Assembly (NCBI RefSeq): GCF_900198835.1
Contig: NZ_LT900021.1
Location: forward strand, 372,001 to 436,000
Direction: 5' to 3'
Length of the DNA stretch: 64,000 nt
Source: Thermococcus henrietii
Lineage (GTDB): Archaea > Methanobacteriota_B > Thermococci > Thermococcales > Thermococcaceae
Shown: piece after piece, positions 1-64,000 of the stretch
Position numbering within the stretch: position 1 is the stretch's first letter
How the letters are laid out: the number at the start of each line of letters is the position of its first letter
Program-made: the position numbers and the translations under genes
Notes under the pieces: model-generated
What the model saw: the letters and a program-made list of their open reading frames with translations, nothing else
Told to the model about the DNA's origin: nothing
Databases searched by the model: none

Positions 1-1
1 A

Positions 2-532
2 GCTGAGCAAACCAACCTCCTGGCGCTCAACGCGGCGGTGGAAGCGGCCCGGGCAGGAGAGCTCGGAAAGGGATTTGCGGTCGTTGCAGATGAGATTAGG
101 AAGCTCGCCGAGGAGAGCAAGCAGGCAGCGGAGAGGATAAAGAGCATCGTCAACGAGATTCAGGACAAGGTGGAGAACGCGGTCGTCGAGACCAGAAACG
201 GCTCCAGGGTTATAGACGAGTCGGTGGACTTCCTGAGGGAGACGGTCGGATACCTCGTTAATATCGGCGAGCTCCTGAGGGACGTTGAGGAGCGCTTCTC
301 CGAGCTCAAGTCTGAGATAGAGCGGACGAGCGAGGAGGTTGACGAGGCCAAGAAGGCCCTTGAGAACCTCGCCGCGAGCGCCGAAGAAACCACCGCCAGC
401 GCCCAGCAGGTCAGCGCGAGCGCCCAGGAGCAGGCCTCCGCCCTTGAGGAGGTCAGGAGGAACATCCTCGACCTGAGGAAGATAGTCGGTGAGCTCAGGG
501 GTGCCGTGGACTTCATAAAGGTGGAGGCCTGA
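2..532 (+). CDS. Methyl-accepting chemotaxis protein, C-terminal part (partial at window edge)
   Basis: The frame is already open at base 2, so this is the last 176 residues of a chemoreceptor whose sensor and membrane part lie outside the window. The conserved tip of the signalling hairpin that contacts CheA/CheW is at the start ([18 protein letters not shown], then [15 protein letters not shown]). The returning helix follows, with a Glu/Gln/Ala/Ser-rich stretch ([17 protein letters not shown]) that looks like the methylation region. It would signal ligand or redox state to the chemotaxis kinase. The next gene starts 4 nt after the stop, so the two are probably co-transcribed. The family call is certain; the ligand cannot be seen. 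Confidence 0.95.
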
Positions 533-536
533 GAGC

Positions 537-1292
537 ATGGAGCACGTTGTCGGTGTGGACGTGATAAACGAGCTCCTCAGGGGGAGCGTGGAAAACGGCT
601 CCGTGATGTCCATACTCTACGACGCCTATTCCCTAGGCTGGGTACTCGGCTTTGAGGTTTTCAGGGCCCTCCTCGATGAGGGCTTCTTTGGTGTTATCCA
701 TAATTATTCCCTTCCCGTCCCAAGGCTCGTCTCCAGGGCTTCCTTTGTGGGTTTAAACATCCCAGAGCTCGCCAAAAAGGATTCTCTGAGAATCGTTGAT
801 ATCTTTGGTTCCAGGTACGGCATTCCCCCCGCTGACTCGTACGTTATCAAGGTGGACAACCCTAGCGAGGACACGCTGACGCCCAAGATAGAGAAGGTCT
901 ACCGGGACGTTGTGTACCCCGTCTCGGGGGGCAGGGGTATAATCAAGCTAATCTACACCCTCGACGGAGCGGTTATAATGTTTGGTGAGCGGCCGACGCT
1001 CAGACTCCTTAACTCGGAGGTGGCCTTCCTTGCAAGGGAGTCCCTCAGTCGGCGGATTTCAACTGTGCTCCTCCTCAACACGGACGTCGTCTCCGAGCGT
1101 CTCGTAGCATGGGTGTCGAGCATTTCGGACACGATGGTCGCCTTCAGGTCCAGCATAAGGGAAGACACGCTCGTTGAGAGAATGCTCATACTCAAAACAC
1201 CGAGCCCGAGCTTCGAGCCGACGACCTACGAGTTCCGGCTCTCAACAAGGAACGGCAAGGTTCACCTGCTCCACTTCGAGAGGCTCAACTAG
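537..1292 (+). CDS. Degenerate KaiC-like protein beside a chemoreceptor
   Basis: A 251-residue cytosolic protein that I do not recognise by name. Residues about 22-100 can be laid on the KaiC/RadA-like ATPase at 22342: the strand before the P-loop (SVMSILYDAY), the helix, the second strand (FFGVIHNYS), and the segment SLRIVDIFGSRYG matching [11 protein letters not shown]. Where the intact protein has GGPGTGKS this one has YDAYSLGW, so the Walker A Lys and Thr/Ser are gone. A Walker-B-like strand (STVLLLNTDVV) remains. It is therefore probably a non-hydrolysing KaiC-fold protein. It starts 4 nt after the chemoreceptor stop, with GGAGG about 9 nt upstream of the ATG, which suggests a role in the same signalling unit. 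The fold assignment is by eye. Confidence 0.6.
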   Translation: MEHVVGVDVINELLRGSVENGSVMSILYDAYSLGWVLGFEVFRALLDEGFFGVIHNYSLPVPRLVSRASFVGLNIPELAKKDSLRIVDIFGSRYGIPPADSYVIKVDNPSEDTLTPKIEKVYRDVVYPVSGGRGIIKLIYTLDGAVIMFGERPTLRLLNSEVAFLARESLSRRISTVLLLNTDVVSERLVAWVSSISDTMVAFRSSIREDTLVERMLILKTPSPSFEPTTYEFRLSTRNGKVHLLHFERLN

Positions 1293-1345
1293 CTCAGCCA
1301 ACCGAGTGTTCATCACGACTCAGCCAGTGCCGGTCTCGTCATTGC
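1293..1345 (-). ncRNA. C/D box guide sRNA
   Basis: On the minus strand the order is C box ATGACGA (1342-1336), a 12-nt guide (1335-1324), D' box CTGA (1323-1320), a 3-nt spacer, C' box GTGATGA (1316-1310), a 12-nt guide (1309-1298) and D box CTGA (1297-1294). This is the standard geometry of an archaeal 2'-O-methylation guide, used with L7Ae, Nop5 and fibrillarin. The RNA targets implied by complementarity contain CCAGTGCCGGTC (D' guide) and CCAACCGAGTGT (D guide); I cannot say which RNA carries them. It begins directly after the stop codon of the gene on the other strand. A TATA-like element lies 27 bp upstream of the C box. Confidence 0.85.
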
Positions 1346-1363
1346 CATCCAGAGTTGGCATAG

Positions 1364-1374
1364 CTTTTTAAATC
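1364..1374. promoter_or_regulatory. TATA element usable in both directions
   Basis: CTTTTTAAATC is nearly symmetrical. Its centre (1369) is 25 bp from the ATG of the MarC-family gene at 1394, which has no ribosome binding site and so looks leaderless. It is 27 bp from the C box of the sRNA on the minus strand. One TATA box could therefore serve both transcripts. The distances are read from the sequence; bidirectional use is inferred. Confidence 0.5.
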
Positions 1375-1393
1375 GCTTTCCCCAGCTTTCGGT

Positions 1394-2008
1394 ATGAGCG
1401 AGCTGTCAACGATACTGAGTTCAGCGTTGCTGATGCTCATCATGATTGACCCGAGCGACAAGATACTCCTCGTCAGCTTCCTGCGCGAGGACTTTCAGAT
1501 TGACGACATAAAGGCCCTAATCGTGAGGGCCAACCTGATAGGCTTCCTGCTTCTGGCGAGCTTCGCGATAGCGGGCCAGATAATCCTCCAGGAGATTTTC
1601 CACATCAACATAAACGCCCTGAAGGTTGCCGGGGGCTTCGTTCTCTTTAAAATCGGCCTTGAGGCCCTTGAAGGCGGTGGAATGTTCACCCTCAAGAGGG
1701 AGCGCGACATACTCGCTTTAGCGGCCGTCCCGGTCGCGATGCCCCTCATAGCCGGCCCCGCCGCTATAACCGCGGTAATAACCCTCACGGCAGAATACGG
1801 CTACCTTGTCTCACTTTCAGCGACGGCCATAGCGATAGCAATCGTTGCGCTCTCGATGTTCGTGGCGCTCTACATGATGAAATCCGTGAACAAGACCCTT
1901 CTGAGCGTCACAATCCGGATAATCGGTCTCTTCATAATGGCTATCGGTGCCCAGATGATGGTCGAGGGCGTCGTCGGGATATACCTCCTCATGACCTCGG
2001 CCGGATGA
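1394..2008 (+). CDS. snatA: MarC/SnatA family membrane transporter
   Basis: A 204-residue polytopic membrane protein with about six hydrophobic segments, the family's usual length. Hallmarks are the early [16 protein letters not shown] segment (family: D/N-P-x-x-x-x-P-x-F region), the central [21 protein letters not shown] re-entrant-like segment with Pro/Gly-rich repeats, and the C-terminal [20 protein letters not shown] member from Thermococcus sp. KS-1 (SnatA) was characterised as a small neutral amino acid (Gly/Ala) transporter, so that is the best functional guess; bacterial MarC proteins are of unclear role. No Shine-Dalgarno precedes the ATG and a TATA box lies 25 bp upstream, so translation is probably leaderless. 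Confidence 0.8.
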
Positions 2009-2029
2009 ACGTCAAAACCTGCCGGGATA

Positions 2030-2040
2030 ACCTTTTAACT
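2030..2040 (+). promoter_or_regulatory. hisS TATA box
   Basis: AACCTTTTAAC lies 33-43 bp before the chosen hisS start. That allows a short leader carrying the GGTGAG ribosome binding site at 2063-2068. Assigned by sequence and distance only. Confidence 0.45.
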
Positions 2041-2072
2041 TCTCCCTCCTCTCTTCCGAAAAGGTGAGAGAG

Positions 2073-3380
2073 ATGAAGGTTGAGCGCGTTAAGGGAACGA
2101 GGGATTTCCTGCCCGAGGAGATGGCGAAGAGGAGATGGGTCTTCGAGAGGATTCGCGAGGTCTTCGAGCGCTACAACTTCCACGAGGTTCTAACTCCGAC
2201 CTTCGAGTACACCGAGCTCTTCAAGCTCAGGAGCGGTGAGGAGGTTGTAAAACAGCTCTACGCCTTCCTTGACAAGGGCGGAAGGGACATCTCGCTCCGC
2301 CCGGACATGACGTCGAGCGTTGCGAGGCTTTACGTGGCCGGGTTCCAAACGGCCCCGAAGCCAATCAAGTGGTACTACATGGCCAACATGTTCCGCTACG
2401 AGGAACCCCAGAGCGGTCGTTACCGCGAGTTCTGGCAGGCCGGGGTTGAGCTCATCGGGAGCGACAAGGTTGAGGCCGATGCGGAGGTTATAGCGCTCTT
2501 CACCGAGAGCTACCTCGCGACCGGTTTGGAGGACTTCACCGTCAACATCGGCGACAGGGTTCTGCTCGACGAGTTCGCCAGGATGCTCGGCGTCAAAGAC
2601 GACATCGGGCTCATGAGGCTCATAGACAAGAAGGACAAGCTTACCAAAGAGGAGTTCGTCAAGGCTTTGAGTGACTTCGGGCTGAGCGATGAAGGCGTTG
2701 AGAAGGTCCTCTCGCTGGTTGAAATCAAGGGCGAGCCGAACGAGGTCCTCCCGAAGGCCGAGGAGCTGTTCACAAGCGAGAAAGCTAAAGCCGAGATAAG
2801 GCGCCTCTACGAGCTCGTCGATTTGCTTGAAGCATACGGGGTCTCGAAGTGGATTAGGATTGACCTCGGCATAGCGAGGGGCTTCGACTACTACACGAGC
2901 GTGGTTTTTGAGGCGATAGCGCCGAACGACCTCGGAATTGGCTCGATTGGCGGTGGCGGTCGTTACGACAACCTCATCGAGGTCTTTGGCGGAAAGCCGA
3001 CCCCGGCGACGGGCTTCGCGATTGGGGTGGAGAGGCTCATTCCAATCCTCGAGTGGAAGGGTCTGATTCCGGAAATCAAGCTCAGGCCCGACGTTTACGT
3101 GATTCCCATTGGCAAGGAAGTCGAGCTCAGAAAGACGGCCGTCGAGGTGGTATCTGCCCTCAGGAGGGCGGGCGTTAGGGCCGACGTCGAGCTGACCGGA
3201 AGGAAGCTGAGAAAGGCCCTTGACTACGCGGGCAGGCTTAACGTTCCCTATGTCGTCCTCATCGGGAAGAGGGACCTTGAGAACGGCAACGTCACGATAA
3301 GGGACATGGAAACGGGCGAACAGAGGGTCGTGAAGAAAGAAGGCATTGTCGAGGAGCTACTCGGGCTCCTCGGCCTCTGA
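2073..3380 (+). CDS. hisS: Histidyl-tRNA synthetase
   Basis: Charges tRNA-His in the cytoplasm. The 435-residue class II synthetase begins with the typical VKGTRDFLPEE. Motif 2 is seen in MFRYEEPQSGRYREFWQAG and the histidine-specific loop in LGIARGFDYYTSVVFE; motif 3 is in GFAIGVERLIPILE. A C-terminal anticodon-binding domain follows from about residue 335. I chose ATG 2073 because GGTGAG (2063-2068) sits 4-5 nt upstream. The in-frame GTG at 2064 lies inside that ribosome binding site. The gene is monocistronic, convergent with the secreted-protein gene, and separated from it by 2 nt. Confidence 0.95.
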   Translation: MKVERVKGTRDFLPEEMAKRRWVFERIREVFERYNFHEVLTPTFEYTELFKLRSGEEVVKQLYAFLDKGGRDISLRPDMTSSVARLYVAGFQTAPKPIKWYYMANMFRYEEPQSGRYREFWQAGVELIGSDKVEADAEVIALFTESYLATGLEDFTVNIGDRVLLDEFARMLGVKDDIGLMRLIDKKDKLTKEEFVKALSDFGLSDEGVEKVLSLVEIKGEPNEVLPKAEELFTSEKAKAEIRRLYELVDLLEAYGVSKWIRIDLGIARGFDYYTSVVFEAIAPNDLGIGSIGGGGRYDNLIEVFGGKPTPATGFAIGVERLIPILEWKGLIPEIKLRPDVYVIPIGKEVELRKTAVEVVSALRRAGVRADVELTGRKLRKALDYAGRLNVPYVVLIGKRDLENGNVTIRDMETGEQRVVKKEGIVEELLGLLGL

Positions 3381-3382
3381 TT

Positions 3383-3910
3383 TTAATCAACCCAGTGGTG
3401 GTCCTCGTAGACGGCAACGTCCGGGCCGTAAACTGGATAAGCAGTCACGACCTCGAAGTAAACGTATCCGTCGTACTCCTCTTCCTGGATTACGGCCTTC
3501 ATCTCGTCTATTCCGTAGTAGGACGCCTCGTAGCTTGGCAGGTCGTAGGTGAGCACCACCCTGTCCCCGTCGAACTCGGGGTTGCCGTACTCTATCGTCT
3601 CCTCGATTAGGTAGACCACGTCGTAGCCGTCCATGGTTTCGGGAAGCTTCCTGCCCGCCACGTACTGGCCGAGCGGGTAGAAGGTCGTTTTCTCCTTGTA
3701 GTCCCTCTCGTAGCCGAGGACGTGCCTGTCCCAGATATGCTCCTGCGCCCAGCTCGGGAAGTAGACGGGGTAACCGTAGAAGTCAACGTTGAAGTAGTAG
3801 GTCGCCGCGTAGGTGAACTCCTGGTGGTCGGTGGAGATGCTCGTCGCCTGTGCCGGGAGGGCCATGACAGCCAGAAGAACCGTCGCGATTAAAACCGCCA
3901 GCTTCCGCAA
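3383..3910 (-). CDS. Secreted protein with a HxxxRH motif
   Basis: About 175 residues, starting with a clear signal peptide (RKLAVLIATVLLAVMALPAQA) with cleavage near AQA. The mature part is rich in Tyr, Asp and Glu. It contains the segment EHIWDRHVLG followed about ten residues later by KTTFYP. A H-x-x-x-R-H block followed by a Lys/Thr-Phe-Pro block is a pattern I associate with small secreted RNase-like toxin domains, but here it is only a resemblance and function is unknown. TTG at 3910 is chosen because GGTGGTG is 3-4 nt upstream and the protein then starts M-R-K with an ideal signal peptide. A TATA-like CTTTTAAC (around 3946) fits. Longer starts at 3919 or 3928 are possible. Confidence 0.65.
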   Translation of the reverse strand: MRKLAVLIATVLLAVMALPAQATSISTDHQEFTYAATYYFNVDFYGYPVYFPSWAQEHIWDRHVLGYERDYKEKTTFYPLGQYVAGRKLPETMDGYDVVYLIEETIEYGNPEFDGDRVVLTYDLPSYEASYYGIDEMKAVIQEEEYDGYVYFEVVTAYPVYGPDVAVYEDHHWVD

Positions 3911-3964
3911 CGACACCACCGCACGCAAATGCTCATCAAAGTTAAAAGGATTGCGTAGGTGCCC

Positions 3965-4078
3965 TCACTCGAGCCTGAACTCCCGGGCCTTCCTCCTCAT
4001 CCTCCACTCCTCAAGCCTTCGAACGAAGGGACAGCGGGCGCGCCACCTCTGGAGTGCCCTCCTCAGAAACCCGCACAT
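3965..4078 (-). CDS. Small basic protein, 37 residues (candidate)
   Basis: A short frame reads MCGFLRRALQRW then a run of Arg-rich sequence and ends in REFRLE. It holds ten or more arginines, two cysteines and four tryptophan/phenylalanine residues. GGTGGTT lies about 4 nt before the ATG and a TATA-like GTTTTAAC lies further upstream. It precedes the secreted HxxxRH protein by about 55 nt in the same direction. An amphipathic, strongly cationic short protein is plausible, but no family is recognised and a chance frame cannot be excluded. Confidence 0.4.
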   Translation of the reverse strand: MCGFLRRALQRWRARCPFVRRLEEWRMRRKAREFRLE

Positions 4079-4129
4079 CTCAACCACCAGAGTTTATAAG
4101 AGGCAACCGTTAAAACCCTTTATGCCGTA

Positions 4130-4184
4130 GGGATGATGACTCTGGAGCCCCCTGATTGGTGACGACGTTTCGCGGGGCTGACCG
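4130..4184 (+). ncRNA. C/D box guide sRNA in the leader of the next gene
   Basis: C box ATGATGA (4133-4139), 12-nt guide (4140-4151), D' box CTGA (4152-4155), 3-nt spacer, C' box GTGACGA (4159-4165), 12-nt guide (4166-4177) and D box CTGA (4178-4181). The spacing is identical to the sRNA at 1293-1345, which makes chance unlikely. Implied targets contain GGGGCTCCAGAG (D' guide) and CCCCGCGAAACG (D guide); the target RNA is not identified. A TATA-like TTTATAAG at 4093-4100 would place the start near 4122. The ATG of the next gene is 6 nt after the D box, so the guide RNA lies within that gene's leader. Confidence 0.85.
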
Positions 4185-4186
4185 GC

Positions 4187-4480
4187 ATGAAGAGGCGCCT
4201 CTGCCGTGAGTACATAGAGGAGATTGAGAGGCTCGAGCGCTCGATTCGCGAGCTTGAGGAGGAGATAATAGAACTGAGGATGCAGTTGAAGCTCAAGGTC
4301 GACGAAGTCAACAGGCTTGCCATCGAGAACGCGAGCCTGAGGCACAAGCTTGAGATGATGGAGAGGCGCGAAAAGAGGCTTGTGGAGTTCCTCAAGAAAA
4401 TGAAGGTCCCGCTAATTTACATTGATGAAGAGCAGTTCGAGGACGTCGACGTTGACCTCTCCCCGGATTCGAAGGAGTGA
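4187..4480 (+). CDS. Small coiled-coil protein
   Basis: 97 residues. Residues about 8-72 form one long heptad-rich helix (EEIERLERSIRELEEEII and onward) and the tail is acidic (EEQFEDVDVDLSPDSKE). It is highly charged and cytosolic, with no catalytic motif, and I do not recognise a family. No ribosome binding site is visible before ATG 4187 because a C/D box sRNA fills the space up to 6 nt before it. Translation may therefore depend on processing, or on a leaderless transcript. It lies 56 nt upstream of alaS in the same direction. Confidence 0.7.
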   Translation: MKRRLCREYIEEIERLERSIRELEEEIIELRMQLKLKVDEVNRLAIENASLRHKLEMMERREKRLVEFLKKMKVPLIYIDEEQFEDVDVDLSPDSKE

Positions 4481-4536
4481 GGGAAAGGTTAATTAGGAGC
4501 GCCCCTCTTCTTAGGTCAGCTTAAGGGGTGAGGTTA

Positions 4537-7278
4537 ATGAGCATGGATATGACGACTCGCATGTTCAAGGAGGAAGGCTGGATAAGGAAGCGGTGCCCCA
4601 AGTGTGGCAAATACTTCTGGACGCTCGACCCTGACAGGGAAACCTGTGGAGACCCGCCCTGTGACGAGTACCAGTTCATAGGAAAGCCCGGCATACCGAA
4701 GAAGTACACCCTCGACGAGATGCGCGAGAAGTTCCTGAGCTTCTTCGAAAAGCACGGCCACGGAAGGGTCAAGCGCTACCCGGTTCTTCCGCGCTGGAGG
4801 GACGACGTCCTCCTCGTCGGCGCTTCAATCATGGACTTCCAGCCCTGGGTCATCAGCGGTGAGGCCGACCCGCCGGCGAACCCGCTCACGATTTCCCAGC
4901 CTTCGATTCGCTTCACCGACATAGACAACGTCGGAATAACCGGCAGGCACTTCACGATTTTCGAGATGATGGCCCACCACGCCTTCAACTACCCGGGCAA
5001 GCCGATTTACTGGATGGACGAGACCGTTGAGCTTGCCTTCGAGTTCTTCACAAAGGAACTCAAAATGAAGCCCGAGGACATAACATTCAAGGAAAACCCC
5101 TGGGCCGGCGGAGGAAACGCCGGACCGGCGTTCGAGGTTCTCTACCGCGGTCTGGAAGTGGCAACGCTCGTCTTCATGCAGTACAAGAAGGCCCCGGAGA
5201 ACGCCGACCCGAGCCAGGTGGTCGAGATAAAAGGCGACTACTACGTCCCGATGGAGACCCGCGTTGTGGATACCGGCTACGGCCTTGAGAGGCTCGTCTG
5301 GATGAGCCACGGCACGCCTACCGCTTATGACGCCGTTCTCGGCTACGTCACCGAACCGCTCAAGAAGATGGCCGGCGTTGAAAAGATAGACGAGCGCATT
5401 TTGATGGAGAACTCTCGCCTCGCCGGAATGTTCGACATCGAGGACATGGGCGACCTGAGATATTTGAGGGAGCAGGTTGCCAAGCGCGTCGGAATAACCG
5501 TCGAGGAGCTTGAGAAGGCCGTTAGGCCCTACGAGCTCATCTACGCAATAGCTGACCACACGAAGGCCCTAACCTTCATGCTCGCCGACGGCGTAATCCC
5601 GTCCAACGTCAAGGCCGGCTACCTCGCGAGGCTCCTCATCAGGAAGAGCATAAGACACCTCCGCGAGCTCGGCCTTGAGGTTCCGCTCGCTGAAATCGTC
5701 GCCATGCACATAAAGGAACTCCACAAAGATTTCCCCGAGTTCAAGGAGATGGAGGACGTTATCCTTGACATAATCAACGTCGAGGAGAAGCGCTACCACG
5801 AGACCCTCAAGAGGGGAAGCGACCTGGTGAAGCGCGAGATAGCCAAGCTCAAGAAGAAGGGCATAAACGAGCTTCCGCTCGAAAAGCTCATTCTCTTTTA
5901 CGAGAGCCACGGTCTAACGCCGGAGATAGTGGCCGAGATTGCCCAGAGGGAAGGCATAAAGGTCGAGATTCCGGACAACTTCTACACGCTCGTAGCTAAA
6001 CAGGCCGAGAAGACCGAGAAGAAGACGGCCGGAGAATACGTCGTTGACTTCGAACTTGTTAAGGACTTACCTGAGACGAGAACGCTCTACTACGAGGACC
6101 CCTTCATGAAGGAGTTCGACGCCGAGGTCGTTAAGGTCATAGATGGCTGGATAATCCTTGACCAGACGGCCTTCTATCCGGAGGGCGGAGGTCAGCCCTG
6201 CGACACCGGCGTTTTGAGGGTTAACGGCGAGGAGATTAAGGTCACGGACGTCCAGAAGGTCGGAAAGGTAATCCTCCACCGCGTTGATAAACCTGAGCTC
6301 TTCAAGCCGGGCGTTAAGGTTCACGGAAAGCTCGACTGGAACAGGAGAATCCAGCACATGCGCCACCACACGGGAACGCACGTCCTCATGGGCGCGCTCG
6401 TCAGGGTTCTTGGAAAGCACGTCTGGCAGGCAGGTTCACAGCTCCACAAGGACTGGGCGAGGCTGGACATCTCCCACTACAAGCGCATAACCGAGGAGGA
6501 GCTCAGGGAGATAGAGCGCCTGGCAAACCGCGTCGTCATGGAGAACAGGAAGGTGACCTGGGAGTGGCTTCCGAGGACCGAGGCAGAGATGAAGTACGGC
6601 TTCAGGCTTTACCAGGGTGGCGTCGTTCCGGGAAGGGTCATCAGGGTCCTCAAGATAGAGGACTGGGACGTTCAGGCCTGCGGTGGAACTCACCTGCCGA
6701 ACACCGGCCTAATCGGTCCGATTAAGATTCTCCGCACCGAGAGAATTCAGGACGGTGTTGAGAGGATAATCTTCGCGGCGGGAGAGGCGGCAATCGACTG
6801 GATGCAGGAGACAGAGAGGCTCCTCAAGAAGACCGCCGAAATCTTCCGTGTCCCGCCGGAGAAGGTGCCGGAAACCGCTGAAAGGTTCTTCAACGAGTGG
6901 AAGGAAGCGAGGAAGGAGGTCGAGAAGCTCAGGAAGGAGCTGGCAAAGCTCCTCGTCTACGAGCTGGAGAACAGGGTCGAGAAGGTTGGCGATGTAGAAT
7001 TCATCGGCGTCGTGGTTGATGGCACGATGGAGGACCTCCGCGAGGCGGCCAACAGACTCAGGAAGGACAAGAGGGTTGTTGTCCTCATCAGCAGGGAGGG
7101 CCACTTCGTGGTTGCAGTCGGCGATGGCCTTGACCTTAAGGCCGGGGAGCTGGCGAAAATAATAACCTCCGTCGCAGGCGGCGGCGGTGGCGGAAGGAAA
7201 GAACTCGCGCAGGGCAGGATAAAGAACCCGCTGAAGGCCGAGGAAGCTATTAACGAGGTCAAGAAGAGGCTCGGGTGA
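4537..7278 (+). CDS. alaS: Alanyl-tRNA synthetase
   Basis: Charges tRNA-Ala and edits mischarged Ser/Gly-tRNA. The 913-residue archaeal form starts with a zinc-ribbon-like extension ([10 protein letters not shown] ... CGDPPC, residues about 16-40). The class II catalytic core follows ([31 protein letters not shown]). The editing domain has [15 protein letters not shown] and [11 protein letters not shown] as zinc/catalytic residues, and a Gly-rich C-Ala domain ([14 protein letters not shown]) ends the protein. ATG 4537 is chosen: GGGGTGAGG is immediately upstream with about 5 nt spacing, and the GTG at 4528 lies within it. The transcript probably ends in the T-rich stretch right after the stop. 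Confidence 0.97.
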
Positions 7279-7297
7279 GCTTTTCTTTTCTCCCCCC
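7279..7297 (+). terminator. T-rich terminator after alaS
   Basis: CTTTTCTTTTCTCC follows the alaS stop directly and no stem precedes it. Runs of T on the coding strand are the usual archaeal termination signal. Confidence 0.5.
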
Positions 7298-7684
7298 TTG
7301 ATTCAATCCCTTGAGGTGTCCCCAATCAAGGTCAAAACCCTAACCCGTCAGATAATCGGGCTTGCCGATGAGCTCGGCTTCAGGGCCGTTTCAGAATACC
7401 GGACGCCGGACGGCACTAGAATAGACGTTGCAATCCTTGACGGCGAGAAAAAGCTTTTGGCGATAGAGCTTGAGGCATCTTTCAAGTGGTTCCCTCAGAG
7501 GGTCCTCTACGACGTCGTTAAGGCCCACCGAGCCGGTTTTCCTGAGCTGTGGGTGGTAACGCCCTTCAATGCGAACCCGGGCTGGGTTCTCAAATACGCG
7601 GAAGAAGTCGGGCTCATCCTTAGGATAATGGGAGAAGAGAGGGTTCTTCCAGAGCTCAGGACTTTTCTCCCTTCCGGTACTTGA
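7298..7684 (+). CDS. Putative nuclease-fold protein
   Basis: 128 residues, cytosolic. The core GTRIDVAILDGEKKLLAIELE, followed by a helix with conserved Tyr/Asp (RVLYDVVKA) and the strand ELWVVTPF, has the beta-hairpin/helix order of restriction-endonuclease-like (PD-(D/E)xK) folds, with D in the first strand and E-x-E in place of D/E-x-K. That is a fold-level guess; activity is uncertain because the Lys is replaced. The start is unclear: TTG 7298 gives the longest frame and GTG 7316 is an alternative; neither has a good ribosome binding site. The 3' end overlaps the convergent gene by 29 nt. Confidence 0.55.
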   Translation: MIQSLEVSPIKVKTLTRQIIGLADELGFRAVSEYRTPDGTRIDVAILDGEKKLLAIELEASFKWFPQRVLYDVVKAHRAGFPELWVVTPFNANPGWVLKYAEEVGLILRIMGEERVLPELRTFLPSGT

Positions 7685-8120
7685 TGTAGATGACGTCTTC
7701 AGCGTGCCAGAACGGGGCCTTTTCTCCGATGACCTTTATCTCTGGCGTGGCTTCTCCATTGACAACCTTCACCGCGAGCTCCTTGGGAAGCTGGAACTGT
7801 ACGTATACTTGACTGGGGAGGCTGTCCTTGTTTACCGTTATTCTGAACGTGGTGGTCCCCCTGTAGTTTTTGTCCCCGTATCTGACCAGATAGCTCGTCC
7901 CCTCTGGGAATTTAATCGTCAGCTCAAAGGAGCTTATCTTGGGGTTTATGTGCATCGTAAAGAGGCCAAAGCCATCCTGTGTTACAAACGTAACGCTCTG
8001 GTTGTCTATGTAGAACACTTCTTTGTAGTCAATCGTAGCCGGCGGCAGCTGGGCGGTCTTGAAAGCGTACGCCACGAGTGCAATCGTGATAATTGCCATA
8101 ATAGCGAGGGCCTTGTTCAT
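7656..8120 (-). CDS. Membrane-anchored extracytoplasmic protein
   Basis: 154 residues. One N-terminal hydrophobic segment (ALAIMAIITIALVAYAF) acts as an uncleaved anchor or signal. The rest is a beta-strand-rich domain with no recognised motif. I do not recognise the family. The start is ATG 8120: on the minus strand GGTGA lies 5 nt upstream, and the GTG at 8129 is part of that site. The gene is convergent with, and overlaps, the nuclease-fold gene. A short leader region up to 8195 shows nothing else. Confidence 0.6.
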   Translation of the reverse strand: MNKALAIMAIITIALVAYAFKTAQLPPATIDYKEVFYIDNQSVTFVTQDGFGLFTMHINPKISSFELTIKFPEGTSYLVRYGDKNYRGTTTFRITVNKDSLPSQVYVQFQLPKELAVKVVNGEATPEIKVIGEKAPFWHAEDVIYIKYRKGEKS

Positions 8121-8195
8121 CTCTGTCACCCGAAAAACTTTGTTTCAGCAGGTTATTAACGCTTTTGTGTAGGTGATTACGCCGAAAAAACGAAA

Positions 8196-8948
8196 TTAAA
8201 GACCGGTTGGCTCGTCTATGAAGAAGACGCTGAGCCCGAACTTCTCCCTGATGAGCTCCATAAGGGCCTTAACTCCCAGCGTCTCCGTCTTGTAGTGGCC
8301 CGCAACCAGAACGCTCTGGGGCAGGTCGAGGGCCGTCAGATAGTCCGCGTGGCCGAATTCGCCTGTGATGAGGAGGTCTATTCCCTTCCCGTAAGCTTCT
8401 TCCAGCGCAAAAGCGCCTGCCCCGCTTATCGCGCCGACAGTTTTAACCTCTCTCCTCCCGAACTCGTAGGTTCTGACGGTCGTGTCGAGCTTCTCCGCTA
8501 TTATCTGGGCCACCTTCTCAATCGGCTGTGGCTCCTCGAACTCACCGTAGAAGCCTATGCTCAGGCCCCTGTACTCACCGAAAGATCCCCTGGGCTCCAG
8601 ACCGAGGAGTTTGAGCAGGCCGACGTTGTTGCCGACTCCCGGGTGCGCATCGAGGGGCAGGTGGGCGGCGTAGAGGTTCAGGCCGTTTTCGATTAGCGCC
8701 TTCAGGCGCTTGTAGTGGATACCTGTTATATAGTTAAGACCTCCCCAAATCATTCCGTGATGTACTATCAGCATGTCGGCCTTTCCCTTAACGGCTCTCT
8801 CGATTGTTCTGAGCGTCGTGTCAACGGCAAACGCTACCCTCTCAACCTCGTCCTTTCCCTCCACCTGCAGTCCGTTGCTCGACTTGTCAGGGTAAGCCGA
8901 AACCTGAAGGTACTCGTCGAGGAAAGCGACCAGCTCGTTGCGGTTCAT
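8196..8948 (-). CDS. NIF3-like dinuclear metal protein (YbgI/GCYH-II-like)
   Basis: 250 residues, the full length of the single-domain NIF3 family. It has the family's metal ligands in HHGMIWGG (HH near residue 66-67), the D-x-H/P of AAHLPLDAHPGVGNN, and the C-terminal GHYKTETLGVKAL and FIDEPTGL segments (usual G-H-x-x-x-E). Bacterial members are annotated as GTP cyclohydrolase type 2 homologues, but most have no proven reaction, so only the fold and dinuclear site are claimed. ATG 8948 is chosen because GAGGTGAG lies 3 nt upstream; the longer frame to 8966 has no such site. It is divergent from elp3 and shares a 97-bp intergenic region with two palindromes. Confidence 0.85.
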   Translation of the reverse strand: MNRNELVAFLDEYLQVSAYPDKSSNGLQVEGKDEVERVAFAVDTTLRTIERAVKGKADMLIVHHGMIWGGLNYITGIHYKRLKALIENGLNLYAAHLPLDAHPGVGNNVGLLKLLGLEPRGSFGEYRGLSIGFYGEFEEPQPIEKVAQIIAEKLDTTVRTYEFGRREVKTVGAISGAGAFALEEAYGKGIDLLITGEFGHADYLTALDLPQSVLVAGHYKTETLGVKALMELIREKFGLSVFFIDEPTGL

Positions 8949-8960
8949 CTTCTCACCTCT

Positions 8961-8991
8961 ATTCACCTGGTGAATTATTCAGTAACTGAAT
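8961..8991. promoter_or_regulatory. Two adjacent 15-bp perfect palindromes (operator candidate)
   Basis: ATTCACCTGGTGAAT (8961-8975) and ATTCAGTAACTGAAT (8977-8991) each have perfect 7-bp arms around one central base, are separated by 1 bp and share the outer half-site ATTCA. They lie 13 bp upstream of the NIF3-like start on one side and just upstream of the elp3 TATA box (CTTTTAAAAC, 9006-9015) on the other. This is what two dimer sites for one regulator look like; which promoter is controlled is inferred. Confidence 0.65.
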
Positions 8992-9045
8992 ATGTCCCAC
9001 AAACCCTTTTAAAACCCCGCCCTACATCGAGCGAGAGGTGTCGCT

Positions 9046-10818
9046 ATGGATGAGAGATTCCAAGAGGCAGTTAGAGAGCTTGCGAGACTCGTGATGGAGG
9101 GCGAGATTAAGAGCAGGGACGAGCTCAACCGCTGGAAGATTAAGGTGGCGAGAAAGTACCATCTCTCAAAGATTCCGGGCAACTCGGACATCCTGAAGGC
9201 AATTCCGGAGGAGAGGCGCGAGGAGTTCAGGGATTTGCTGAAGAGAAAGCCCACGAGGACGATAAGCGGAGTGGCAGTTGTCGCTATGATGACGAAGCCG
9301 TTTCCCTGCCCTCATGGCAGGTGTATCTACTGTCCCGGCGGGCCGAGCGTCGGTTCGCCCCAGAGCTACACGGGAAGGGAGCCTTCCGCTTTGAGGGCAA
9401 TCCAGAGCGCCTACCACCCTTACATCATCATGATGCGCAGATTAAAACAGCTCACCGACATAGGCCACGACGTTGACAAGGTCGAGGTCATAATCCAGGG
9501 CGGAACCTTTCCGGCGGTTGATTTGGACTACCAGGAGTGGTTCATAAAAGAGGCCTTCAAGGCGATGAACGATTTTCCACACTTCAAAGAGGTAGAGAAC
9601 CTTGAAGAGAAGCTGATTAGGCTGATAGTGAAGAAGGACGAGTCCGTTTTTGAGGAGGACCCGAAGTTCCGCGAGGCGTGGCTCAAAACCCACTCCAAAC
9701 CCTACTACTACCTTGAAGACGAGCAGAGGAAGAACGAGAAAGCTAAGGTCAGAATGGTTGGCCTTACGATAGAGACAAGGCCCGACTGGGCCTTCGAGAG
9801 GCAGATTGACAGGATGCTCAAGCTCGGAACGACGCGCGTTGAGCTGGGCGTTCAGACGGTTTTCAACTTCATCCACGAGAGGACCAAGCGCGGTCACGGC
9901 GTCGAGGAGATTGTTAAGGCCACACAGCTCCTCCGCGATGCTGGCTTGAAAATCAACTACCACATAATGCCCGGTTTACCGGGGAGCAACTTCGAACGCG
10001 ACCTATACACCTTCAGAACGATTTTCGAGGACCCCCGCTTCAGGCCCGACATGCTCAAGGTTTACCCGACGCTCGTAACCAAGGACGCCCCCCTCTACCG
10101 CTGGTGGAAGGAAGGTAAATACCACCCCTACCGCACGGAAGAAGCCGTTGAGCTCCTCGTTGAGGCTTACAAGCTCTTCCCGAAGTGGGTTAGGGTAATG
10201 AGAATCCAGCGCGACATTCCCGTTCAGCTCATCGTTGACGGCGTCAAGCACTCGAACCTCGGTCAGCTGGTCTTCAACGAGCTTATCAAGAGGGGTATAA
10301 GGCCGAGGGAGATTCGCTTTAGGGAAGTCGGCCACATGATGGAGAAGTTCGGAATCCAGCCGGAGGTTGAGCATATAAAGCTCCTCCGCGAGGACTACGA
10401 GGCATCTGGCGGAAGGGAGATTTTCCTGAGCTTTGAAGATACCAAGAACGACATACTGATAGGCTTCCTGCGCCTCAGGATTCCGAGCGAAAAGGCCCAC
10501 AGGAAGGAGATAAACTGCTGTCCCTCGGCGATAGTCAGGGAGCTCCACGTTTACGGCCCGCTCGTGCCGATTGGCGGGAAGCCGAGGTACGAGTGGCAGC
10601 ACAGGGGTTACGGAAGGGAGCTTCTGGTCGAGGCTGAAAGAATCGCCCGCGAGGAGTTCGACGTCAAGAAGATGCTCGTAATCAGCGGCGTCGGCGTGAG
10701 GGAGTATTACAGAAAGTTCGGCTACCGGAAGAACGGACCCTACGTCGCGAAGAGGCTCGATAGGGGCTACGCCGAATATAAAAAGAGCAGGGAGTTCGAC
10801 GCGCACCTGAACACTTAA
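9046..10818 (+). CDS. elp3: Elp3, tRNA uridine-34 carboxymethylation enzyme
   Basis: Archaeal Elp3 alone uses acetyl-CoA and S-adenosylmethionine to form the 5-carboxymethyl group on wobble U34 of tRNA. The 590-residue protein has a radical SAM domain with cluster cysteines C88, C93 and C96 (PCPHGRCIYCPGG) and a C-terminal GNAT acetyltransferase domain from about residue 450 (RGYGRELLVEAERIA; ISGVGVREYYRKFGY). A second Cys pair (INCCPS, about 485) lies near the interface. GAGGTG precedes the ATG and the TATA box is at 9006-9015. Convergent with the next gene, with a 4-nt overlap. Confidence 0.95.
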   Translation: MDERFQEAVRELARLVMEGEIKSRDELNRWKIKVARKYHLSKIPGNSDILKAIPEERREEFRDLLKRKPTRTISGVAVVAMMTKPFPCPHGRCIYCPGGPSVGSPQSYTGREPSALRAIQSAYHPYIIMMRRLKQLTDIGHDVDKVEVIIQGGTFPAVDLDYQEWFIKEAFKAMNDFPHFKEVENLEEKLIRLIVKKDESVFEEDPKFREAWLKTHSKPYYYLEDEQRKNEKAKVRMVGLTIETRPDWAFERQIDRMLKLGTTRVELGVQTVFNFIHERTKRGHGVEEIVKATQLLRDAGLKINYHIMPGLPGSNFERDLYTFRTIFEDPRFRPDMLKVYPTLVTKDAPLYRWWKEGKYHPYRTEEAVELLVEAYKLFPKWVRVMRIQRDIPVQLIVDGVKHSNLGQLVFNELIKRGIRPREIRFREVGHMMEKFGIQPEVEHIKLLREDYEASGGREIFLSFEDTKNDILIGFLRLRIPSEKAHRKEINCCPSAIVRELHVYGPLVPIGGKPRYEWQHRGYGRELLVEAERIAREEFDVKKMLVISGVGVREYYRKFGYRKNGPYVAKRLDRGYAEYKKSREFDAHLNT

Positions 10819-11372
10819 GCTGGAACCCCGCTTTGTTCGCCTCCTGCCTTCGCCGCCAGCGCTATCGCGATGAAGTTGGCACCGCTCATTATGAGGTCAA
10901 CGGACACGAACAGTCCAATCGCCCAGAGGCTCGACCAGGGCCACTGGAGCACTATCAAGGCACCGAGGAATATCGTCAGGACTCCAGAAAGTGTCATCAG
11001 CGCCCATTGGCTCACATCTCTGTTCTGGAAGGCAACGCCAATCCTTATCGCGCCTATTGCAATCAGCGAGAACCCGAGGACGAGCGTTAGTATTGTCGTC
11101 GCAAGAACGGGGTTCTCAAGGGTCGCTATGCCGCCGATGACGTAGATAACGCCCATGAGGATGTGCAGGCCCCTGCTCTTCCAGTCCCTGGCCTTCGCTA
11201 TTCCCTGCACAATCTGGAGCGCTCCTGCGACGAGCATGAAGGCTCCGAAGATGGCAACGCTCGTTATCGTCACCAGTGGCAGGAGGAGCAGGCCGGCGAA
11301 TCCAAGGGTTACGAAGATTATTCCAAGGCCCAGCAGCCATGCCCAGTTCTTCTTGAGCTCGCCGTACTCCAT
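10815..11372 (-). CDS. HdeD/DUF308 family membrane protein
   Basis: 185 residues with six predicted transmembrane segments in three repeated pairs (GLGIIFVTLGFAGLLLL; LMGVIYVIGGIATL; ALMTLSGVLTIFLGALIVLQ). The repeated small-residue-rich G-x-x-x-x-x-x-G pattern is typical of HdeD-like proteins, whose role is unproven (acid stress in Escherichia coli). The start is ATG 11372 because GGGGGTGG precedes it by a few bases on the minus strand. The promoter region holds a pair of inverted AGTAACTT sites flanking the TATA box. Confidence 0.75.
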   Translation of the reverse strand: MEYGELKKNWAWLLGLGIIFVTLGFAGLLLLPLVTITSVAIFGAFMLVAGALQIVQGIAKARDWKSRGLHILMGVIYVIGGIATLENPVLATTILTLVLGFSLIAIGAIRIGVAFQNRDVSQWALMTLSGVLTIFLGALIVLQWPWSSLWAIGLFVSVDLIMSGANFIAIALAAKAGGEQSGVPA

Positions 11373-11400
11373 TCTACCACCCCCAAGTTTTTTCACAAAA

Positions 11401-11443
11401 AGTAACTTTAACTGCTTAAAAAGTTTTCTGTGGGGAAGTTACT
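11401..11443. promoter_or_regulatory. HdeD-like gene promoter with inverted AGTAACTT sites
   Basis: AGTAACTT (11401-11408) and its exact reverse complement AAGTTACT (11436-11443) flank a minus-strand TATA box (CTTTTTAAG, 11415-11423). One site is upstream of the TATA box and the other is at the expected transcript start. Related GTWACTAAA sequences occur before the KaiC-like gene at 22342 and the di-iron sensor gene at 36434. Confidence 0.45.
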
Positions 11444-11471
11444 AAAATCTAGATAAAGAAAAGGAAAGGCT

Positions 11472-13391
11472 TCAGCGCCTTCCGTACTTCCTGAGGATTA
11501 CGGCCAGGATTACAAGCGCGGCCAGTATCATGCCGATGCCCAGATAAGTGGCCCCGCTCCCCTTCGTCACGGTGACACGGACCTGCTCCTGAGTTTTCTT
11601 CTGGTCGCTCTCGGCGGTGAGGGTGATGAAGTAGTCGCCGGCATCGATGTTTCCAGGGACGTTTATCTTAACCGTGAACGTGACCTCTCCGTTTTTCTCC
11701 ACGCTGGCCACACGCTCGGGAGTTACCTGCACGTTCCAGCCCTGCGGGGCATCGACTTTGAGTTTTACGTTGGTCAGCGGGCTTGTTCCTGTGTTGTACA
11801 CTCTGACGCTCAACGTCGTCTCTCCTCCCGCCTTAACCTTTACGCTGTACCTCTCAAGACCAATCGCTATCCCGTAGCTCCCCATGAGCTGGGCTCTGAG
11901 CGTGACTTTCTTCTCTACGTCGCTTCCCAGCGACCTTACCGTCAGGTTTGCCGTGTAGTTCCCGAGCTTTGCCGTGTCGGGAGGTATTAGAATCACGTAC
12001 AGCCTCTTCTCCTTGCCTGCATCTACGTACGTTGAGCTTATACCCGTCCTCGACTCCGGGCTTTCCACTATCATTCCGCCCCAGTTGGGGGGCACGCGGA
12101 GCGTTAACGAGTAGCTGTCGCTCTCCTTTCCGAGGTTCCTGAGTATTACCTCGTAGGTCAGCGTCTCTCCGAGAACGACGCTCTTCGAGGGTGCCGGCAC
12201 GAAGACGTCGAAGTAGTACGGGAGCTTCTCCAGATTGACCGTGACTTCCGTTTTTTCTCCCGCCTTCAGTTGTACCGTCTCGGTGACCTTTTTGTAGGCT
12301 TCCTTGGAGACGATAAGCTTGTAAGCTCCCTCGGGCGCGTGGAGGACCGCGGTTCCGTCGGGAAGCGTCACGGCTTGGGTGGTGATTCCACCGCCGGTCA
12401 GCTCGACCTTAGCACCTCCCACGTAGGTGCCCGAGCCCTCATCCACGACTCTAACGACAAGCGTGCCGTTTTCCCCAGCGTGGGTCTCGGTCACGTAGAC
12501 GTGAACCCAAACGCTCTCGTTTCCCGCGAGTATCTTGAGGGGATGGTCGCCTACGCTCGCGTTGCTCGGAATGCTCACGAGAGCGGTTACTGTTCTCTCC
12601 CCGCTCACCCTGACGATTCTAACCGGTGAGCCGCCTGCGAGGAACCTAACGCTCCATCCCGGCGGTGCCCGGGCGCTCAATGGGACGTCAGTTGGGGTTG
12701 ACGAAGAGAGGTGAAGCGAGAAGCTGACGTTCGTCCCAGCAGCGGCCTCCTTCCCCGGGCAATCAACGTACGCTTGGAGGGGTCTTCCCTGGACGACTGC
12801 CAGGATTGTGACGCTTGCGTTTCCGGCCCCAACTTTTATCCTGTAAGTTCCTGGTGTACTTCCGGCCTTCAAGACGAGGGTCAGGGGAAAGCTCTCTCCG
12901 TGCTTCAGGTAGAGGCCGAGAACGCTGACGCTGCCGGATTTGAGGATTCCAGTCCACCCTCCCGGGACCTGAACGGAAAGGGGGACGTAGCCGGACTCTC
13001 CGAGATTCTTCACGGTCAGTCCTATTCCCACCTCTTCCCCTGGCGACAGCAGTACCTCGTGGATTTGGGTGCTCAGCTCGACGTGGGTCTCGCCTCCGGT
13101 AAGCTCCACCCGTTTTCCTATGAAGAACAGCCTTGCCTGGCCCCTGTCGGGAAACACGCTCCCGACGACGATGGAGAGGTTGTTGATTGTAACGTTGTCC
13201 CCAAAGGAGAGCACGTAGAGAGTTCCGTTGATTCTAACGGCCGCCCCTCCGTTTGAGGAAACGTCCACCAGCGTGACGTTCATGCCGTTTACTTTCACGG
13301 TCTCGCCGATGCTGAGCGTCACTCCCACCGTCTCAGCCAGAACGCCCGGAAGAAAAAGGAGGAGTATAAGCCCTGCAAGGGCCCGTCTCAT
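11472..13391 (-). CDS. Anchored NEW3-domain surface protein of an ABC module
   Basis: 639 residues: signal peptide (LAGLILLLFLPGVLA), a large extracellular part built of repeated immunoglobulin-like NEW3/CARDB-type domains (VGIGLTVKNLGESG, LTYEVILRNLGKES, TLSVRVYNTGTSP), one carboxypeptidase-regulatory-like domain (LVVRVVDEGSGTYVGGAKVEL ... EGAYKLIVSKEAY, about 310-390), and a C-terminal transmembrane segment (IGMILAALVILAVILRKYG). It sits last in a three-gene unit with an ABC-2 permease and ATPase, 5 nt after the permease stop; the permease stop codon is part of its ribosome binding site (AGGTGA). ATG 13391 is chosen over GTG 13400. It is probably a cell-surface partner of the transporter; substrate unknown. 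Confidence 0.75.
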   Translation of the reverse strand: MRRALAGLILLLFLPGVLAETVGVTLSIGETVKVNGMNVTLVDVSSNGGAAVRINGTLYVLSFGDNVTINNLSIVVGSVFPDRGQARLFFIGKRVELTGGETHVELSTQIHEVLLSPGEEVGIGLTVKNLGESGYVPLSVQVPGGWTGILKSGSVSVLGLYLKHGESFPLTLVLKAGSTPGTYRIKVGAGNASVTILAVVQGRPLQAYVDCPGKEAAAGTNVSFSLHLSSSTPTDVPLSARAPPGWSVRFLAGGSPVRIVRVSGERTVTALVSIPSNASVGDHPLKILAGNESVWVHVYVTETHAGENGTLVVRVVDEGSGTYVGGAKVELTGGGITTQAVTLPDGTAVLHAPEGAYKLIVSKEAYKKVTETVQLKAGEKTEVTVNLEKLPYYFDVFVPAPSKSVVLGETLTYEVILRNLGKESDSYSLTLRVPPNWGGMIVESPESRTGISSTYVDAGKEKRLYVILIPPDTAKLGNYTANLTVRSLGSDVEKKVTLRAQLMGSYGIAIGLERYSVKVKAGGETTLSVRVYNTGTSPLTNVKLKVDAPQGWNVQVTPERVASVEKNGEVTFTVKINVPGNIDAGDYFITLTAESDQKKTQEQVRVTVTKGSGATYLGIGMILAALVILAVILRKYGRR

Positions 13392-13396
13392 GTTAA

Positions 13397-14413
13397 TCAC
13401 CTTATCTCAGCTCTCACGAACCCGAGGTACGCCAGCACAAACCAGAGGATTATGTAGGCGAACAGCGTTATTATCTCCTTCTTCGCAAAGGAGAGGCTTT
13501 CGCTCAGGCTGTACTTTGGAACCTTTTCCGTGGGGGAGTGGGGGATGAAGTACGATTCGCTGGACTCCTTGTACGGGTCCAAGACGTAGTCCGATATGAC
13601 CTGGAAGTCGTTCATGGGTGACAGCATGGTTATGTAGTACTCGGTCTTCCAGTACCTCCTGCCCCACTCCATGGTCTTGTTCTCGTACTCCTCCATGAGC
13701 TTCTCGTACTTGTTGAGCTCGGCCAGGGTAACGTTCTTGCTGGAGTGTATCTTCTGGGACATTGCTTGGAGCTCCGGCGGCATCTTGGGCTGCGGTCCGA
13801 CGATGACCCTCGCCACCACCGGGGCCACAGTCATTATGACCACTATGAATATCAGGAACATTACGAGGGAGTACATCAGGGCGTTGCCGCTCTTCTTTGC
13901 GTACGCCGAAAAAGCCACCGCCATGGTGAAGAACAGGAACAGATACAGGTAAGCGAACAGGAAGTACGTTATCAGCCTCGTGTAGCTGTCTATGGTTACG
14001 CCCGCCCATACGAGCATTCCCGTGACGACGAGGCCGGTTACAAGGACGGCAAATGCGAGGGTTATCGCACCCCCAAGGAGTTTGCCGAGGATTACCTGGT
14101 CTCGGAAAACTGGGTGGCTCATGAGAACCTTGAGCGTCCTGTCCTCCCTCTCGCGCGTTATGGCGTCGAAGCCGAGGGCCAGTGCGAAGATTGCCCCGAC
14201 GAACTGAAGGTTCGACGTAACGCCGAACATCACCTCGTAGACCTTGCGCGTGCTCTCACCGGAAGACATTCCACCCAGGCTTATGACTTCTATGTTGAGC
14301 TTAACCTGGATGAGGGCCAGCACCATCACCACGAGCAGGAACCCGAAGAAAATCAGGAAGCGCCTGCTCGTCAGGTAGTCCCTAAACTCCTTCTCGGCTA
14401 TCGCCCCAATCAT
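13397..14413 (-). CDS. ABC-2 type transporter permease
   Basis: 338 residues. An N-terminal transmembrane helix (RFLIFFGFLLVVMVLALIQ) is followed by a 40-residue external loop, then five more helices, a second large external segment (about 205-300, lysine-rich), and a last helix (LFAYIILWFVLAYLGF). The cytosolic ITREREDRTLKVLMSHPV after the second helix is the classic ABC-2 motif. It pairs with the ATPase whose gene overlaps its start by 4 nt (ATGA). With the NEW3 protein it forms an exporter or surface-assembly module of the GldA/NosY type; the cargo is unknown. Confidence 0.88.
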   Translation of the reverse strand: MIGAIAEKEFRDYLTSRRFLIFFGFLLVVMVLALIQVKLNIEVISLGGMSSGESTRKVYEVMFGVTSNLQFVGAIFALALGFDAITREREDRTLKVLMSHPVFRDQVILGKLLGGAITLAFAVLVTGLVVTGMLVWAGVTIDSYTRLITYFLFAYLYLFLFFTMAVAFSAYAKKSGNALMYSLVMFLIFIVVIMTVAPVVARVIVGPQPKMPPELQAMSQKIHSSKNVTLAELNKYEKLMEEYENKTMEWGRRYWKTEYYITMLSPMNDFQVISDYVLDPYKESSESYFIPHSPTEKVPKYSLSESLSFAKKEIITLFAYIILWFVLAYLGFVRAEIR

Positions 14414-15333
14414 TTCGCTCCCCTCCCGTAGACGAGTTCCATGAAGATTTCCTCGAGGCTGGGCTCGTGGAGGTGAACGTCGAGGACGGTGTACCCTTTC
14501 GCCCTCAGCTCCGTTACGAGGTCCTCCCTGATGTCCCTTTCAGCGTACACTACCAGTTTCCTGTCCCCGCTCCTCCTCCACTCTATCACGTTCGTTTCGA
14601 GACCCTCAAGCTCTAGGGGTTCCTTAGTCTCAACGGTTATCAGGTACCTGCCTTCCATGAACTTCCTCTTTATCTCCTCCTGGCTCCCGCTTATGAGGAG
14701 CTTACCCTGGGAGATTATGCCGATTTCATCGCTGACCTCTTCAACCTCCGCGAGTATGTGGCTTGAGAAGAATATCGTCCTGCCGTCCTTCTTCAGTTCC
14801 CTCACAAGCTCCCTAAGCTCCACGGCCCCCCTCGGGTCGAGGCCGTTCGTTGGCTCGTCAAGGAAGAGTATCTCCGGGTCGTTGAGGAGGGCCTGCGCGA
14901 GCAGAAGTCTCTGCTTCATTCCGGTCGAGAATCCCTCAACCTTCCTGTCCGCAACTTCCTTCAGGCCGACGAGCTCGAGGAGCTCCCTCGCCCTCTTTTC
15001 CGCCTCGTTCCTTGGCATTCTGTAGAACTTGGCGAAGTAGAGGAGGTTGTCGATTGCGCTCAAGTTCGGGTAGAGGCCGCCCTCCGCCGGCATGAAGCCC
15101 GTTATCCTCTTGACTTCCACGGGCTTTTCCATCACGTTGATTCCAGCGACGTGCGCCGTCCCTTCAGTCGGTTCTACGAGCCCAAGGAGCATAAGGATTG
15201 TCGTCGTTTTACCAGCCCCGTTGGGGCCCAAAAATCCATAGACCGTTCCCTTCTTAACCCTGAGGTTGAGGTGGTCCACGGCGACCGTTCCATCGTAGAT
15301 TTTGGTCAGATTTTCTGTCTCTATCGCGTACAT
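14410..15333 (-). CDS. ABC-2 type transporter ATP-binding protein
   Basis: 307 residues: Walker A GPNGAGKTT, signature FSTGMKQRLLLAQAL, Walker B EILFLDEPTNGLD and switch His in FFSSHIL. A C-terminal DUF4162-like extension of about 80 residues (ITVETKEPLELEGL to the end) is common in this class. It energises the permease encoded next. ATG 15333 is chosen because GGTGGT lies 4 nt upstream; ATG 15345 gives four extra residues and lacks a site. First gene of its operon. Confidence 0.92.
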   Translation of the reverse strand: MYAIETENLTKIYDGTVAVDHLNLRVKKGTVYGFLGPNGAGKTTTILMLLGLVEPTEGTAHVAGINVMEKPVEVKRITGFMPAEGGLYPNLSAIDNLLYFAKFYRMPRNEAEKRARELLELVGLKEVADRKVEGFSTGMKQRLLLAQALLNDPEILFLDEPTNGLDPRGAVELRELVRELKKDGRTIFFSSHILAEVEEVSDEIGIISQGKLLISGSQEEIKRKFMEGRYLITVETKEPLELEGLETNVIEWRRSGDRKLVVYAERDIREDLVTELRAKGYTVLDVHLHEPSLEEIFMELVYGRGAK

Positions 15334-15391
15334 AAAGACCACCATGGGAAATGGAAATTGAAAACATATAAACCTTTCTGCAACTTCAAAA

Positions 15392-15409
15392 TCGTTTGGA
15401 GTAAAACGA
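15392..15409. repeat. Inverted repeat in a divergent promoter region
   Basis: TCGTTT (15392-15397) and AAACGA (15404-15409) are exact inverted repeats around 6 bp. They lie between the divergent ABC ATPase gene and the YkgJ-type gene at 15443, just before the latter's TATA-like GTTTTTATG. Possible operator; arms are short. Confidence 0.3.
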
Positions 15410-15442
15410 AGGGTTTTTATGCCGTCATAGTAATGGGGCCCT

Positions 15443-15958
15443 ATGCGCTTTAAACCGAGACCTTTTGTTAAGCCCGTTGACTTCCGCTGTCTCTACTGCC
15501 TCGACTGTTGCAGGGGAAGGCACGTCTACCTGACTCTGAAGGACGTCGAGCGAATAGCCAGGGCCGGAAACGACCCCCAGGACTTCGTGACGTTCTCGGT
15601 CGAGGGGGACAGGATACGCTTCGTTCTCGCCATCCGCGAGTGGGATTTGGGTTGCGTCTTCCACGACCCGGAAACCGGAAAGTGCAGGATTCACGAGGTC
15701 AGGCCGGTTATCTGCCGCATCTACCCCTTCATGGTCTCCAGAAAACCGCTCGGCATCGAGGGTGAGAAGCCGTTCAATTACAAAGGAGAGACCCTGTGGC
15801 TCTACTACGACGAGGGCTGCCCTGGAATAAACGCCGAAAACCCGGAAACGACGATAACGCCCGAGGAGATAGCGGAGCTCGGGCTTGAGTTCGAGAGGGA
15901 GTTCGAGAAGACCGATATGGACGGCTTTGCAGGGCTCCTCGACGAGCTCGAAAAGTAG
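15443..15958 (+). CDS. YkgJ/FliB-like cysteine-cluster protein
   Basis: 171 residues. Cysteines are arranged as CLYCLDCCRGRH (residues about 16-27), CVFHDPETGKCRIHEVRPVICRIYP (written here in pieces: CVFHDP, GKCRIHE, VICRIYP) and one later DEGCPG. This is the zinc/iron-chelating domain signature of the YkgJ family, whose role is unknown, although a metal cluster is likely. The ATG lacks a ribosome binding site and is about 27 bp from a TATA-like stretch, so the mRNA is probably leaderless. Confidence 0.8.
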   Translation: MRFKPRPFVKPVDFRCLYCLDCCRGRHVYLTLKDVERIARAGNDPQDFVTFSVEGDRIRFVLAIREWDLGCVFHDPETGKCRIHEVRPVICRIYPFMVSRKPLGIEGEKPFNYKGETLWLYYDEGCPGINAENPETTITPEEIAELGLEFEREFEKTDMDGFAGLLDELEK

Positions 15959-15985
15959 ATATACAACTTCTCCCTAACACCTCTT

Positions 15986-16552
15986 ATGAGGGGTCTCCTG
16001 CTGACTTCCGTTTATCTCGCTCAGGGCGTTCTCAACCTCGTCTTCTACGGGATTCCTTCGATAATGTTCTCCGTTCTCCTACCCCAGCGGGTGTTTCGTG
16101 AAGTTGCGTGGTTCCTTCCGTTCCTGGTTCTCCTGTACTTCGCCATCGGGGCGTTCTCCCTCTATTTTCTTGGTTTCACCCCACGGCCCGGTAGGGGGAG
16201 GCGCATTGGAGTCGTTTACTTCTCCATTGGGCTGGTTGGTTCAACGGCGGTCTCCCTTGAACCCTTCGGTGAGACTCCCCTCCTGAGGGTTCTCTTCGTT
16301 GCCTGGGCTCTCCTCTCGCTCCTCGGCATTTTCCTCCTGCTCCGCACGGAAAACCTTGAAAATGTTTCACCTCTGCTCATCGTTTCGGCGCTCCTGATTC
16401 TGCTGTTCTCGGGCGCGGTGAGCTTTCTGACCGCCCAGTGGATTGTTGAGGACTACTACGCCCACGTCCATATGAACGAAAGCGTTCCCGAGAACGCGAC
16501 CGTTATAGTTGCCTACCCAGAAAACGTCAGTCCTCCTGGCGGAACGGGCTAA
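15986..16552 (+). CDS. Membrane protein, unknown function
   Basis: 188 residues with five or six hydrophobic segments (for example VFYGIPSIMFSVLL, FLVLLYFAIGAFSLYFLGF, LLIVSALLILLFSGAVSFL) and a hydrophilic extracytoplasmic tail with Asn-x-Ser/Thr sites. No family recognised. ATG 15986 has no Shine-Dalgarno; a TATA-like AGATATACAA lies about 25-30 bp upstream, so a leaderless mRNA is likely. The next gene follows 30 nt later. Confidence 0.65.
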   Translation: MRGLLLTSVYLAQGVLNLVFYGIPSIMFSVLLPQRVFREVAWFLPFLVLLYFAIGAFSLYFLGFTPRPGRGRRIGVVYFSIGLVGSTAVSLEPFGETPLLRVLFVAWALLSLLGIFLLLRTENLENVSPLLIVSALLILLFSGAVSFLTAQWIVEDYYAHVHMNESVPENATVIVAYPENVSPPGGTG

Positions 16553-16582
16553 GCTTTTAAGTTCCGCGCCAAGGGTAGTGAC

Positions 16583-17086
16583 ATGAGCCAGGAACTCCGC
16601 TACCGCCGTGCCTCCGCATGGGAATACGACCTCATACTCCGCGAGGCCGAGAAGTACGGCGAGTTGAAGCACCACTTCTTCGCCGTTGTCGAGGGTAAGT
16701 TCAGGGACGTTTACGCCGTCAACGAGCGGGTCTGGAGGGAGCTTGAGGGGTTGAAGGTTAAGCCCTACGCTTACGGCACCTTCGTCGGCACGATTAAGGT
16801 TGACAATTTGGTTGAGAAGTTCTACCCCAACGTCGAGTTCTTCTACTTCGTTGAGGTCGAGAAGAACTACGCGGTGCTCAGTCCAAAGGCCGGCTTCCTC
16901 TTCACCACGGGCAAGGACGTCCCGAGGAGTGGCGTGCGAAAGTACGTCTGGCAGGGGACGAAGAAGCTCGTAATCTACGACGAGAACGGGATTATCCTCG
17001 GCATTGGCAGGATAAACCCCGAAAGCAGGAGGAAGTTCATCCTGAACGTCACCGACATCGGGGAGTTCCTGAGACGGAAGAGGTAG
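16583..17086 (+). CDS. NIP7-like PUA-domain protein
   Basis: 167 residues. The C-terminal half ([20 protein letters not shown], then [15 protein letters not shown], and TDIGEFLRR at the end) follows the order of the PUA RNA-binding domain in NIP7-type proteins, where KxxVWVKPGAEQSFLYG and ADIGEYVR occupy these places. The N-terminal half would be the pre-PUA domain. An RNA-binding role in ribosome biogenesis or tRNA modification is likely; the exact partner is unknown. GGTAGTGAC before the ATG is a weak site. The neighbours give no further clue. Confidence 0.7.
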
Positions 17087-17397
17087 AATAACAACCTGCC
17101 TTAACCAGTTAGGGTGGGTTGTGCAGGAGAAATAAAGAGTGAAAAAGTTGTTTGGTTTATCCAACAGTCACAACGAGGGCATAGCCGTCGGTTGTTTTAG
17201 GTTCCGTCATCCTTATCGTTTCTTTTTTGGTGTTGGACGCCACTCCAGCGTTCCGAGGCCTTTGAGTATGCTGGTGGGTGATTCTGTCGATAATTAATAA
17301 TTTGTAACCTCATTTTTGTATTTCTCTTTAGTAAAATATTTTTATTTAATGAAAAACTTTATATATTTTGATTATATTGTAATAATGAAAACCTTTG
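17087..17397. other. AT-rich intergenic region with a possible gene remnant
   Basis: The left half has a normal base composition and contains a minus-strand reading-frame fragment (see 17157-17310). From 17281 the sequence becomes very AT-rich (AATTAATAATTTG and onward) and ends in the strong TATA box ACTTTATATATTTT (17356-17369) of the small secreted-protein gene. The composition change suggests an old insertion or deletion boundary. Confidence 0.5.
17157..17310 (-). pseudogene. Possible C-terminal remnant of a degraded gene
   Basis: On the minus strand about 50 codons are open and end in TAA at 17157. The last 27 residues (from SNTKKETIRMTEPK to DGYALVVTVG) look like real beta-strand protein sequence, and a second frame (ILKGLGTLEWRPT) also looks protein-like just upstream, as after a frameshift. 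No start codon with a ribosome binding site exists, and the upstream side runs into AT-rich DNA. A degraded gene is a reasonable guess, but the evidence is thin. Confidence 0.25.
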
Positions 17398-17799
17398 ATG
17401 GAGGTGATACGTACGAAAAAGCTCGTAAAACTAAGCTTGCTCTTCTGTCTCGTGGGTTTGGTTTCCATAGCCAGCGTGTCCGCGTGGACCTCAAAGGCCC
17501 TCATCCCATCGTCTGGATGCTGGAGAATGTACGACCAGGACACCGACACTCCCTCCTGGGGTCAGGATGAGTGGGTCTGGGCCGGCGTCTCTGGATGGCT
17601 GAACATCTGCGACGGGAGAATAACCGTCGATACTTCAACCGTGAAGCATGTTGCGTACTGGTCAGGCGTCAAGGTGGACAGGTCCAAGGTGCAGGAATAC
17701 ACTGGAACCAGGGTCTCCTTCACAAAGATACCCTGCGAGAGGTATAACGGGGAGGAAGGGGAGGCTTTTGCATTGATTCCCCACTTCTACAAGCACTGA
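17398..17799 (+). CDS. Small secreted cysteine-containing protein
   Basis: About 133 residues from ATG 17398. The n-region RTKKLVKL is followed by the hydrophobic core LSLLFCLVGLVSIA and a cleavage site near SVSA-W. The mature part of about 100 residues holds three Cys (SGCWRM, NICDG, IPCERY) and many Trp. No family is recognised. The start is odd: the best ribosome binding site, GGAGGTGA (17400-17407), is 5 nt before an ACG codon (17413) and no ATG/GTG/TTG follows it at the right place, while ATG 17398 and GTG 17404 overlap it. The TATA box at 17356-17369 predicts a transcript starting near 17388-17392. It leads a run of co-directional genes for an ABC-2 transporter. Confidence 0.65.
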   Translation: MEVIRTKKLVKLSLLFCLVGLVSIASVSAWTSKALIPSSGCWRMYDQDTDTPSWGQDEWVWAGVSGWLNICDGRITVDTSTVKHVAYWSGVKVDRSKVQEYTGTRVSFTKIPCERYNGEEGEAFALIPHFYKH

Positions 17800-17814
17800 C
17801 CTGGGTGACGCCGC

Positions 17815-18825
17815 GTGCGGGGTAAAATAACTCTTGCCCTCTGGGTTTTAATTTTTTGTCTGGGGGTCACTACAGTATCAGCCGCAGTCCCTGCCTGGCT
17901 CAAACCCGGAACCTACGTTACCTACGCGGTCATCGTTCCGAATGACGCGAGGTTCGGGACAAACGACATCATGGTTAAGATTGATATGCTCAACGAGCGC
18001 TCCTTCGAGGCGCTTTCTCGTTACCTTCACGTCTCGCGGGATGAGAACTACGTTACCGCCCTCTGGCCGATGGGGACGTCTTACCTCACCTTTAGGGTTC
18101 TCTCCGTGGAGAACGACACGGCCAAAATCCCCGTCAGGCTTGAGCTCCACGACGTGGCGATTGAAAGGCCCGACCTCGCGAACGCGAGCGTGCTGGTGCT
18201 TTCCGAGGTTCTCACCCTCGACCTTAGAACCGGCATGTACGTTTGCAACGGCACGCCTGTCGGCAGGCCGAGCTTCTTTGTAGACCCCTCCAATCCGCCA
18301 GGCCCCGGTGCCATCCTCCTGAACGTCACGGTTCCGGAAGGGGGAGACTGGGTGATGAGGGTTAAAAACCTGAGCTACTCCCGCTACCGTGGCTTTGAAA
18401 TCCTGACGCACCTGCGCACCTTCCATCCGCCTTTCATCTACCTCGAATCCGACGCGGTGAGGTTCAACCTCCACGGCCCGGACTACAGCTTCTCCGGGGG
18501 CACTTCTTTCTCGGCCCTCTACGACCCCTCAACCGGCCTGATGATAGCGTCCGACATGTTCTCAACCCCTCCCGAACTCGTTCTCATGGGCGTGGTTAGC
18601 TCCACGATGGAGGACGTGAACGCCTCGCGGGCCCTCCGCAAACTCCTCGCCGAGGACTCTAAGAAGCGCTGGCTCCAGGGCTGGAACCTCTTCGCGACAA
18701 ACGTGGAGTTCCCGAGGGAGCGCTCCTTTAGGGCGCCGGGCAGCCCCTTCGTTTACTACTTCGTCCTCGCGGTTCTCCTCGCCTTTGCGGTCGGTGTCAG
18801 GGACTTCAGGAGGTGGATTGGATGA
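17815..18825 (+). CDS. Membrane-anchored extracytoplasmic protein of an ABC operon
   Basis: 336 residues: signal peptide (ITLALWVLIFCLGVTTVSA), a beta-rich extracellular domain with several Asn-x-Ser/Thr sites, and a C-terminal transmembrane helix (FVYYFVLAVLLAFAVGV) with the short basic tail RDFRRWIG. No known family. GTG 17815 is preceded by GGTGA with about 6 nt spacing. It lies 15 nt after the small secreted-protein gene and its stop overlaps the permease start (ATGA), so it is part of the same transport unit. It could receive or hold the exported product. Confidence 0.7.
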   Translation: MRGKITLALWVLIFCLGVTTVSAAVPAWLKPGTYVTYAVIVPNDARFGTNDIMVKIDMLNERSFEALSRYLHVSRDENYVTALWPMGTSYLTFRVLSVENDTAKIPVRLELHDVAIERPDLANASVLVLSEVLTLDLRTGMYVCNGTPVGRPSFFVDPSNPPGPGAILLNVTVPEGGDWVMRVKNLSYSRYRGFEILTHLRTFHPPFIYLESDAVRFNLHGPDYSFSGGTSFSALYDPSTGLMIASDMFSTPPELVLMGVVSSTMEDVNASRALRKLLAEDSKKRWLQGWNLFATNVEFPRERSFRAPGSPFVYYFVLAVLLAFAVGVRDFRRWIG

Positions 18826-19592
18826 GGATTCTCCGCTGGGAGCTTGAGGACCCGCTCAACCTTGCCGCGTTCGCCTTCGGCTTCCTTCTCATCGGAACTT
18901 CCCTGTTCCTTAAGGGAATTCGGGTCTCAAATCACTTTATGGTATCCCCGCCGAGCGAGGACTTCATAAGGGCTTTCTCCTACAGAACCATGGGCGTCAG
19001 CGTTCCCCTTCTCTCGGACGAAGTTTACACCGCCTTCATGCTGACGGCGGTTCTCCTGGCGTCGCTCGTCCTGCGGAACGACAGGGACACTCGCTTCGCC
19101 CTCTCGCTCTACTCCCTCCCCGTGGGAAGGAAGAGGCTTGTCCTCTCCAAGGTTCTGGCGGTTTTCGTAATGCTCTTCGTCGCATCTTTCGTCCCGTTCC
19201 TTCTGACGGTCATCTACATCTTCGGCGACACCGGGAACTTCCTTCTTACGGTTCTGCTTTCAAAGGGCCTCCTTCCCTTATACCTGCTCTACTGGGCTTT
19301 GGCAGTGCTCTACGCGGTCGCGGTTTCCTCCTTGGTGGCCATGAGTTCCCCCAACACCTTCGTCTCGGTGATGGTCGGCCTCTCGGTTCTCTACCTGCCC
19401 CACTCGTTCGGAGTCTCTTCCCTGCCCCCGGCGGTTCTAAACTCGGCGGTATTCCACGCGTACACTTCAAGCGTCTCCCTTTCCCACTGGTTCATGAAAC
19501 TCCTCTCGTCCGCTTTCCTCTCCTGCGTTCTTCTTCCCTTCCTCCTCATCGCCATGACTCTCTACCTCGCGGAAAGGAGGGACGTCAGATGA
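18822..19592 (+). CDS. Compact ABC-2 type permease
   Basis: 256 residues with six transmembrane segments (LAAFAFGFLLIGTSLFLKG near the start; FVMLFVASFVPFLLTVIYIF; LPLYLLYWALAVLYAVAVS; VSVMVGLSVLYLP; AFLSCVLLPFLLIAMTLYL). The loop LRNDRDTRFALSLYSLPVGR after the second helix corresponds to the cytosolic ABC-2 coupling region. It is as short as the permeases of self-immunity ABC systems. ATG 18822 is chosen because GGAGGTG is 6 nt upstream and it overlaps the preceding stop; GTG 18813 is less likely. It pairs with the ATPase at 20005. Confidence 0.8.
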   Translation: MRILRWELEDPLNLAAFAFGFLLIGTSLFLKGIRVSNHFMVSPPSEDFIRAFSYRTMGVSVPLLSDEVYTAFMLTAVLLASLVLRNDRDTRFALSLYSLPVGRKRLVLSKVLAVFVMLFVASFVPFLLTVIYIFGDTGNFLLTVLLSKGLLPLYLLYWALAVLYAVAVSSLVAMSSPNTFVSVMVGLSVLYLPHSFGVSSLPPAVLNSAVFHAYTSSVSLSHWFMKLLSSAFLSCVLLPFLLIAMTLYLAERRDVR

Positions 19593-20008
19593 GGTTCATC
19601 AGGCTCATCCTCTTCCTCGTCGCGGCCTTCACGCTGGTGGCCCTCGCGGTTCAGCACGCCGAGCTCTCCAAGCCCTACTCCGACTTCGCGGTTGGGCCCT
19701 CCTGCGCGGTCGTCCCGTCGGCGAGGGTTCTCGTTCTCAACATGAACGGTCAGGGCAACTACTCCGTGACGTTCTACGACCCAGTTGAGAACCGGGTCGT
19801 TTACTCCTCCACGCTCTCTGGCTACGGGAGAAAGGTCGTGAAGTTCAGCCACTCGGGCCCCTACTGTGTCGTGGTCTCCTCCGAGGTGCCGGCTTCCGTG
19901 GCAATCTCGGGTCGGGAGAGCTACCCCTCTTCGAGGGCCCTCTCGATTGAGTACCTCGTGGGCGGCACCTCGGCGCTCCTCTTCGCCCTCCTGGGGGTGA
20001 GGAGATGA
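19589..20008 (+). CDS. Small 2-TM protein of an ABC operon
   Basis: 139 residues: an N-terminal hydrophobic helix (FIRLILFLVAAFTLVALAV), an extracellular beta-rich domain of about 85 residues with two Cys (PSCAVV and GPYCVVV, possibly a disulfide), and a short C-terminal hydrophobic segment (LVGGTSALLFALLGV). Not recognised. Start and stop overlap both neighbours by 4 nt (ATGA), so it is tightly coupled to the permease and ATPase genes and is probably a subunit or accessory of the transporter. Confidence 0.65.
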   Translation: MRFIRLILFLVAAFTLVALAVQHAELSKPYSDFAVGPSCAVVPSARVLVLNMNGQGNYSVTFYDPVENRVVYSSTLSGYGRKVVKFSHSGPYCVVVSSEVPASVAISGRESYPSSRALSIEYLVGGTSALLFALLGVRR

Positions 20009-20661
20009 TAATCCGCGCAAAGCACCTCACGAAGCGCTTCGGCCACGTAACCGCGCTCGACTCGGTGAGCGTTGAAATCGGCGGGGGCGTAACCTTAATC
20101 CTCGGGCCCAACGGCGGGGGCAAGAGCACGTTCCTGAACCTCTGCGCCGGAACCTACAGGCCGACGGCCGGGACGGTCAGAGTGTTCGGCGGCGACCCGT
20201 GGGCCGATGAAGAAGTCAGGGCGAGGTTCGGCGTCTCCTTCGACCCGCCTGCCCTTCCGAGACATAGAACGGGCCGTGAGTGGCTTGAGTTCCTGGCCGA
20301 AATCCGCGGCGGCTCCATTTCGGAGGTCGTTGAGGCGTTCTCCCTCGGGGGCTTTATCGACAGGAGGATTTCAACCTACTCGGCCGGAATGGCGAAGCGC
20401 CTGAGCATAGCCTCGGCATTCATCGGGGAGCCGGAGCTCGTCCTGCTGGATGAGCCGCTCGCGAACCTTGACTTTGACGCGATACCTGAAATAGCCGGTC
20501 TGCTGAGGCGGTTTGCCTCGGAAGGCCTGTCCCTCGTTGTGGTCTCCCACATATGGAAGCCCTTCGTCGAGTTCGCCGACAGGGCGGTTGTTATAGCCGG
20601 GGGGAAGGTGAAACAAGATGGCGACGTTGAGAAGGTTGTTTCTGCTCTCAATCTTATTTAG
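20005..20661 (+). CDS. ABC transporter ATP-binding protein
   Basis: 218 residues: Walker A GPNGGGKSTF, signature YSAGMAKRLSIASAF, Walker B ELVLLDEPLANLD and switch His in VVSHIW. It has no C-terminal extension, unlike the ATPase at 14410. It energises the permease at 18822. GGTGAGG precedes the ATG, which overlaps the previous stop. The 3' end overlaps the PEGA-protein start by 44 nt in another frame. Confidence 0.92.
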   Translation: MIIRAKHLTKRFGHVTALDSVSVEIGGGVTLILGPNGGGKSTFLNLCAGTYRPTAGTVRVFGGDPWADEEVRARFGVSFDPPALPRHRTGREWLEFLAEIRGGSISEVVEAFSLGGFIDRRISTYSAGMAKRLSIASAFIGEPELVLLDEPLANLDFDAIPEIAGLLRRFASEGLSLVVVSHIWKPFVEFADRAVVIAGGKVKQDGDVEKVVSALNLI

Positions 20662-22249
20662 CGTGCTGTTCGTACCGCTGGCGTCCCCAACGCCCGTGCT
20701 CTTTAAGTTCAGCGGACGGGTAAGGGTTGGGGATTTAAACGCGACCGCTCCGACCGTGCTGAACCTGAGCAACGGCAGATGGCAGGCTGAGCTGTCCATC
20801 GGAAACGTCACCCTCATCTTTAACCTGAGCGTTGGCGGTACGCCCCTCGTGGTTGAGGTGAACGAGTCACTCCTGAACGAATCCCTGGGCGGCTTCTCGA
20901 CCGCGACCGTTTTCTTAGGGGGAAGAGAAGTCCCCACCCCGAAGTCCGAGGAAACTCCGTGCATGTCAGCTCCCAACTGGACCGAGGGGGAAGGTGCGAA
21001 CTCGGCGATGGGGCCATCAGAACCGGTCCCCATGGAAACGGTTCTCTTCGCCTCGTGCCGCGTGAGGGACTACCTCCTCCTTCCAAGCGGTCTTCCTGTA
21101 GCCGCTGAATACGCAGGGGTCACAAAATACTGCCTCGTCAAAATTTCGGTGAGTAAAAGCGGCTGGAGTTCCTTCGGCGGCTGTTCTAGGGAGCCCATTG
21201 AAAACGCAGTAACCCCAGCTCCAGTGAGGATACTCTCAAGGCCGGCCAACGCCACGGTCTACGTCAACGGCTTCCATCTTTTTGGGGAGTGGTTTACCCC
21301 GATGAGGCTCTATCTCCCCTTTACTCCCCTGCTGAATTCGTATAACATCTCCCTTGGTGCCAACGGCTATCCGTTTGTCTCCGGCATCGTGGTTTCCGCT
21401 GGGGGAAACGTCACGGTCTTCGCCGACCTCTCCCTGCTGTCGCGGGCGGTTTCGGTTCATCCTGAGGCCGGAACCCTTGAGGTCTCGACGAGGCCCTCCA
21501 ACGCAAGTCTGGCGATTTTTGCGGGGAATCGGAAGGTTTTCTCAGGAAAGAGTCCGCTCAGACTCATCCTTCCTGCGGGCACCTACACGGTCAGCGCTTC
21601 CCTTCGGGGCTACGGCGGCGTTGTGAAGAACGTGACGGTTCCGGCCAACGGAAGCGCCTCGCTGAACCTGGCCCTCAGCCCCCTGCCGGCCAGACTCAAC
21701 GTGAGCACCTCTCCTCCCGGTGCTCTCGTTCGCGTCGGGAACAGGACCTGCACCACCCCGTGCTCCGTGAACCTAACTGCGGGCGTCTACAACGTTTCGG
21801 CCGCGCTCAATGGGTATCTCCCAAACTCCACCCTCGTCTCGCTGTCTCCCAATACCTCTGCTCATGTTTTCCTGAGATTAGTTAGGAAGCCAGTCCTCGA
21901 AGTTGTGACGTCCCCTCCTGGTGCGGCGGTCTCGGTGGGCGGAAAAACCTGCCTAACTCCCTGCAGCCTCCTCCTGGCCCCTGGAAACTACAGCGTGAGG
22001 GTTGAGAAGGAGGGATATGAGAGTGCTTACCTTCAGGTTTCCCTTCAGCCCGGAAAAACGGTCAGAGTAAACCTCTCCCTCACGGAAACGGGAATTCCCC
22101 TGGGTACTACCTCATCCTTTTCCCCCACCTTCGAAAGTTCTGGAGCTGAAACGCCATCAGAGACAAAAAGCGCAGGCTTTTCCGTGCTCCCTGCGCTTCT
22201 CATCGTGGTCGTGGTTTTGGCTGCGCTCCTTCTCTGGAGGAGGGGCTAA
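20618..22249 (+). CDS. PEGA-repeat surface protein
   Basis: 543 residues: signal peptide (LFLLSILFSVLFVPLAS), an N-terminal domain of about 180 residues, four PEGA-like repeats beginning near residues 201, 285, 357 and 425 (for example LNVSTSPPGALVRVG and LEVVTSPPGAAVSVGG), and a C-terminal anchor (LPALLIVVVVLAALLLWRR). The last two repeats each carry a C-x3-C pair (TCTTPC, TCLTPC), so extracellular disulfides are likely. PEGA domains are beta-sandwich modules of surface proteins. Its gene overlaps the ATPase gene by 44 nt with GGTGA 7 nt before the ATG; it would be the surface partner of this ABC module. Confidence 0.8.
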   Translation: MATLRRLFLLSILFSVLFVPLASPTPVLFKFSGRVRVGDLNATAPTVLNLSNGRWQAELSIGNVTLIFNLSVGGTPLVVEVNESLLNESLGGFSTATVFLGGREVPTPKSEETPCMSAPNWTEGEGANSAMGPSEPVPMETVLFASCRVRDYLLLPSGLPVAAEYAGVTKYCLVKISVSKSGWSSFGGCSREPIENAVTPAPVRILSRPANATVYVNGFHLFGEWFTPMRLYLPFTPLLNSYNISLGANGYPFVSGIVVSAGGNVTVFADLSLLSRAVSVHPEAGTLEVSTRPSNASLAIFAGNRKVFSGKSPLRLILPAGTYTVSASLRGYGGVVKNVTVPANGSASLNLALSPLPARLNVSTSPPGALVRVGNRTCTTPCSVNLTAGVYNVSAALNGYLPNSTLVSLSPNTSAHVFLRLVRKPVLEVVTSPPGAAVSVGGKTCLTPCSLLLAPGNYSVRVEKEGYESAYLQVSLQPGKTVRVNLSLTETGIPLGTTSSFSPTFESSGAETPSETKSAGFSVLPALLIVVVVLAALLLWRRG

Positions 22250-22271
22250 CCTTGTTGAATTTTCTAACCGC

Positions 22272-22330
22272 ACGTAACCTTTTTAAGACCTTTTGTGTAG
22301 AGCCTAATGGTAACTAAAGGTTACTAAAGG
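22272..22330 (+). promoter_or_regulatory. KaiC-like gene promoter with direct repeats
   Basis: ACGTAACC (22272-22279) precedes the TATA box CTTTTTAAG (22279-22287). Around the expected transcript start are two overlapping direct repeats, GGTAACTAAAGG (22309-22320) and GGTTACTAAAGG (22319-22330). The centre also reads as GTAAC-TAAAG-GTTAC, an inverted repeat. This is a good operator candidate; the downstream HTH protein could be the regulator. Confidence 0.5.
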
Positions 22331-22341
22331 GGGTGACGCTC

Positions 22342-23088
22342 ATGATTAGGAAGGTCAAGACCGGCATTCCGGGCATGGACGAAATCCTTCACGGGGGGAT
22401 TCCCGAGAGGAACGTCGTCCTGCTCAGCGGCGGGCCGGGAACCGGCAAGTCCATATTCAGCCAGCAGTTCATCTGGAACGGCCTCCAGATGGGCGAGCCG
22501 GGAATCTACGTTGCCCTTGAGGAGCACCCGGTTCAGGTGAGACAGAACATGGCCCAGTTCGGCTGGGACGTCAGGAAGTACGAGGAGGAAGGCCTTTTCG
22601 CGATGGTTGACGCCTTCACCGCTGGAATCGGCAAGAGCAAGGAGTACGAGAAGTACATCGTCCACGACCTGACCGACATCAGGGAGTTCATAGACGTCCT
22701 CAGGACGGCCGTGAAGGACCTCGGAGCCAAGCGCGTTGTTATTGACTCGGTTACGACTCTCTACATCAACAAGCCCGCGATGGCGAGGAGCATCGTCATG
22801 CAGCTCAAGCGCGTTCTGGCCGGTCTCGGGGTTACGAGCATACTCGTGAGCCAGATAAGCGTCGGCGAGCGCGGATTCGGCGGACCGGGTGTTGAACACG
22901 GCGTCGACGGCATAATCAGGCTCGATTTGGATGAGATTGACGGCGAGCTCAAGCGCTCGCTGATAGTCTGGAAGATGCGCGGAACGAGCCACAGCATGAG
23001 GAGGCACCCCTTCGAGATAACCGACAAGGGAATCGTGGTTTACCCTGACAAGGTGCTGAAGAGGAAGACCGTTGTTGAGATTGAGTGA
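22342..23088 (+). CDS. KaiC-like RecA-superfamily ATPase
   Basis: 248 residues, a single KaiC domain. It shows [17 protein letters not shown], Walker A GGPGTGKS, the catalytic-Glu segment YVALEEHP, Walker [10 protein letters not shown], and the family ending [18 protein letters not shown]. Archaeal single-domain KaiC-like proteins are signalling or regulatory ATPases of mostly unknown role; related ones act in archaellum control (ArlH) or repair (RadA). ATG 22342 is preceded by GGTGA at 5 nt; GTG 22333 is inside that site. It is co-directional with, and 22 nt before, the HTH/coiled-coil gene. Confidence 0.88.
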
Positions 23089-23110
23089 AAACTGAAAGGG
23101 GGTGAGAGGT

Positions 23111-23656
23111 ATGGAGGTCCCGCTGAACCCGATTGGAAGGGAGGAGATACACAGGCTCGAGAGCATACTACTCTTCGCGACGCTCTTCAGGCCCGAGGTC
23201 ATAGAGCTCATCAAGGACCCGGCCGAGAGGCTCACCTGGGTCGACAGCCTCGCCGTTGCAGCTGGAGCGATAGCGAGGGAGAAGGCTGGAATGACCGTCA
23301 GGGAAATCGCCGAGGAACTCGGCAGGACTGAGGCTACCATAAGGAAGCACCTCAAGGGCGAGACGAAGGCCGGTCAGCTCGTCAGGGAAACTTATGAACT
23401 CATAAAGCAGGGCAAGCTCGACGAGCTCGTCAGGAACGTTGAGGTTCTAGCTAAAGGAGGTCAGCTCGTTGCCATGGAGGAGTATGAGAAGCTCAAGCGC
23501 GAGAAGGAGGAGCTCCAGGCAAAGCTCAACGAGCTCCGGGAGCAGGTCGAAAAGCTTGAGGAGCAGAACCGCGAGCTCCAGGCGAAGCTTGAGAACGTCA
23601 GAAGGGTTCTAGGCGATGCACTCGAAAGGATAAGGGAAATAGAGAAACTGCTGTGA
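23111..23656 (+). CDS. HTH and coiled-coil regulatory protein
   Basis: 181 residues. A helical N-terminus is followed by a helix-turn-helix at about residues 62-85 (TVREIAEELGRTEATIRKHL), then a helical linker, and from about 120 a long coiled coil (YEKLKREKEELQAKLNELR and onward) for oligomerisation. It is probably a DNA-binding partner or regulator of the KaiC-like ATPase encoded just before. ATG 23111 is preceded by GGGGGTGAGAGG. It is convergent with speD, leaving a 1-nt gap. Confidence 0.75.
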   Translation: MEVPLNPIGREEIHRLESILLFATLFRPEVIELIKDPAERLTWVDSLAVAAGAIAREKAGMTVREIAEELGRTEATIRKHLKGETKAGQLVRETYELIKQGKLDELVRNVEVLAKGGQLVAMEEYEKLKREKEELQAKLNELREQVEKLEEQNRELQAKLENVRRVLGDALERIREIEKLL

Positions 23657-23657
23657 C

Positions 23658-24083
23658 TTATCCCTTTCCATTCTTTCTGAGGGCCTCTTCCCAGGTCATT
23701 ATCATGTGGGTGAAGGTGTCGTCGTCCTCTTCAATGCCCCTCTTTATCTCGGAGACGTGGGCGTACTTGGCCTTGAGCTTGTCGAGGATGTAGTCGACGG
23801 CCTTCTCGGGCTCGGCCTTGGTCCCGCAGGTGTAAACGTCCAGGGCTGCGTAGCCCTTCTCCGGCCAGGTATGGATTGAGATGTGGCTCTCCGCGACGAT
23901 GACGACGCCACTGACGCCGGTCGGTGAGAACTTGAAGAAGTAGCTTGACTTGACCTCCATGTTGCCGACCTTTGCCGCCTCAAGGAATATCTGTCTTATC
24001 TTGTCAGCGTCACCGAGTATCCCTGGATCGCACCCGGCGGCTTCAACAACGTAGTGAAAGCCAATGGTCTCTATCTCGCTCAT
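23658..24083 (-). CDS. speD: S-adenosylmethionine decarboxylase proenzyme
   Basis: Makes decarboxylated SAM, the aminopropyl donor for (long-chain) polyamines. The 141-residue proenzyme has the self-cleavage site at E65-S66 in VAESHISIHTWPE, where Ser66 becomes the pyruvoyl cofactor; His71 and Cys86 (DVYTCG) are the expected processing and catalytic residues. The length is typical of archaeal class 1B enzymes. On the minus strand GGTGAG precedes the ATG and a TATA box CTTTAAAAAGG lies near 24116-24126. Confidence 0.95.
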   Translation of the reverse strand: MSEIETIGFHYVVEAAGCDPGILGDADKIRQIFLEAAKVGNMEVKSSYFFKFSPTGVSGVVIVAESHISIHTWPEKGYAALDVYTCGTKAEPEKAVDYILDKLKAKYAHVSEIKRGIEEDDDTFTHMIMTWEEALRKNGKG

Positions 24084-24388
24084 GGCTTCTCACCTGAGGG
24101 GTGGGTAGTGCGCTCCCTTTTTAAAGTTAATCCCGGAAGTGAACGGGAATGAGCGGACCGTTTCAGTTCTGAACTAACTGGAGCGGAGCTTTATCGATTT
24201 AAACTGAAAGTTTCTGGCAGTTTTTAGAAAATCCTGTTACTCTTGGCCAAAATGATTGTTAAGCCCTCTTCTGCCGTTTAAACTTTCCTGATGAGTGGTG
24301 CTCAACTCCATCCAGGGAACCACTAATCTTAAAACTCCCCCGTCAAATTAACCACAAGTCGAGATTAAAAACTCCCAGGGGTGAACGT
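24084..24388. other. Intergenic region between speD and secF
   Basis: It holds the divergent promoters: a TATA box for speD (24116-24126, minus) and a TATA-like TCTTAAAACT or ATTAAAAACT before secF. It also contains an 8-bp inverted repeat, TTTCAGTT (24161-24168) and AACTGAAA (24202-24209), and a small palindrome AGTTCTGAACT (24165-24175). AGTGGT and ACCACT arms lie about 20 nt apart further on. No frame with a ribosome binding site and no complete C/D box set is present. Confidence 0.5.
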
Positions 24389-25297
24389 ATGGCCAAGAAG
24401 AAGGCTAAAAAGCCCGGGGCTACGAACGACTTCCGGGCAAAGAAACGGAACAAACTAAGATTTTTGGCCGAGATGGAACCGAAGAAGATGATAATCTACC
24501 CGCTCGTCGTGTTCATAGTTGCCCTGTTGCTCCTGGCGGTGCACTTTCCGCCCCTTGGAATAGACCTTAAGGGCGGTGTCGTCGTCACCGGCTACGGCAT
24601 AAACGCCAACCCCGACCAGGTTGAGAAGTGGCTCAGCAAGGACCTCGGCGTTGAGGTTACGGTCGAGAGCTTCACGAGCGTTGAGGGTGCCAAGGGAATC
24701 CGCGTTTACGCTCCCGCCGGAGTCGACCCGGTTAAGATTATCAACCTGCTTAAGGAGAAGTATCCAAACGCTGAATACACCCACAGCGAGGTCCTTCCGA
24801 CGTTCGGAGAACTCGCCAAGAAGCAGGGAATCAAGGCTATAGCCTTTGCCTTCCTCGCGATGGCGGTCGTTGTGTTCTTGTTCTTTAGGAACCCGATATC
24901 GTCAATGGCCATAATCTTCTCGGCCCTCTCGGACATGGTCATAGCGGTCGCGGTGATGGGAATCTTTAGAATTCAGCTTACAACGGCGACGATAGCGGCT
25001 CTGCTGATGCTCATAGGTTACACCGTCGATAGCAACATTCTGCTGACCACGAGACTTACGAGGAGGAAGGAAGACACGATAGAGGAGGCCTATCTAAGCG
25101 CGGTTTCAACGGGTTTCACGATGAGCACCACAACGCTGGGAGCGCTCTTCATGCTCTGGCTCATCTCAACGTCGCCAACGATAGACAACATAGCCATAGT
25201 CCTCATCTTCGGTCTCCTCGCGGACTTCATGAACACCTGGATTTTCAACGCCGGCGTTCTCAGGTGGTATCTCTCGACAAGGGGGGTTAAGGCATGA
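24389..25297 (+). CDS. secF: Protein-export membrane protein SecF
   Basis: 302 residues. A basic cytosolic N-terminus precedes a first helix (IIYPLVVFIVALLLLAV), the extracytoplasmic P1-like domain with the DLKGG signature, and five clustered C-terminal helices, including the SecF hallmark MLIGYTVDSNILLTTRLTR. It works with SecD at the SecYE pore to help protein export. Thermococcales place secF before secD, as here. GGGGTGA precedes the ATG and the gene overlaps secD by 4 nt. Confidence 0.95.
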   Translation: MAKKKAKKPGATNDFRAKKRNKLRFLAEMEPKKMIIYPLVVFIVALLLLAVHFPPLGIDLKGGVVVTGYGINANPDQVEKWLSKDLGVEVTVESFTSVEGAKGIRVYAPAGVDPVKIINLLKEKYPNAEYTHSEVLPTFGELAKKQGIKAIAFAFLAMAVVVFLFFRNPISSMAIIFSALSDMVIAVAVMGIFRIQLTTATIAALLMLIGYTVDSNILLTTRLTRRKEDTIEEAYLSAVSTGFTMSTTTLGALFMLWLISTSPTIDNIAIVLIFGLLADFMNTWIFNAGVLRWYLSTRGVKA

Positions 25298-26814
25298 ACA
25301 GGAAGCTTAAGAAGTTGCTCCTCAACTGGAGGATAATCCTTCTCATACTATTCCTCGCGGGCTCGATAGCAACCCTCGCGATGCGTCCCCTGACCTTTGG
25401 AATCGACATATCCGGCGGAGTCGCACTCATAGCCCAGACCGAGCATCCCGTCAATTCCAAGACTATGGAGCTCGTCGTTGATTCCCTTCAGAAGCGTTTG
25501 AACACCTTCGGTCTGAGGGACGTTCAGGTTCAGGGCCAGGGCAACGACATAGTCGTCGTCAAGGTGGCAAACGTCACGAGCGCGGAAGAGGCGAACCAGC
25601 TCAAGAAGGTCATCGAGAGCCAGGGTGTCTTCTACATGGAGTTCGACGGTGTAATCTTTGGAACCGGCAAGGACATAACCTATGTGGGTCCCTACCAGAT
25701 AAAACCAGACAACAGCTGGTCAGTTCCGTTCAGGATAACCAAGAGTGCCGCCGAGAAGTTCGCGAAGCTGGCCAAGGGAAAGGCCGGCTGGCCGGTTGAC
25801 ATGTTCCTTGACCCCCCAACGAACTCTCTCTTGGTGGTTCCAAAGAGCATGTACGACCTAATGAACAGCACGGCCTTCAACGCCCAGGCACCGGATGCAC
25901 CCTACCTCATAGTTAGAATCCACAAGGCCTTCAACATAACCACGGTGGCATATACCAACCAGAGCGCGGCCGAGCTCAAGAAGCTCGCCGATGGAAAGCC
26001 AATCGTCCTCGTCGCGGTAGGGGAGGACCTCGTGAACCAGCTCAAGTCCATGAACGTGAGCGTTCGCTACATCCCGAGGCAGGCGGGCGTCACTGACACG
26101 GCCCTCGTTAAGAGCGTCCTTGGTCTCTACGGACCGTACTCGCTCGGTGAAGGCCTCGCGAACGGAGAACCCCAGACGGACGTCCAGATAACGGGCCATG
26201 CCGCCAACAGACTTCAGGCCGAGCAGGAGGCCAAGACGGTTTACACTGTCCTGAAGAGCGGTTCGCTCCCGGTCAAGCTCAAGGTCATTGGAATGCAGTT
26301 CATATCGCCCAAGCTGGGTGAGAGCTTCAAGACCCAGGCCCTCTACGCGGGAATAGGTGCCCTGATAGCCGTCCTCCTGCTGGTTTATCTCCACTACAGG
26401 AACTGGAAGATAGCCATACCCGTTGCCAGCACGAGCCTCTTCGAGGTCACCATAATCCTCGGAATCGCCGCTTTGATAAGGTGGAACCTTGACCTGCCCA
26501 GTATCGCAGGTATTATCGCGGCCATCGGTACTGGAGTGGACCAACAGATAGTCATAACCGACGAGCTCCTCGGCGGTGAAAAATCGAGCAGGATTGCCAG
26601 ACGTTCGAGCACTCTCAAGAGGATTGGAAGGGCGTTCTTCATCATATTTGCCTCGGCAGCAACCACGATAGCGGCCATGAGCTTCCTGCTGGTTTACTTC
26701 GTCGGGACGCTCAAGGGCTTCGCCGTGACGACCATCATCGGTGTCCTCATTGGAATATTCGTCACGAGACCAGCCTACGCTGAGATAGCCAAGTACCTAA
26801 TCGGTGAGGACTGA
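25294..26814 (+). CDS. secD: Protein-export membrane protein SecD
   Basis: 506 residues: first helix (IILLILFLAGSIATLAM), the SecD motif FGIDISGGVALIAQ, a large extracytoplasmic region (about 40-345), then five helices with AIGTGVDQQIVITDELL, the SecD counterpart of the SecF GYTVDSNI motif. It partners SecF in protein translocation. Translationally coupled at both ends: a 4-nt overlap with secF, and its stop shares the A of the next ATG. Confidence 0.95.
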   Translation: MNRKLKKLLLNWRIILLILFLAGSIATLAMRPLTFGIDISGGVALIAQTEHPVNSKTMELVVDSLQKRLNTFGLRDVQVQGQGNDIVVVKVANVTSAEEANQLKKVIESQGVFYMEFDGVIFGTGKDITYVGPYQIKPDNSWSVPFRITKSAAEKFAKLAKGKAGWPVDMFLDPPTNSLLVVPKSMYDLMNSTAFNAQAPDAPYLIVRIHKAFNITTVAYTNQSAAELKKLADGKPIVLVAVGEDLVNQLKSMNVSVRYIPRQAGVTDTALVKSVLGLYGPYSLGEGLANGEPQTDVQITGHAANRLQAEQEAKTVYTVLKSGSLPVKLKVIGMQFISPKLGESFKTQALYAGIGALIAVLLLVYLHYRNWKIAIPVASTSLFEVTIILGIAALIRWNLDLPSIAGIIAAIGTGVDQQIVITDELLGGEKSSRIARRSSTLKRIGRAFFIIFASAATTIAAMSFLLVYFVGTLKGFAVTTIIGVLIGIFVTRPAYAEIAKYLIGED

Positions 26815-27491
26815 TGTACGTCATAATAATGGGTGCCGGCAGGGTTGGCTACCTCGTCGCCAAGATGCTCGAGGAGGACGGCCACGATGTCACCATAATA
26901 GAGATGGACAGAAAACGAGCGAAGGAACTGTCGATGCAAATAAACGGCCTTGTGATAGAGGGCGACGCGACCGACCCGAAGACGCTGGAAGAAGCAAACA
27001 TAAAGCAGGCAGATGCTTTCGCCGCCTTAACCGGCAAGGACGACGCAAATCTACTGGCGTGCATACTGGCGAAGAACCTCAACCCCAACGTCAAGACCTC
27101 GCTGAGGATAAGCAACCCCAAGAACAGAAAAATCTTCGAGGAGGTAGGCGACCTCAAGAAGTACTTCGACTTTGTGATTTCGCCGGAGGAAATAGCGGCG
27201 GAGTACATAAGCAGGAACATAGTCACACCGGGCTTTGACCGTGTTCTCTTCCCAAAGGAGGGGGCCGAGATAGTCCGCTTTAACATCGACGAGAACAGCG
27301 AGATAGCCGGAAAGCTCGTCAAGGAACTCAACCTCCCCAAGGACGCTCTCATCATAGCGGTTTACGACGAAAAGGGCAACCTTATCATCCCCTCCGGCGA
27401 TACGAAGTTGCCGGAGAGGGGTCAGGTAATCGTCTTCGCCAAGAACTCGGTCCTCAAGGAAGTGAAAGAACTTTTGGAAAGGAAGAGGTAG
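26814..27491 (+). CDS. trkA: TrkA-type potassium channel/transport regulator
   Basis: 225 residues. An N-terminal Rossmann RCK domain binds NAD or nucleotide (IIMGAGRVGYLVAKMLEEDG; acidic TIIEMD; VIEGDAT), and a C-terminal RCK_C/TrkA_C domain (EIAGKLVKELNLPK ... RGQVIVFA) begins near residue 135. It regulates a membrane K+ uptake protein that is not in this window. The start shares one base with the secD stop, so it is expressed with secFD. Confidence 0.92.
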   Translation: MYVIIMGAGRVGYLVAKMLEEDGHDVTIIEMDRKRAKELSMQINGLVIEGDATDPKTLEEANIKQADAFAALTGKDDANLLACILAKNLNPNVKTSLRISNPKNRKIFEEVGDLKKYFDFVISPEEIAAEYISRNIVTPGFDRVLFPKEGAEIVRFNIDENSEIAGKLVKELNLPKDALIIAVYDEKGNLIIPSGDTKLPERGQVIVFAKNSVLKEVKELLERKR

Positions 27492-27556
27492 CATAAAAAG
27501 CGACCGGAATTTGATGTACATTTTTAATCATTTTTTCATTTCTGTCCCTCAAAACC

Positions 27557-27568
27557 ATAAACTATTTA
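27557..27568 (+). promoter_or_regulatory. ATP synthase operon TATA box
   Basis: AAACTATTTAAACC lies about 70 bp before the first ATP synthase gene. The leader of about 45 nt ends in GGAGGGG, 6-7 nt before the ATG. Downstream junctions in the operon are short or overlapping, so this is the likely main promoter. Confidence 0.5.
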
Positions 27569-27635
27569 AACCAATTAGGGAAGCCAAAGGTGGCGAAAAG
27601 CTCACCTGTTTTCAGGGTCACCGGAGGGGCGGCTC

Positions 27636-27947
27636 ATGGAGGACGTCATCAAGCGGATTGTTGATGCAGAAAAAGACGCAGAGGAGCGTATCGAACGAGC
27701 AAAGGAAGAGGCAAAGGAGATAATTGCAAAGGCCAAAGAAGAGGCCAAGTCCATAGAGGAGGAAATCCTCTCCAAGGCTCAGGTGGAGGCCGATGCCCTC
27801 GTTCAGAAGGCGAGGGAGGAGGGTGAGGTCGAGGCTAAGAAAATCCTCCAAGAGGGTGAGAGGGAAATTGATGCCCTTCGCTCGAAGGCCGAGGCCAACT
27901 TCGAGAGCGCCATCACCCAGGCAATAGAGCTCGTGAGAGGGGGCTGA
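27636..27947 (+). CDS. atpH: A-type ATP synthase subunit H
   Basis: 103 residues, nearly all one long Glu/Lys/Ala-rich helix (DAEKDAEERIERAKEEAKE). This is the H (AhaH) subunit that pairs with subunit E to form the peripheral stalks of the A1Ao rotary ATP synthase. First gene of the H-I-K-E-C-F-A-B-D operon. GGAGGGG precedes the ATG; one base separates it from subunit I. Confidence 0.92.
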   Translation: MEDVIKRIVDAEKDAEERIERAKEEAKEIIAKAKEEAKSIEEEILSKAQVEADALVQKAREEGEVEAKKILQEGEREIDALRSKAEANFESAITQAIELVRGG

Positions 27948-27948
27948 G

Positions 27949-29958
27949 ATGTTCAGGCCCGAGGAAATGGTCAAGCTTGACGTTATAACGCTCAACCGCT
28001 ACAAGGATGCACTCCTCACGTACCTCCACGAAGTTGGTGCGGTTGAGCTCAGGGAGCTCAACGTCAGGATAGCCCAGAAGGACACCCCAAACGAGTACCA
28101 CCGAAAGGCCGCTTCCTACAGCATAACCATCTCAAGGCTCGCCGACTTTCTTAAGGCCCACAAGAAGGCCCAGGGCGGAGGGATAAAGGAGCTCTTCTTC
28201 CCGAAAGAGAAGCCGAAGAAAACCTACCGCTACGAGGGCATCGAAAAGCTCATCAAGGACGTTGAGGACTTCCTCTCGAAGGCTGAGCCCGAGATAAAGG
28301 CCGTTGAGGGGAAGCTCAGCTCGCTTCAGACCGAGATTGAGAGGATTAAGGAAGCTATAGCCACCCTCGAACTTCTGTCCGTCTTCAAGCTCCCCGTTCA
28401 ATACCTCAGGCACGGCGGTCTCGTCGAGGTTTCCGTCGGTTCCGTTGAGAGGGTCAAGCTCGGGGCCCTCCTTGAGGACCTCAAGAAAATAACGGAGGGC
28501 AAGGTTGCCGTCGTGACCAAGGAACTCGGCGACAAGGTTCTCCTGGCGATAGCCAACCTCTCGAAGGACCACGACAAGGTCAATTCCGTCCTTGCCAAGC
28601 ACTCCTTCGAGAGGCTCGAGGTTCCCGAGGGGGATGGAACGCCCGACGAGCTCGCTAAGGAGTACCGGAAGAAGCTTGACGCCAAGCTTGGGAAACTCGA
28701 CGAGGCGAAGAAAGAAGCCGAGAAGCTCGCCGAGAAGTACTACGACGACGTCGTCTTCTACCAGGAGCTGATGGAGAACGAGCGCGACAAGGCCTCAGTT
28801 CTCCCGATGCTCGCGAGGACGAACATGACCTTCGCCCTAACCGGCTGGCTCCCGAGGGTCGACGTTCCGAAGGTCCTCGAGGGTATAAAGAAGGTCACCG
28901 ACGGAAAGGCCTACATAAACGTTCGCGAGCCTACTAAAGAGGACATCGAGGAGATTCCGATTAAGCTCAAGAACCCCGGCTGGGCGAGACCCTTCGAGAT
29001 GCTCACCGAGATGTACGGCGTTCCGAGGTACGACGAGATAGACCCGACGCCGATAATAGCCTTCACGTACTCGTTCTTCTTCGGCTTCATGCTCACGGAC
29101 TTCTTCTACGGCCTCATCGTCGGCATCGTCGCGGCACTGCTCGTCAAGGGCCACAAGAAGTTCAACGACGGAACCTACAAGTTCGCATACACCCTGCTCG
29201 TCAGCTCGTTCTTCACGATGCTCATGGGAATCCTCTTCGGCAGTTACTTCGGCAACGCCGGCGACATAGTCCTCCAGTACGTCACGGGCAACCCGAACGC
29301 GCACTTCCCGCGCATAGCGGACGCCTTGAAGGACCCGATGTTCGTCCTAATGCTCGCACTCGCCATAGGTCTCGCGCACCTCTTCACCGGCTACACCATA
29401 GGCTTCATCGTCAAGTGGAAGAACGGCGACAAGAAGGGCGCGGTACTTGAACAGCTCCCCTGGATGCTCATAATACTCAGCATAGTCTTCTTCGCGACCA
29501 AGAACGCCTCGCTGATGCTACCGGCCAAGGCACTCTTCGGAATCGGCATAGTCCTCTTCGCGGTCGGCGAGATAGTTGCCAACGGCGGACTCGCGGCGCT
29601 GATGATAATATCGGACTTCTTCGGCTTCGTGGGAACGTGGCTCAGCTACGCAAGGCTTATGGCCCTCGCACTGGCAACCAGCGGAATAGCGATGGTCGTC
29701 AACGTCCTTGCTGCGATGGTCTGGGGAATCAAGATAAGCGTCGTTCCGCTCGGAATCATCATAGGTTTGATTATCTTCATCGGCGGTCAGCTGTTTTCGA
29801 CCGCCATAAACGCCCTCGGAGCGTTCGTTCACTCGCTCCGTCTCCAGTACGTTGAGTTCTTCGGAACCTTTTACTCGGGCGATGGAAAGCCCTTCACCCC
29901 GTTCAAGTCCAAGAGGGAGGTTTCGAAACTCGAGTTGAAAGCTGATGGAGGTGCATGA
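27949..29958 (+). CDS. atpI: A-type ATP synthase subunit I (a)
   Basis: 669 residues. The N-terminal cytosolic half (1-360) is helical and connects to the stalks. The C-terminal half has seven or eight membrane helices (from FTYSFFFGFMLTDFFYGLIV). The conserved arginine of the ion path is seen in TWLSYARLMALALATSG. It forms the half-channels next to the K ring. Membrane-embedded; in Thermococcales the enzyme is coupled to Na+ or mixed ions. Confidence 0.95.
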   Translation: MFRPEEMVKLDVITLNRYKDALLTYLHEVGAVELRELNVRIAQKDTPNEYHRKAASYSITISRLADFLKAHKKAQGGGIKELFFPKEKPKKTYRYEGIEKLIKDVEDFLSKAEPEIKAVEGKLSSLQTEIERIKEAIATLELLSVFKLPVQYLRHGGLVEVSVGSVERVKLGALLEDLKKITEGKVAVVTKELGDKVLLAIANLSKDHDKVNSVLAKHSFERLEVPEGDGTPDELAKEYRKKLDAKLGKLDEAKKEAEKLAEKYYDDVVFYQELMENERDKASVLPMLARTNMTFALTGWLPRVDVPKVLEGIKKVTDGKAYINVREPTKEDIEEIPIKLKNPGWARPFEMLTEMYGVPRYDEIDPTPIIAFTYSFFFGFMLTDFFYGLIVGIVAALLVKGHKKFNDGTYKFAYTLLVSSFFTMLMGILFGSYFGNAGDIVLQYVTGNPNAHFPRIADALKDPMFVLMLALAIGLAHLFTGYTIGFIVKWKNGDKKGAVLEQLPWMLIILSIVFFATKNASLMLPAKALFGIGIVLFAVGEIVANGGLAALMIISDFFGFVGTWLSYARLMALALATSGIAMVVNVLAAMVWGIKISVVPLGIIIGLIIFIGGQLFSTAINALGAFVHSLRLQYVEFFGTFYSGDGKPFTPFKSKREVSKLELKADGGA

Positions 29959-30447
<489 letters not shown>

Positions 30448-30482
30448 ACCCTCTCCTTTTTACAGCTTGAGGAGGATTGAAG

Positions 30483-31094
30483 ATGGAAGGGGCTGAACTG
30501 ATAATTCAGGAGATAAACAGGGAGGCCGAGCAGAAGATACAGTACATACTCAGCGAAGCCAGGGAAGAGGCCGAGAAGCTCAAGGAAGAGGCCAGGAAGA
30601 GGGCGGAGGCCAAGGCCGAATGGATACTCCGAAAGGCCAAGACCCAGGCCGAGATAGAGAAGCAGAGGATAATCGCCAACGCCAAGCTCGAGGTCAGGAA
30701 GAAGAAGCTCGCCGTTCAGGAGGAGCTCATAAGGCAGGTCATCGAGTCCCTCAAGGAGAGGCTCGCGAACCTTCCCGAGGATGAGTACTTCCCGATGCTC
30801 GTTGAACTCACCGTCAAGGCCGTTGAGGAGCTCGGAACCGATAAGGTCGTCGTCCGCTCCAACGAGAGGACCCTCAAGCTCATCGTTGAGAAATTAGCCG
30901 AGTTCAGGGAGAAGCTCAAGGAGGCCCTCGGAAAGGACGTCGAGGTCACCGTCGGTGAGCCGATTCAGACCATCGGTGGAATCCTCGTGGAGAGCTCCGA
31001 TGGAAGCGTCAGGGTGGACAACACCTTCGAGGCCAGGATAGAGCGCTTTGAGAGTGACCTGAGGGCTACGATTGCCAAGGCCCTCTTCGGGTGA
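30483..31094 (+). CDS. atpE: A-type ATP synthase subunit E
   Basis: 203 residues: a long N-terminal helix (EINREAEQKIQYILSEAREE), then a globular C-terminal domain (VGEPIQTIGGILVESSDG) that binds the top of A3B3. It pairs with subunit H in the peripheral stalks. ATG 30483 is chosen with GGAGG 7 nt upstream; the TTG at 30477 is not needed. The spacer from subunit K contains CTCTCCTTTTTAC, possibly a weak terminator that lowers downstream expression relative to K. Confidence 0.92.
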   Translation: MEGAELIIQEINREAEQKIQYILSEAREEAEKLKEEARKRAEAKAEWILRKAKTQAEIEKQRIIANAKLEVRKKKLAVQEELIRQVIESLKERLANLPEDEYFPMLVELTVKAVEELGTDKVVVRSNERTLKLIVEKLAEFREKLKEALGKDVEVTVGEPIQTIGGILVESSDGSVRVDNTFEARIERFESDLRATIAKALFG

Positions 31095-31099
31095 TTGAT

Positions 31100-32499
<1,400 letters not shown>

Positions 32500-32505
32500 A
32501 GGGAA

Positions 32506-34263
32506 ATGGGAAGGATAATTCGTGTTACGGGACCACTCGTCGTTGCGGACGGCATGAGAGGAAGCAAGATGTACGAGGTCGTTCGCGTCGGTGAGATGGG
32601 TCTCATCGGAGAAATCATCCGTCTCGAAGGCGACACGGCAGTCATCCAGGTCTACGAGGAAACGTCAGGTATAAAGCCCGGTGAGCCGGTCGAGGGAACC
32701 GGTTCGTCGCTCAGCGTCGAGCTCGGTCCAGGTCTGCTCACCTCAATGTACGACGGGATTCAGAGACCGCTTGAAAAGCTCCGCGAGCTCAGCGGTGACT
32801 TCATAGCGAGGGGTTTGACGGCCCCGGCCCTGCCGAGGGACAAGAAGTGGCACTTCACGCCAACCGTTAAGGTCGGCGACAAGGTCACCGGTGGAGACGT
32901 CCTCGGTACCGTTCCTGAAACCAGCATCATCGAGCACAAAATCCTTGTTCCACCTTGGGTCGAGGGTGAGATAGTCGAGATAGCCGAGGAAGGCGACTAC
33001 ACCGTTGAAGAGGTTATCGCCAAGGTCAAGAAGCCCGACGGAAGCGTAGAGGAGCTCAAGATGTACCACAAGTGGCCTGTCCGTGTCAAAAGGCCCTACA
33101 AGAACAAGCTCCCGCCCGAGGTCCCGCTCATCACCGGACAGAGAACTATCGATACTTTCTTCTCGATAGCCAAGGGTGGAACTGCAGCAATTCCGGGTCC
33201 GTTCGGTTCAGGAAAGACCGTCACCCAGCACCAGCTGGCGAAGTGGAGTGACGCGCAGGTCGTCGTCTACATCGGTTGCGGTGAGCGCGGAAACGAGATG
33301 ACCGACGTCCTTGAGGAGTTCCCCAAGCTCAAGGACCCGAAGACCGGTAAACCGCTCATGGAGAGAACCGTCCTCATAGCCAACACCTCGAACATGCCGG
33401 TCGCGGCTCGTGAGGCTTCAATCTACACCGGAATCACCATAGCGGAATACTTCCGCGACCAGGGCTACGACGTCGCTCTGATGGCCGACTCCACCTCAAG
33501 ATGGGCCGAGGCCCTGCGTGAGATTTCCGGCCGTCTCGAGGAGATGCCAGGTGAGGAAGGTTACCCGGCCTACCTCGCCAGTAAGATTGCGGAGTTCTAC
33601 GAGCGTGCCGGCCGCGTTGTGACCCTTGGAAGCGAGCCCAGGGTCGGTAGCGTCTCCGTCATCGGTGCCGTTTCACCGCCGGGTGGAGACTTCAGCGAGC
33701 CCGTCGTCCAGAACACCCTGCGTGTCGTCAAGGTCTTCTGGGCCCTCGATGCCGACCTCGCGAGGAGGAGGCACTTCCCGGCAATCAACTGGCTGAGGAG
33801 CTACTCGCTCTACCTCGACTCGATACAGGACTGGTGGCACAAGAACGTTGATCCCGAGTGGAGGAAGATGCGCGACACCGCTATGGCCCTCCTCCAGAAG
33901 GAGGCTGAACTCCAGGAGATTGTCAGAATCGTCGGTCCTGACGCGTTACCCGACAGGGAGAAGGCCATACTCATCGTCACCAGGATGCTCCGTGAGGACT
34001 ACCTCCAGCAAGATGCTTTCGATGAGGTTGACACCTACTGCCCGCCGAAGAAGCAGGTCACCATGATGCGCGTTATCCTCAACTTCTACAACAAGACCAT
34101 GGAGGCCGTGAGCAGGGGAGTTCCAGTTGACGAGATAGCCAAGCTCCCGGTCAGGGAGAAGATAGGTCGTATGAAGTTCGAGCCCGACGTTGAGAAGATT
34201 AGGGCGCTCATAGATGAGACGAACGAGCAGTTTGAAGAGCTCTTCAAGAAGTACGGGGCGTGA
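32506..34263 (+). CDS. atpA: A-type ATP synthase catalytic subunit A
   Basis: 585 residues. P-loop GPFGSGKTV (about residue 233), Walker B region and catalytic arginine region ([22 protein letters not shown], in the order [10 protein letters not shown] then LREISGRL), and the A-type non-homologous insertion (about 120-190). It hydrolyses or makes ATP in the A3B3 head. No intein is present, although this gene carries one in some archaea. It overlaps the start region of subunit B. Confidence 0.97.
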
Positions 34264-34268
34264 TGCTC

Positions 34269-35660
34269 ATGCCGGGAATGGAGTACTCCACCGTTAGCAA
34301 GATTTACGGCCCGCTGATGATTGTCGAGGGCGTCAAGGGAGTTGCCTACGGTGAGGTCGTCGAGATAGAGACCGAGAGCGGGGAGAAGAGGAAGGGACAG
34401 GTGCTCGAGGCCAGGGAGAACCTCGCGATAGTCCAGGTCTTCGAGGGAACCCGCGATTTGGACGTCAAGACCACCAGCGTCCGTTTCACCGGCGAGACCC
34501 TCAAGGTTCCCGTTTCAATGGACATGCTGGGAAGAATCTTCAACGGTATCGGTAAGCCCATCGACGGCGGACCGGAAATCATCCCCGAGGACAGGAGGGA
34601 CGTTCACGGTGCACCGCTCAACCCCGTCGCGAGAGCCTACCCGAGGGACTTCATCCAGACGGGTATCTCGGCCATAGACGGTATGAACACCCTCGTTCGC
34701 GGTCAGAAGCTTCCGATATTCAGCGGTTCAGGTTTACCGCACAACATGCTCGCGGCGCAGATTGCGAGGCAGGCGAAGGTCCTCGGTGAGGAGGAGCAGT
34801 TCGCCGTCGTCTTCGCGGCGATGGGTATCACCTACGAAGAGGCCAACTTCTTCAAGAAGAGCTTCGAGGAGACCGGAGCAATAGAGAGGGCCGTCCTGTT
34901 CCTCAACCTCGCCGACGACCCGGCCATCGAGCGTATCATTACCCCGCGTATGGCCCTGACCGTTGCAGAGTATCTGGCTTTCGACTACGACATGCAGGTT
35001 CTGGTTATCCTCACGGACATGACCAACTACGCAGAGGCTCTCCGTGAGATTTCGGCAGCGAGAGAAGAGGTTCCCGGAAGGCGCGGTTATCCGGGTTACA
35101 TGTACACTGACTTGGCCACAATCTACGAGCGTGCTGGAAGGGTCAGGGGCAAGAAGGGAAGCATAACCCAGATGCCAATCCTCACGATGCCCGACGACGA
35201 CATCACCCACCCGATTCCGGACCTTACCGGTTACATCACCGAGGGCCAGATAGTCCTCAGCAGGGAACTCCACAGGAAGGGTATCTACCCACCAATCGAC
35301 GTCCTTCCGAGTCTCAGCCGTCTGATGAAGGACGGTATCGGTAAGGGAAGAACCAGGGAAGACCACCCGCAGCTGGCCCAGCAGCTCTACGCGGCCTACG
35401 CCGAGGGACGCTCCCTCAGGGACCTCGTCGCCGTCGTCGGTGAGGAAGCTTTGAGCGAGACCGACAGGAAGTACCTCAAGTTTGCAGACAGGTTCGAGCG
35501 CGAGTTCATCGCTCAGCGCTACGACGAGGACAGGAGCATCTTCGAGACCCTCGACCTCGGCTGGGAGCTCTTGGCGGAGCTTCCGGAGAGCGAGCTCAAG
35601 CGTGTCAGGAAGGAGTACATCCTCAAGTACCACCCCAAGTACAGGAAGAGGGGCGAGTGA
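34269..35660 (+). CDS. atpB: A-type ATP synthase regulatory subunit B
   Basis: 463 residues. It has the F1-alpha-like fold but, where the A subunit has a P-loop, it reads [12 protein letters not shown], so it is the non-catalytic B subunit. [16 protein letters not shown] and [19 protein letters not shown] are family segments. The start is set at ATG 34269 by analogy with family starts at MPG and because GCGTGAT precedes it; in-frame ATG 34263 and GTG 34260 are alternatives. The first codons overlap or abut subunit A. Confidence 0.95.
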
Positions 35661-35688
35661 GCCCCTACCAACTTTTTAGGTGGTCGAG

Positions 35689-36333
35689 ATGGCAGAACTG
35701 CTCAACGTGAAGCCGACGCGAATGGAGCTCCTCAACCTGAAGAGGCGCATCCAGCTGGCCAAGAAGGGCCACAAGCTCCTCAAGGACAAGCAAGATGCTT
35801 TAGTCATGGAGTTCTTCACAATCTACGACGAGGCGCTCCAGCTGAGGCGCGAGCTCAACCTCAAGATGAAGGAGGCCTTTGAGGCCCTTCAGATGGCCGA
35901 GATTGACGTCGGAACGCTCCGCCTCAAGGAGATAAGCCTCTCCGTGAAGCCCAACAGGGAGGTCGAGATTAGGAAGAGGAACGTCATGGGCGTTCCGGTT
36001 CCCCTCATCGAGGCCGAAAGCTTCAAGAGGAACGCGGGGGAGAGGGGTTACGCCTTCGTTTCGAGCTCCGCCAAGGTTGACCTCGTGGCCGAGAAGTTCG
36101 AGGAGGTCCTTGATTTAGCGGTCCGCCTCGCTGAGGTGGAGGAAACCCTCAAGAGGCTTGCGAGGGAAATCGAGGTCACCAAGAGGCGCGTCAACGCGCT
36201 CGAGTACATCATAATCCCGCGCATGGAGGCTACCGTCAAGTTCATCAAGCAGAGGCTCGACGAGATGGAGCGCGAAAACTTCTTCAGGCTCAAGAGGGTT
36301 AAGGCGTTAATCGAGGCCAGGGGCGGTTCCTGA
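35689..36333 (+). CDS. atpD: A-type ATP synthase subunit D
   Basis: 214 residues forming two long antiparallel helices ([40 protein letters not shown]), the central shaft of the rotor. ATG 35689 is chosen with GGTGG 5 nt upstream; GTG 35680 belongs to that site. Last gene of the ATP synthase operon, followed by CTCTCCTTTTTCTG. Confidence 0.95.
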
Positions 36334-36342
36334 GCCCACTGA

Positions 36343-36358
36343 GCTCTCCTTTTTCTGT
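36343..36358 (+). terminator. T-rich terminator of the ATP synthase operon
   Basis: CTCTCCTTTTTCTGTCC follows subunit D by about 10 nt with no stem, in keeping with archaeal oligo-T termination. Confidence 0.45.
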
Positions 36359-36393
36359 CCGGCGTTTATGTAGGTGCTTGTGTAGGCAAATCG

Positions 36394-36421
36394 CTTAAAT
36401 ATAACCTTTCCGTAACTAAAC
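36394..36421 (+). promoter_or_regulatory. Promoter of the di-iron sensor operon
   Basis: The TATA box CTTAAATATA (36394-36403) is followed at the expected start by CGTAACTAAAC (36411-36421). This element resembles the repeats before the KaiC-like gene (22309-22330). GGGGGTGAG follows, 4 nt before the ATG. Confidence 0.5.
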
Positions 36422-36433
36422 TGGGGGTGAGCG

Positions 36434-37201
36434 ATGGGGGAGTATCACATCGAGCCCGGACTCGACCCGAGAAAGGACCACGTTCTCTACGAGGATGATG
36501 AGCACCTCGTCGTTTACCTTGGAACGCAGGAGGGCGGCGAGGACATTGACGTCAACAGCTACCTCATAGTCAGCAGGGGGAAGGGCATTCTCATAGACCC
36601 CGGAGGATACAAGATTTTCTCGAAGGTTCTCGCCAACATATCCAAGTACATCGACCCGAGGGACATCGAGTACATCTACATATGCCACCAGGACCCGGAC
36701 GTTGCAGGCAGTTTGCCCCTGTGGAGGGAGGTGAGCAACGCGAAAATCATAGTTCACTGGCTCTGGACGAGGTTTTTACCGCACTTCGGTTTTGAGGATG
36801 CCAAGGCGGTGACCCACGAGCTGCCGGACGAGGGCGAGACGATGCCCTTCGGCGCGACCACGCTCGAGTTCATACCTGCCCACTTCCTCCACAGCCCGGG
36901 ACACTTCACGATATACGACCACAGGAGCAAGTTCCTCTTCACAGGTGATATCGGCATAGCGCTCCTGGACGAGCCCTATATAGTCGTTGAGAACATGGAA
37001 AGGCACATTCAGGCGATGAGGCCGGTTCACGAGAGGCTTATGGCCAGCAACAGGGCCATAAAGGCCTGGCTCGACAGGGTGAAGTTCCTCGACGTCGAGG
37101 CGATACTGCCCCAGCACGGGGCGATAATACCTAAGAGGTTCATACCGCGCTTTTACGACTTCCTTGAGAACCTGAAGTGCGGCGTTGACCTCTACCGCTG
37201 A
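36434..37201 (+). CDS. Di-iron metallo-beta-lactamase-fold protein (ODP-like oxygen/iron sensor candidate)
   Basis: 255 residues, only the beta-lactamase-fold half of a flavodiiron protein, with no flavodoxin or rubredoxin domain. Expected metal ligands are H85, D87, D89 (HQDPDVAGS), H153 (FLHSPGH), D172 (FTGDIG) and H228 (PQHGAI). The spacing H153-D172-H228 matches flavodiiron proteins, where the motif is H-x-E-x-D. Stand-alone proteins of this kind (ODP) bind O2 at a di-iron site, and in the spirochaete Treponema denticola one is a chemotaxis sensor. The gene directly precedes a soluble chemoreceptor gene (9-nt gap), which makes the same role likely here. Oxygen or nitric-oxide reduction is the alternative. 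Confidence 0.8.
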   Translation: MGEYHIEPGLDPRKDHVLYEDDEHLVVYLGTQEGGEDIDVNSYLIVSRGKGILIDPGGYKIFSKVLANISKYIDPRDIEYIYICHQDPDVAGSLPLWREVSNAKIIVHWLWTRFLPHFGFEDAKAVTHELPDEGETMPFGATTLEFIPAHFLHSPGHFTIYDHRSKFLFTGDIGIALLDEPYIVVENMERHIQAMRPVHERLMASNRAIKAWLDRVKFLDVEAILPQHGAIIPKRFIPRFYDFLENLKCGVDLYR

Positions 37202-37210
37202 GGTGGTAGC

Positions 37211-37963
37211 ATGAACGTCAGGAGCATCGAGAAGGCATCGAACGCCCTGGCCCAGTCGGTTCGTATAAAAACCTCCAGCAGGGAGTCCAGCAAAATCATA
37301 GACGAGCTGGCGGAGCAGATTAGCGGGCAGTTCCTTGAGAACAACATGGTGATTATTGAGAACATTGAGAAGCTCTCTCAGGTTATGAAGGAACTTGAGA
37401 GGTTCCAGCAGGAGTTCCTTCCCTTCTTCCAGCGCTTTGAGGTCTTTGCCCAGGAGTTCAACACCCTCGTCGAGAACCTTGAGTACGTCTCAAGGATAAG
37501 CGACTCGATAGCGAGCGTGGCAAAGCAGACCAACCTCGTTGCCCTGAACGCCTCCATTGAAGCCGCCCGCGCCGGGGAAGCGGGAAGGGGCTTCGCGGTT
37601 GTCGCCGATGAGATTCGAAAGATGGCCGTTCAAACGATGAACCTCGCCAAGGAGATAAAGGACTTCAACACCCGGGTCATGGGCCAGCTCGAGACGCTCC
37701 GCGACGCCTTGGCCGTCATGGACAGGATTAAAGAGGGCACGGACATACTTGGGAGAGACATAGAGGCCATGGTCGAGATTAGCTCTGTCCTCGACGAGAT
37801 TTCACGCGAGCAGGAGGAGATAGTGAACGACATCAAGAGGCTCAAGGGAATAGCCTTAGCTTTGAGAAAGTTCGCCGACATGCAGGACAAGTACAACAAG
37901 GAGCTGGCTTCCCTCCTCAGGATGATGGTCAGCGAGTACGCGAAGGAGCAGGCCGAAAAGTGA
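37211..37963 (+). CDS. Soluble methyl-accepting chemotaxis signalling protein
   Basis: 250 residues without a transmembrane segment or recognisable sensor domain. The hairpin tip is complete ([32 protein letters not shown]), flanked by short antiparallel coiled-coil arms, so it is much shorter than usual receptors. It would bind CheA/CheW in the cytoplasm and needs an outside input. The di-iron protein encoded 9 nt upstream is the obvious candidate. GAGGTGGTAGC precedes the ATG. A membrane-type receptor is partly visible at 2-532, so chemotaxis is present in this organism. Confidence 0.88.
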
Positions 37964-37973
37964 GGTGTTGGGA

Positions 37974-39197
37974 ATGACGGAGAGGCTTTACTATTCCGAC
38001 CCCTACCTTAAGGAAACCACCGCGAAGGTTGTTGAGGTTAAAGATTTGGGCAACGGCCTCGTTGAGGTCCTCCTCGACAGAACGATATTCTATCCCGAAG
38101 GCGGTGGCCAGCCCTCCGACAGGGGGCTTATAGAGGGCGACGGGTTCACGATAGAGGTCACCAAGGTTAAGGAGCGGGAGGAAATCTGGCACGAGGGCGT
38201 TATCGAAGGAAGGCTCCCCGGAAATGGCGAGGAAGTTAAGCTGAAGCTTGACTGGGACTGGAGATACGAGAACATGAAGAACCACACCGGCCAGCACATC
38301 CTCTCGGCCGTTCTGAAGAAGCTCTACGACCTCGACACGACGGGCTTCCAGATTTTTGAGCACTACAACAAGATTGAGGTCAACGGCCCGCTCGACTGGG
38401 AGATGATTACCGAGGCCGAAATCGAGGCCAACAGGGTGATAGCGGAGGGAATTCCCGTAACGGTCGAGGAGTTCAAGTACCTTCCCGACGACATCGTCAA
38501 GACCCTCAGGAAGCACGTGAGCAAGGTAACGGACAGGGTCAGGATAGTGAGCATCGGCGACGTTGACAGGACTCCCTGCGGTGGAACCCACGTTAGGAAC
38601 ACCTCCGAGATAGGGTTCATCAAGGTTCTCCGCTTCTACAAGAAGTCCAAGAACCTCTGGCGGATAGAGTTCGTCGCCGGAAACAGGGCTTTAAGGACGC
38701 TCAACGAGCTCCTTGAAGACTACTGGAACGCTCTGGACGAGATGCCGAACAAGAACAGACCCCTCGTTGAGAGGGTAGGGGAGCTGAAGGCCGAGATGGA
38801 TTCCCTTGAGGAAAAGCTCGACGAGCTCAGGCACGAGCTCTGGCGCTGGAAGGGTCTTGCCTTGATTGGGGAGGCCGAGGAGGTCGGGCACTACAACGTG
38901 GTTGCCCTCATCGAGAAGTGGCCCATGAAGGATGCCCAGGCCTTTGCGGTGAACTTCGTCAAGGAGAACCCCGGCTCGATACTCCTACTCGCCAGCGAGG
39001 AATACGTCCTCTTTGCAAGGAACGAGGAAGTTGAGGTTTCGATGAAGGGGCTCCTCTCGAAGGTCATCGAGGAGCTCGGCGGCAAGGGCGGTGGAACCGA
39101 CAACCTGGCTAGGGGAAGGGTTGAGGCGGAGCCCGAGGACATCCTCGACGTTGCAAAGGAAAAGCTGAGGGAGCTTATAAACTCTTCCAGGGATTGA
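37974..39197 (+). CDS. alaX: Alanyl-tRNA editing protein AlaX (long form)
   Basis: 407 residues. Hydrolyses Ser- or Gly-tRNA-Ala in trans. The zinc/catalytic residues are in NHTGQHILSAVL and PCGGTHVRN, and [12 protein letters not shown] is the N-terminal editing-domain signature. From about residue 250 there is a coiled coil and a Gly-rich C-Ala-like domain (GGKGGGTDNLARGR), as in AlaX-L. ATG 37974 is chosen because GAGGTG is 6 nt upstream; GTG 37965 is inside it. It is 10 nt after the chemoreceptor gene and probably in its operon. The 3' end overlaps a convergent permease gene by 23 nt. Confidence 0.92.
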   Translation: MTERLYYSDPYLKETTAKVVEVKDLGNGLVEVLLDRTIFYPEGGGQPSDRGLIEGDGFTIEVTKVKEREEIWHEGVIEGRLPGNGEEVKLKLDWDWRYENMKNHTGQHILSAVLKKLYDLDTTGFQIFEHYNKIEVNGPLDWEMITEAEIEANRVIAEGIPVTVEEFKYLPDDIVKTLRKHVSKVTDRVRIVSIGDVDRTPCGGTHVRNTSEIGFIKVLRFYKKSKNLWRIEFVAGNRALRTLNELLEDYWNALDEMPNKNRPLVERVGELKAEMDSLEEKLDELRHELWRWKGLALIGEAEEVGHYNVVALIEKWPMKDAQAFAVNFVKENPGSILLLASEEYVLFARNEEVEVSMKGLLSKVIEELGGKGGGTDNLARGRVEAEPEDILDVAKEKLRELINSSRD

Positions 39198-40443
39198 TAA
39201 ACCTCTCCTCAATCTCACTTTTTACCAGCAACAGACCTATGGCAAGCAGGGTTATCGCCATTCCAACGGGCAGGACCATCCACCAAGCGTTGTTGTAGAT
39301 GGCCTTTTGAGTTACCACCATCGTGAACAGTTCCCCCCAGTTGAAGCCGAAACTCACCCTGAAGAACCCAAGTATTGAAATCAACGCTATAACCTTGGCG
39401 CTAATCAGGATGAACTGGGAGCTCACGTAGGGCAGAACCGCCCTTAACACATGCCTTCTAAGAACCCATGCATCGCTTGCACCGGCCGCCTTTGAAGCTA
39501 AGATGTGCTCTTTGGAGAGTTCAGTCATGGTTATAGTCCTGACATTCTGGCTGACCTTGCCGAAGAGGAGGAGTGAGAGGGCGAGGACAACGGGCCAAAG
39601 AGGTATTTTAATCTCCCCATAGTAGCTAACCCCTCCGAGTATCGGGACGAGGAGAATCATCACGGGAATGAGAGGTAGCATTGAGGATACCTTTGCAAAG
39701 CCCTCCACGAGGACTCCCAGCTTCCCTGAGAGGGCTCCAAACAGACCGGCCGCGGTGCCGAGCAGAACCGTTGTAAGGGCGGTCATAAAAACTATTACGA
39801 GAGTTTGGGGCAGTCCTCCGATGAATATAACCGCTATGTCCCTTCCGTAAGAGTCTGTTCCTAGGGGACCGTAACTCATTCCGACGACCCGGAGGGTTAC
39901 CTTCGATGATGCCCTAACAGTGAAGAGGTAGTCCCCTTTTACGGGAACCCACTTGCCGCCTTCCTTCCTGAAGAATAGGATTTTGAGACCCTCCCCCGTA
40001 ACTATCATATCCGAGATGTCTCCTTTAACCCCCATTTGCTTTGCGAGGTTGAAGACTGTGGAAAACGACCTTCCCGTGGACGTTATTCCGGTTACCCTGC
40101 CGGAGTAAAGAGTTACCCTTTTTCCGTCAGGGGTTAGTACTCTCACATCCACAAAGCCAGACCAGTTTGATTGAGGTATTATTAAGATGTCTTGGGGTGG
40201 CTGGGAGTAATGGAAGTTGTAGACGTATTCCCCGGGTTTTTCTTCCCTTAGGTTGCCCGTTGGGGGAAGGTTCTCTCCAAAAAGGTTGACCCACTCTGGT
40301 GGGGCCATCCTTGGATTCTTCTCCCAGTAGGTTATGTAGTGCCAGTTCCTAATGTCGTTCTGGTTTACAAGAATGGGTGAAACCGCCGCAAGGAACAGGT
40401 AGGCGACGATTATCGCGGTTCCGACTTTGAGTTTTACGCTCAT
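39175..40443 (-). CDS. Peptide-type ABC transporter permease (DppC-like)
   Basis: 422 residues. After the first helix (GTAIIVAYLFLAAVSPILV) comes an extracytoplasmic region of about 170 residues, then five helices with the EAA-type loop (LASKAAGASDAWVLRRHVLR) that docks on an ATPase. DppC-like proteins of archaea commonly have such an enlarged outer domain. It overlaps the DppB-like gene by 4 nt. No binding protein or ATPase gene adjoins the pair, so it may share those of the complete system at 46318-53604. Confidence 0.85.
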   Translation of the reverse strand: MSVKLKVGTAIIVAYLFLAAVSPILVNQNDIRNWHYITYWEKNPRMAPPEWVNLFGENLPPTGNLREEKPGEYVYNFHYSQPPQDILIIPQSNWSGFVDVRVLTPDGKRVTLYSGRVTGITSTGRSFSTVFNLAKQMGVKGDISDMIVTGEGLKILFFRKEGGKWVPVKGDYLFTVRASSKVTLRVVGMSYGPLGTDSYGRDIAVIFIGGLPQTLVIVFMTALTTVLLGTAAGLFGALSGKLGVLVEGFAKVSSMLPLIPVMILLVPILGGVSYYGEIKIPLWPVVLALSLLLFGKVSQNVRTITMTELSKEHILASKAAGASDAWVLRRHVLRAVLPYVSSQFILISAKVIALISILGFFRVSFGFNWGELFTMVVTQKAIYNNAWWMVLPVGMAITLLAIGLLLVKSEIEERFINPWKSL

Positions 40444-41507
40444 GTTCTCACCCTCGGGTCGAGGTAAACGTAGAGCAGGTCGACGAGAAGGGAGTTGAGG
40501 TAGTAGAGCAGTATCATGAAAAAGCCGACCGTGAATATTGCCTGGGGATAGTAGTAGTACTCGACACCGTGAGGGGGCACGTTGACGGCTTTGAACGAAT
40601 TCAATAGGATGTACCCAAGGCCGGGAACGTCAAAGACAACCTCGATGACGAGAACGCTCATGAGAACTTCCATGAAGTTGTAGCTCGTATAGGTTAGAAA
40701 ACTTGGAAGGACCAGCCTCAGGAGTTTTCGTCGAATTCTCCCCTCTGGGAGTCCCCTGGCTCTGTCGTAGATGACGTAGTCGTTCTCCTTCTCGGTTGCC
40801 AGGATGTTTCTAAGCGTGTATGCGTACTCCCAGACCGAAGCGAGGACCATTGTTATCGCCGGCAGAAGGAAACCGATGATGTATGCGCTCGCTTTTCCAG
40901 TGGTTCCCGTTGCCGTGAGCTGGAGTCTCATTGTGAAATCTGGGATGACGGAGACCCTCCAGGAGAGGAGGAATATAAGTGCACCAATGAACCACACGGG
41001 CACCGCTGAGAATAGCTGAGCGAGCGTGGAGATGAGTGCGTCGAGTTTTCCTCCATCATAACCAGCCTTAAGGCCGAGGTAAGTTCCGAGCCCGAGGATG
41101 GTGAGCTCAACGAGGAGGAGTATGATTAACGTGTTTCTTAAGTAGTACCAGACTGACTGACGGAAACCTCCGCTGAATAGTTCCCTACCAGTTTTTCCGA
41201 AAATGGAGAACGCCGTCCTCGCGTAGTACTCGAGGGTCCCCGTGAATGTTGGTCGTATGTTGAGCTGTTTGTAGGTCAGATACCAAGCGTACTCCGTCTC
41301 GTTCATTCCTAGTTTCTCCATCTCCCCCTCAAGATGTTCCTTGTTCTCCCGGACGAAGGCGAGATTGCTGATGAATACATCCTTCATCTTGAACTTCGTG
41401 ACGCTCCATTGGGCAGCCGTCACCAGTGTCAAAAAGAGGAGTGCCACTATGATAAACAACACCGTGTTCTTGAGTACAACCCGTCCCGCTTGGTTTCTCC
41501 TTCCCAT
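40440..41507 (-). CDS. Peptide-type ABC transporter permease (DppB-like)
   Basis: 355 residues with six helices: the first at about 13-32 (TVLFIIVALLFLTLVTAAQW), then an outer loop and five helices with the coupling loop YDRARGLPEGRIRRKLLRL and the family end VDLLYVYLDPRVRT. It forms the pore with the DppC-like protein. GTGAG lies near the ATG on the minus strand and TTTTTTAACT upstream could be its TATA box. Confidence 0.87.
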   Translation of the reverse strand: MGRRNQAGRVVLKNTVLFIIVALLFLTLVTAAQWSVTKFKMKDVFISNLAFVRENKEHLEGEMEKLGMNETEYAWYLTYKQLNIRPTFTGTLEYYARTAFSIFGKTGRELFSGGFRQSVWYYLRNTLIILLLVELTILGLGTYLGLKAGYDGGKLDALISTLAQLFSAVPVWFIGALIFLLSWRVSVIPDFTMRLQLTATGTTGKASAYIIGFLLPAITMVLASVWEYAYTLRNILATEKENDYVIYDRARGLPEGRIRRKLLRLVLPSFLTYTSYNFMEVLMSVLVIEVVFDVPGLGYILLNSFKAVNVPPHGVEYYYYPQAIFTVGFFMILLYYLNSLLVDLLYVYLDPRVRT

Positions 41508-41556
41508 GGCTCACATCGAATTATCTACCATCTGAAAGTTAAAAAATTTGTGTGTG

Positions 41557-42390
41557 TCAAAAGTTGAACTCGTTCTTATCGAGCCCAAGCCTTTTCAGTA
41601 CGATTTTCCACTGCTCCCCCGGTACCTCCGGCTTTTGGAGCTCCTTCTCCGCCCTCTCCCTGCTCATGAGGCCGTAGCGAACGAGGGCCGCTATTCGTCT
41701 GTGCTCGAAGCTGTGGCCGTGCCTCTCCCAGTAGAGCTGCAGAGCCGGCCCAAGAACGAGGCAGTTGGTGGTGTAGCCCGGAAGCTCCGGGAACTCGAAG
41801 GGAAGCTTTTCCAGGATTTCAAAGCGCTCTTCCTCGGTCATCATTGAGAGGAGCCTAATCTGAACGACTCCACCGCTCATGAGCCTGTACGGGTGGTGGC
41901 CGAATGGAAGCTCGTGGCCCGTTATTATGTACTTGTAGCCGTTCCTGAGGGTGTACTTCCTCAGCTTCTCCATCGTCCTCTTCGAGCAGGCCCTGCAGGG
42001 ACTCTGGGCTTTGAGAAGGGCGTTTCTGAATATGTCGGAGTAGTCGTAGCGTAAGACTTTGAAGGGAACTCCAAGATGCTCGGCTATTCTCTTCGCGTTC
42101 TCTATGGCTTCTTCCGCCATGAGTCCGTGGTCTATCATCACGGCCTCAAGTTCCGGGATTTTATAGACTTCCCTGGCTAAATAGAGGGCCACCACGCTGT
42201 CCTTTCCGCCGGAGTAGGCAACCACTGCCCTGTCGACGTCCTTCATGAGCTTTTCGAGTTCCTTTCTGATTTTCTCCCTGTCGAGGGGGTGCTTTAGGTA
42301 AACCTGGCATTCACGGCATATCGGCTTTCCGTTTACGATGTCTATCCTCGACGTTCTCTCATCGTTGACACAAAGTGAGCACTTCAGCAT
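41557..42390 (-). CDS. PP-loop ATPase, TtuA/TtcA-like tRNA thiolation enzyme
   Basis: 277 residues. An N-terminal zinc-binding part (CSLCVNDE ... ICRECQVY) is followed by the PP-loop AYSGGKDSVVAL, and the putative catalytic/cluster cysteines SPCRACSKR and TTNCLVLGP, which match the CxxC plus distant Cys that hold a [4Fe-4S] cluster in TtuA/TtcA. The likely reaction is ATP-dependent sulfur insertion in a tRNA base. The C-terminal CxxC zinc domain of classical TtuA is absent, so it could be a paralogue with another substrate. The ATG lacks a ribosome binding site, and TTTAAAGGG lies about 25 bp upstream, so it is probably leaderless. Confidence 0.75.
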   Translation of the reverse strand: MLKCSLCVNDERTSRIDIVNGKPICRECQVYLKHPLDREKIRKELEKLMKDVDRAVVAYSGGKDSVVALYLAREVYKIPELEAVMIDHGLMAEEAIENAKRIAEHLGVPFKVLRYDYSDIFRNALLKAQSPCRACSKRTMEKLRKYTLRNGYKYIITGHELPFGHHPYRLMSGGVVQIRLLSMMTEEERFEILEKLPFEFPELPGYTTNCLVLGPALQLYWERHGHSFEHRRIAALVRYGLMSRERAEKELQKPEVPGEQWKIVLKRLGLDKNEFNF

Positions 42391-42417
42391 GGCGAGAGAA
42401 AAGAAAGGCCCTTTAAA

Positions 42418-43083
42418 TCATTTTTTGAAGCGCGAGGCCAGTGAATTTTTCTTGGACTTTATGAGCTCGACTTTTTCCTCGGTCTTTTCAACGCCCTTCT
42501 TTCCCGCGAAGAGGAGCACGAGGGCAATCTGGTCCCTCAGCAGGATTCCCCCGTTGTTTCTAGCCACGAGCCACCCAAAGGCAAAGCCCGAGAGCAATCC
42601 TAGAAGCCATAGTTTAAGAATGAAAATTCCAACGGGGCCTCTGGACGTTGAAAGCGCTGAGAGCGCCTTATACGCCAGGGCGAGGGCCAGTATAAAGGCT
42701 CCCTCCAAGAGAAGCCCAAGCCTCGTGACCCTCGCAAGGGTCCCTAAGAGCCTTCCCCTCAGGTCCTTCAGGATTTCCCCATCGTGGTGGCTGTAGACGA
42801 GGAGTTTAGACACGTTTGCTCCGCTTCTGAACGCTAGAAACGCGAAGAGCATCGCCAAATAGTCCCAGCGAACCTTCCAGGCGCCGTAGAGGCCAACCCC
42901 AATCCAAATCGGCGTGAACAGCCCTTCGAGGGCCTTCTTCTCATTCTCTGGAAGTTCTATGTGGAGGGCTTTTCTTGCTAGTTTTCCAGTTATCTTGGCC
43001 GTGAACCGGATGAACGAGAGCCAGAGGTTTATTCCTATGAAAATGAGAATGATTAATGGAGAGAGTATTCTTAGAAGCCCCAT
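42418..43083 (-). CDS. Membrane protein, unknown function
   Basis: 221 residues. One helix at the N-terminus (ILSPLIILIFIGINLWLSFI), then two to four more (WDYLAMLFAFLAF; GAFILALALAYKALSAL; LKLWLLGLLSGFAFGWLVA), and a lysine-rich cytosolic tail. No family recognised. ATG 43083 is chosen with GAGGGT upstream and because the hydrophobic helix follows at once; a longer frame to 43224 runs into the radical SAM gene and has atypical sequence. It is co-directional with that gene, 17 nt downstream. Confidence 0.65.
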   Translation of the reverse strand: MGLLRILSPLIILIFIGINLWLSFIRFTAKITGKLARKALHIELPENEKKALEGLFTPIWIGVGLYGAWKVRWDYLAMLFAFLAFRSGANVSKLLVYSHHDGEILKDLRGRLLGTLARVTRLGLLLEGAFILALALAYKALSALSTSRGPVGIFILKLWLLGLLSGFAFGWLVARNNGGILLRDQIALVLLFAGKKGVEKTEEKVELIKSKKNSLASRFKK

Positions 43084-43100
43084 GGGTACCCTCTTTTTAA

Positions 43101-44021
43101 CTACTCCTGCTCCCTTTTGAGGTTTTCCCTTGTCCTCTTCACAACCGGCGCTACTTCCCTCGCGACCCTCTTGACGCTGAAGAGCGTGAGCGCGTCCATT
43201 TCCTTGAGCTGGGCTAAAAGGCAACCGCTTATCCTGACGTCTATGTACTTCTTCGACTCCATAGCCGTTTTTAGGAGCTCCCTCATGCTCTCTGCCCTCT
43301 CGAAGTCGAGGCCGGCTTTCCTGAGCCGGTCCACGTTGAGCTCGTGAATTGTCAACGGCTGAAGGTGCATCTCGTCTATCCCGAGCGAAGATGCCAGCTC
43401 CGCTATCTTCGGTATGTCCGCATCGTTTATTCCCGGCATGAAGATGGTTCTCACAACCGAGCGGACGCTCTTGTCGCTCCCAACTATCCTCAGCGCGTTG
43501 ACGACGGCATCGAACGTGTCGGCGTTCGTAATTTTGAGGTGCTTTTCGCGCGTCGAGGCGTCAAGGCTTATCATGACCATGTCGAAGTCAAGCTTTTGCC
43601 AGAGATCCTCGGTGAGGAGCGAACCGTTAGTCTGGAGGTCGAGCCTCGCCTCGGGAAAGCGCTCGCGGAGGAGCCTGTTGACCTCCACTATTCGCTTGCT
43701 CAGCAGGGGCTCCCCGTACTGCGAAACGGTTATTGCCTTCGGGTTCTCCCAGCCGTAGTAGCCCGGCTTCGGGGCCTTCCCGAGCTTCACCGCGACGTTC
43801 GAGTAGCAGAAGATGCAGTCGTGGTTGCACGCTGGAGTAAGCTCGTAGCTCGGATGGTGAACGGGGTTTGGATTGTTCAAATCGAGGCCCTGGCAGTATC
43901 TGCAGTGGCTCGGGTAGAGCATATCGTCAACGAACCGCTTTAAAAGCCTCGCCTCCTCGTTCTCCAAAACCTGGGGCTCGACGCCCATCTTCCTCGCGAA
44001 CTCCTCCCAGCTGTACCTCAT
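43101..44021 (-). CDS. Radical SAM protein
   Basis: 306 residues. The cluster motif CNHDCIFC (C-x3-C-x2-C) lies near residue 70, later than usual because of an N-terminal extension with another Cys pair (SHCRYCQG). Further radical SAM segments are ITVSQYGEPLL, LQTNGSLL and VMISLDAST. The substrate is unknown. ATG 44021 is chosen because GGTGAGAGG lies directly upstream; the frame extends to 44168 but that part overlaps the pyrK 3' end and has unlike composition. Confidence 0.85.
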   Translation of the reverse strand: MRYSWEEFARKMGVEPQVLENEEARLLKRFVDDMLYPSHCRYCQGLDLNNPNPVHHPSYELTPACNHDCIFCYSNVAVKLGKAPKPGYYGWENPKAITVSQYGEPLLSKRIVEVNRLLRERFPEARLDLQTNGSLLTEDLWQKLDFDMVMISLDASTREKHLKITNADTFDAVVNALRIVGSDKSVRSVVRTIFMPGINDADIPKIAELASSLGIDEMHLQPLTIHELNVDRLRKAGLDFERAESMRELLKTAMESKKYIDVRISGCLLAQLKEMDALTLFSVKRVAREVAPVVKRTRENLKREQE

Positions 44022-44068
44022 CCTCTCACCGGCCGGAGCGGAGAAAAGGGGCTTAAAAAGATGATTGG

Positions 44069-44770
44069 TCAGAGAAGTCCCCTGAGCTGGAATCCATCGA
44101 AGACCGGGCCGTCCCTGCATACGAGGTACTTCCCGAGGTTGCATGAACCGCAGACGCCGATTCCGCACTTCATATAGCGCTCCGCAGAGACCTGGACGTT
44201 TTCGTAGTCCATAACCTTGAGCACAGCTTTTAGCATCGGCTCCGGACCGCAGGCGTAAACCCCCTCAAATTCACCCTTCCTCTCCGCCAAGACGTCCGTT
44301 GGGAAGCCCTTTCTCCCAAAAGAGCCGTCGTCAGTAGTGATTACAACCTCGTCCACGTAGTCCTCGATGTCGAGTAGCGCTAACTCTTCCTTCGAGCGGG
44401 CGCCGTAGATTAGTGTTATCTTCTCAAATTCATTTCTCCATGCCCTTGCAAGGGCGTAGAGCGGTGGAATCCCGATTCCCCCTGCGACGAGCGCTACCCT
44501 TTCCCACTTCCTCTCGAAGCCCCTCCCGTAGGGTCCGCGAACCCAGAGCCTCTCGCCTTCGCTTAGCTCGAAGAGCTTTGAGGTGAAGGGCCCGACGCGT
44601 TTAACCAAGAGCAGGTCCTTCCACGCCAGACTGAAGGGCTTCTCGCCAACCCCCGGAAGCCAGACCATCACGAACTGCCCCGGCGTGAAGTCAAACCCCT
44701 TCGAGAGCCTGAAGGCCCTAACGTCCTTCGCGACCTCCCAAGTTTTCCTCAGCCCAACCACGCTGTACAT
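44069..44770 (-). CDS. pyrK: Dihydroorotate dehydrogenase electron transfer subunit
   Basis: 233 residues of the ferredoxin-reductase family: an FAD-binding part (FTPGQFVMVWLPG, KPFSL), a nucleotide-binding part (VAGGIGIPPLYALA; YACGPEPML) and the C-terminal [2Fe-2S] ligands in KCGIGVCGSCNLGKYLVC (C-x4-C-x2-C-x8-C). It passes electrons from dihydroorotate oxidation by PyrD to NAD+. The start overlaps pyrC by 53 nt; GGAGGGGG lies 9 nt before the ATG. pyrD is not in the window. Confidence 0.92.
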   Translation of the reverse strand: MYSVVGLRKTWEVAKDVRAFRLSKGFDFTPGQFVMVWLPGVGEKPFSLAWKDLLLVKRVGPFTSKLFELSEGERLWVRGPYGRGFERKWERVALVAGGIGIPPLYALARAWRNEFEKITLIYGARSKEELALLDIEDYVDEVVITTDDGSFGRKGFPTDVLAERKGEFEGVYACGPEPMLKAVLKVMDYENVQVSAERYMKCGIGVCGSCNLGKYLVCRDGPVFDGFQLRGLL

Positions 44771-45977
44771 CCAGACGAACCCCCTCCGGCTTTCCTACGA
44801 TTTCATCTTCCTCCATAACGACCCTTCCATGGAGAATCGTCATCACGACCTTTCCCTTCAGCTTTCTCCCCTCCCAGGGGCTCCATTTGGCCTTGGTGTA
44901 GAACTCCTCCGGTTTGACCGTCCACTCCAGCTTAAGGTCAACGACCGTAAAGGTCGCATCATTTCCGACGGCGAAGTCCCTGCCCCGGATTCCGAAGACC
45001 TTAATCGGGTTGTCATGCATTTTCTCAACGATGTCAAAGATATCCATAACCCCCCGGTTCACAGCATCGAGGAGGAGCGCAACCTCCGTCTCGAGCCCCG
45101 GAATCCCCGCCGCTCCCGCTTCCTTGTCCTCGAGCGTGTGCGGTGCGTGGTCGCTCGCTATTATGGGAATCCGCGAGAAGTTTTCCCAGAGCGCTTTAAC
45201 GTGCTCCTCCGTCCTCAGCGGAGGGTAGACCTTGAGGAGCGGGTTCCTCTCGTAGTCTCTTCTCGTCAGGAACAGGTGATGGGGGGTAACTTCAAAGCTC
45301 ATCCAGGGGAGGTTTTTTTGGAGTATTGCTTCAATTCCCCCCTTCGTTGAGACGTGGCAAATGTTCAGCGGTTTTTTGAGCCTCTCGGCGCTTTCAAGGA
45401 CTCGCTTTACGGCCACTTCTTCGACCTCAGGTGGCCTCTCCGGTTTCTCCTGGATTAGCTTCGCATCTTCCGCGTGAACGCTCAAAACGCCTGGTGAGCA
45501 AGAATAATCCCTCTCAAAATCCTCCGAGTAGATTCCGCCCGTTGACGCCCCCATGAAGGCCTTGTAGAAGTCGGCCCCTGTCTTTTTGGCTTCTTCACAG
45601 TTGCTCCGTATCAGAAAGCCGATGGCGTAGTCGGCGTAGGCTTTTTTCTGGAAGAGCTTAAGGCGCTTTTCGAACGTTTTTGAGTTCATTACCGGCGGTT
45701 TCGTGTTTGGCATATCAAAGACGGCCGTGATTCCCCCGTGTATGGCCGATTTCGTTCCGCTCTCGACTGTTTCCTTGTTTCCCTGCTCAAAGTCCCTCAG
45801 GTGAACGTGCGTATCTATGAGGCCAGGGAGAATGATGTATCCGGATAGGTTCAGCACACTTTCTCCCTCAAGGTCATGAGCGGCTATCTTAGATATTCTC
45901 CCGTTGTCAACTCCTATGCTTCCCCTTACGAGTTCCCCATTGGCTGGAAACTTTCCCCTTAAAACGAGCTCGTGCAT
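44718..45977 (-). CDS. pyrC: Dihydroorotase
   Basis: Cyclises carbamoyl-aspartate in pyrimidine synthesis. The 419-residue amidohydrolase has the metal HxH in DTHVHLRDF, the carbamylated-Lys candidate in FYKAFMGAS, the His of CHVSTKGG, and the catalytic Asp in ASDHAPHT. ATG 45977 is chosen; the family usually starts close to an ELVLRG-like segment, as here, and GTG 45989 would add four residues. A TATA-like CTTAAAACT lies 30-35 bp upstream, next to a perfect palindrome (46017-46034). Pyrimidine control of that site is possible. Confidence 0.93.
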   Translation of the reverse strand: MHELVLRGKFPANGELVRGSIGVDNGRISKIAAHDLEGESVLNLSGYIILPGLIDTHVHLRDFEQGNKETVESGTKSAIHGGITAVFDMPNTKPPVMNSKTFEKRLKLFQKKAYADYAIGFLIRSNCEEAKKTGADFYKAFMGASTGGIYSEDFERDYSCSPGVLSVHAEDAKLIQEKPERPPEVEEVAVKRVLESAERLKKPLNICHVSTKGGIEAILQKNLPWMSFEVTPHHLFLTRRDYERNPLLKVYPPLRTEEHVKALWENFSRIPIIASDHAPHTLEDKEAGAAGIPGLETEVALLLDAVNRGVMDIFDIVEKMHDNPIKVFGIRGRDFAVGNDATFTVVDLKLEWTVKPEEFYTKAKWSPWEGRKLKGKVVMTILHGRVVMEEDEIVGKPEGVRLDVQRGWAEENLGGREGR

Positions 45978-46016
45978 TGAAGCCCGCACGAGGTTTTCCT
46001 GGCCGGAGTTTTAAGA

Positions 46017-46034
46017 TTTTTGACTGGTCAAAAA
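46017..46034. promoter_or_regulatory. 18-bp palindrome next to the pyrC promoter
   Basis: TTTTTGAC-TG-GTCAAAAA has perfect 8-bp arms. It lies just upstream of the pyrC TATA-like sequence, 40 bp before its start codon. The position suits an activator, or a repressor that blocks the basal factors. It is unlikely to be a terminator because no gene ends here. Confidence 0.5.
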
Positions 46035-46224
46035 TTGCTCCAACCCTTTTTTCGAATTTCTATATACTCTATATAGCTTGAAATACTAAATAGGGCTCTT
46101 GTATTGTCTAATTAACCTATCTGCAGGAGGTATGTGTCGCATTATTCTGATATTCAGTGGAATTCGCGTGATTTGGCTGTATCTTGATTGTCCTCTTAGT
46201 TGCATTTCGGCTCCTTTTACATTA

Positions 46225-46295
46225 ACGTAACCCTTAAATAGGGCCCGAATGTATAGCTTCATGCCATTATACGCCGTATGTGGCAAACGTTGCCA
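46225..46295 (+). promoter_or_regulatory. Promoter and operator candidate of the peptide transporter
   Basis: ACGTAACC (46225-46232), the TATA box CCTTAAATAG (46232-46241) and a perfect 6-bp-arm palindrome TGGCAAACGTTGCCA (46281-46295), about 20-30 bp downstream of the expected transcript start. GGAGG at 46302-46306 and the ATG at 46318 follow. The palindrome is positioned as a repressor site. Confidence 0.45.
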
Positions 46296-46317
46296 AAAGT
46301 GAAGGAGGCAGTGGAGT

Positions 46318-48855
46318 ATGAATAGGAAGGCCCTAAGCCTGTTCGTTATGGGCTTGATGTTGTTTAGTGTGTTCTTGGTTGCACAGCCAGCCAGCGCCCA
46401 GAGCACCCAGCTTGGGAACAAGCTTAAAATCGTCATACTGGCGTCCCAGGGTTCAATCTTCATGGACGTCTTCTCCCCGATGGGATTCAGTGACGTTTAC
46501 ACGATTCGTGTCAGGTACTTCCTCTCTGACCCAGCTTACGTCACCGGTCCGGACGCCAAGTTCCACAACTACCGCTGTGAGCTCGTTAGCGTTCAGTACA
46601 ACGTCAAGGTTCCGGCCGATGCTATAATCTGGAACGGAACCCAGAAGAAGTGGGTTGCCCCCTACGCCGGTAAGACCGCTCAGAGTGCCGTCACCTGGAA
46701 GTGCGGCCTCGGAAAGTGGCAGGACGGCCAGCCGGTAACCCTCGCAGACATCCTCTTCAACTACGCGATGGACTGGGAGTGGAGCTACCAGGACGGCAAG
46801 AACGACAAGTACTACAATCAGAAGTGGGCAGTTGGTATGCAGCCCGTTCTGAAGCTCGTCCTTGGTCTGAAGGTTGACAAGGTCACCGACCAGTACGTCG
46901 AGTACACCCTCTACCAGAACTACGCCGTTCCCTACGACAAGTGGACCACCGCCGTTGGAAACGCCATGTGGTACACTATGTGGCCGTGGGAGCTCTACTA
47001 CGTTATGGACGAGATGGTTGTTAACGGTGTTAACGGCAAGACATTTGACTGGACCACCCAGCCCCAGAACGGCTTCAGGCTCAACATGATTGACCCGAAC
47101 CAGGCCCCGTACTTCGCGGCCGAGGCCGAGAAGCTCGCTGCCGACGGAACAATCCCGATTTGGCTCAGCACCCTCAAGCCCTGGCTCCAGAAGTGGGGCA
47201 TCACCGAGGAGCAGGCCGGCATAACCACTGACCTCGCCAAGGCCGGCTACCAGGCTATAGCCAACTGGGCCAAGGAGTACAAGAACGCTTACATAAGCAA
47301 CGGTCCGTACTACCTCTACAAGTACGACCCGAAGGCCATGACCCTCGTCCTCAAGCTCTCTGACAAGGTTCAGAGGATTGGATTCCCCGACAAGATTAAC
47401 GGTCAGCCCCTCCCGTGGGACCCCTACTGGAAGGAGGTTGACATTTACGGTACCCTCAACGCTCAGACTGCCCTCCTGGCCGTCGCCAAGGGTGACTACG
47501 CCCTCTACTGGTACAACGCCAAGTTCAGCGACATCCAGAAGATTCTCCAAGAGTACAAGAACAACGTCTACCCAGTTAGGACCATAAGCACTTGGGATGC
47601 CCTCCAGATAAACGACATCGGTGACCAGCAGACCGGTCTTGTGAACTCCAGCGGTAAGGAAGTCTTCAACGTCATGGCCCTCCGCGGCGTCAGGTACGCC
47701 CTCCAGTGGCTCGTCAACAGGCAGTACATCGTCAGCCAGATACTCCAGGGAAGTGGTGCCCCAATGTTCGGTCCCGAGGTCAGCGGGCAGGCCAACGCCT
47801 ACCAGAGGATAATGACCGTTGCCAACGCCATGGGTCTCACCCCGCAGGGTGACGAGCAGTACGCCCTCAAGCTCATCGACCAGGCCATGAACAAGGCCGC
47901 GCAGAACCTCAAGGCTAAGGGCTATGTCCTCGAGAAGAAGGACGGCAAGTGGTACTTCGGAAAGGCCGGGGGAAGCCTCAGCCCGGTTACCGTTAATGTC
48001 ATCGCCCGTGTTGAGGATGAGAGGCTTGACATCGGTAAGTACACTGCCCAGCTCCTCGAGAAGGCCGGCTTCACCGTGAACCTCCTCAAGTGGAACAGGG
48101 TTAAGGCCAACAAGGCCGTCTACAACGGTGACCCGCACACCCTCCAGTGGCAGGTTTACACCGCTGGATTCGTTTCAAGCGGTATCCAGCCGCTCACCTG
48201 GATAGTCTGGGACTACTGGGCCTTTGACTACTATTACAACCCGTCCCCGATGGCTCCCCAGGAGGACACCTACACCGTTAAGGACCTCGTCAACGCCGTC
48301 TCAAACGGTGACCTCAACAAGTTCATCCAGGAGTTCAACCTCAAGTACTACAACACTCCGGACAAGCTGAAGCCGCTCCTCGACTGGAATGGCTACCAGC
48401 TCGACAACCTGCTCGCCTTCAACAGCTGGAAGGGACCGAACAACCAGACCCTTACCATAACCAGCCTTGACCAGCTCTGGGACATCTACAAGATTGCCTA
48501 CGGTCTCAATATCTACAACTCCCCGTTCGTGTACCTCGTTGAGACCTGGACGTTCTACCTCACCAACAAGAAGCTCATCAAGCTCGGAATGACCGACCCG
48601 GTCAGCGGTCTCGGAAGCTTCCTCTCCGCCAGGGCCATAATGCCTGCTACCACTCAGACCACCACTACGAGCACCTCAAGTACCTCAACCAGCACCGTGA
48701 CCCACACCAGCAGCCAGACCAGCACCAACACTGCCACCAGCACTCAGGCTCCGACGAGTAGCACTACTACTTCGAAGAGCAGCAAGGGCATCTGCGGTCC
48801 GGCCGCGATAGTCGGACTCGCAATAATACCGCTCCTCCTCAGGAGGAGGAAGTGA
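46318..48855 (+). CDS. Peptide ABC transporter substrate-binding protein, CGP-anchored
   Basis: 845 residues: signal peptide ending VAQPASAQ, a large SBP_bac_5-type binding domain (Trp- and Tyr-rich; EYTLYQNYAVPYDKW; SNGPYYLYKYDPK), a Ser/Thr linker (about 780-825, rich in TTS and STS) probably O-glycosylated, then GICGPAAIVGLAIIPLLLRRRK written as GICGP, a hydrophobic stretch and RRRK. This CGP sorting signal is characteristic of Thermococcales and is thought to be processed and anchored at the Cys. It captures peptides or oligosaccharides for the permeases and ATPases encoded next. GGAGG is upstream of the ATG. Confidence 0.92.
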   Translation: MNRKALSLFVMGLMLFSVFLVAQPASAQSTQLGNKLKIVILASQGSIFMDVFSPMGFSDVYTIRVRYFLSDPAYVTGPDAKFHNYRCELVSVQYNVKVPADAIIWNGTQKKWVAPYAGKTAQSAVTWKCGLGKWQDGQPVTLADILFNYAMDWEWSYQDGKNDKYYNQKWAVGMQPVLKLVLGLKVDKVTDQYVEYTLYQNYAVPYDKWTTAVGNAMWYTMWPWELYYVMDEMVVNGVNGKTFDWTTQPQNGFRLNMIDPNQAPYFAAEAEKLAADGTIPIWLSTLKPWLQKWGITEEQAGITTDLAKAGYQAIANWAKEYKNAYISNGPYYLYKYDPKAMTLVLKLSDKVQRIGFPDKINGQPLPWDPYWKEVDIYGTLNAQTALLAVAKGDYALYWYNAKFSDIQKILQEYKNNVYPVRTISTWDALQINDIGDQQTGLVNSSGKEVFNVMALRGVRYALQWLVNRQYIVSQILQGSGAPMFGPEVSGQANAYQRIMTVANAMGLTPQGDEQYALKLIDQAMNKAAQNLKAKGYVLEKKDGKWYFGKAGGSLSPVTVNVIARVEDERLDIGKYTAQLLEKAGFTVNLLKWNRVKANKAVYNGDPHTLQWQVYTAGFVSSGIQPLTWIVWDYWAFDYYYNPSPMAPQEDTYTVKDLVNAVSNGDLNKFIQEFNLKYYNTPDKLKPLLDWNGYQLDNLLAFNSWKGPNNQTLTITSLDQLWDIYKIAYGLNIYNSPFVYLVETWTFYLTNKKLIKLGMTDPVSGLGSFLSARAIMPATTQTTTTSTSSTSTSTVTHTSSQTSTNTATSTQAPTSSTTTSKSSKGICGPAAIVGLAIIPLLLRRRK

Positions 48856-48856
48856 C

Positions 48857-48876
48857 CCTTTCCTTCTTTCTTTACA
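48857..48876 (+). terminator. T-rich terminator after the binding protein gene
   Basis: CCTTTCCTTCTTTCTTTACA follows the stop directly. It probably ends most transcripts of the abundant binding protein; the transporter genes have a promoter of their own about 60 bp further on. Confidence 0.45.
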
Positions 48877-48910
48877 CTCTCCCTGATGGACATCCCTGTT
48901 CTTGTGTTCA

Positions 48911-48955
48911 AAATGTGTACATTTGTGCTCTTTTTGGGGAAAACTATTTAAACTT
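48911..48955 (+). promoter_or_regulatory. Promoter of the permease/ATPase genes with a palindrome
   Basis: AAATGT-GT-ACATTT (48911-48924) has perfect 6-bp arms and lies upstream of the TATA box ACTATTTAAACTTTAAC (48939-48955). The leader is about 35-40 nt, with GGAGGGG before the ATG. A separate promoter for the membrane part is thus likely. Confidence 0.45.
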
Positions 48956-49017
48956 TAACTGGCACGTAAAAGTTGACTTCATAGAATGCCAGTAGTATCG
49001 TTGCTGGAGGGGATAGA

Positions 49018-50058
49018 ATGGGGATGAGCTTTGGAAAGTACGTGCTGTACCGTGTGGTAAACGCGTTAATCCTCCTCTTCCTGGCCGTGCTCTTGATGTC
49101 GGCCCTCTTCACGAAACTTGCGACGGTACAATTGAACGCCCAGATAAACTCCGAGGTTCAGCAGTGGATTCGTACCTACCAGCAGAAGAGCCACCAGGCA
49201 CCTACACAGGAGGCAATAGAGGCGTATCGCAAGAGCCTTGAGCACCAGTACGGTCTTGACAAACCCTACTGGCAGAGGGCCTGGAATTATGCAATAGACA
49301 CGTTTACGTTTAAATGGGGGCAATCGATTCCTCCTATATACGGTACCCACAACGTTAAGGACCAGATAAAGACCGCCCTCGCCAACACGATTCTGCTATT
49401 CACGACGGCGCAGATTCTGATAATCCTCATAGGACTCTCCCTCGGTATCAAGAGCGCCCGCAACCCAGGAAGCCTACTCGACAGAACGATATCCATCCTG
49501 GCAATGATTACCACGAGCCTCCCGATGTGGTGGCTTGGAATGCTAATGATACTCCTCTTCGTTGTCTACCTCGGCTGGTTGCCGATAACCCTGTACTCCC
49601 AGGTTGAGGTCTCTGGATGGGTCAATCTGCTCAAGAAGATGACACTGCCGCTCGTTACAATCGTGCTCGTTTCCTTTGGAGGCTGGTCATGGACCACCAG
49701 GAACATCATGATTGGCACAATGCAGGAGGACTTCATCATGGTTGCCAGGGCTAAGGGTGTTCCTGAGAGGAAGATAATCTACGGACACGCCCTCAAAGCC
49801 GCCGCTCCGCCGATTATCACCATGGTTATATTCGGTATGATTGGTTCAATGGGCGGTGCCATGATTACGGAGATAGTCTTCAACTGGCCTGGAATGGGAC
49901 GTCTCTACTGGATGGCCATAGGCCAGAACGCCGTTAGAACCATGATGGCACTCAACTACATGTTTGCAGTGATGACCGTGTTCTCAATGCTTCTGGCGGA
50001 CATACTCTACGCGTACCTCGACCCGAGAATCAGGATTGGTGCCGCGGCCAGCTCGTGA
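49018..50058 (+). CDS. Peptide ABC transporter permease (DppB-like)
   Basis: 346 residues, six helices. The first (VVNALILLFLAVLLMSALFT) is followed by an outer loop of about 80 residues, then five helices with the coupling loop VARAKGVPERKIIYGHALKA and the family end ADILYAYLDPRIR. It forms the pore with the next gene product. ATG 49018 is preceded by GGAGGGG at 5-6 nt. Ten nt separate it from the second permease gene. Confidence 0.92.
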   Translation: MGMSFGKYVLYRVVNALILLFLAVLLMSALFTKLATVQLNAQINSEVQQWIRTYQQKSHQAPTQEAIEAYRKSLEHQYGLDKPYWQRAWNYAIDTFTFKWGQSIPPIYGTHNVKDQIKTALANTILLFTTAQILIILIGLSLGIKSARNPGSLLDRTISILAMITTSLPMWWLGMLMILLFVVYLGWLPITLYSQVEVSGWVNLLKKMTLPLVTIVLVSFGGWSWTTRNIMIGTMQEDFIMVARAKGVPERKIIYGHALKAAAPPIITMVIFGMIGSMGGAMITEIVFNWPGMGRLYWMAIGQNAVRTMMALNYMFAVMTVFSMLLADILYAYLDPRIRIGAAASS

Positions 50059-50068
50059 GGTGGTGTAA

Positions 50069-51616
50069 ATGAGATGGGTTGATTTCAAGGACAGCTTCAA
50101 GAGGTTTTGGAGCGAGTACAAGCATCAGAAGAGTGGAATGCTTGGTTTGTTTTTCCTCCTGCTGCTCATAATCCTGGCAATCGCCGCTCCCTTCATAACC
50201 AGCCCCAACATACCCGCGGAGTGGCAGACCGGAACCGCCTGGATTACCAACCCCAAGAACGCCCCGCCCTCATGGGAGAACTACTTCAGCCACCAGAGCA
50301 GGGCACCTCAGAAGGTCTATACCCTCAAGGACCTCAACGAGAAGACGTACGTCAACGGCTCCTACCGCTACTACGTCCTCACATTCACGTACGATATGAA
50401 GTACTACTACCCGCCCAAGGACCTCGTTGTCACTGGTATAACTTCCAACGCATCAACTCCGAAGGACAACCCTGTAATTGACGTTGTCATCACGAGGCCT
50501 CCCGAGAAGGGAGTTAAGTACAACACCCTCGTCGTTGCCCACAACTACCAGATGACCAGTGGGGGCTTCCTCCAGCTCTCGTACACACCGTCCTCAAAGA
50601 GTCTCGTGTTCCTCTGGCTCTACGAGAACGGCGTCCTTAAGCTCCCGATGGCGATACCGAACAACCTTCCCCTTGACATGAAGCTCATGTACATTTCCCA
50701 GCAGGTTACCATGAACAACACCCTCTACGGCTATTCCCAGGCCATGGACCTGATGAGGGTCATCTTCGGTAAGATAACCGACGATAACGGTAAGCCCCTC
50801 TCACTCACCGACGTCATATACAACGCCAAGCCCCTCCAGGGCAACTACAAGGTTGAGGTTATAGTCAAGGCGCCAAAGTACGTCCACGTGGACCTCAGCA
50901 ACATGAAGGTTGTCATGGTTGGTAGGAGCTACGGCATCCTCGGAACTGACCAGTTCGGCAGGCCAATAGCAGTCGGTCTCCTCTGGGGAATCCGCGTTGC
51001 CCTTGCCATAGGTCTGTCGGTTTCGGTTAGCACCGTCCTCATAGGAATCCTCATCGGAGTTACGAGCGCCTACCTTGGAGGCTGGGCGGACGAGGCCATA
51101 CAGACGTTCACAATGTTCATGATGACCCTGCCAGTGCTTCCGATGCTCATCCTGCTCTCGCTGTACTTCGGAGGAAAGATTTCGCTGACGCAGCTGGTGT
51201 TCATCCTGGTGCTCTTCGGATGGATGGGCACCACGAGGGTTGCGAGGAGTATGGCACTTCAGATTAAGGAACAGACTTACGTTGAAGCGGCTAGGGCCCT
51301 CGGTGCGAGCACCGGAAGGATAGTCTTCAAGCACATCGTTCCACAGCTCCTCCCATACGCGTTCGCCAGCATAGCCCTCAGCGTTCCTGGAGCAATCCTC
51401 AGCGAGGCCGGACTGAGCTTCCTTGGTCTCACGAGCAAGAACATGATAACCTGGGGTCAGATGCTCAACAACGCACAGGCCAACGGTGCTACGCTCAACG
51501 GCTACTGGTGGCAGATTATACCGCCGGGACTTGCTATAGCCTTCGTGGGACTGATATTCGTCCTGATTGGTGTGTCACTCGACACGGTCCTCAACCCGAG
51601 GCTCAAGCGCGCGTGA
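50069..51616 (+). CDS. Peptide ABC transporter permease (DppC-like) with large outer domain
   Basis: 515 residues, about 200 longer than bacterial DppC. The first helix (MLGLFFLLLLIILAIAAPFI) is followed by an extracytoplasmic insert of about 260 residues (40-300), then five helices with the coupling loop YVEAARALGASTGRIVFKH. The insert probably meets the large binding protein. GAGGTGG precedes the ATG. Confidence 0.92.
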   Translation: MRWVDFKDSFKRFWSEYKHQKSGMLGLFFLLLLIILAIAAPFITSPNIPAEWQTGTAWITNPKNAPPSWENYFSHQSRAPQKVYTLKDLNEKTYVNGSYRYYVLTFTYDMKYYYPPKDLVVTGITSNASTPKDNPVIDVVITRPPEKGVKYNTLVVAHNYQMTSGGFLQLSYTPSSKSLVFLWLYENGVLKLPMAIPNNLPLDMKLMYISQQVTMNNTLYGYSQAMDLMRVIFGKITDDNGKPLSLTDVIYNAKPLQGNYKVEVIVKAPKYVHVDLSNMKVVMVGRSYGILGTDQFGRPIAVGLLWGIRVALAIGLSVSVSTVLIGILIGVTSAYLGGWADEAIQTFTMFMMTLPVLPMLILLSLYFGGKISLTQLVFILVLFGWMGTTRVARSMALQIKEQTYVEAARALGASTGRIVFKHIVPQLLPYAFASIALSVPGAILSEAGLSFLGLTSKNMITWGQMLNNAQANGATLNGYWWQIIPPGLAIAFVGLIFVLIGVSLDTVLNPRLKRA

Positions 51617-51626
51617 GGTGGTTTAG

Positions 51627-52586
51627 ATGGCTAAGAACGTCCTTGAAGTTAGGAACCTCAAGATGTATTACTTCACCAGCAAAGGCGTCGTCAAGGCAGT
51701 TGACAACATCAGCTTCGACCTCAAAAAAGGAGAAGTGCTTGGACTTGCCGGTGAGAGCGGTTGCGGCAAGTCCTCCCTTGGTTTTACTCTCTTAGGCATG
51801 CCCACCCCTCCTGGAAAAATAGTTGACGGGAGCATCAAGATTGACGGAAGGGAAATAGTCGGCCTTCCGGAGGACGTGCTTAGAAAGGAAATCCGCTGGC
51901 AGAAGATTTCGATGATATTCCAGGGAGCAATGAACGCCCTCAACCCTGTCTACACAGTTGGGTACCAGATGATTGAGCCTCTCCTCTACCACAAGCACAT
52001 GAACGAAGAGGAGGCTCTCGACAGGGCTCAGAAGTACCTCGAGCTCGTTGGCCTCGACCCTGAAATAGTCTACCGCTACCCGCACGAGTTGAGCGGTGGT
52101 ATGAAGCAGCGTGTCGTCATTGCAATGGCTCTCCTTATGGAGCCCAGCGTCATCATCGCCGACGAGCCGACTACCGCTCTGGACGTTATCGTTCAGGCAC
52201 AGATTATCAACCTCATGAAGAGGCTCAAGAAGGAGCTCAACCTCTCAATGATATTCATCACCCACGACCTCAGTATCTTGGCGGAGATTAGCGACAAGGT
52301 TGCCATCATGTACGCGGGTAAGATTGTAGAAATCGGTGACAGCGAGAAGATTTACTATGAGCCGGCCCATCCGTACACTCAGAAGCTCCTCGCGGCAATC
52401 CCGAGACTTCACGAGGACGTTGAGAGGCTCGAGTTCATTCCTGGTCAACCACCCAACCTCATCAACCCGCCGAAGGGGTGCCGCTTCCACCCGAGGTGTC
52501 CCTACGCGATGGACGTTTGTAAAGAGCAGGAGCCCGAGCTGAAGGAGATTGATAAAGACCACTATGCGGCATGCTGGCTGCTGTGA
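51627..52586 (+). CDS. Peptide ABC transporter ATP-binding protein (DppD-like)
   Basis: 319 residues: Walker A GESGCGKSSLG, signature LSGGMKQRVVIAMAL, Walker B VIIADEPTTALD, switch His ITHDL. The C-terminal oligopeptide-type extension ends in a Cys cluster (GCRFHPRCPYAMDVC), which may bind metal. It pairs with the next ATPase to power import. GAGGTGG lies 8 nt before the ATG. Confidence 0.94.
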   Translation: MAKNVLEVRNLKMYYFTSKGVVKAVDNISFDLKKGEVLGLAGESGCGKSSLGFTLLGMPTPPGKIVDGSIKIDGREIVGLPEDVLRKEIRWQKISMIFQGAMNALNPVYTVGYQMIEPLLYHKHMNEEEALDRAQKYLELVGLDPEIVYRYPHELSGGMKQRVVIAMALLMEPSVIIADEPTTALDVIVQAQIINLMKRLKKELNLSMIFITHDLSILAEISDKVAIMYAGKIVEIGDSEKIYYEPAHPYTQKLLAAIPRLHEDVERLEFIPGQPPNLINPPKGCRFHPRCPYAMDVCKEQEPELKEIDKDHYAACWLL

Positions 52587-52596
52587 GGTGTGAGAA

Positions 52597-53604
52597 ATGG
52601 CGGAGCCGGTACTCAAAGTTGAAAACCTCAAGAAGTACTTCCCACTCAAGAGGGGTCTCCTCGCTGGTCTGCGCGGTGAGCCTCAGCGCTTCGTTCACGC
52701 GGTTGACGGAGTCAGCTTTGAAATCTACAAGCAACAGGTCTTTGCCCTCGTCGGCGAGAGTGGCTGTGGAAAGTCTACCACCGGAAGGCTCATCGTCAAG
52801 CTCCTCGAGCCAACGGACGGTAAGATTTACCTTGAGGGTGAGGACGTCACGGACATTAAGACCAAGGAGGAAGTCCTGGCTTACAGAAGGAGAGTGCAGA
52901 TGATATTCCAGGACCCGTTCGCTTCGCTTAACCCGCGCTTCAGGATTTTTGACGTCCTCGAGGAGCCGCTCCTGATTCACGGCATCGGTGAAACCAGGGC
53001 CGAGCGTGAGGAGCTCATCTACAAGGCCCTTGAGATGGTCAAGATTACGCCGCCCGAAGATTACGTTAGCAGGTTCCCGCACATGCTTTCGGGTGGACAG
53101 AGGCAGCGTGTGGCAATAGCGAGAGCCCTCATCCTGAATCCAACGTTCATTGTTGCAGATGAGCCGGTGTCGATGCTCGACGTTTCAATCCGTGCGGAAA
53201 TCCTCGAGCTCATGAAGAGCCTCAAAGACAAGATGGGCGTCACCTACCTCTACATCACCCACGACATGTCCACCGCAAGGTACTTCGCGGACTGGATGGC
53301 GGTCATGTACCTTGGCAGAATCGTAGAGATGGGTCCTGCGGAGAAGGTCATAGACAACCCGCTTCACCCGTACACGAGGGCGTTGCTGGCGGCGGTTCCA
53401 GAGCCGAAGCCAGAGAGGAGGAACGTCATCAAGGAACTCCCGATTAAGGGTGAGGTTCCGAGTGCCGTGAATATTCCACCGGGATGCAGGTTCCATCCGA
53501 GGTGTATTTACTTCAAGAAGGGCCTCTGTGACGTGGAGCAGCCGAAGCTTATCGAGTACGAGCACAACCACTGGGCGGAGTGCCACCTCGTCGGCAAATT
53601 CTGA
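52597..53604 (+). CDS. Peptide ABC transporter ATP-binding protein (DppF-like)
   Basis: 335 residues: Walker A GESGCGKSTTG, signature LSGGQRQRVAIARAL, Walker B FIVADEPVSMLD, switch His ITHDM, C-terminal Cys cluster GCRFHPRCIYFKKGLC. It is the second, non-identical ATPase of the importer. GAGGTGTG precedes the ATG. A T-rich stretch (CTCTCTTTTTTCC) follows the stop. Confidence 0.94.
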   Translation: MAEPVLKVENLKKYFPLKRGLLAGLRGEPQRFVHAVDGVSFEIYKQQVFALVGESGCGKSTTGRLIVKLLEPTDGKIYLEGEDVTDIKTKEEVLAYRRRVQMIFQDPFASLNPRFRIFDVLEEPLLIHGIGETRAEREELIYKALEMVKITPPEDYVSRFPHMLSGGQRQRVAIARALILNPTFIVADEPVSMLDVSIRAEILELMKSLKDKMGVTYLYITHDMSTARYFADWMAVMYLGRIVEMGPAEKVIDNPLHPYTRALLAAVPEPKPERRNVIKELPIKGEVPSAVNIPPGCRFHPRCIYFKKGLCDVEQPKLIEYEHNHWAECHLVGKF

Positions 53605-53622
53605 CCCTCTCTTTTTTCCTCG
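53605..53622 (+). terminator. T-rich terminator of the peptide transporter operon
   Basis: CCCTCTCTTTTTTCCTCG lies between the last ATPase gene and the next ATG. It is consistent with oligo-T termination, possibly incomplete because the next gene starts 12 nt later. Confidence 0.45.
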
Positions 53623-53634
53623 TTGGTGATGGGA

Positions 53635-54105
53635 ATGAAGGAAGCTCTCAAGCTCATTTCTAGGTCGAAGCTCATGGTTGCCGGCTTCACCATGCTAGTC
53701 TTGGCCATGCTTCTGTCGGCCCTCGCAGTATTTTACACGACGACACCCACTTACTCTTCAGGTGGTAGTCTTGGGCAGGGGGTCCACGTCATTGGCAACG
53801 GAAGCTTTGAGGATAGGTACTCATACTACAACCGAACCCTTACACTGAGTGCAAACAACGCCACGGTTCAGGTTTCTTGGACGGGTTTCAACAGAACATA
53901 CAGCATCAGGGGAAACGTTACGGTTTACCCGTCCGACAGGCCTGAGGTGAACGTTATTAACGGCACCGTCACTTACACGTACAGGGTGAAGGCCATAAGC
54001 CACCCCTACTCTGACCTCGCGATACCCGCGTCGATTCTCGCAGTCGCTGGAACGATAACTTTTTGGGTTGCCTACGTTCACGCATTCAGGGGGAAGCGGA
54101 AATGA
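53635..54105 (+). CDS. Two-helix membrane protein, unknown function
   Basis: 156 residues: an N-terminal helix ([21 protein letters not shown]), an outer beta-rich domain with many Asn-x-Ser/Thr glycosylation sites ([19 protein letters not shown]) and a C-terminal helix ([18 protein letters not shown]) with a basic end. No family recognised. ATG 53635 has GGTGA 5 nt upstream. It overlaps nadE by 4 nt (ATGA), so it is probably co-transcribed with it. Confidence 0.65.
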
Positions 54106-54866
54106 GGTCCCTCGACTACAACTCCGTCGTCGAGATAATCACGGCCTTTATCCGAGAGAAGGTAGAGGAGGCGAGAGCTGAGGGCGTTGTGATAGGGATA
54201 AGCGGCGGCATAGACAGCGCCACGACCGCTTACCTCGCCGTTAAGGCTCTTGGAAGGGAGCGCGTTCTCGGCCTGATAATGCCCTACTACCAGAACAGGG
54301 ACGTTGAAGATGCGAGGCTCGTCTGCTCCTCCCTTGGAATCGAGTGCAGGGAGATAAACATAAAGCCCATCGTTGACTCGTTCGTTTCTCAGCTCGGCTT
54401 CCAGCCCGACAGGAGGAGCCTTGGCAACATCATGGCGAGAACGAGGATGGTTCTCCTCTACGCTCACGCCAATGAGAAGAACCGCCTCGTCCTTGGAACA
54501 AGCAACAGGAGCGAGTTCCTCACCGGCTACTTTACCAAGTGGGGCGATGGGGCGAGCGACTACGCGCCTCTCATAAACCTCTACAAAACCGAGGTCTGGG
54601 AGGTTGCGAAGCTCATCGGCGTTCCCGAGAGGATAATCGAGAAGAAACCCACCGCCGGTCTCTGGGAGGGTCAGACAGACGAGGACGAGCTCGGCATAAG
54701 CTACCGCCTCCTCGACGAAATCCTCTGGCGCCTCGTTGACCTGCTGAAGGACAAGGAGGAAATAGCTGAGGAGCTGGGCGTACCAATCGAGCGGGTCGAA
54801 TACGTTGAGAACCTTGTTAAAAGGAGCGAGCACAAGCGCCGTCTGCCACTGGGCCCGAGCTTCTGA
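54102..54866 (+). CDS. nadE: NH3-dependent NAD synthetase
   Basis: 254 residues. It adenylates and amidates nicotinic acid adenine dinucleotide with ammonia; there is no glutaminase domain. The N-type PP-loop is [14 protein letters not shown], and further family segments are [19 protein letters not shown] and [21 protein letters not shown] 54102 matches the family length; a longer frame upstream overlaps the preceding gene. It follows the two-helix protein gene with an ATGA overlap and is followed 9 nt later by a DMT transporter gene. Confidence 0.94.
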
Positions 54867-54875
54867 GGTGAGCCG

Positions 54876-55730
54876 ATGAAGCGCGGTTACCTTCTCGTTT
54901 TTCTCGCTGCTTCAATGTGGGGAACCCTGGGAATCTTCGCGACCTACATCTACCGCTATAACGTTGATTCCTTCACGATGGTCTTCTGGCGCGTTCTCTT
55001 TGCTCTAATCATTCTCGGAACCTACATCTCGCTCTTCCTGCGCGAGAACCCCTTCACGCGCGAGAAACTGTGGTTCTACGCTGTTTACGGCCTCGTTGGA
55101 GTTTTCGCCTTCTACACCCTCTACTTCTACACCGTCAAAATCTCGTCAGTCGGTTTCGCGGTTCTGCTCGTCTACACAGCCCCCGCTTTCTCTGTAATCC
55201 TCGGCAGGTTAATCTTCAAGGAGCCGATAACGACCGAGAAGGCGATAGCCCTGGTGATGGTCCTTACAGGGGTCGTTCTCGTTGCAGGGAACGTTGACTT
55301 CAACGTGAGCCACTTGGCTTTACTGACAGGCATAGCGACCGGCTTCACCTACGCCCTCTATGGAGTCCTCGCCAAGTTCGGTGTCAGAAACGAGAGACCC
55401 GAGAGGGTTCTCTTCATGACCCTGCTCTTCGGCCTGTTCTTCCTCGCTCCCTTCTCTAAGTTCTCCGTTCCGAGGGGAGCGATTCCCTACCTTCTCGGTT
55501 TAGCGTTTTTCCCGACGTTCCTCGGCTACACCCTCTACAACCACGCCCTCAAAGAAGTGGAGGTCAGCAGGGCTAGCATAGTGGCGACCGTTGAGCCGGT
55601 GGTTGCAATAGTCCTCGCATACATCCTGTTTGATGAGGCTTTAACGCCCCTTCAGCTCCTCGGCGGGGCGCTCATAATAGGGGCATCAATCCTCGTGCAC
55701 ATGAGGGAAGGAAGGGGGAATCAGACGTAG
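54876..55730 (+). CDS. DMT superfamily (EamA) transporter
   Basis: 284 residues with ten transmembrane helices in two EamA repeats (first LVFLAASMWGTLGIFATY; second repeat from about residue 143, ATGFTYALYGVLAKFG). The ending VVAIVLAYILFDEALTPLQLLGGALIIGASILV is typical. It is likely a metabolite or amino acid exporter. GGTGAG precedes the ATG. The 3' end overlaps glnA, convergent, by 10 nt. Confidence 0.87.
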   Translation: MKRGYLLVFLAASMWGTLGIFATYIYRYNVDSFTMVFWRVLFALIILGTYISLFLRENPFTREKLWFYAVYGLVGVFAFYTLYFYTVKISSVGFAVLLVYTAPAFSVILGRLIFKEPITTEKAIALVMVLTGVVLVAGNVDFNVSHLALLTGIATGFTYALYGVLAKFGVRNERPERVLFMTLLFGLFFLAPFSKFSVPRGAIPYLLGLAFFPTFLGYTLYNHALKEVEVSRASIVATVEPVVAIVLAYILFDEALTPLQLLGGALIIGASILVHMREGRGNQT

Positions 55731-57043
55731 AAGTACCTCTCGAGCTCCCACTCGGTCACCTTCTTGGTCTCCAGCGGGAGTTCTCTGCTCTCGAGGTAGG
55801 CGACGTACTCGCTCCATTCCCTTTCCTTGTAGGCGATGAAGTTCTCGTAGGCCTCTCCGAGTGCCGCTCTGATGACCTTGTCCTTTTTCAGCTCCTCCAG
55901 CGCCTCCCCGAGGCTTCCCGGAAGGGTCTCGATTCCCGCTTTGCTCCTCTCCTCTTCGCTCATCTCGTAGACGTTGGTCTCGACGTAGGCCTCAGGCTCA
56001 AGCTTCCTCTTAATTCCGTCGAGCCCGGCCAGAAGTATCGCCGAGAAAGCCAGGTACGGGTTGGCGCTCGGGTCTGGACAGCGGTACTCTATCCTAGCCC
56101 CGTTGCCCCAGAATGCCGGGACGCGGATTAGCGCGCTCCTGTTCCTGTAACCCCAGCTGATGTAGACAGGAGCCTCATAACCCGGAACGAGGCGCTTGTA
56201 GCTGTTCACCGTCGGGTTGGTCAGGGCCGTCAACGCCTTCGCGTGTTTGAGTATTCCAGCTATGAAATGAAGAGCCGTCTCGCTCAGCCCGTCCTCGCCG
56301 ATGAATGCATTTTCTCCGTCCTTCCAGAGGCTTATGTGGAGGTGCATTCCGTTGCCCGGGTAGCCGTAGATGGGTTTCGGCATGAACGTTGCATACAACC
56401 CACGCATTTCGGCGATGGCCTTGACGACGTACTTGAAGCTCACGATGTTGTCGGCGGTTTTGAGGGCCTCATCGTAGCGGAAGTCAATCTCGTGCTGGGC
56501 CTTTCCAACCTCGTGGTGGAGCACCTCCGGAACGAGGCCGAAGGCCGGCATGTAGAGGGCTATCTCCCTCCTCAGCTCCCTCGCCTTGTCGAGAGTTACG
56601 AGGTCGAAGTAGCCCCCGCTGTCGGGTATGTGGAGCTCCCAGGTTCCGTTCTTCTTGAAGAGATAGAACTCCGGCTCCGGCCCGAGGTAGGCCTTGAAGC
56701 CGGCTTTCTCAAGCCTTTCAAGGGCCCTCCTGAGGACTCCCCTTGGGTCGGCCTTGTAGGGCTTTTCGTCCTTGTATATGTAGCCGTAGACCCTCGCTAT
56801 GCCCTCCCAGGGAACCTCGGCGTAGGTGCTCGGGTCGGCCTTAAAGATAAGGTCGCTGTCCTCTATGCCCTGGAACCCGGGAATCGAGGAGCCGTCGAAG
56901 GCTATGCCCTCCTCTATTGCCTCCTCATACCTTGCTATAGGAACCTCCATTCCCTTCGGAACGCCGTTTATGTCCACGAATATGAGCTGGAGGAACCTCG
57001 GACCCTTCGTCTCGACTCCGAGGAGTTTTGCACTTTCGTTCAT
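55721..57043 (-). CDS. glnA: Glutamine synthetase
   Basis: Condenses glutamate and ammonia with ATP. The 440-residue type I enzyme has QLIFVDINGVPKGMEV, the metal/ATP segments GPEPEFYLF and GNGMHLHISLWK, the Glu-binding NSYKRLVPGYEAPVYISWG and the RIEYRCPDPSANPYLAF region. The adenylylation loop Tyr of enteric enzymes is not evident, so it is type I-alpha, regulated otherwise. On the minus strand GGTGATG lies 6 nt before the ATG. Confidence 0.96.
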   Translation of the reverse strand: MNESAKLLGVETKGPRFLQLIFVDINGVPKGMEVPIARYEEAIEEGIAFDGSSIPGFQGIEDSDLIFKADPSTYAEVPWEGIARVYGYIYKDEKPYKADPRGVLRRALERLEKAGFKAYLGPEPEFYLFKKNGTWELHIPDSGGYFDLVTLDKARELRREIALYMPAFGLVPEVLHHEVGKAQHEIDFRYDEALKTADNIVSFKYVVKAIAEMRGLYATFMPKPIYGYPGNGMHLHISLWKDGENAFIGEDGLSETALHFIAGILKHAKALTALTNPTVNSYKRLVPGYEAPVYISWGYRNRSALIRVPAFWGNGARIEYRCPDPSANPYLAFSAILLAGLDGIKRKLEPEAYVETNVYEMSEEERSKAGIETLPGSLGEALEELKKDKVIRAALGEAYENFIAYKEREWSEYVAYLESRELPLETKKVTEWELERYFYV

Positions 57044-57266
57044 TTTTTCATCACCGTATTGATTTATTGTTCAATTATTTCCGCTAGATGCTGAACAGAT
57101 ACACCTAATTAACCCTTTCCCCTGAATTTTTGAACACCTGACGAAAAACGGCCTATGAACGTCATCGTTTTGACATAGATAAGTCTATTCTTTTGCTTAA
57201 CTTTGAACTTTTTGACGAGAAGATGTTAAACAATGTTTATCTGTCTTGGCTCGAATTGACACCCGT
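57044..57266. other. Divergent promoter region between glnA and a DUF61 gene
   Basis: It holds the glnA leader and promoter on the minus strand (AT-rich, ATTTATTGTTCAATTATTT) and, on the plus strand, a TATA box GTTTATCT (57235-57242) 25-30 bp before ATG 57267. Long AT-rich stretches between them could hold nitrogen-control sites. I see no clear palindrome and no small gene. Confidence 0.45.
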
Positions 57267-57671
57267 ATGAACCCTGAAAACGCCCTCTTGAGAGAAATCT
57301 ACCGCATAAACAGCCACCTTCCGGCGAAGAGGCCAACCCTCGCCCGGCTCCTAGAAGACAACGAGCCATCGGTTAGGCTAAGGGACGGGAGCGTGCACTC
57401 CTTCCGAAAGGCAGAGCTCGAGAGGATTAAGGACCTTCTCGACCCCGGCGGCGAGGAGAAACTGCTCCTCCCGATAGTCCTTGAGATAGTGAGCGACTTC
57501 AGGGGCTACTTCAGGGTTAGGGGAAGGGTCGCGGTCAAGGTGATAGACAGGCTCCTCGGCTCCTATGATCCCCTAGACGAGCCGGAGGAAAGGCTCTACC
57601 CGAGGTACCTGCTCCCCAGGGTGAGGCGGGAGTTGCCGACGGCGACAACCTATGCCTTCATAGCGGAGTGA
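57267..57671 (+). CDS. DUF61 family protein
   Basis: 134 residues, cytosolic, matching the archaeal UPF0216/DUF61 proteins (HLPAKRPTLARLLEDNEP; VRLRDGSVHSFRKAEL; GYFRVRGRVAVKVIDRLLG). The function of this family is unknown. ATG 57267 is chosen: it is 28 bp from the centre of a TATA box and has no ribosome binding site, so the mRNA is probably leaderless; TTG 57246 would precede the transcript start. Confidence 0.75.
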   Translation: MNPENALLREIYRINSHLPAKRPTLARLLEDNEPSVRLRDGSVHSFRKAELERIKDLLDPGGEEKLLLPIVLEIVSDFRGYFRVRGRVAVKVIDRLLGSYDPLDEPEERLYPRYLLPRVRRELPTATTYAFIAE

Positions 57672-57676
57672 TGGGT

Positions 57677-57952
57677 ATGGATGACGATAGGAAGGTTTTC
57701 CTCAACTATCTCGCCTTCACTGTTCCCCACGTTACGGTTTTCGCCGGGGCGGTCTTTGGAATCCTCGTGCTCCTCGGCATAAAGACATCGCTAGCCCTTG
57801 GAATCTTCGCCCTCCTCTACGGAGTGATGCTTCTTGCCATAGCCCTCGTCGCCAGGGAGCACTTCTCCGGTCTAGGACTTTACAGGTTGTTCCTCCTTCT
57901 CTCGTTCATCCTGACCGTTTCGGGCGCGGTTCTGCTGGCACTCGGTCGGTAG
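57677..57952 (+). CDS. Small membrane protein, unknown function
   Basis: 91 residues with three hydrophobic helices (VTVFAGAVFGILVLLGI; LALGIFALLYGVMLLAIAL; LYRLFLLLSFILTVSGAVLL) and an acidic N-terminus. No family recognised. GGAGTGA is 5 nt before ATG 57677; ATG 57671 is an alternative. It follows the DUF61 gene closely. Confidence 0.65.
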   Translation: MDDDRKVFLNYLAFTVPHVTVFAGAVFGILVLLGIKTSLALGIFALLYGVMLLAIALVAREHFSGLGLYRLFLLLSFILTVSGAVLLALGR

Positions 57953-57993
57953 TGTTTTATACCCTCCAGTTGTATAACCTTAGGGTGGTTTGA

Positions 57994-59607
57994 ATGCGGA
58001 GGCTTTCCTCGGCCGTCATCCTCCTTATGTTGCTAGCCCTCATACCACCGAGCTCGGCGTCATCAAGTCAGGCGATTCAGGTTATAGCCGGGGATTACGC
58101 CGTTGGAACGTTCACGGTTTCAAACCCAACTGATGCCTCATACAAGCTCGCCGTGGTGAGGGACATCTGGGTTGAGGATTCCAGCGGAAAACGGGTGGAG
58201 GGCTTCAACGTAACGGTATCACCCCACATAGTCCAGGGATGGGGACCGCGGGAGGAGAAGACCTTCTCATACAATGTGAGTTGTTCTCCCAATGTTCCCG
58301 CGGGAAGCTACTACCTAAAGATTAGGTTCCTGGTTTCCCTATCAACTGGTGGCCTGTCCGCGTTCACGGCTTCAGTACCTTTGACGGTCCTCTCAACTCC
58401 TCTGCGCTTCGGTGAGGTCCACGCGTACACTCCCTCGGGCACCTGGCCGCTCGTTTTTATGGGCGAGGGCTTCGTTGTGTATTCCACGGTTCATAACCTA
58501 GGCCACAAAACCGTTAAAGGGACCGCGTACTTGACGGTTCTTCACGACGGAAAGCCCTACGTTCACCTGAGTAAGGGCGTCGTCTTTGGACCTGGAACTA
58601 CGTCGGTGAGCTTTGAGGTGAAGACCCCGTACTCCCTCCCTCCGGGACACTACGTTTTTAACTACACCATAAGGACCCCCCGGGGAACGTTTTCCAGAAC
58701 CAAAGCTTTCACCCTCAGCTGGGGTGTCTCACTCCTCGGTGTTTCTCTCGAGAGAAGTAGTGTTTACACGGGCGACAAGGTGGTTGCCTACGTTTCTGTT
58801 CTCTCCCAAAGAAACGTGCGGGCGAACCTGAGCGTGAAGTTCTACCTAAACGGGAAGCCGGTTTATTCCCTCACAAAACCTCTCTCACTCGACCAGGGCA
58901 CTCTCGTCTTCAACGTGCCTCTGTTCACGAAAAAACCCGGTCAGTACCGCGTCTCGGTTTCCCTGCTCGTGGCTGGAAAGATTGTCGGCACTGCATCCTC
59001 GGAGTACAGGGTTATAGCGCCCCCCAAGATATCCTCGGTGGTACCAGCCCGTTCGGAGAAACTCCTTGAGTTCAGGGTTCTCCTTTCGAATCCAGGCCCC
59101 GCGACCTCTGGGCTCCTCTCGTACGTTGTTCGTCTCGAAAACGGCACGACCTACAGCGGCTCGAGGGTAGTTGATATACCCCCCGGAAACTCGACGGTTG
59201 ACTTCTCTTTCCCCTCTGGTGAAGTTGGTGTGACGTACTCGTTCAACCTTTCCACCGACGGTCACGTTAGCTCGGTTAGTGGGACTCTTGCACCGCCCGT
59301 CCAGACCACGACCACCACCTCTACCAACAGCCCAACCTCTACTGAGACACTGGAAACCACATCAACTTCTTCCTCCCCCTCCAACTCAACGGCCCTCTCG
59401 AGCTCTGGAGGCAACGGGTGGTGGCCTGCTCTCGTTATCCTGCTGATAGTTCTCGTCGCCGTCGGTGCTTACTACACCCACTGGAACTCTGGTGGTAAGA
59501 AACGTCGGGGGAAGAGGGGGCCAAAGCGCCGTTCACCGCTCGGGAGGTTCAAGAGGCCAAAACCGCCAAAGTTCCATGAGAGGGACTCCCTGCCCAAAAA
59601 GAAGTGA
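57994..59607 (+). CDS. Anchored surface protein with very basic cytosolic tail
   Basis: 537 residues: signal peptide (SSAVILLMLLALIPPSSA), an extracellular part made of beta-sandwich domains (VSNPTDASYKLAVVRD; STVHNLGHKTVKGTAYL; VVAYVSVLSQRNVRANLSV), a Ser/Thr linker (TTTTTSTNSPTSTETLET), one membrane helix (WPALVILLIVLVAVGAYYTH), and then about 40 residues with more than 18 Lys/Arg and several Pro. It resembles the NEW3-type protein at 11472 in layout. No known function. GGTGG is 6 nt before the ATG. Confidence 0.7.
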   Translation: MRRLSSAVILLMLLALIPPSSASSSQAIQVIAGDYAVGTFTVSNPTDASYKLAVVRDIWVEDSSGKRVEGFNVTVSPHIVQGWGPREEKTFSYNVSCSPNVPAGSYYLKIRFLVSLSTGGLSAFTASVPLTVLSTPLRFGEVHAYTPSGTWPLVFMGEGFVVYSTVHNLGHKTVKGTAYLTVLHDGKPYVHLSKGVVFGPGTTSVSFEVKTPYSLPPGHYVFNYTIRTPRGTFSRTKAFTLSWGVSLLGVSLERSSVYTGDKVVAYVSVLSQRNVRANLSVKFYLNGKPVYSLTKPLSLDQGTLVFNVPLFTKKPGQYRVSVSLLVAGKIVGTASSEYRVIAPPKISSVVPARSEKLLEFRVLLSNPGPATSGLLSYVVRLENGTTYSGSRVVDIPPGNSTVDFSFPSGEVGVTYSFNLSTDGHVSSVSGTLAPPVQTTTTTSTNSPTSTETLETTSTSSSPSNSTALSSSGGNGWWPALVILLIVLVAVGAYYTHWNSGGKKRRGKRGPKRRSPLGRFKRPKPPKFHERDSLPKKK

Positions 59608-59611
59608 CCAA

Positions 59612-59625
59612 ACCTTTTTATTCTC
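59612..59625 (+). promoter_or_regulatory. rnpB TATA box
   Basis: AACCTTTTTATTC lies 25-30 bp before the first base of the RNase P RNA (59644). The preceding gene ends at 59607, so its T-rich tail and this promoter overlap. Confidence 0.45.
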
Positions 59626-59643
59626 CCTTTTCTACTTCCTTAC

Positions 59644-59967
59644 GGCGAGGGGGTCGGGGGCTCTCGGGGCACTCCCGAGGAAGTTCCGCCCACCGCACCG
59701 GGGCCGCGGTGCCGTAAGGCACCTCCCGGGAGGGAGGGCAACGGCGCAGAAACGACACGGCCCCCGGGAGATGTGGATGACGCGCGCGAAGGGCCCGGCG
59801 ACGGGCACCGAGCTAACCCGCAGACAATCCTGGGGGATGCGGTGAAACGGCCGTCCCGCGGGGTGCAAGGCCGTGGGAGGGGCGATGAGTTCCCGGTGCG
59901 AGCCCCGTGGTAGGCCGCTCAGTCGAATGCCCCCTTGACACAGAAGGCGGGCTACGACCCCCTCGCC
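59644..59967 (+). ncRNA. rnpB: RNase P RNA
   Basis: A GC-rich, 324-nt RNA with the archaeal type A pattern. The first 12 bases (GGCGAGGGGGTC) pair perfectly with the last 12 (GACCCCCTCGCC) as helix P1. GAGGAAGTTCCGCC (59677-59690) is the conserved CR-I, CAGAAACGACA is near 59748, GGTGAAACGG near 59841, and the CR-V region GACACAGAAGGCGGGCTACG ends just before P1 closes. It is the catalytic part of RNase P, which matures tRNA 5' ends. The last 16 nt overlap the 3' end of the convergent transporter gene. Confidence 0.96.
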
Positions 59968-60797
59968 AAATCAATAGCTGAGGCGAGCAGAATTAGGGCG
60001 CCACCTATCACGGTTCTAACTCCCGGCACCTCTCCAAAGACTAGGAACGCGTAAACTATCGCGCTCAGCGGGTCGAGGTAGCTCAACAAAGAGGCGTCTT
60101 TGACCTCCACCTTCTTCAGCCCGTCCATGTAGATGTAGAGGGCGAACACCGTGTGGAGCAAGACGAGAACCGCTATTGCCCACCAGACCGGGCTTCCAAC
60201 GTTCTCAACGGCCACAAAGGGAATTAAAACGACTGACGCTACCGCCAGCTGGAGGAAGGTTAGGCTCTCACCGTCAACGCCCCTCAGGAACCTGCCGAGG
60301 TTCGGAATCAGGGCATAGAAGAGCGCTCCCAGAAACGCGAACACGATTCCTGTGAATTCCTTGTCGGAGAGGCTGATTCTCTGGGAAGATGTTATGAGGA
60401 GCAGTCCCGTGAAGGCTATGGCGAGGCTCAGAACCTTTCCTGCGTCGAGCCTTTCATGGAGGAAGCGCCATGAAATCAGCGTCGCCAGAACCGGGGCGGT
60501 GTAGTAAACGAGAACTGCGTTCGCTATGGTTGTGTAGTTGAAGGCCGTGAAGAGGAAGACCCAATTCAAAGCTAAGGCCGTCCCGAGCGCGAGCATGTGA
60601 TAGGGCCTCTCTCTAAGCTCTCTCAAAGCGTTTCCGAGCTTTCTCCTGAGGCCGAGGATTGGGAGAAGGACGAGCGCTCCAAGCGAAACCCTCGCAAAGG
60701 CGACGCCCAGGCCGGAAAGCCCGGAGAGCCTGCCGAATATCCCGACGCTCCCCCATATAAGCATTGCAAGCGCTATCTGGGCCTTTCCCCGGTTCAT
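59952..60797 (-). CDS. DMT superfamily (EamA) transporter
   Basis: 281 residues with ten helices in two EamA repeats (ALAMLIWGSVGIFGRLSG at the start; AFLGALFYALIPNLGRFLRG in the second). The ending YLDPLSAIVYAFLVFGEVPG is typical. It is only distantly similar to the transporter at 54876. ATG 60797 overlaps the priS stop (ATGA). The last codons, including ARGS and the stop, lie in the P1 helix of rnpB on the other strand, so the C-terminus is constrained by the RNA. Confidence 0.87.
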   Translation of the reverse strand: MNRGKAQIALAMLIWGSVGIFGRLSGLSGLGVAFARVSLGALVLLPILGLRRKLGNALRELRERPYHMLALGTALALNWVFLFTAFNYTTIANAVLVYYTAPVLATLISWRFLHERLDAGKVLSLAIAFTGLLLITSSQRISLSDKEFTGIVFAFLGALFYALIPNLGRFLRGVDGESLTFLQLAVASVVLIPFVAVENVGSPVWWAIAVLVLLHTVFALYIYMDGLKKVEVKDASLLSYLDPLSAIVYAFLVFGEVPGVRTVIGGALILLASAIDLARGS

Positions 60798-61828
60798 AGC
60801 GACTGCTCCCACTCCTCGTACGCTTCCTTCACTTCCTCCTTCCTGAACTCTGGCACGGCGTCCCTGAAGGGGTTAAAGCGCTCGAGTTTCCCCTCGTCTG
60901 GGCCGATGTAGGTCGCTATCAACCCCACCTTGGAGTGCAGGCTCGACGGCAGGCGGAGGATTCTCTTGACGTCAACTGTAACGCGCCCGTCGAAGTAGGC
61001 CTTGGAGAACGTACTCGATATCGAGAAGAGTCTTATGAGGGTTTTGTAGCCAACCCCGCTTGGAAAGGCCGCCAGCAGACCCCTCTCGACGAAGCTCCTG
61101 ACGATTCTCTCCCGGCTCTCATCGCTCAGGAGTTTTCTGGCAAGGCCCTTCTTTATCCCCGCGCTTATCAGGTGGTTCTCGTTGGCCCTCCTTATGAAGT
61201 AACCGAAGCGGAGGCGGAAAACCCTGAAGTAGCCACTCGACAGCATAATCCTCCTGCTCATCACGTCCTCATAGGTTACCTCCTCCGAGGCGCTGATGTA
61301 GGCTAAAATTTTCTCGCGGGCCTTGGCGTCGAGCCTCAACGCCCACTCGTCGAGAACCCTTATGTGGTAGCCCCTGCCGGAGTAAATCACGTGGACGTTC
61401 TCGAAGCCGAAGTCCTCCTTAAGGACAACCAGGGTGTCCCTCGCGAGCTCCTTCGCGTCCTCCAGGCAGATTGGGCACACCTGCCCGCTCGGGTGCCTGT
61501 CCATACACCTCCTGAGGGGCAAGTCCTTGGCGTCTATGTCGAAGACGAGCTCTGCACCGAGCCAGCCCTCCATCTGGGCCGGCTCGCGGTAGAGCGCAAC
61601 CGATGTGTAGATTGCGTAGGGGGAGGTGGCCTTAACGTAGTCCTCCAAATCTCTAACGTCGGTGAATACGTTCTTCCTGTCGCTCGGCCCCTCCCCGGTG
61701 TGGTCGAAGCCGAACTCGCGCTTTTCGAGGCTATCAAGGATGAACTCCGGAATCCTCTCGGCCTTCCACTCGCCCTTGTAGTAGAGCTCCCTCTCCTCCC
61801 TGCTGACCTCTCTGAGCAGTTCAGCCAC
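60794..61828 (-). CDS. priS: DNA primase small (catalytic) subunit
   Basis: 344 residues. Makes RNA/DNA primers with PriL. Catalytic aspartates are D97 and D99 (LVFDIDAKD), with a zinc motif C108, C118, C121 region (RCMDRH ... QVCPIC) and the nucleotide-binding SGRGYHIRVLDEWAL. REFGFDHTGEGPSDRKN is a further family block. GTG 61828 is chosen by comparison with family N-termini (LLREVSREER close to the start) and because GGTGAGG lies just upstream; GTG 61846 is possible. It overlaps priL by 8 nt. Confidence 0.94.
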   Translation of the reverse strand: MAELLREVSREERELYYKGEWKAERIPEFILDSLEKREFGFDHTGEGPSDRKNVFTDVRDLEDYVKATSPYAIYTSVALYREPAQMEGWLGAELVFDIDAKDLPLRRCMDRHPSGQVCPICLEDAKELARDTLVVLKEDFGFENVHVIYSGRGYHIRVLDEWALRLDAKAREKILAYISASEEVTYEDVMSRRIMLSSGYFRVFRLRFGYFIRRANENHLISAGIKKGLARKLLSDESRERIVRSFVERGLLAAFPSGVGYKTLIRLFSISSTFSKAYFDGRVTVDVKRILRLPSSLHSKVGLIATYIGPDEGKLERFNPFRDAVPEFRKEEVKEAYEEWEQSL

Positions 61829-63029
61829 CCTCCTCACCCCCTTCACCGGTTTCGCTCCGCTCCTCCCTCGCGAGCCTTCTCAGATAGTAGGTCAGCGGGT
61901 TCTTGACCCCCCTGCAGTACCTGTCCGGCTTGCATAGCTGGGGAGCGTTGGCCCTTATCTTGTCGCAGTTCGGCGGGAAGTACCACGTTGAGTTCCCGCT
62001 GTCCTCGAGCGTTGGCTTGTCGGTTAATCCGAAGCCGAGGTGGTACCAGATGTTCTTAATCTCGTGGGGCTGGTCCTCGAAGAGCGGCGGCTTGCAGCGG
62101 TTGCCGGCCTCAATGATAACGGGTAGAATCTCCTCCTCGACGACCCTTAAATCGCTCACGCAGTCCTTAACGCGGACGTCCTTCCTCGGCGGATTTGGAC
62201 AGATGCGCGCGTAGCTCAGGAAGCTCGTTAAAAGGACCGTAATCGCATAGTTCCTCATTCCAGCGGGGACGCCTTTTAGGGCTTCTTTAACGCACGGCGG
62301 GAAGAGGTCGAAGCGGAGCGGTTTCGCGCCAACCTTTCCGAGCTTCTCAAGCCTCTCCTTGAAGTACTCCCCGGCGAGCTCCTCAAGCTTCTCTTTGAGC
62401 TCCTCGTAGAACCCGGGGAGTTCGTCCCTGACGTCCGCGAGAAGACCAACGGCCCTGTCGAAGCGCCTCTCGAAGGCCATCTCCCAGAGCTTTAACGCCT
62501 CGTCCCAGCGGAGGTAGGCGTATCCTTTCCTCACGTAGACCTCTTTCAGCGACCCCTCCCAGAGCTCAAGGAACTCGCTCAAGTGCATTCTGTACTTCAG
62601 CTTGAGTTTCCCCCTCTCCTCCTCGGGCAGACTTCTGTCCATCGCCCTCTCCAGTATCTTCCTGTCCCTTTCAGGTATTCCCTTTGCCGGCTCAATCTTT
62701 AGAAGGCTACCCTCCAGCAAGCCCTTTCTCTCTATTCTCGCGCGGTAGAGCCTCGCGGTCGCTTTCTTCACGAACTCGGCCTCGATACCGTAAGGGGAGA
62801 AAGCCAGCGCCCCGAGGAGGGCGTAGAATCGGAAAAGGTCTCTGAGCTCCTCAAGTGTGTCGACGGTGAGGAGGTTTTCGGGGGGCTCCTTTGATTCGAG
62901 CATCCACCTGACGAGTGAGATGGCTTCATCTGGGTCTATGCTTGAGGGGATTCTCTCAAGGAGCGTTAAAACATCGCCGAATTCACGCCTTATTAGTTCC
63001 TGTGCCTCCCTTCCAAAGGGGTCGGGCAT
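61821..63029 (-). CDS. priL: DNA primase large subunit
   Basis: 402 residues. A helical N-terminal part binds PriS. The C-terminal part carries the four-Cys iron-sulfur site: FPPCVKEAL, ARICPNPP or RCKPP, FPPNCDKIR and QLCKPDRYCRGVKNP. It regulates primer start and length. GGTGA precedes the ATG at 4-5 nt. The acidic C-terminus (SETGEGGEEGG) lies in the overlap with priS. Confidence 0.94.
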   Translation of the reverse strand: MPDPFGREAQELIRREFGDVLTLLERIPSSIDPDEAISLVRWMLESKEPPENLLTVDTLEELRDLFRFYALLGALAFSPYGIEAEFVKKATARLYRARIERKGLLEGSLLKIEPAKGIPERDRKILERAMDRSLPEEERGKLKLKYRMHLSEFLELWEGSLKEVYVRKGYAYLRWDEALKLWEMAFERRFDRAVGLLADVRDELPGFYEELKEKLEELAGEYFKERLEKLGKVGAKPLRFDLFPPCVKEALKGVPAGMRNYAITVLLTSFLSYARICPNPPRKDVRVKDCVSDLRVVEEEILPVIIEAGNRCKPPLFEDQPHEIKNIWYHLGFGLTDKPTLEDSGNSTWYFPPNCDKIRANAPQLCKPDRYCRGVKNPLTYYLRRLAREERSETGEGGEEGG

Positions 63030-63159
63030 GGTTTCACCTTGCTCTCACTTTGCCTTTTTCAATAAAACGTTTCCGCCCCGATGGTACCCCTTGGCGGTTT
63101 TGAGTGGGCCCCGTTGTAAATCTTCCATTGAAAGGGACTTTAGTTCCGTTATCTTCCAA

Positions 63160-63233
63160 AAGTTTTATATCCACAAACCATCAAATAGCTATAGCGGATG
63201 AACTAAGGGATTCCCTAACAGCCATCACGGTGA
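63160..63233 (+). promoter_or_regulatory. Promoter of the second KaiC-like gene
   Basis: The TATA box AAAGTTTTATATCC (63158-63171) is followed by a leader of about 45 nt that includes AGGGA-T-TCCCT (63206-63216), a perfect 5-bp-arm palindrome, and GGTGA (63229-63233). The palindrome lies near the start of the transcript and may be a regulator site. Confidence 0.4.
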
Positions 63234-63238
63234 TTCGT

Positions 63239-63991
63239 ATGACCAGAGAGATGTGGCAAGTTCGCAGGGTCAAGACCGGGATTCCCGGTTTTGACGACCT
63301 CGTTGAGGGGGGATTCCCAGAGGGAACCACGGTCCTTGTAACCGGTCCCACCGGAAGCGGTAAGACAACGTTCGCGGTTCAGTTCGTTTACAAGGGTGTT
63401 GAACTCTACGATGAGCCTGGAGTGATAGTTACCCTAGAGGAGCGGGCACAGGACTTGAGAAGGGAGATGAGGACCTTCGGTTGGGATATTGAGCAGTACG
63501 AGAAACAGGGAAAGATAGCAATCGTTGACGGTGTCAGCGCGGTCGTTGGGCTCCCATCGGAGGAACAGTACGTTCTCGAGGGCAATCTCAACGCCGAGGA
63601 CTTCCTTCGTTACATCTACCGCGTCGTTAAGGCAATCAACGCCAGAAGGCTCGTTATAGATTCAATTCCCTCGATAGCCTTCCGCCTCAAGAAGGAGGAA
63701 GAAATCAGGGAAATGCTTCTTCAGCTCAATACGATACTTCTTGAGATGGGCGTCACGTCAATCCTCACAACCGAGGCTCCCGACCCCGGCAGGGGCAAAA
63801 TCAGCAGGTACGGCGTCGAGGAGTACATCTCCAGGGGCGTCATCCTTCTCGACTTCATCGAGAGGGAGGTTGAACTCAAGCGCTACCTCCTAATCAGGAA
63901 GATGCGCGAAACTCGGCACTCGATGAAGAAGTACCCCTTCGAGATAACCGAAGAGGGCATCGTCGTCTACCCAAGCGGGGAAATCTACTGA
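63239..63991 (+). CDS. KaiC-like RecA-superfamily ATPase
   Basis: 250 residues, single KaiC domain: VKTGIPGFDDLVEGGFPEG, Walker A GPTGSGKTTF, the catalytic-Glu segment VTLEERAQ, Walker B RLVIDSIPS, and the ending RKMRETRHSMKKYPFEIT. It is a paralogue of the protein at 22342 (same ends and order) but has no HTH gene attached within the window. ATG 63239 is preceded by GGTGA at 5 nt. The role is unknown; signalling ATPase is likely. Confidence 0.88.
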   Translation: MTREMWQVRRVKTGIPGFDDLVEGGFPEGTTVLVTGPTGSGKTTFAVQFVYKGVELYDEPGVIVTLEERAQDLRREMRTFGWDIEQYEKQGKIAIVDGVSAVVGLPSEEQYVLEGNLNAEDFLRYIYRVVKAINARRLVIDSIPSIAFRLKKEEEIREMLLQLNTILLEMGVTSILTTEAPDPGRGKISRYGVEEYISRGVILLDFIEREVELKRYLLIRKMRETRHSMKKYPFEITEEGIVVYPSGEIY

Positions 63992-64000
63992 TACCTAAAA

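Follow-up and report, generated by a model that had tools for sequence, protein, structure and literature searches.

What reads two perfect palindromes placed side by side between two divergent archaeal genes, and which gene do they serve? The question is raised by a short intergenic region of the window, that is, the whole 64-kb stretch of DNA analysed here, which belongs to a genome of 2,155,760 bases in one contig (G000). A sequence-only reading of the window had taken the pair for a regulator-binding site coupling elp3 to its neighbour nif3. The pair was followed through the relatives, through the archaea at large and through the protein family with which it is associated.

The paired palindrome and its promoter context

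The two palindromes, to which no strand is assigned, occupy positions 8961-8975 (ATTCACCTGGTGAAT, proximal to the nif3 start) and 8977-8991 (ATTCAGTAACTGAAT, distal to it). Together they form a putative 31-bp operator of two tandem 15-bp palindromes (8961-8991, minus strand), assigned from sequence, conservation and constraint. As had been described, both are perfect and share their outer half-sites around different inner bases: the arms are 7 bp long, the gap is 1 bp, the centres are spaced by 16 bp, and the half-sites ATTCA/TGAAT lie at 8961-8965, 8971-8975, 8977-8981 and 8987-8991. The whole element is also a dyad, centred at 8976. The pattern ATTCAN5TGAAT occurs in the window at these two palindromes and nowhere else, against an expectation of 0.05 per window, and 0 of 100 shuffles reached two occurrences, in agreement with the original estimate that chance is very unlikely. 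A search of the 2.16-Mb genome returned the motif once more, at 942677-942691, with an imperfect centre; its neighbours are unrelated, and as a related element this third site was rejected, since it looks like chance.

By profile match, the flanking genes are nif3 (DUF34/NIF3, PF01784/TIGR00486, 250 aa; 8196-8948, minus strand), whose start adjoins the operator, and its divergent neighbour elp3 (TIGR01211, a tRNA U34 radical SAM/GNAT enzyme of 590 aa; 9046-10818, plus strand), 97 bp away. The pair thus lies between two divergent starts and, as had also been noticed, next to the presumed TATA box of elp3 (CTTTTAAAA, a TATA-like box at 9006-9014, plus strand). What had been missed, judging from the letters alone, is the situation on the minus strand: a TATA-like box (ACATATTCA, 8987-8995, minus strand), presumed from its position to be that of nif3, and the nif3 start codon at 8948 flank the pair, which is therefore no less a part of the promoter reading towards nif3 than of that of elp3. 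A presumed Shine-Dalgarno sequence of nif3, GAGGTGA, is found by sequence at 8953-8959 on the minus strand. The nif3 TATA-like box overlaps the distal half-site, and the genes called X below carry TTTATATTCAC at the equivalent place. The window open reading frames beside nif3 (7298-7684 and 7656-8129) gave no Pfam or NCBIfam match.

Association of the pair with gene X

Among 94 genomes of the family Thermococcaceae, the pair, defined by 20 fixed bases with up to 2 mismatches, was found at 54 places in 52 genomes, while a reversed-pattern control gave 0 places in the same 94. According to coordinates, 25 of the 54 are at the start of a gene, X, and 29 at the start of an X-less nif3, with none elsewhere. 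A protein-only search of the phylum (115 genomes) gave 25 X genes, all in Thermococcaceae; 24 have the pair at their start, and these are all the X genes with an intact 5′ end, the 25th (G086) missing its first 40 codons. X genes of other genera, at unrelated loci, have the same element at the start, and two genera (g3 and g4) have no pair except those at X. An AbiEi-like antitoxin/regulator gene (L111, 1887-2675) lies near the stand-alone X of G034.

Within the genus (61 genomes), nif3 was detected in 57 genomes at 58 places, and the upstream DNA of all 58 loci was read. Most junctions at which nif3 and elp3 are direct neighbours have the pair, which on the elp3 strand typically reads TATTCACTTGGTGAATTATTCACTAACTGAATATGTCC and is followed by the elp3 TATA box. 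It is lost, deleted or decayed at L006, L032, L040 (partially), L047, L048, L052 and L053, and L057-L060 have a single palindrome in a longer spacer. X precedes nif3 in 14 loci. When X stands between nif3 and elp3, the pair stays beside the X start; there the coding strand reads TTTATATTCAC...GTGAATANNATG, and the TATA box directly adjoins the first half-site. The X stop and the nif3 start overlap by 4 nt in all 12 X-plus loci measured, and hence nif3 is probably under the same switch in X-plus genomes. The proposed coupling of elp3 to nif3 is not supported by this comparison, because the pair follows X and nif3 and leaves elp3: in G010 about 750 bp separate it from elp3, and the elp3 promoter itself is without it, and in G034 and genera g3-g6 it precedes X, far from elp3. 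The distance from the pair to the elp3 TATA box also varies among genomes. Hence elp3 is probably not the main target. Two side observations concern these junctions: in G027 and L045 a stub of the X 3′ end precedes nif3, X and operator being gone, and elp3 of G016 (G016:C1, 621351-623113) is split into two overlapping open frames.

The exact pair was also sought as DNA in 84,980 species. Of the 69 stretches obtained, 50 show the pair at an X gene or at what remains of one, namely 49 starts recognized by an N-terminal motif (some truncated or frameshifted) plus L265, in which three tandem ATTCAGTAGGTGAAT palindromes (6761-6807) precede, close to a contig end, an X-like start with what looks like a frameshift. 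For 44 of the 49 X starts listed by the motif, the start codon follows the pair at a distance of 2-4 bp. Three further stretches, from Thermococcus records (L248, L252, L281), are nif3 junctions without X; six archaeal ones (L277, L279, L285, L300, L307, L316) have neither X nor a nif3 junction, and ten are bacterial and look like chance. The chance expectation for the whole collection, by composition alone, runs from 0.01 (60% G+C) to 6.6 (30% G+C). X-bearing records come from Micrarchaeota, Diapherotrites, Nanohalarchaeota, Aenigmatarchaeota, Pacearchaeota, Nanoarchaeota, Methanosarcinales, Methanoperedens, ANME-2, Hadesarchaea, Thermoproteales and others, and since many of them are metagenome bins, single taxon labels may be wrong. 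One contig titled Flavobacteriales (L259), with an archaeal-type X start and operator, is probably misbinned. The pair is absent from viral contigs, and on plasmids and phages the matches to X, among those listed, reach at most 31% and 28% identity, respectively. At L250, L272, L296 and L302 an intact operator is followed by a frameshifted or very short X frame; in these cases X decays while the operator stays.

The pair is therefore the start-site element of X genes across archaeal phyla, and the same element stands at X-less nif3 genes. The earlier observation is real, conserved in relatives and present elsewhere, and it is more interesting than described, its target being shifted from an elp3/nif3 coupling to a candidate immune ATPase family and an orphan nif3 site. 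The reading as a paired regulator-binding site has good support, as half-sites are conserved, the layout is identical across phyla and selection is purifying; the binding itself we infer.

Protein X

X is a protein of 466 amino acids in which PF01637 and PF03008 score above cut-off (L008 and L111 proteins), and it forms a subfamily of the DUF234 AAA+ ATPases composed of an AAA+ module, a winged helix and a nuclease-like domain. Thirty X proteins from the scan are 43-83% identical to that of L291; the alignment comprised 31 of 33 full-length X proteins, L293 and L314 being left out. The AlphaFold2 model built from the 31 sequences (pLDDT 90.5, pTM 0.88) places the predicted winged helix at residues 248-306, between the AAA+ module and the nuclease-like domain, with helices 248-257, 263-270 and 278-287 and strands 291-298 and 302-306. 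The nuclease-like domain, of PD-(D/E)XK-like type, holds the invariant residues D389, E404 and K406. The nearest solved folds are 2qen and 2fna, followed by Orc/Cdc6, MalT, Apaf-1, CED-4 and plant NLRs.

The PADLOC models of PDC-S27 match X (2.7e-34), which would make X a candidate anti-phage protein. In the part of PMC12988326 available to us, PDC-S27 is counted among candidates, for most of which validation is pending, and is reported as especially abundant among archaeal candidate defences, with 3503 archaeal detections. X was compared by description with arCOG03166, given as 'AAA+ superfamily ATPase fused to HTH and RecB nuclease domains' in the accessible portion of PMC4158269. Neither of these two texts, as far as those portions go, mentions an operator for DUF234/PDC-S27-type ATPases, and a literature search on DUF234 operators, archaeal ATPase palindromes, NIF3 in Thermococcales and PDC-S27 found no description of these operators.

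Constraint on the orphan site

The window element agrees with the X-type DUF234 operator pattern, two ATTCA-N5-TGAAT palindromes 1 bp apart, with zero mismatches. Directly 3′ of it is the nif3 start, and no X gene is found at the X-type position 2-4 bp downstream. X is absent from the whole genome, the best protein match having 40% identity. On the nif3 tree the presence of X changes 13 times; X has thus come and gone, gain and loss not being separable by the tree. The absence from the window's genome probably reflects loss, which we infer, as against X never having been there.

At X-less loci on this tree, the number of changes per column is 1.05 for half-sites and 2.8 for centres, to be compared with 8.98 for four-fold sites of nif3 (n=59) and 0.88 for second codon positions. 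Half-site columns consequently vary about 8.5 times less than four-fold sites, and centres vary more than half-sites (permutation p 0.023). The count covers 31 of the 44 X-less loci, six without a recognisable elp3 TATA box nearby and seven with the element lost or moved being left out, and holds for genomes that kept the element. The X-less site is under strong constraint. Since this selection acts on the half-sites in genomes without X, something still reads them, and this requires a reader other than X.

The centres behave differently. The start-proximal centre is GTTGG in 14 of 14 X-plus sites at the nif3-elp3 junctions of the genus and in 0 of 16 exact X-less pairs, in which it is mostly CCAAG or CCAGG; the window, with CCAGG on the nif3 strand, belongs to the latter kind. 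Because the centres differ with the state of X, the specificity of the X-less site may have changed, and the difference would be a sign that the site has been re-tuned or is bound by another protein. DUF234 paralogues are perhaps the candidates for its present readers. X-less genomes that kept the pair have on average 5.55 DUF234 genes (n=29) and the nine with the pair lost or damaged 3.11 (p 0.03, relatedness uncorrected); the four genomes with a single palindrome were counted separately. In G028 one palindrome persists although the genome gave no DUF234 match.

Other DUF234 genes and their dyads

The window's genome has eight DUF234 ATPase genes, all outside the window (G000:C1, at 86235, 609328, 610733, 938583, 1421590, 1752731, 1917149 and 2062668), and in most of them the stretch from TATA box to start codon contains an inverted element peculiar to that gene. 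A narrower tandem-palindrome score was significant for 6 of 25 DUF234 genes and was replaced by a 33-bp dyad score because it was too narrow for such diverse dyads. With the latter, 21 of 31 DUF234 upstream regions gave p≤0.05 and 16 gave p≤0.01 against dinucleotide shuffles, these p-values being exploratory as the score was picked after seeing the sequences. The 56 window open reading frames used as controls, which include operon-internal genes, gave 3 and 1, respectively, the latter being nif3. The 31 regions, drawn from 35 loci by omission of L212, L213, L220 and L231 for want of an N-terminal anchor, are not independent, several being orthologues; genes of the L192 type fail the score. Paralogues 33-37% identical to X (L187 and L190 types) share its operator layout and GTTGG as the centre, with ATCCA/T in place of ATTCA on the arms. 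Such a symmetric change of half-sites is what recognition of each palindrome by a protein dimer would lead one to expect.

Discussion

Taking these observations together, we propose, with a probability of about 0.6, that the pair is the operator of X-subfamily DUF234 ATPases, autoregulatory in origin and kept as a switch of nif3 after loss of the ATPase. In the model, X would bind its own operator through the winged helix, one dimer per palindrome, side by side. Bound X would cover the TATA box, the transcription start and the ribosome site through the start codon, and such coverage would amount to autorepression: X would repress its own gene and, where both share an operon, nif3. When X left, nif3 would have inherited the operator as a control site of its promoter, and in the window's genome another DNA-binding protein, perhaps a DUF234 paralogue, would still read it. 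A protein bound within so compact a region (97 bp) may affect elp3 too. An RNA hairpin seems an improbable alternative: transcripts of X genes are inferred to begin within the element, which itself stops 2-4 bp short of the start codon, and an RNA with the full hairpin would therefore rarely exist.

The constraint in X-less genomes, and the single palindrome kept in G028 where there is no DUF234 match, would also be explained if one conserved host regulator other than X read all ATTCA pairs and had X and nif3 as its targets. We regard this as unlikely: the regulator would have to be common to all archaeal phyla with an X-linked pair, the restriction of the pair to X in g3 and g4 speaks against it, and DUF234 paralogues with dyad sequences of their own are hardly to be read by one regulator. 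A little less credible still is that nothing reads the window pair any more and that it is a relic left by a lost X, kept only through its overlap with the nif3 core promoter. The absence of X here, its 13 changes on the nif3 tree, the stub left before nif3 in G027 and the deletion of the pair in some X-less genomes (L006, L052) would suit a relic, but the slow half-sites and faster centres do not readily follow from a core promoter alone, and the window palindromes are perfect.

Co-regulation of elp3 and nif3 by one regulator through the pair, as the sequence-only reading had it, now appears improbable. In an intergenic region as compact as that of the window, 14 bp would separate the bound protein from the elp3 TATA box, and it could easily act on both genes, but the pair parts from elp3 whenever X or other DNA intervenes, and its spacing to that box is not fixed. 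Binding by the NIF3 protein itself, regulating its own gene, draws on a review according to which, in the part accessible to us, an archaeal DUF34 homologue binds ss- and dsDNA in vitro (PMC8469502); it leaves the pair before X at loci without nif3 unexplained, and we give it very little credence. A mobile or homing site, with X inserting at the nif3 pair, is a further but less likely possibility, since homing at nif3 does not explain why the pair travels with X to other loci.

Ownership of the pair by the X subfamily would have several consequences. The control of PDC-S27 could be approached directly through a fixed DNA address at the start codon, one that can be bound, footprinted and mutated, and the X-less loci offer a natural case of a regulatory site under selection after the presumed regulator gene has gone. 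More tentatively, and with the odds somewhat against so wide a statement, the DUF234 ATPases, as candidate immune proteins, could be many self-addressed regulators, each with its own palindromic promoter address read by its own winged helix, several distinct ones per genome, and with an address outliving its gene at nif3. On this reading, the housekeeping gene nif3 would, in many genomes of the genus, now answer to a switch left behind by a lost candidate immune ATPase, and an X that arrived would take that switch over. Protein-DNA recognition codes of the DUF234 family could be read off paralogues.

X is by domains and fold a member of the archaeal DUF234/ATPase_2 AAA+ ATPases (PF03008 plus PF01637; PDC-S27), and the window operator is the start-site element of its subfamily, the ATPase gene itself being absent from the window. 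A known type of regulator is the autorepressor whose own promoter is overlain by tandem palindromic operators. The present case resembles such autorepressors in the paired palindromes between TATA box and start codon, which travel with the gene. It differs in that the protein presumed to bind is no small repressor but a STAND-like AAA+ protein that includes a nuclease-like domain, and in that a single genome holds several DUF234 paralogues whose sites are not alike. The archaeal Orc1/Cdc6 AAA+ winged-helix proteins, for their part, have origin boxes near their genes. They share with X the combination of AAA+ and winged helix, a gene near its own repeated DNA site and a fold match, but the site of X overlaps promoter and start, and X adds a PD-(D/E)XK-like domain.

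Follow-up and report, generated by a model that had tools for sequence, protein, structure and literature searches.

A polymorphic module of a small secreted protein, its anchored partner and an ABC transporter in Thermococcus henrietii and other Thermococcaceae: a candidate toxin-immunity locus

In Thermococcus henrietii, a run of genes at positions 17356-22249 of the window (i.e., the whole 64,000-nucleotide stretch of DNA that was analysed) encodes a small secreted protein, an exported membrane-anchored protein, here termed anch, and an ABC-2 transporter. Comparison of related sequences makes it very probable that the small protein and anch constitute a specific pair. The module as a whole may, with about even confidence, be read as a polymorphic, bacteriocin-like toxin-immunity locus of the Thermococcaceae that is equipped with an ABC pump; toxicity of the small protein, its binding by anch and the direction of transport are putative parts of this reading.

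The genes of the run, all on the plus strand, were found where a sequence-only reading of the same DNA had placed them, and the ATGA overlaps, the 256-residue permease and the 218-residue ATPase described there were likewise confirmed. They form one tight operon in the order small secreted protein, anch, ABC-2 permease, 2-TM protein, ABC ATPase and PEGA protein. A TATA-like element (TTTATATATTTT, 17359-17370, plus strand), read from the sequence as a putative promoter element, lies 5' of the small gene; it is identical in one relative (L061) and nearly so in another (L064). The small gene (17398-17799, encoding 133 aa) is separated by 15 bases from anch (17815-18825). ATGA overlaps join anch to the permease gene (18813-19592; 256 aa from the ATG at 18822) at 18822, the permease gene to that of the 2-TM protein (19589-20008) at 19589, and the latter to the ATPase gene (20005-20661, 218 aa) at 20005, while the ATPase and PEGA genes (the latter at 20618-22249) overlap by 44 bases. 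According to hydropathy, the permease contains six TM segments, the 2-TM protein two (with an extracellular loop of ∼95 aa), and anch and the PEGA protein have N- and C-terminal segments. Values of dN/dS were 0.13-0.37 for the small gene, 0.20-0.33 for anch, 0.13-0.21 for the permease and 0.08-0.11 for the ATPase; because such values (0.08-0.37) denote purifying selection, these four are real genes. Since the gene order is also repeated in dozens of genomes, the run stands far above chance. The genome that carries it is closed and measures 2.16 Mb.

Gene maps of ∼80 loci, which (like the counts given below) were picked by matches to small or anch genes, revealed a constant core of anch, permease, 2-TM protein and ATPase genes across the Thermococcaceae. 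Each module carries from one to five copies of anch, and the tandem extra anch genes occur without small genes of their own. Four modules were detected in the T. henrietii genome, with small genes that start near 389398 (the window module, type 1), 846784 (type 1, with two anch genes), 964247 (a private small protein) and 1587674 (type 2, minus strand).

The type 1 small protein possesses a signal peptide with a predicted cleavage site near ASVSA, leaving ∼100 mature residues. Its N-terminal half is conserved and includes two invariant cysteines (C41 and C71); its C-terminal half is variable. The sequence-only reading was thus correct about the signal peptide and the mature length, but of the three cysteines it described only these two are family-wide, C112 being private to the window sequence and replaced by Tyr in close relatives. 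The AF2 model of the protein is all-beta and weak (pLDDT 70, pTM 0.52). No Pfam, NCBIfam or PDB sequence match was obtained for the window protein, a PDB fold search with the weak model returned nothing at E below 0.001, and no relatives were detected in viral contigs or plasmids. In profile searches, type 1 proteins, remnants included, were present in 26 of the 115 genomes of the phylum, all of them Thermococcaceae, and a pattern search for close relatives in the genome collection, including genomes outside the phylum, recovered them only from Thermococcus records.

The first slot before anch is occupied by small secreted proteins of at least five kinds. Type 2 gave 24 matches in 23 genomes, type 3 was found in 16 genomes (E up to 0.01, with a doubtful fragment as the weakest match) and type 4 in six. 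The fifth is restricted to the T. henrietii genome and may be a distant type 4, because a short motif is common to both on alignment. Comparison of type 1 with types 2, 3 and 4 by hhalign revealed no profile similarity, and none of types 1-4 gave a meaningful Pfam match (at E up to 10 for the types other than that of the window). By their coordinates, the type 2 matches are each followed directly by an anch gene, the match in genome G004 having a broken anch further on. The mapped loci contain 52 small genes of types 1-4 that are intact, and in 51 cases the next gene is an intact anch. Exceptions to this adjacency are L067, with its anch split, and L150 and L151, which are broken relics of type 1 and lack anch.

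The anch gene was detected by profile search in 61 of the 115 genomes of the phylum, again all Thermococcaceae. Its product is modelled with confidence by AF2 (pLDDT 89.8, pTM 0.81) as a beta-rich ectodomain with a C-terminal TM helix. Fold searches against PDB and viral structures found nothing at E below 0.001; there was no PDB sequence match and no family match, a Pfam scan of 33 anch proteins produced single weak matches only, and no relatives were seen among phages.

Profile searches with each protein, as suggested in the sequence-only reading, identified the permease, ATPase and PEGA protein, and left the small protein, anch and the 2-TM protein unmatched. The permease matched Pfam ABC2_membrane_4 (E 1.5e-5, slightly under the curated cut-off). 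The 2-TM protein, for which no family match was found, is by synteny a constant member of the module. The ATPase matched Pfam ABC_tran (2.7e-22), and its best-scoring match was to DrrA-type drug exporters, above the score of 113.5 bits obtained with the lantibiotic-protection model TIGR03740 (cut-off 309.75). Alignment of 74 homologues defines a distinctive ATPase subfamily, with GPNGGGKST in 72 of them, the motifs YS[AS]GM and SHIW, and Asp at the position of the Q-loop Gln. Against the PADLOC anti-phage defence models, the module gave generic ATPase matches only. The PEGA protein (Pfam PEGA, 1.1e-43) is a repeat-bearing surface protein with a C-terminal TM segment; PEGA genes occur in type 1 modules, at varying places, and are absent from most other module types. 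No tie to any module was found for the PEGA protein reported in the T. barophilus secretome (PMC10667668).

The relationship between the small protein and anch was analysed with protein distances in 12 type 1 modules, whose ABC genes are similar (near-constant). Mean distances were 0.14 for both the ATPase and the permease, 0.17 for the 2-TM protein and 0.18 for the N-terminal half of the small protein, versus 0.47 for its C-terminal half and 0.55 for the adjacent anch. In Mantel tests, which ignore shared ancestry, the C-terminal half followed the adjacent anch closely (r 0.88, p 0.0005, n=12; partial on ATPase 0.88) and did not follow the ATPase (r -0.04); the N-terminal half behaved in the opposite manner (r 0.70 versus the ATPase and -0.02 versus anch). 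A sliding window along the protein revealed a jump in r, from ∼0 to ∼0.83, in mid-protein. Over the same seven loci, r was 0.94 for the adjacent anch and 0.11 for the next anch downstream. In type 2 (n=14, truncated genes left out; r was 0.53 in a set that included a truncated gene), the C-terminal half likewise tracked anch (r 0.91, p 0.0002) and not the ATPase (r -0.01), and the N-terminal half also tracked anch (r 0.66). At the DNA level, loci L074 and L080 are 90% identical in their 5' part, have no detectable similarity over the C-terminal half of the small gene and the first part of anch, and regain 85% identity for 4 kb on the 3' side of this block. The co-variation and this block pattern together indicate that the C-terminal half is inherited jointly with anch, as a single cassette in a stable frame. 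Physical linkage of adjoining DNA can produce part of the co-variation; a functional pair is favoured because of the breakpoint in mid-protein, the unlinked behaviour of the neighbouring anch and the agreement of two unrelated families.

The modules also vary by decay and by presence or absence. In ∼11 ABC-bearing modules the small gene is a remnant, and in most of these anch and the ABC genes are still open; a sizeable minority of modules contain no recognised intact small gene. In the window, the entire strain-variable insert (17084-22255, no strand) is absent as one block from close relatives: a clean empty site is evident (L206, L208 and L210), and in genomes G012, G031 and G050 the flanking DNA is 91-95% identical and 17084-22255 is missing exactly or within a few bases. 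An integrase-, tRNA- or duplication-based mechanism of mobility was considered and rejected, as the ends of the insert show no visible target-site duplication or end repeats, and no tRNA lies nearby. The sequence-only reading had named homologues of the small protein lacking the ABC genes, or ABC genes universally conserved in its absence, as observations that would speak against it. Away from the anch-ABC module only broken small genes were found (L150 and L151), and the ABC module is not found universally, nor does it occur independently of small secreted proteins. Its proposal that the small secreted product is tied to the short ATPase and ABC-2 genes, with signs of self-immunity, is upheld. 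It missed that anch is the partner with which the small protein co-varies, and that at least five types of small protein are interchangeable in the first slot; anch is the gene that deserves the main role in a reading of the module.

In the mechanism proposed for a toxin-immunity locus, the small protein would be exported, probably by Sec in view of its signal peptide, and then released. What the variants have in common, be it fold, targeting or mode of action, would reside in the N-terminal half, and specificity in the variable C-terminal half. Tethered on the outer face of the producer's membrane, anch would bind the cognate C-terminal half and shield the producer, and the permease, 2-TM protein and ATPase may, by analogy with LanI and LanFEG, act as a pump that clears bound or membrane-inserted toxin from the producer membrane. 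The C-terminal half and anch would be swapped together as a cassette, in the manner of the toxin C-terminus/immunity pairs of CDI/Rhs systems, and the extra anch copies would represent orphan immunity genes. Judged by the sequence comparisons, the co-variation, the adjacency in 51 of 52 cases, the remnant small genes, the shared first slot, the extra anch genes and the pattern of presence and absence all fit such a locus. Against it stand the N-terminal half of type 2, which also tracks anch, the modules without a recognised small gene, and loci L066 and L067, where the permease is broken but the small gene is intact, which weighs against a strict immunity model (in L131, the permease is broken and the small gene has an internal stop as well). 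Fold, PDB and Pfam searches did not link the small proteins to any toxin, either by structure or by sequence.

Co-variation and adjacency are equally expected of a cognate ligand-receptor or kin-recognition pair, in which the small protein would serve as a secreted signal or surface mark, the outward-facing anch as its receptor, and the ABC genes would relay or regulate the response. Such a role is considered unlikely: the constant members of the module include no kinase, regulator or other gene for an output, and modules that have lost the small gene but kept anch and the ABC genes are better explained by immunity, as are the tandem orphan anch copies and the several unrelated small proteins.

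It is improbable, too, that the module assembles a surface structure, with the small protein as subunit, anch as its anchor or chaperone, the PEGA protein as the wall-facing part and the ABC genes energising assembly or supplying glycan or lipid. The exported parts are indeed all membrane-tied or beta-rich, PEGA proteins go with the type 1 modules, and a subunit could co-vary with its anchor. However, several features would be odd for a structure: presence or absence among near-identical strains, the many cases in which the small gene has decayed and the remainder is retained, and the lack of PEGA in most other module types. The sharp split between the N- and C-terminal halves would be unexpected.

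It is very unlikely that the module exports or imports a solute or drug, with anch as substrate-binding protein and the small protein as accessory. This reading agrees with the DrrA-type score of the ATPase and with the 2014 survey of archaeal dark matter (PMC4158269), which describes variable arCOG00194 ABC operons composed of an ATPase, a permease with six TM segments and a putative binding protein that is highly diverged, and proposes a role in antibiotic or drug resistance. It leaves unexplained, however, the strict small-anch adjacency and the co-variation of anch with half a secreted protein, and anch resembles no known binding-protein fold. The operons of that survey may include this very module; in contrast to the present description, its text contains no small secreted protein, pairing or co-variation.

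The preferred reading, that of a toxin-immunity locus, can be compared with several described systems.

In lantibiotic self-immunity, the labour is divided between LanI and the LanFEG transporter, and in LanF the Q-loop Gln is replaced by Glu (the E-loop). The module resembles this arrangement in combining an outward-facing protein tethered to the membrane with a short-ATPase ABC-2 transporter and a small secreted product, and in the acidic residue that replaces the Q-loop Gln. The LanFEG type put forward in the sequence-only reading does not hold in the strict sense, however. LanFEG comprises two permeases (E and G) and one ATPase (F), whereas nearly all modules here contain one permease and a 2-TM protein; the ATPase has Asp rather than Glu in the Q-loop and scores far under the TIGR03740 cut-off; anch is held by a C-terminal TM helix rather than by a lipid; and the product, unlike a lantibiotic, is ∼100 aa long, beta-rich and unmodified-looking.

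With CDI/Rhs systems (PMC3150448), the module shares a conserved N-terminal part, a variable C-terminal part that is swapped with the next gene (and here is co-inherited with the adjacent partner gene within a conserved frame) and arrays of orphan partners. In those systems, however, the N-terminal part is a large delivery protein and the immunity protein is cytoplasmic, whereas here the secreted protein totals 133 aa (∼100 mature), anch is exported and TM-anchored, a constant ABC module is present and toxicity is putative. The module would work like LanI/LanFEG and CDI-type cassettes by analogy, yet it departs from each of them in features that were tested. Streptococcin B and other lactococcin 972-like bacteriocins (PMC11796350) are also small, Sec-exported, beta-rich proteins, and the genes after theirs have predicted roles in immunity and transport, but their partner genes differ, and the swapped cassette of C-terminal half and partner is a feature of the present module. 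No small protein of types 1-4 matched the lactococcin 972 family (Pfam and NCBIfam for the window protein; Pfam at E up to 10 for the other types), and for comparison with its beta-sandwich there is an all-beta, low-confidence model with no fold match. VARTIG (PMC8416519) is likewise a hypervariable, recombining locus of Thermococcales with a proposed role in conflict or self/non-self recognition. Its central component is a large Ig-domain protein, and PMC8416519 names neither ABC nor PEGA genes; identity with VARTIG was rejected, as Pfam detected no Ig domain in the module proteins and the head gene encodes only 133 aa.

No described archaeocin from the Thermococcales was found in the literature searched (the 2019 survey mBio.00715-19 lies outside that scope). 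It is tentatively proposed that the module represents the first polymorphic secreted-toxin system of the Thermococcales, in which unrelated small proteins would share one architecture, anch would co-diversify with the toxin half, and a dedicated ABC pump would complete self-protection and drive warfare between the strains of hot habitats. As a design for immunity, an anchored surface protein whose variation follows that of half a secreted protein would be unusual, and the proteins of the module have to function at high temperature. Conflict among hyperthermophilic archaea is almost unstudied, and the locus provides paired, testable genes in a group for which genetic tools exist and in which the empty-site strains constitute natural module-free targets. 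If killing is demonstrated, the module would represent a new kind of archaeal conflict system.

Conserved genes flank the insert (window 16583-17086 and 22333-23656); they encode a 167-aa protein, a RadA/KaiC-like ATPase and a 184-aa coiled-coil protein. The gene for the 167-aa protein was found in 58 of the 61 genomes of the genus, and in many relatives lacking the module the three genes are contiguous. Another, divergent ABC exporter is encoded on the minus strand (window 11472-15345), with genes at 14410-15345 for a DrrA-like ATPase, at 13397-14413 for an ABC-2 permease and at 11472-13400 for a protein of 642 aa that matches PEGA; it adjoins the module in several relatives.

When the start region of the small gene (window 17395-17416) was compared with loci L061, L062 and L064, the codon preceding KKLV, where ATG would be expected, was ACG in the window, L061 and L064, and ATG in L062. 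Judged from sequence, translation of the window gene likely starts at a leaderless ATG at 17398, downstream of a TATA-like box.

In the fourth module of the genome (G000:C1:964247-967557; loci L251 and L252), the gene for a small secreted protein, unmatched in any other of the 115 genomes, is directly followed by those for the anchored ectodomain protein (anch), permease, 2-TM protein and ATPase. Type 1 small genes, the type present in the window, persist as broken relics in L150 (G088) and L151 (G092), with neither anch nor ABC genes nearby; both host genomes belong to a different genus of Thermococcaceae. The biggest expansion among the loci seen is the L083 array (G030:C4:40001-60000), where five anch and four PEGA genes accompany one small gene and one ABC set.
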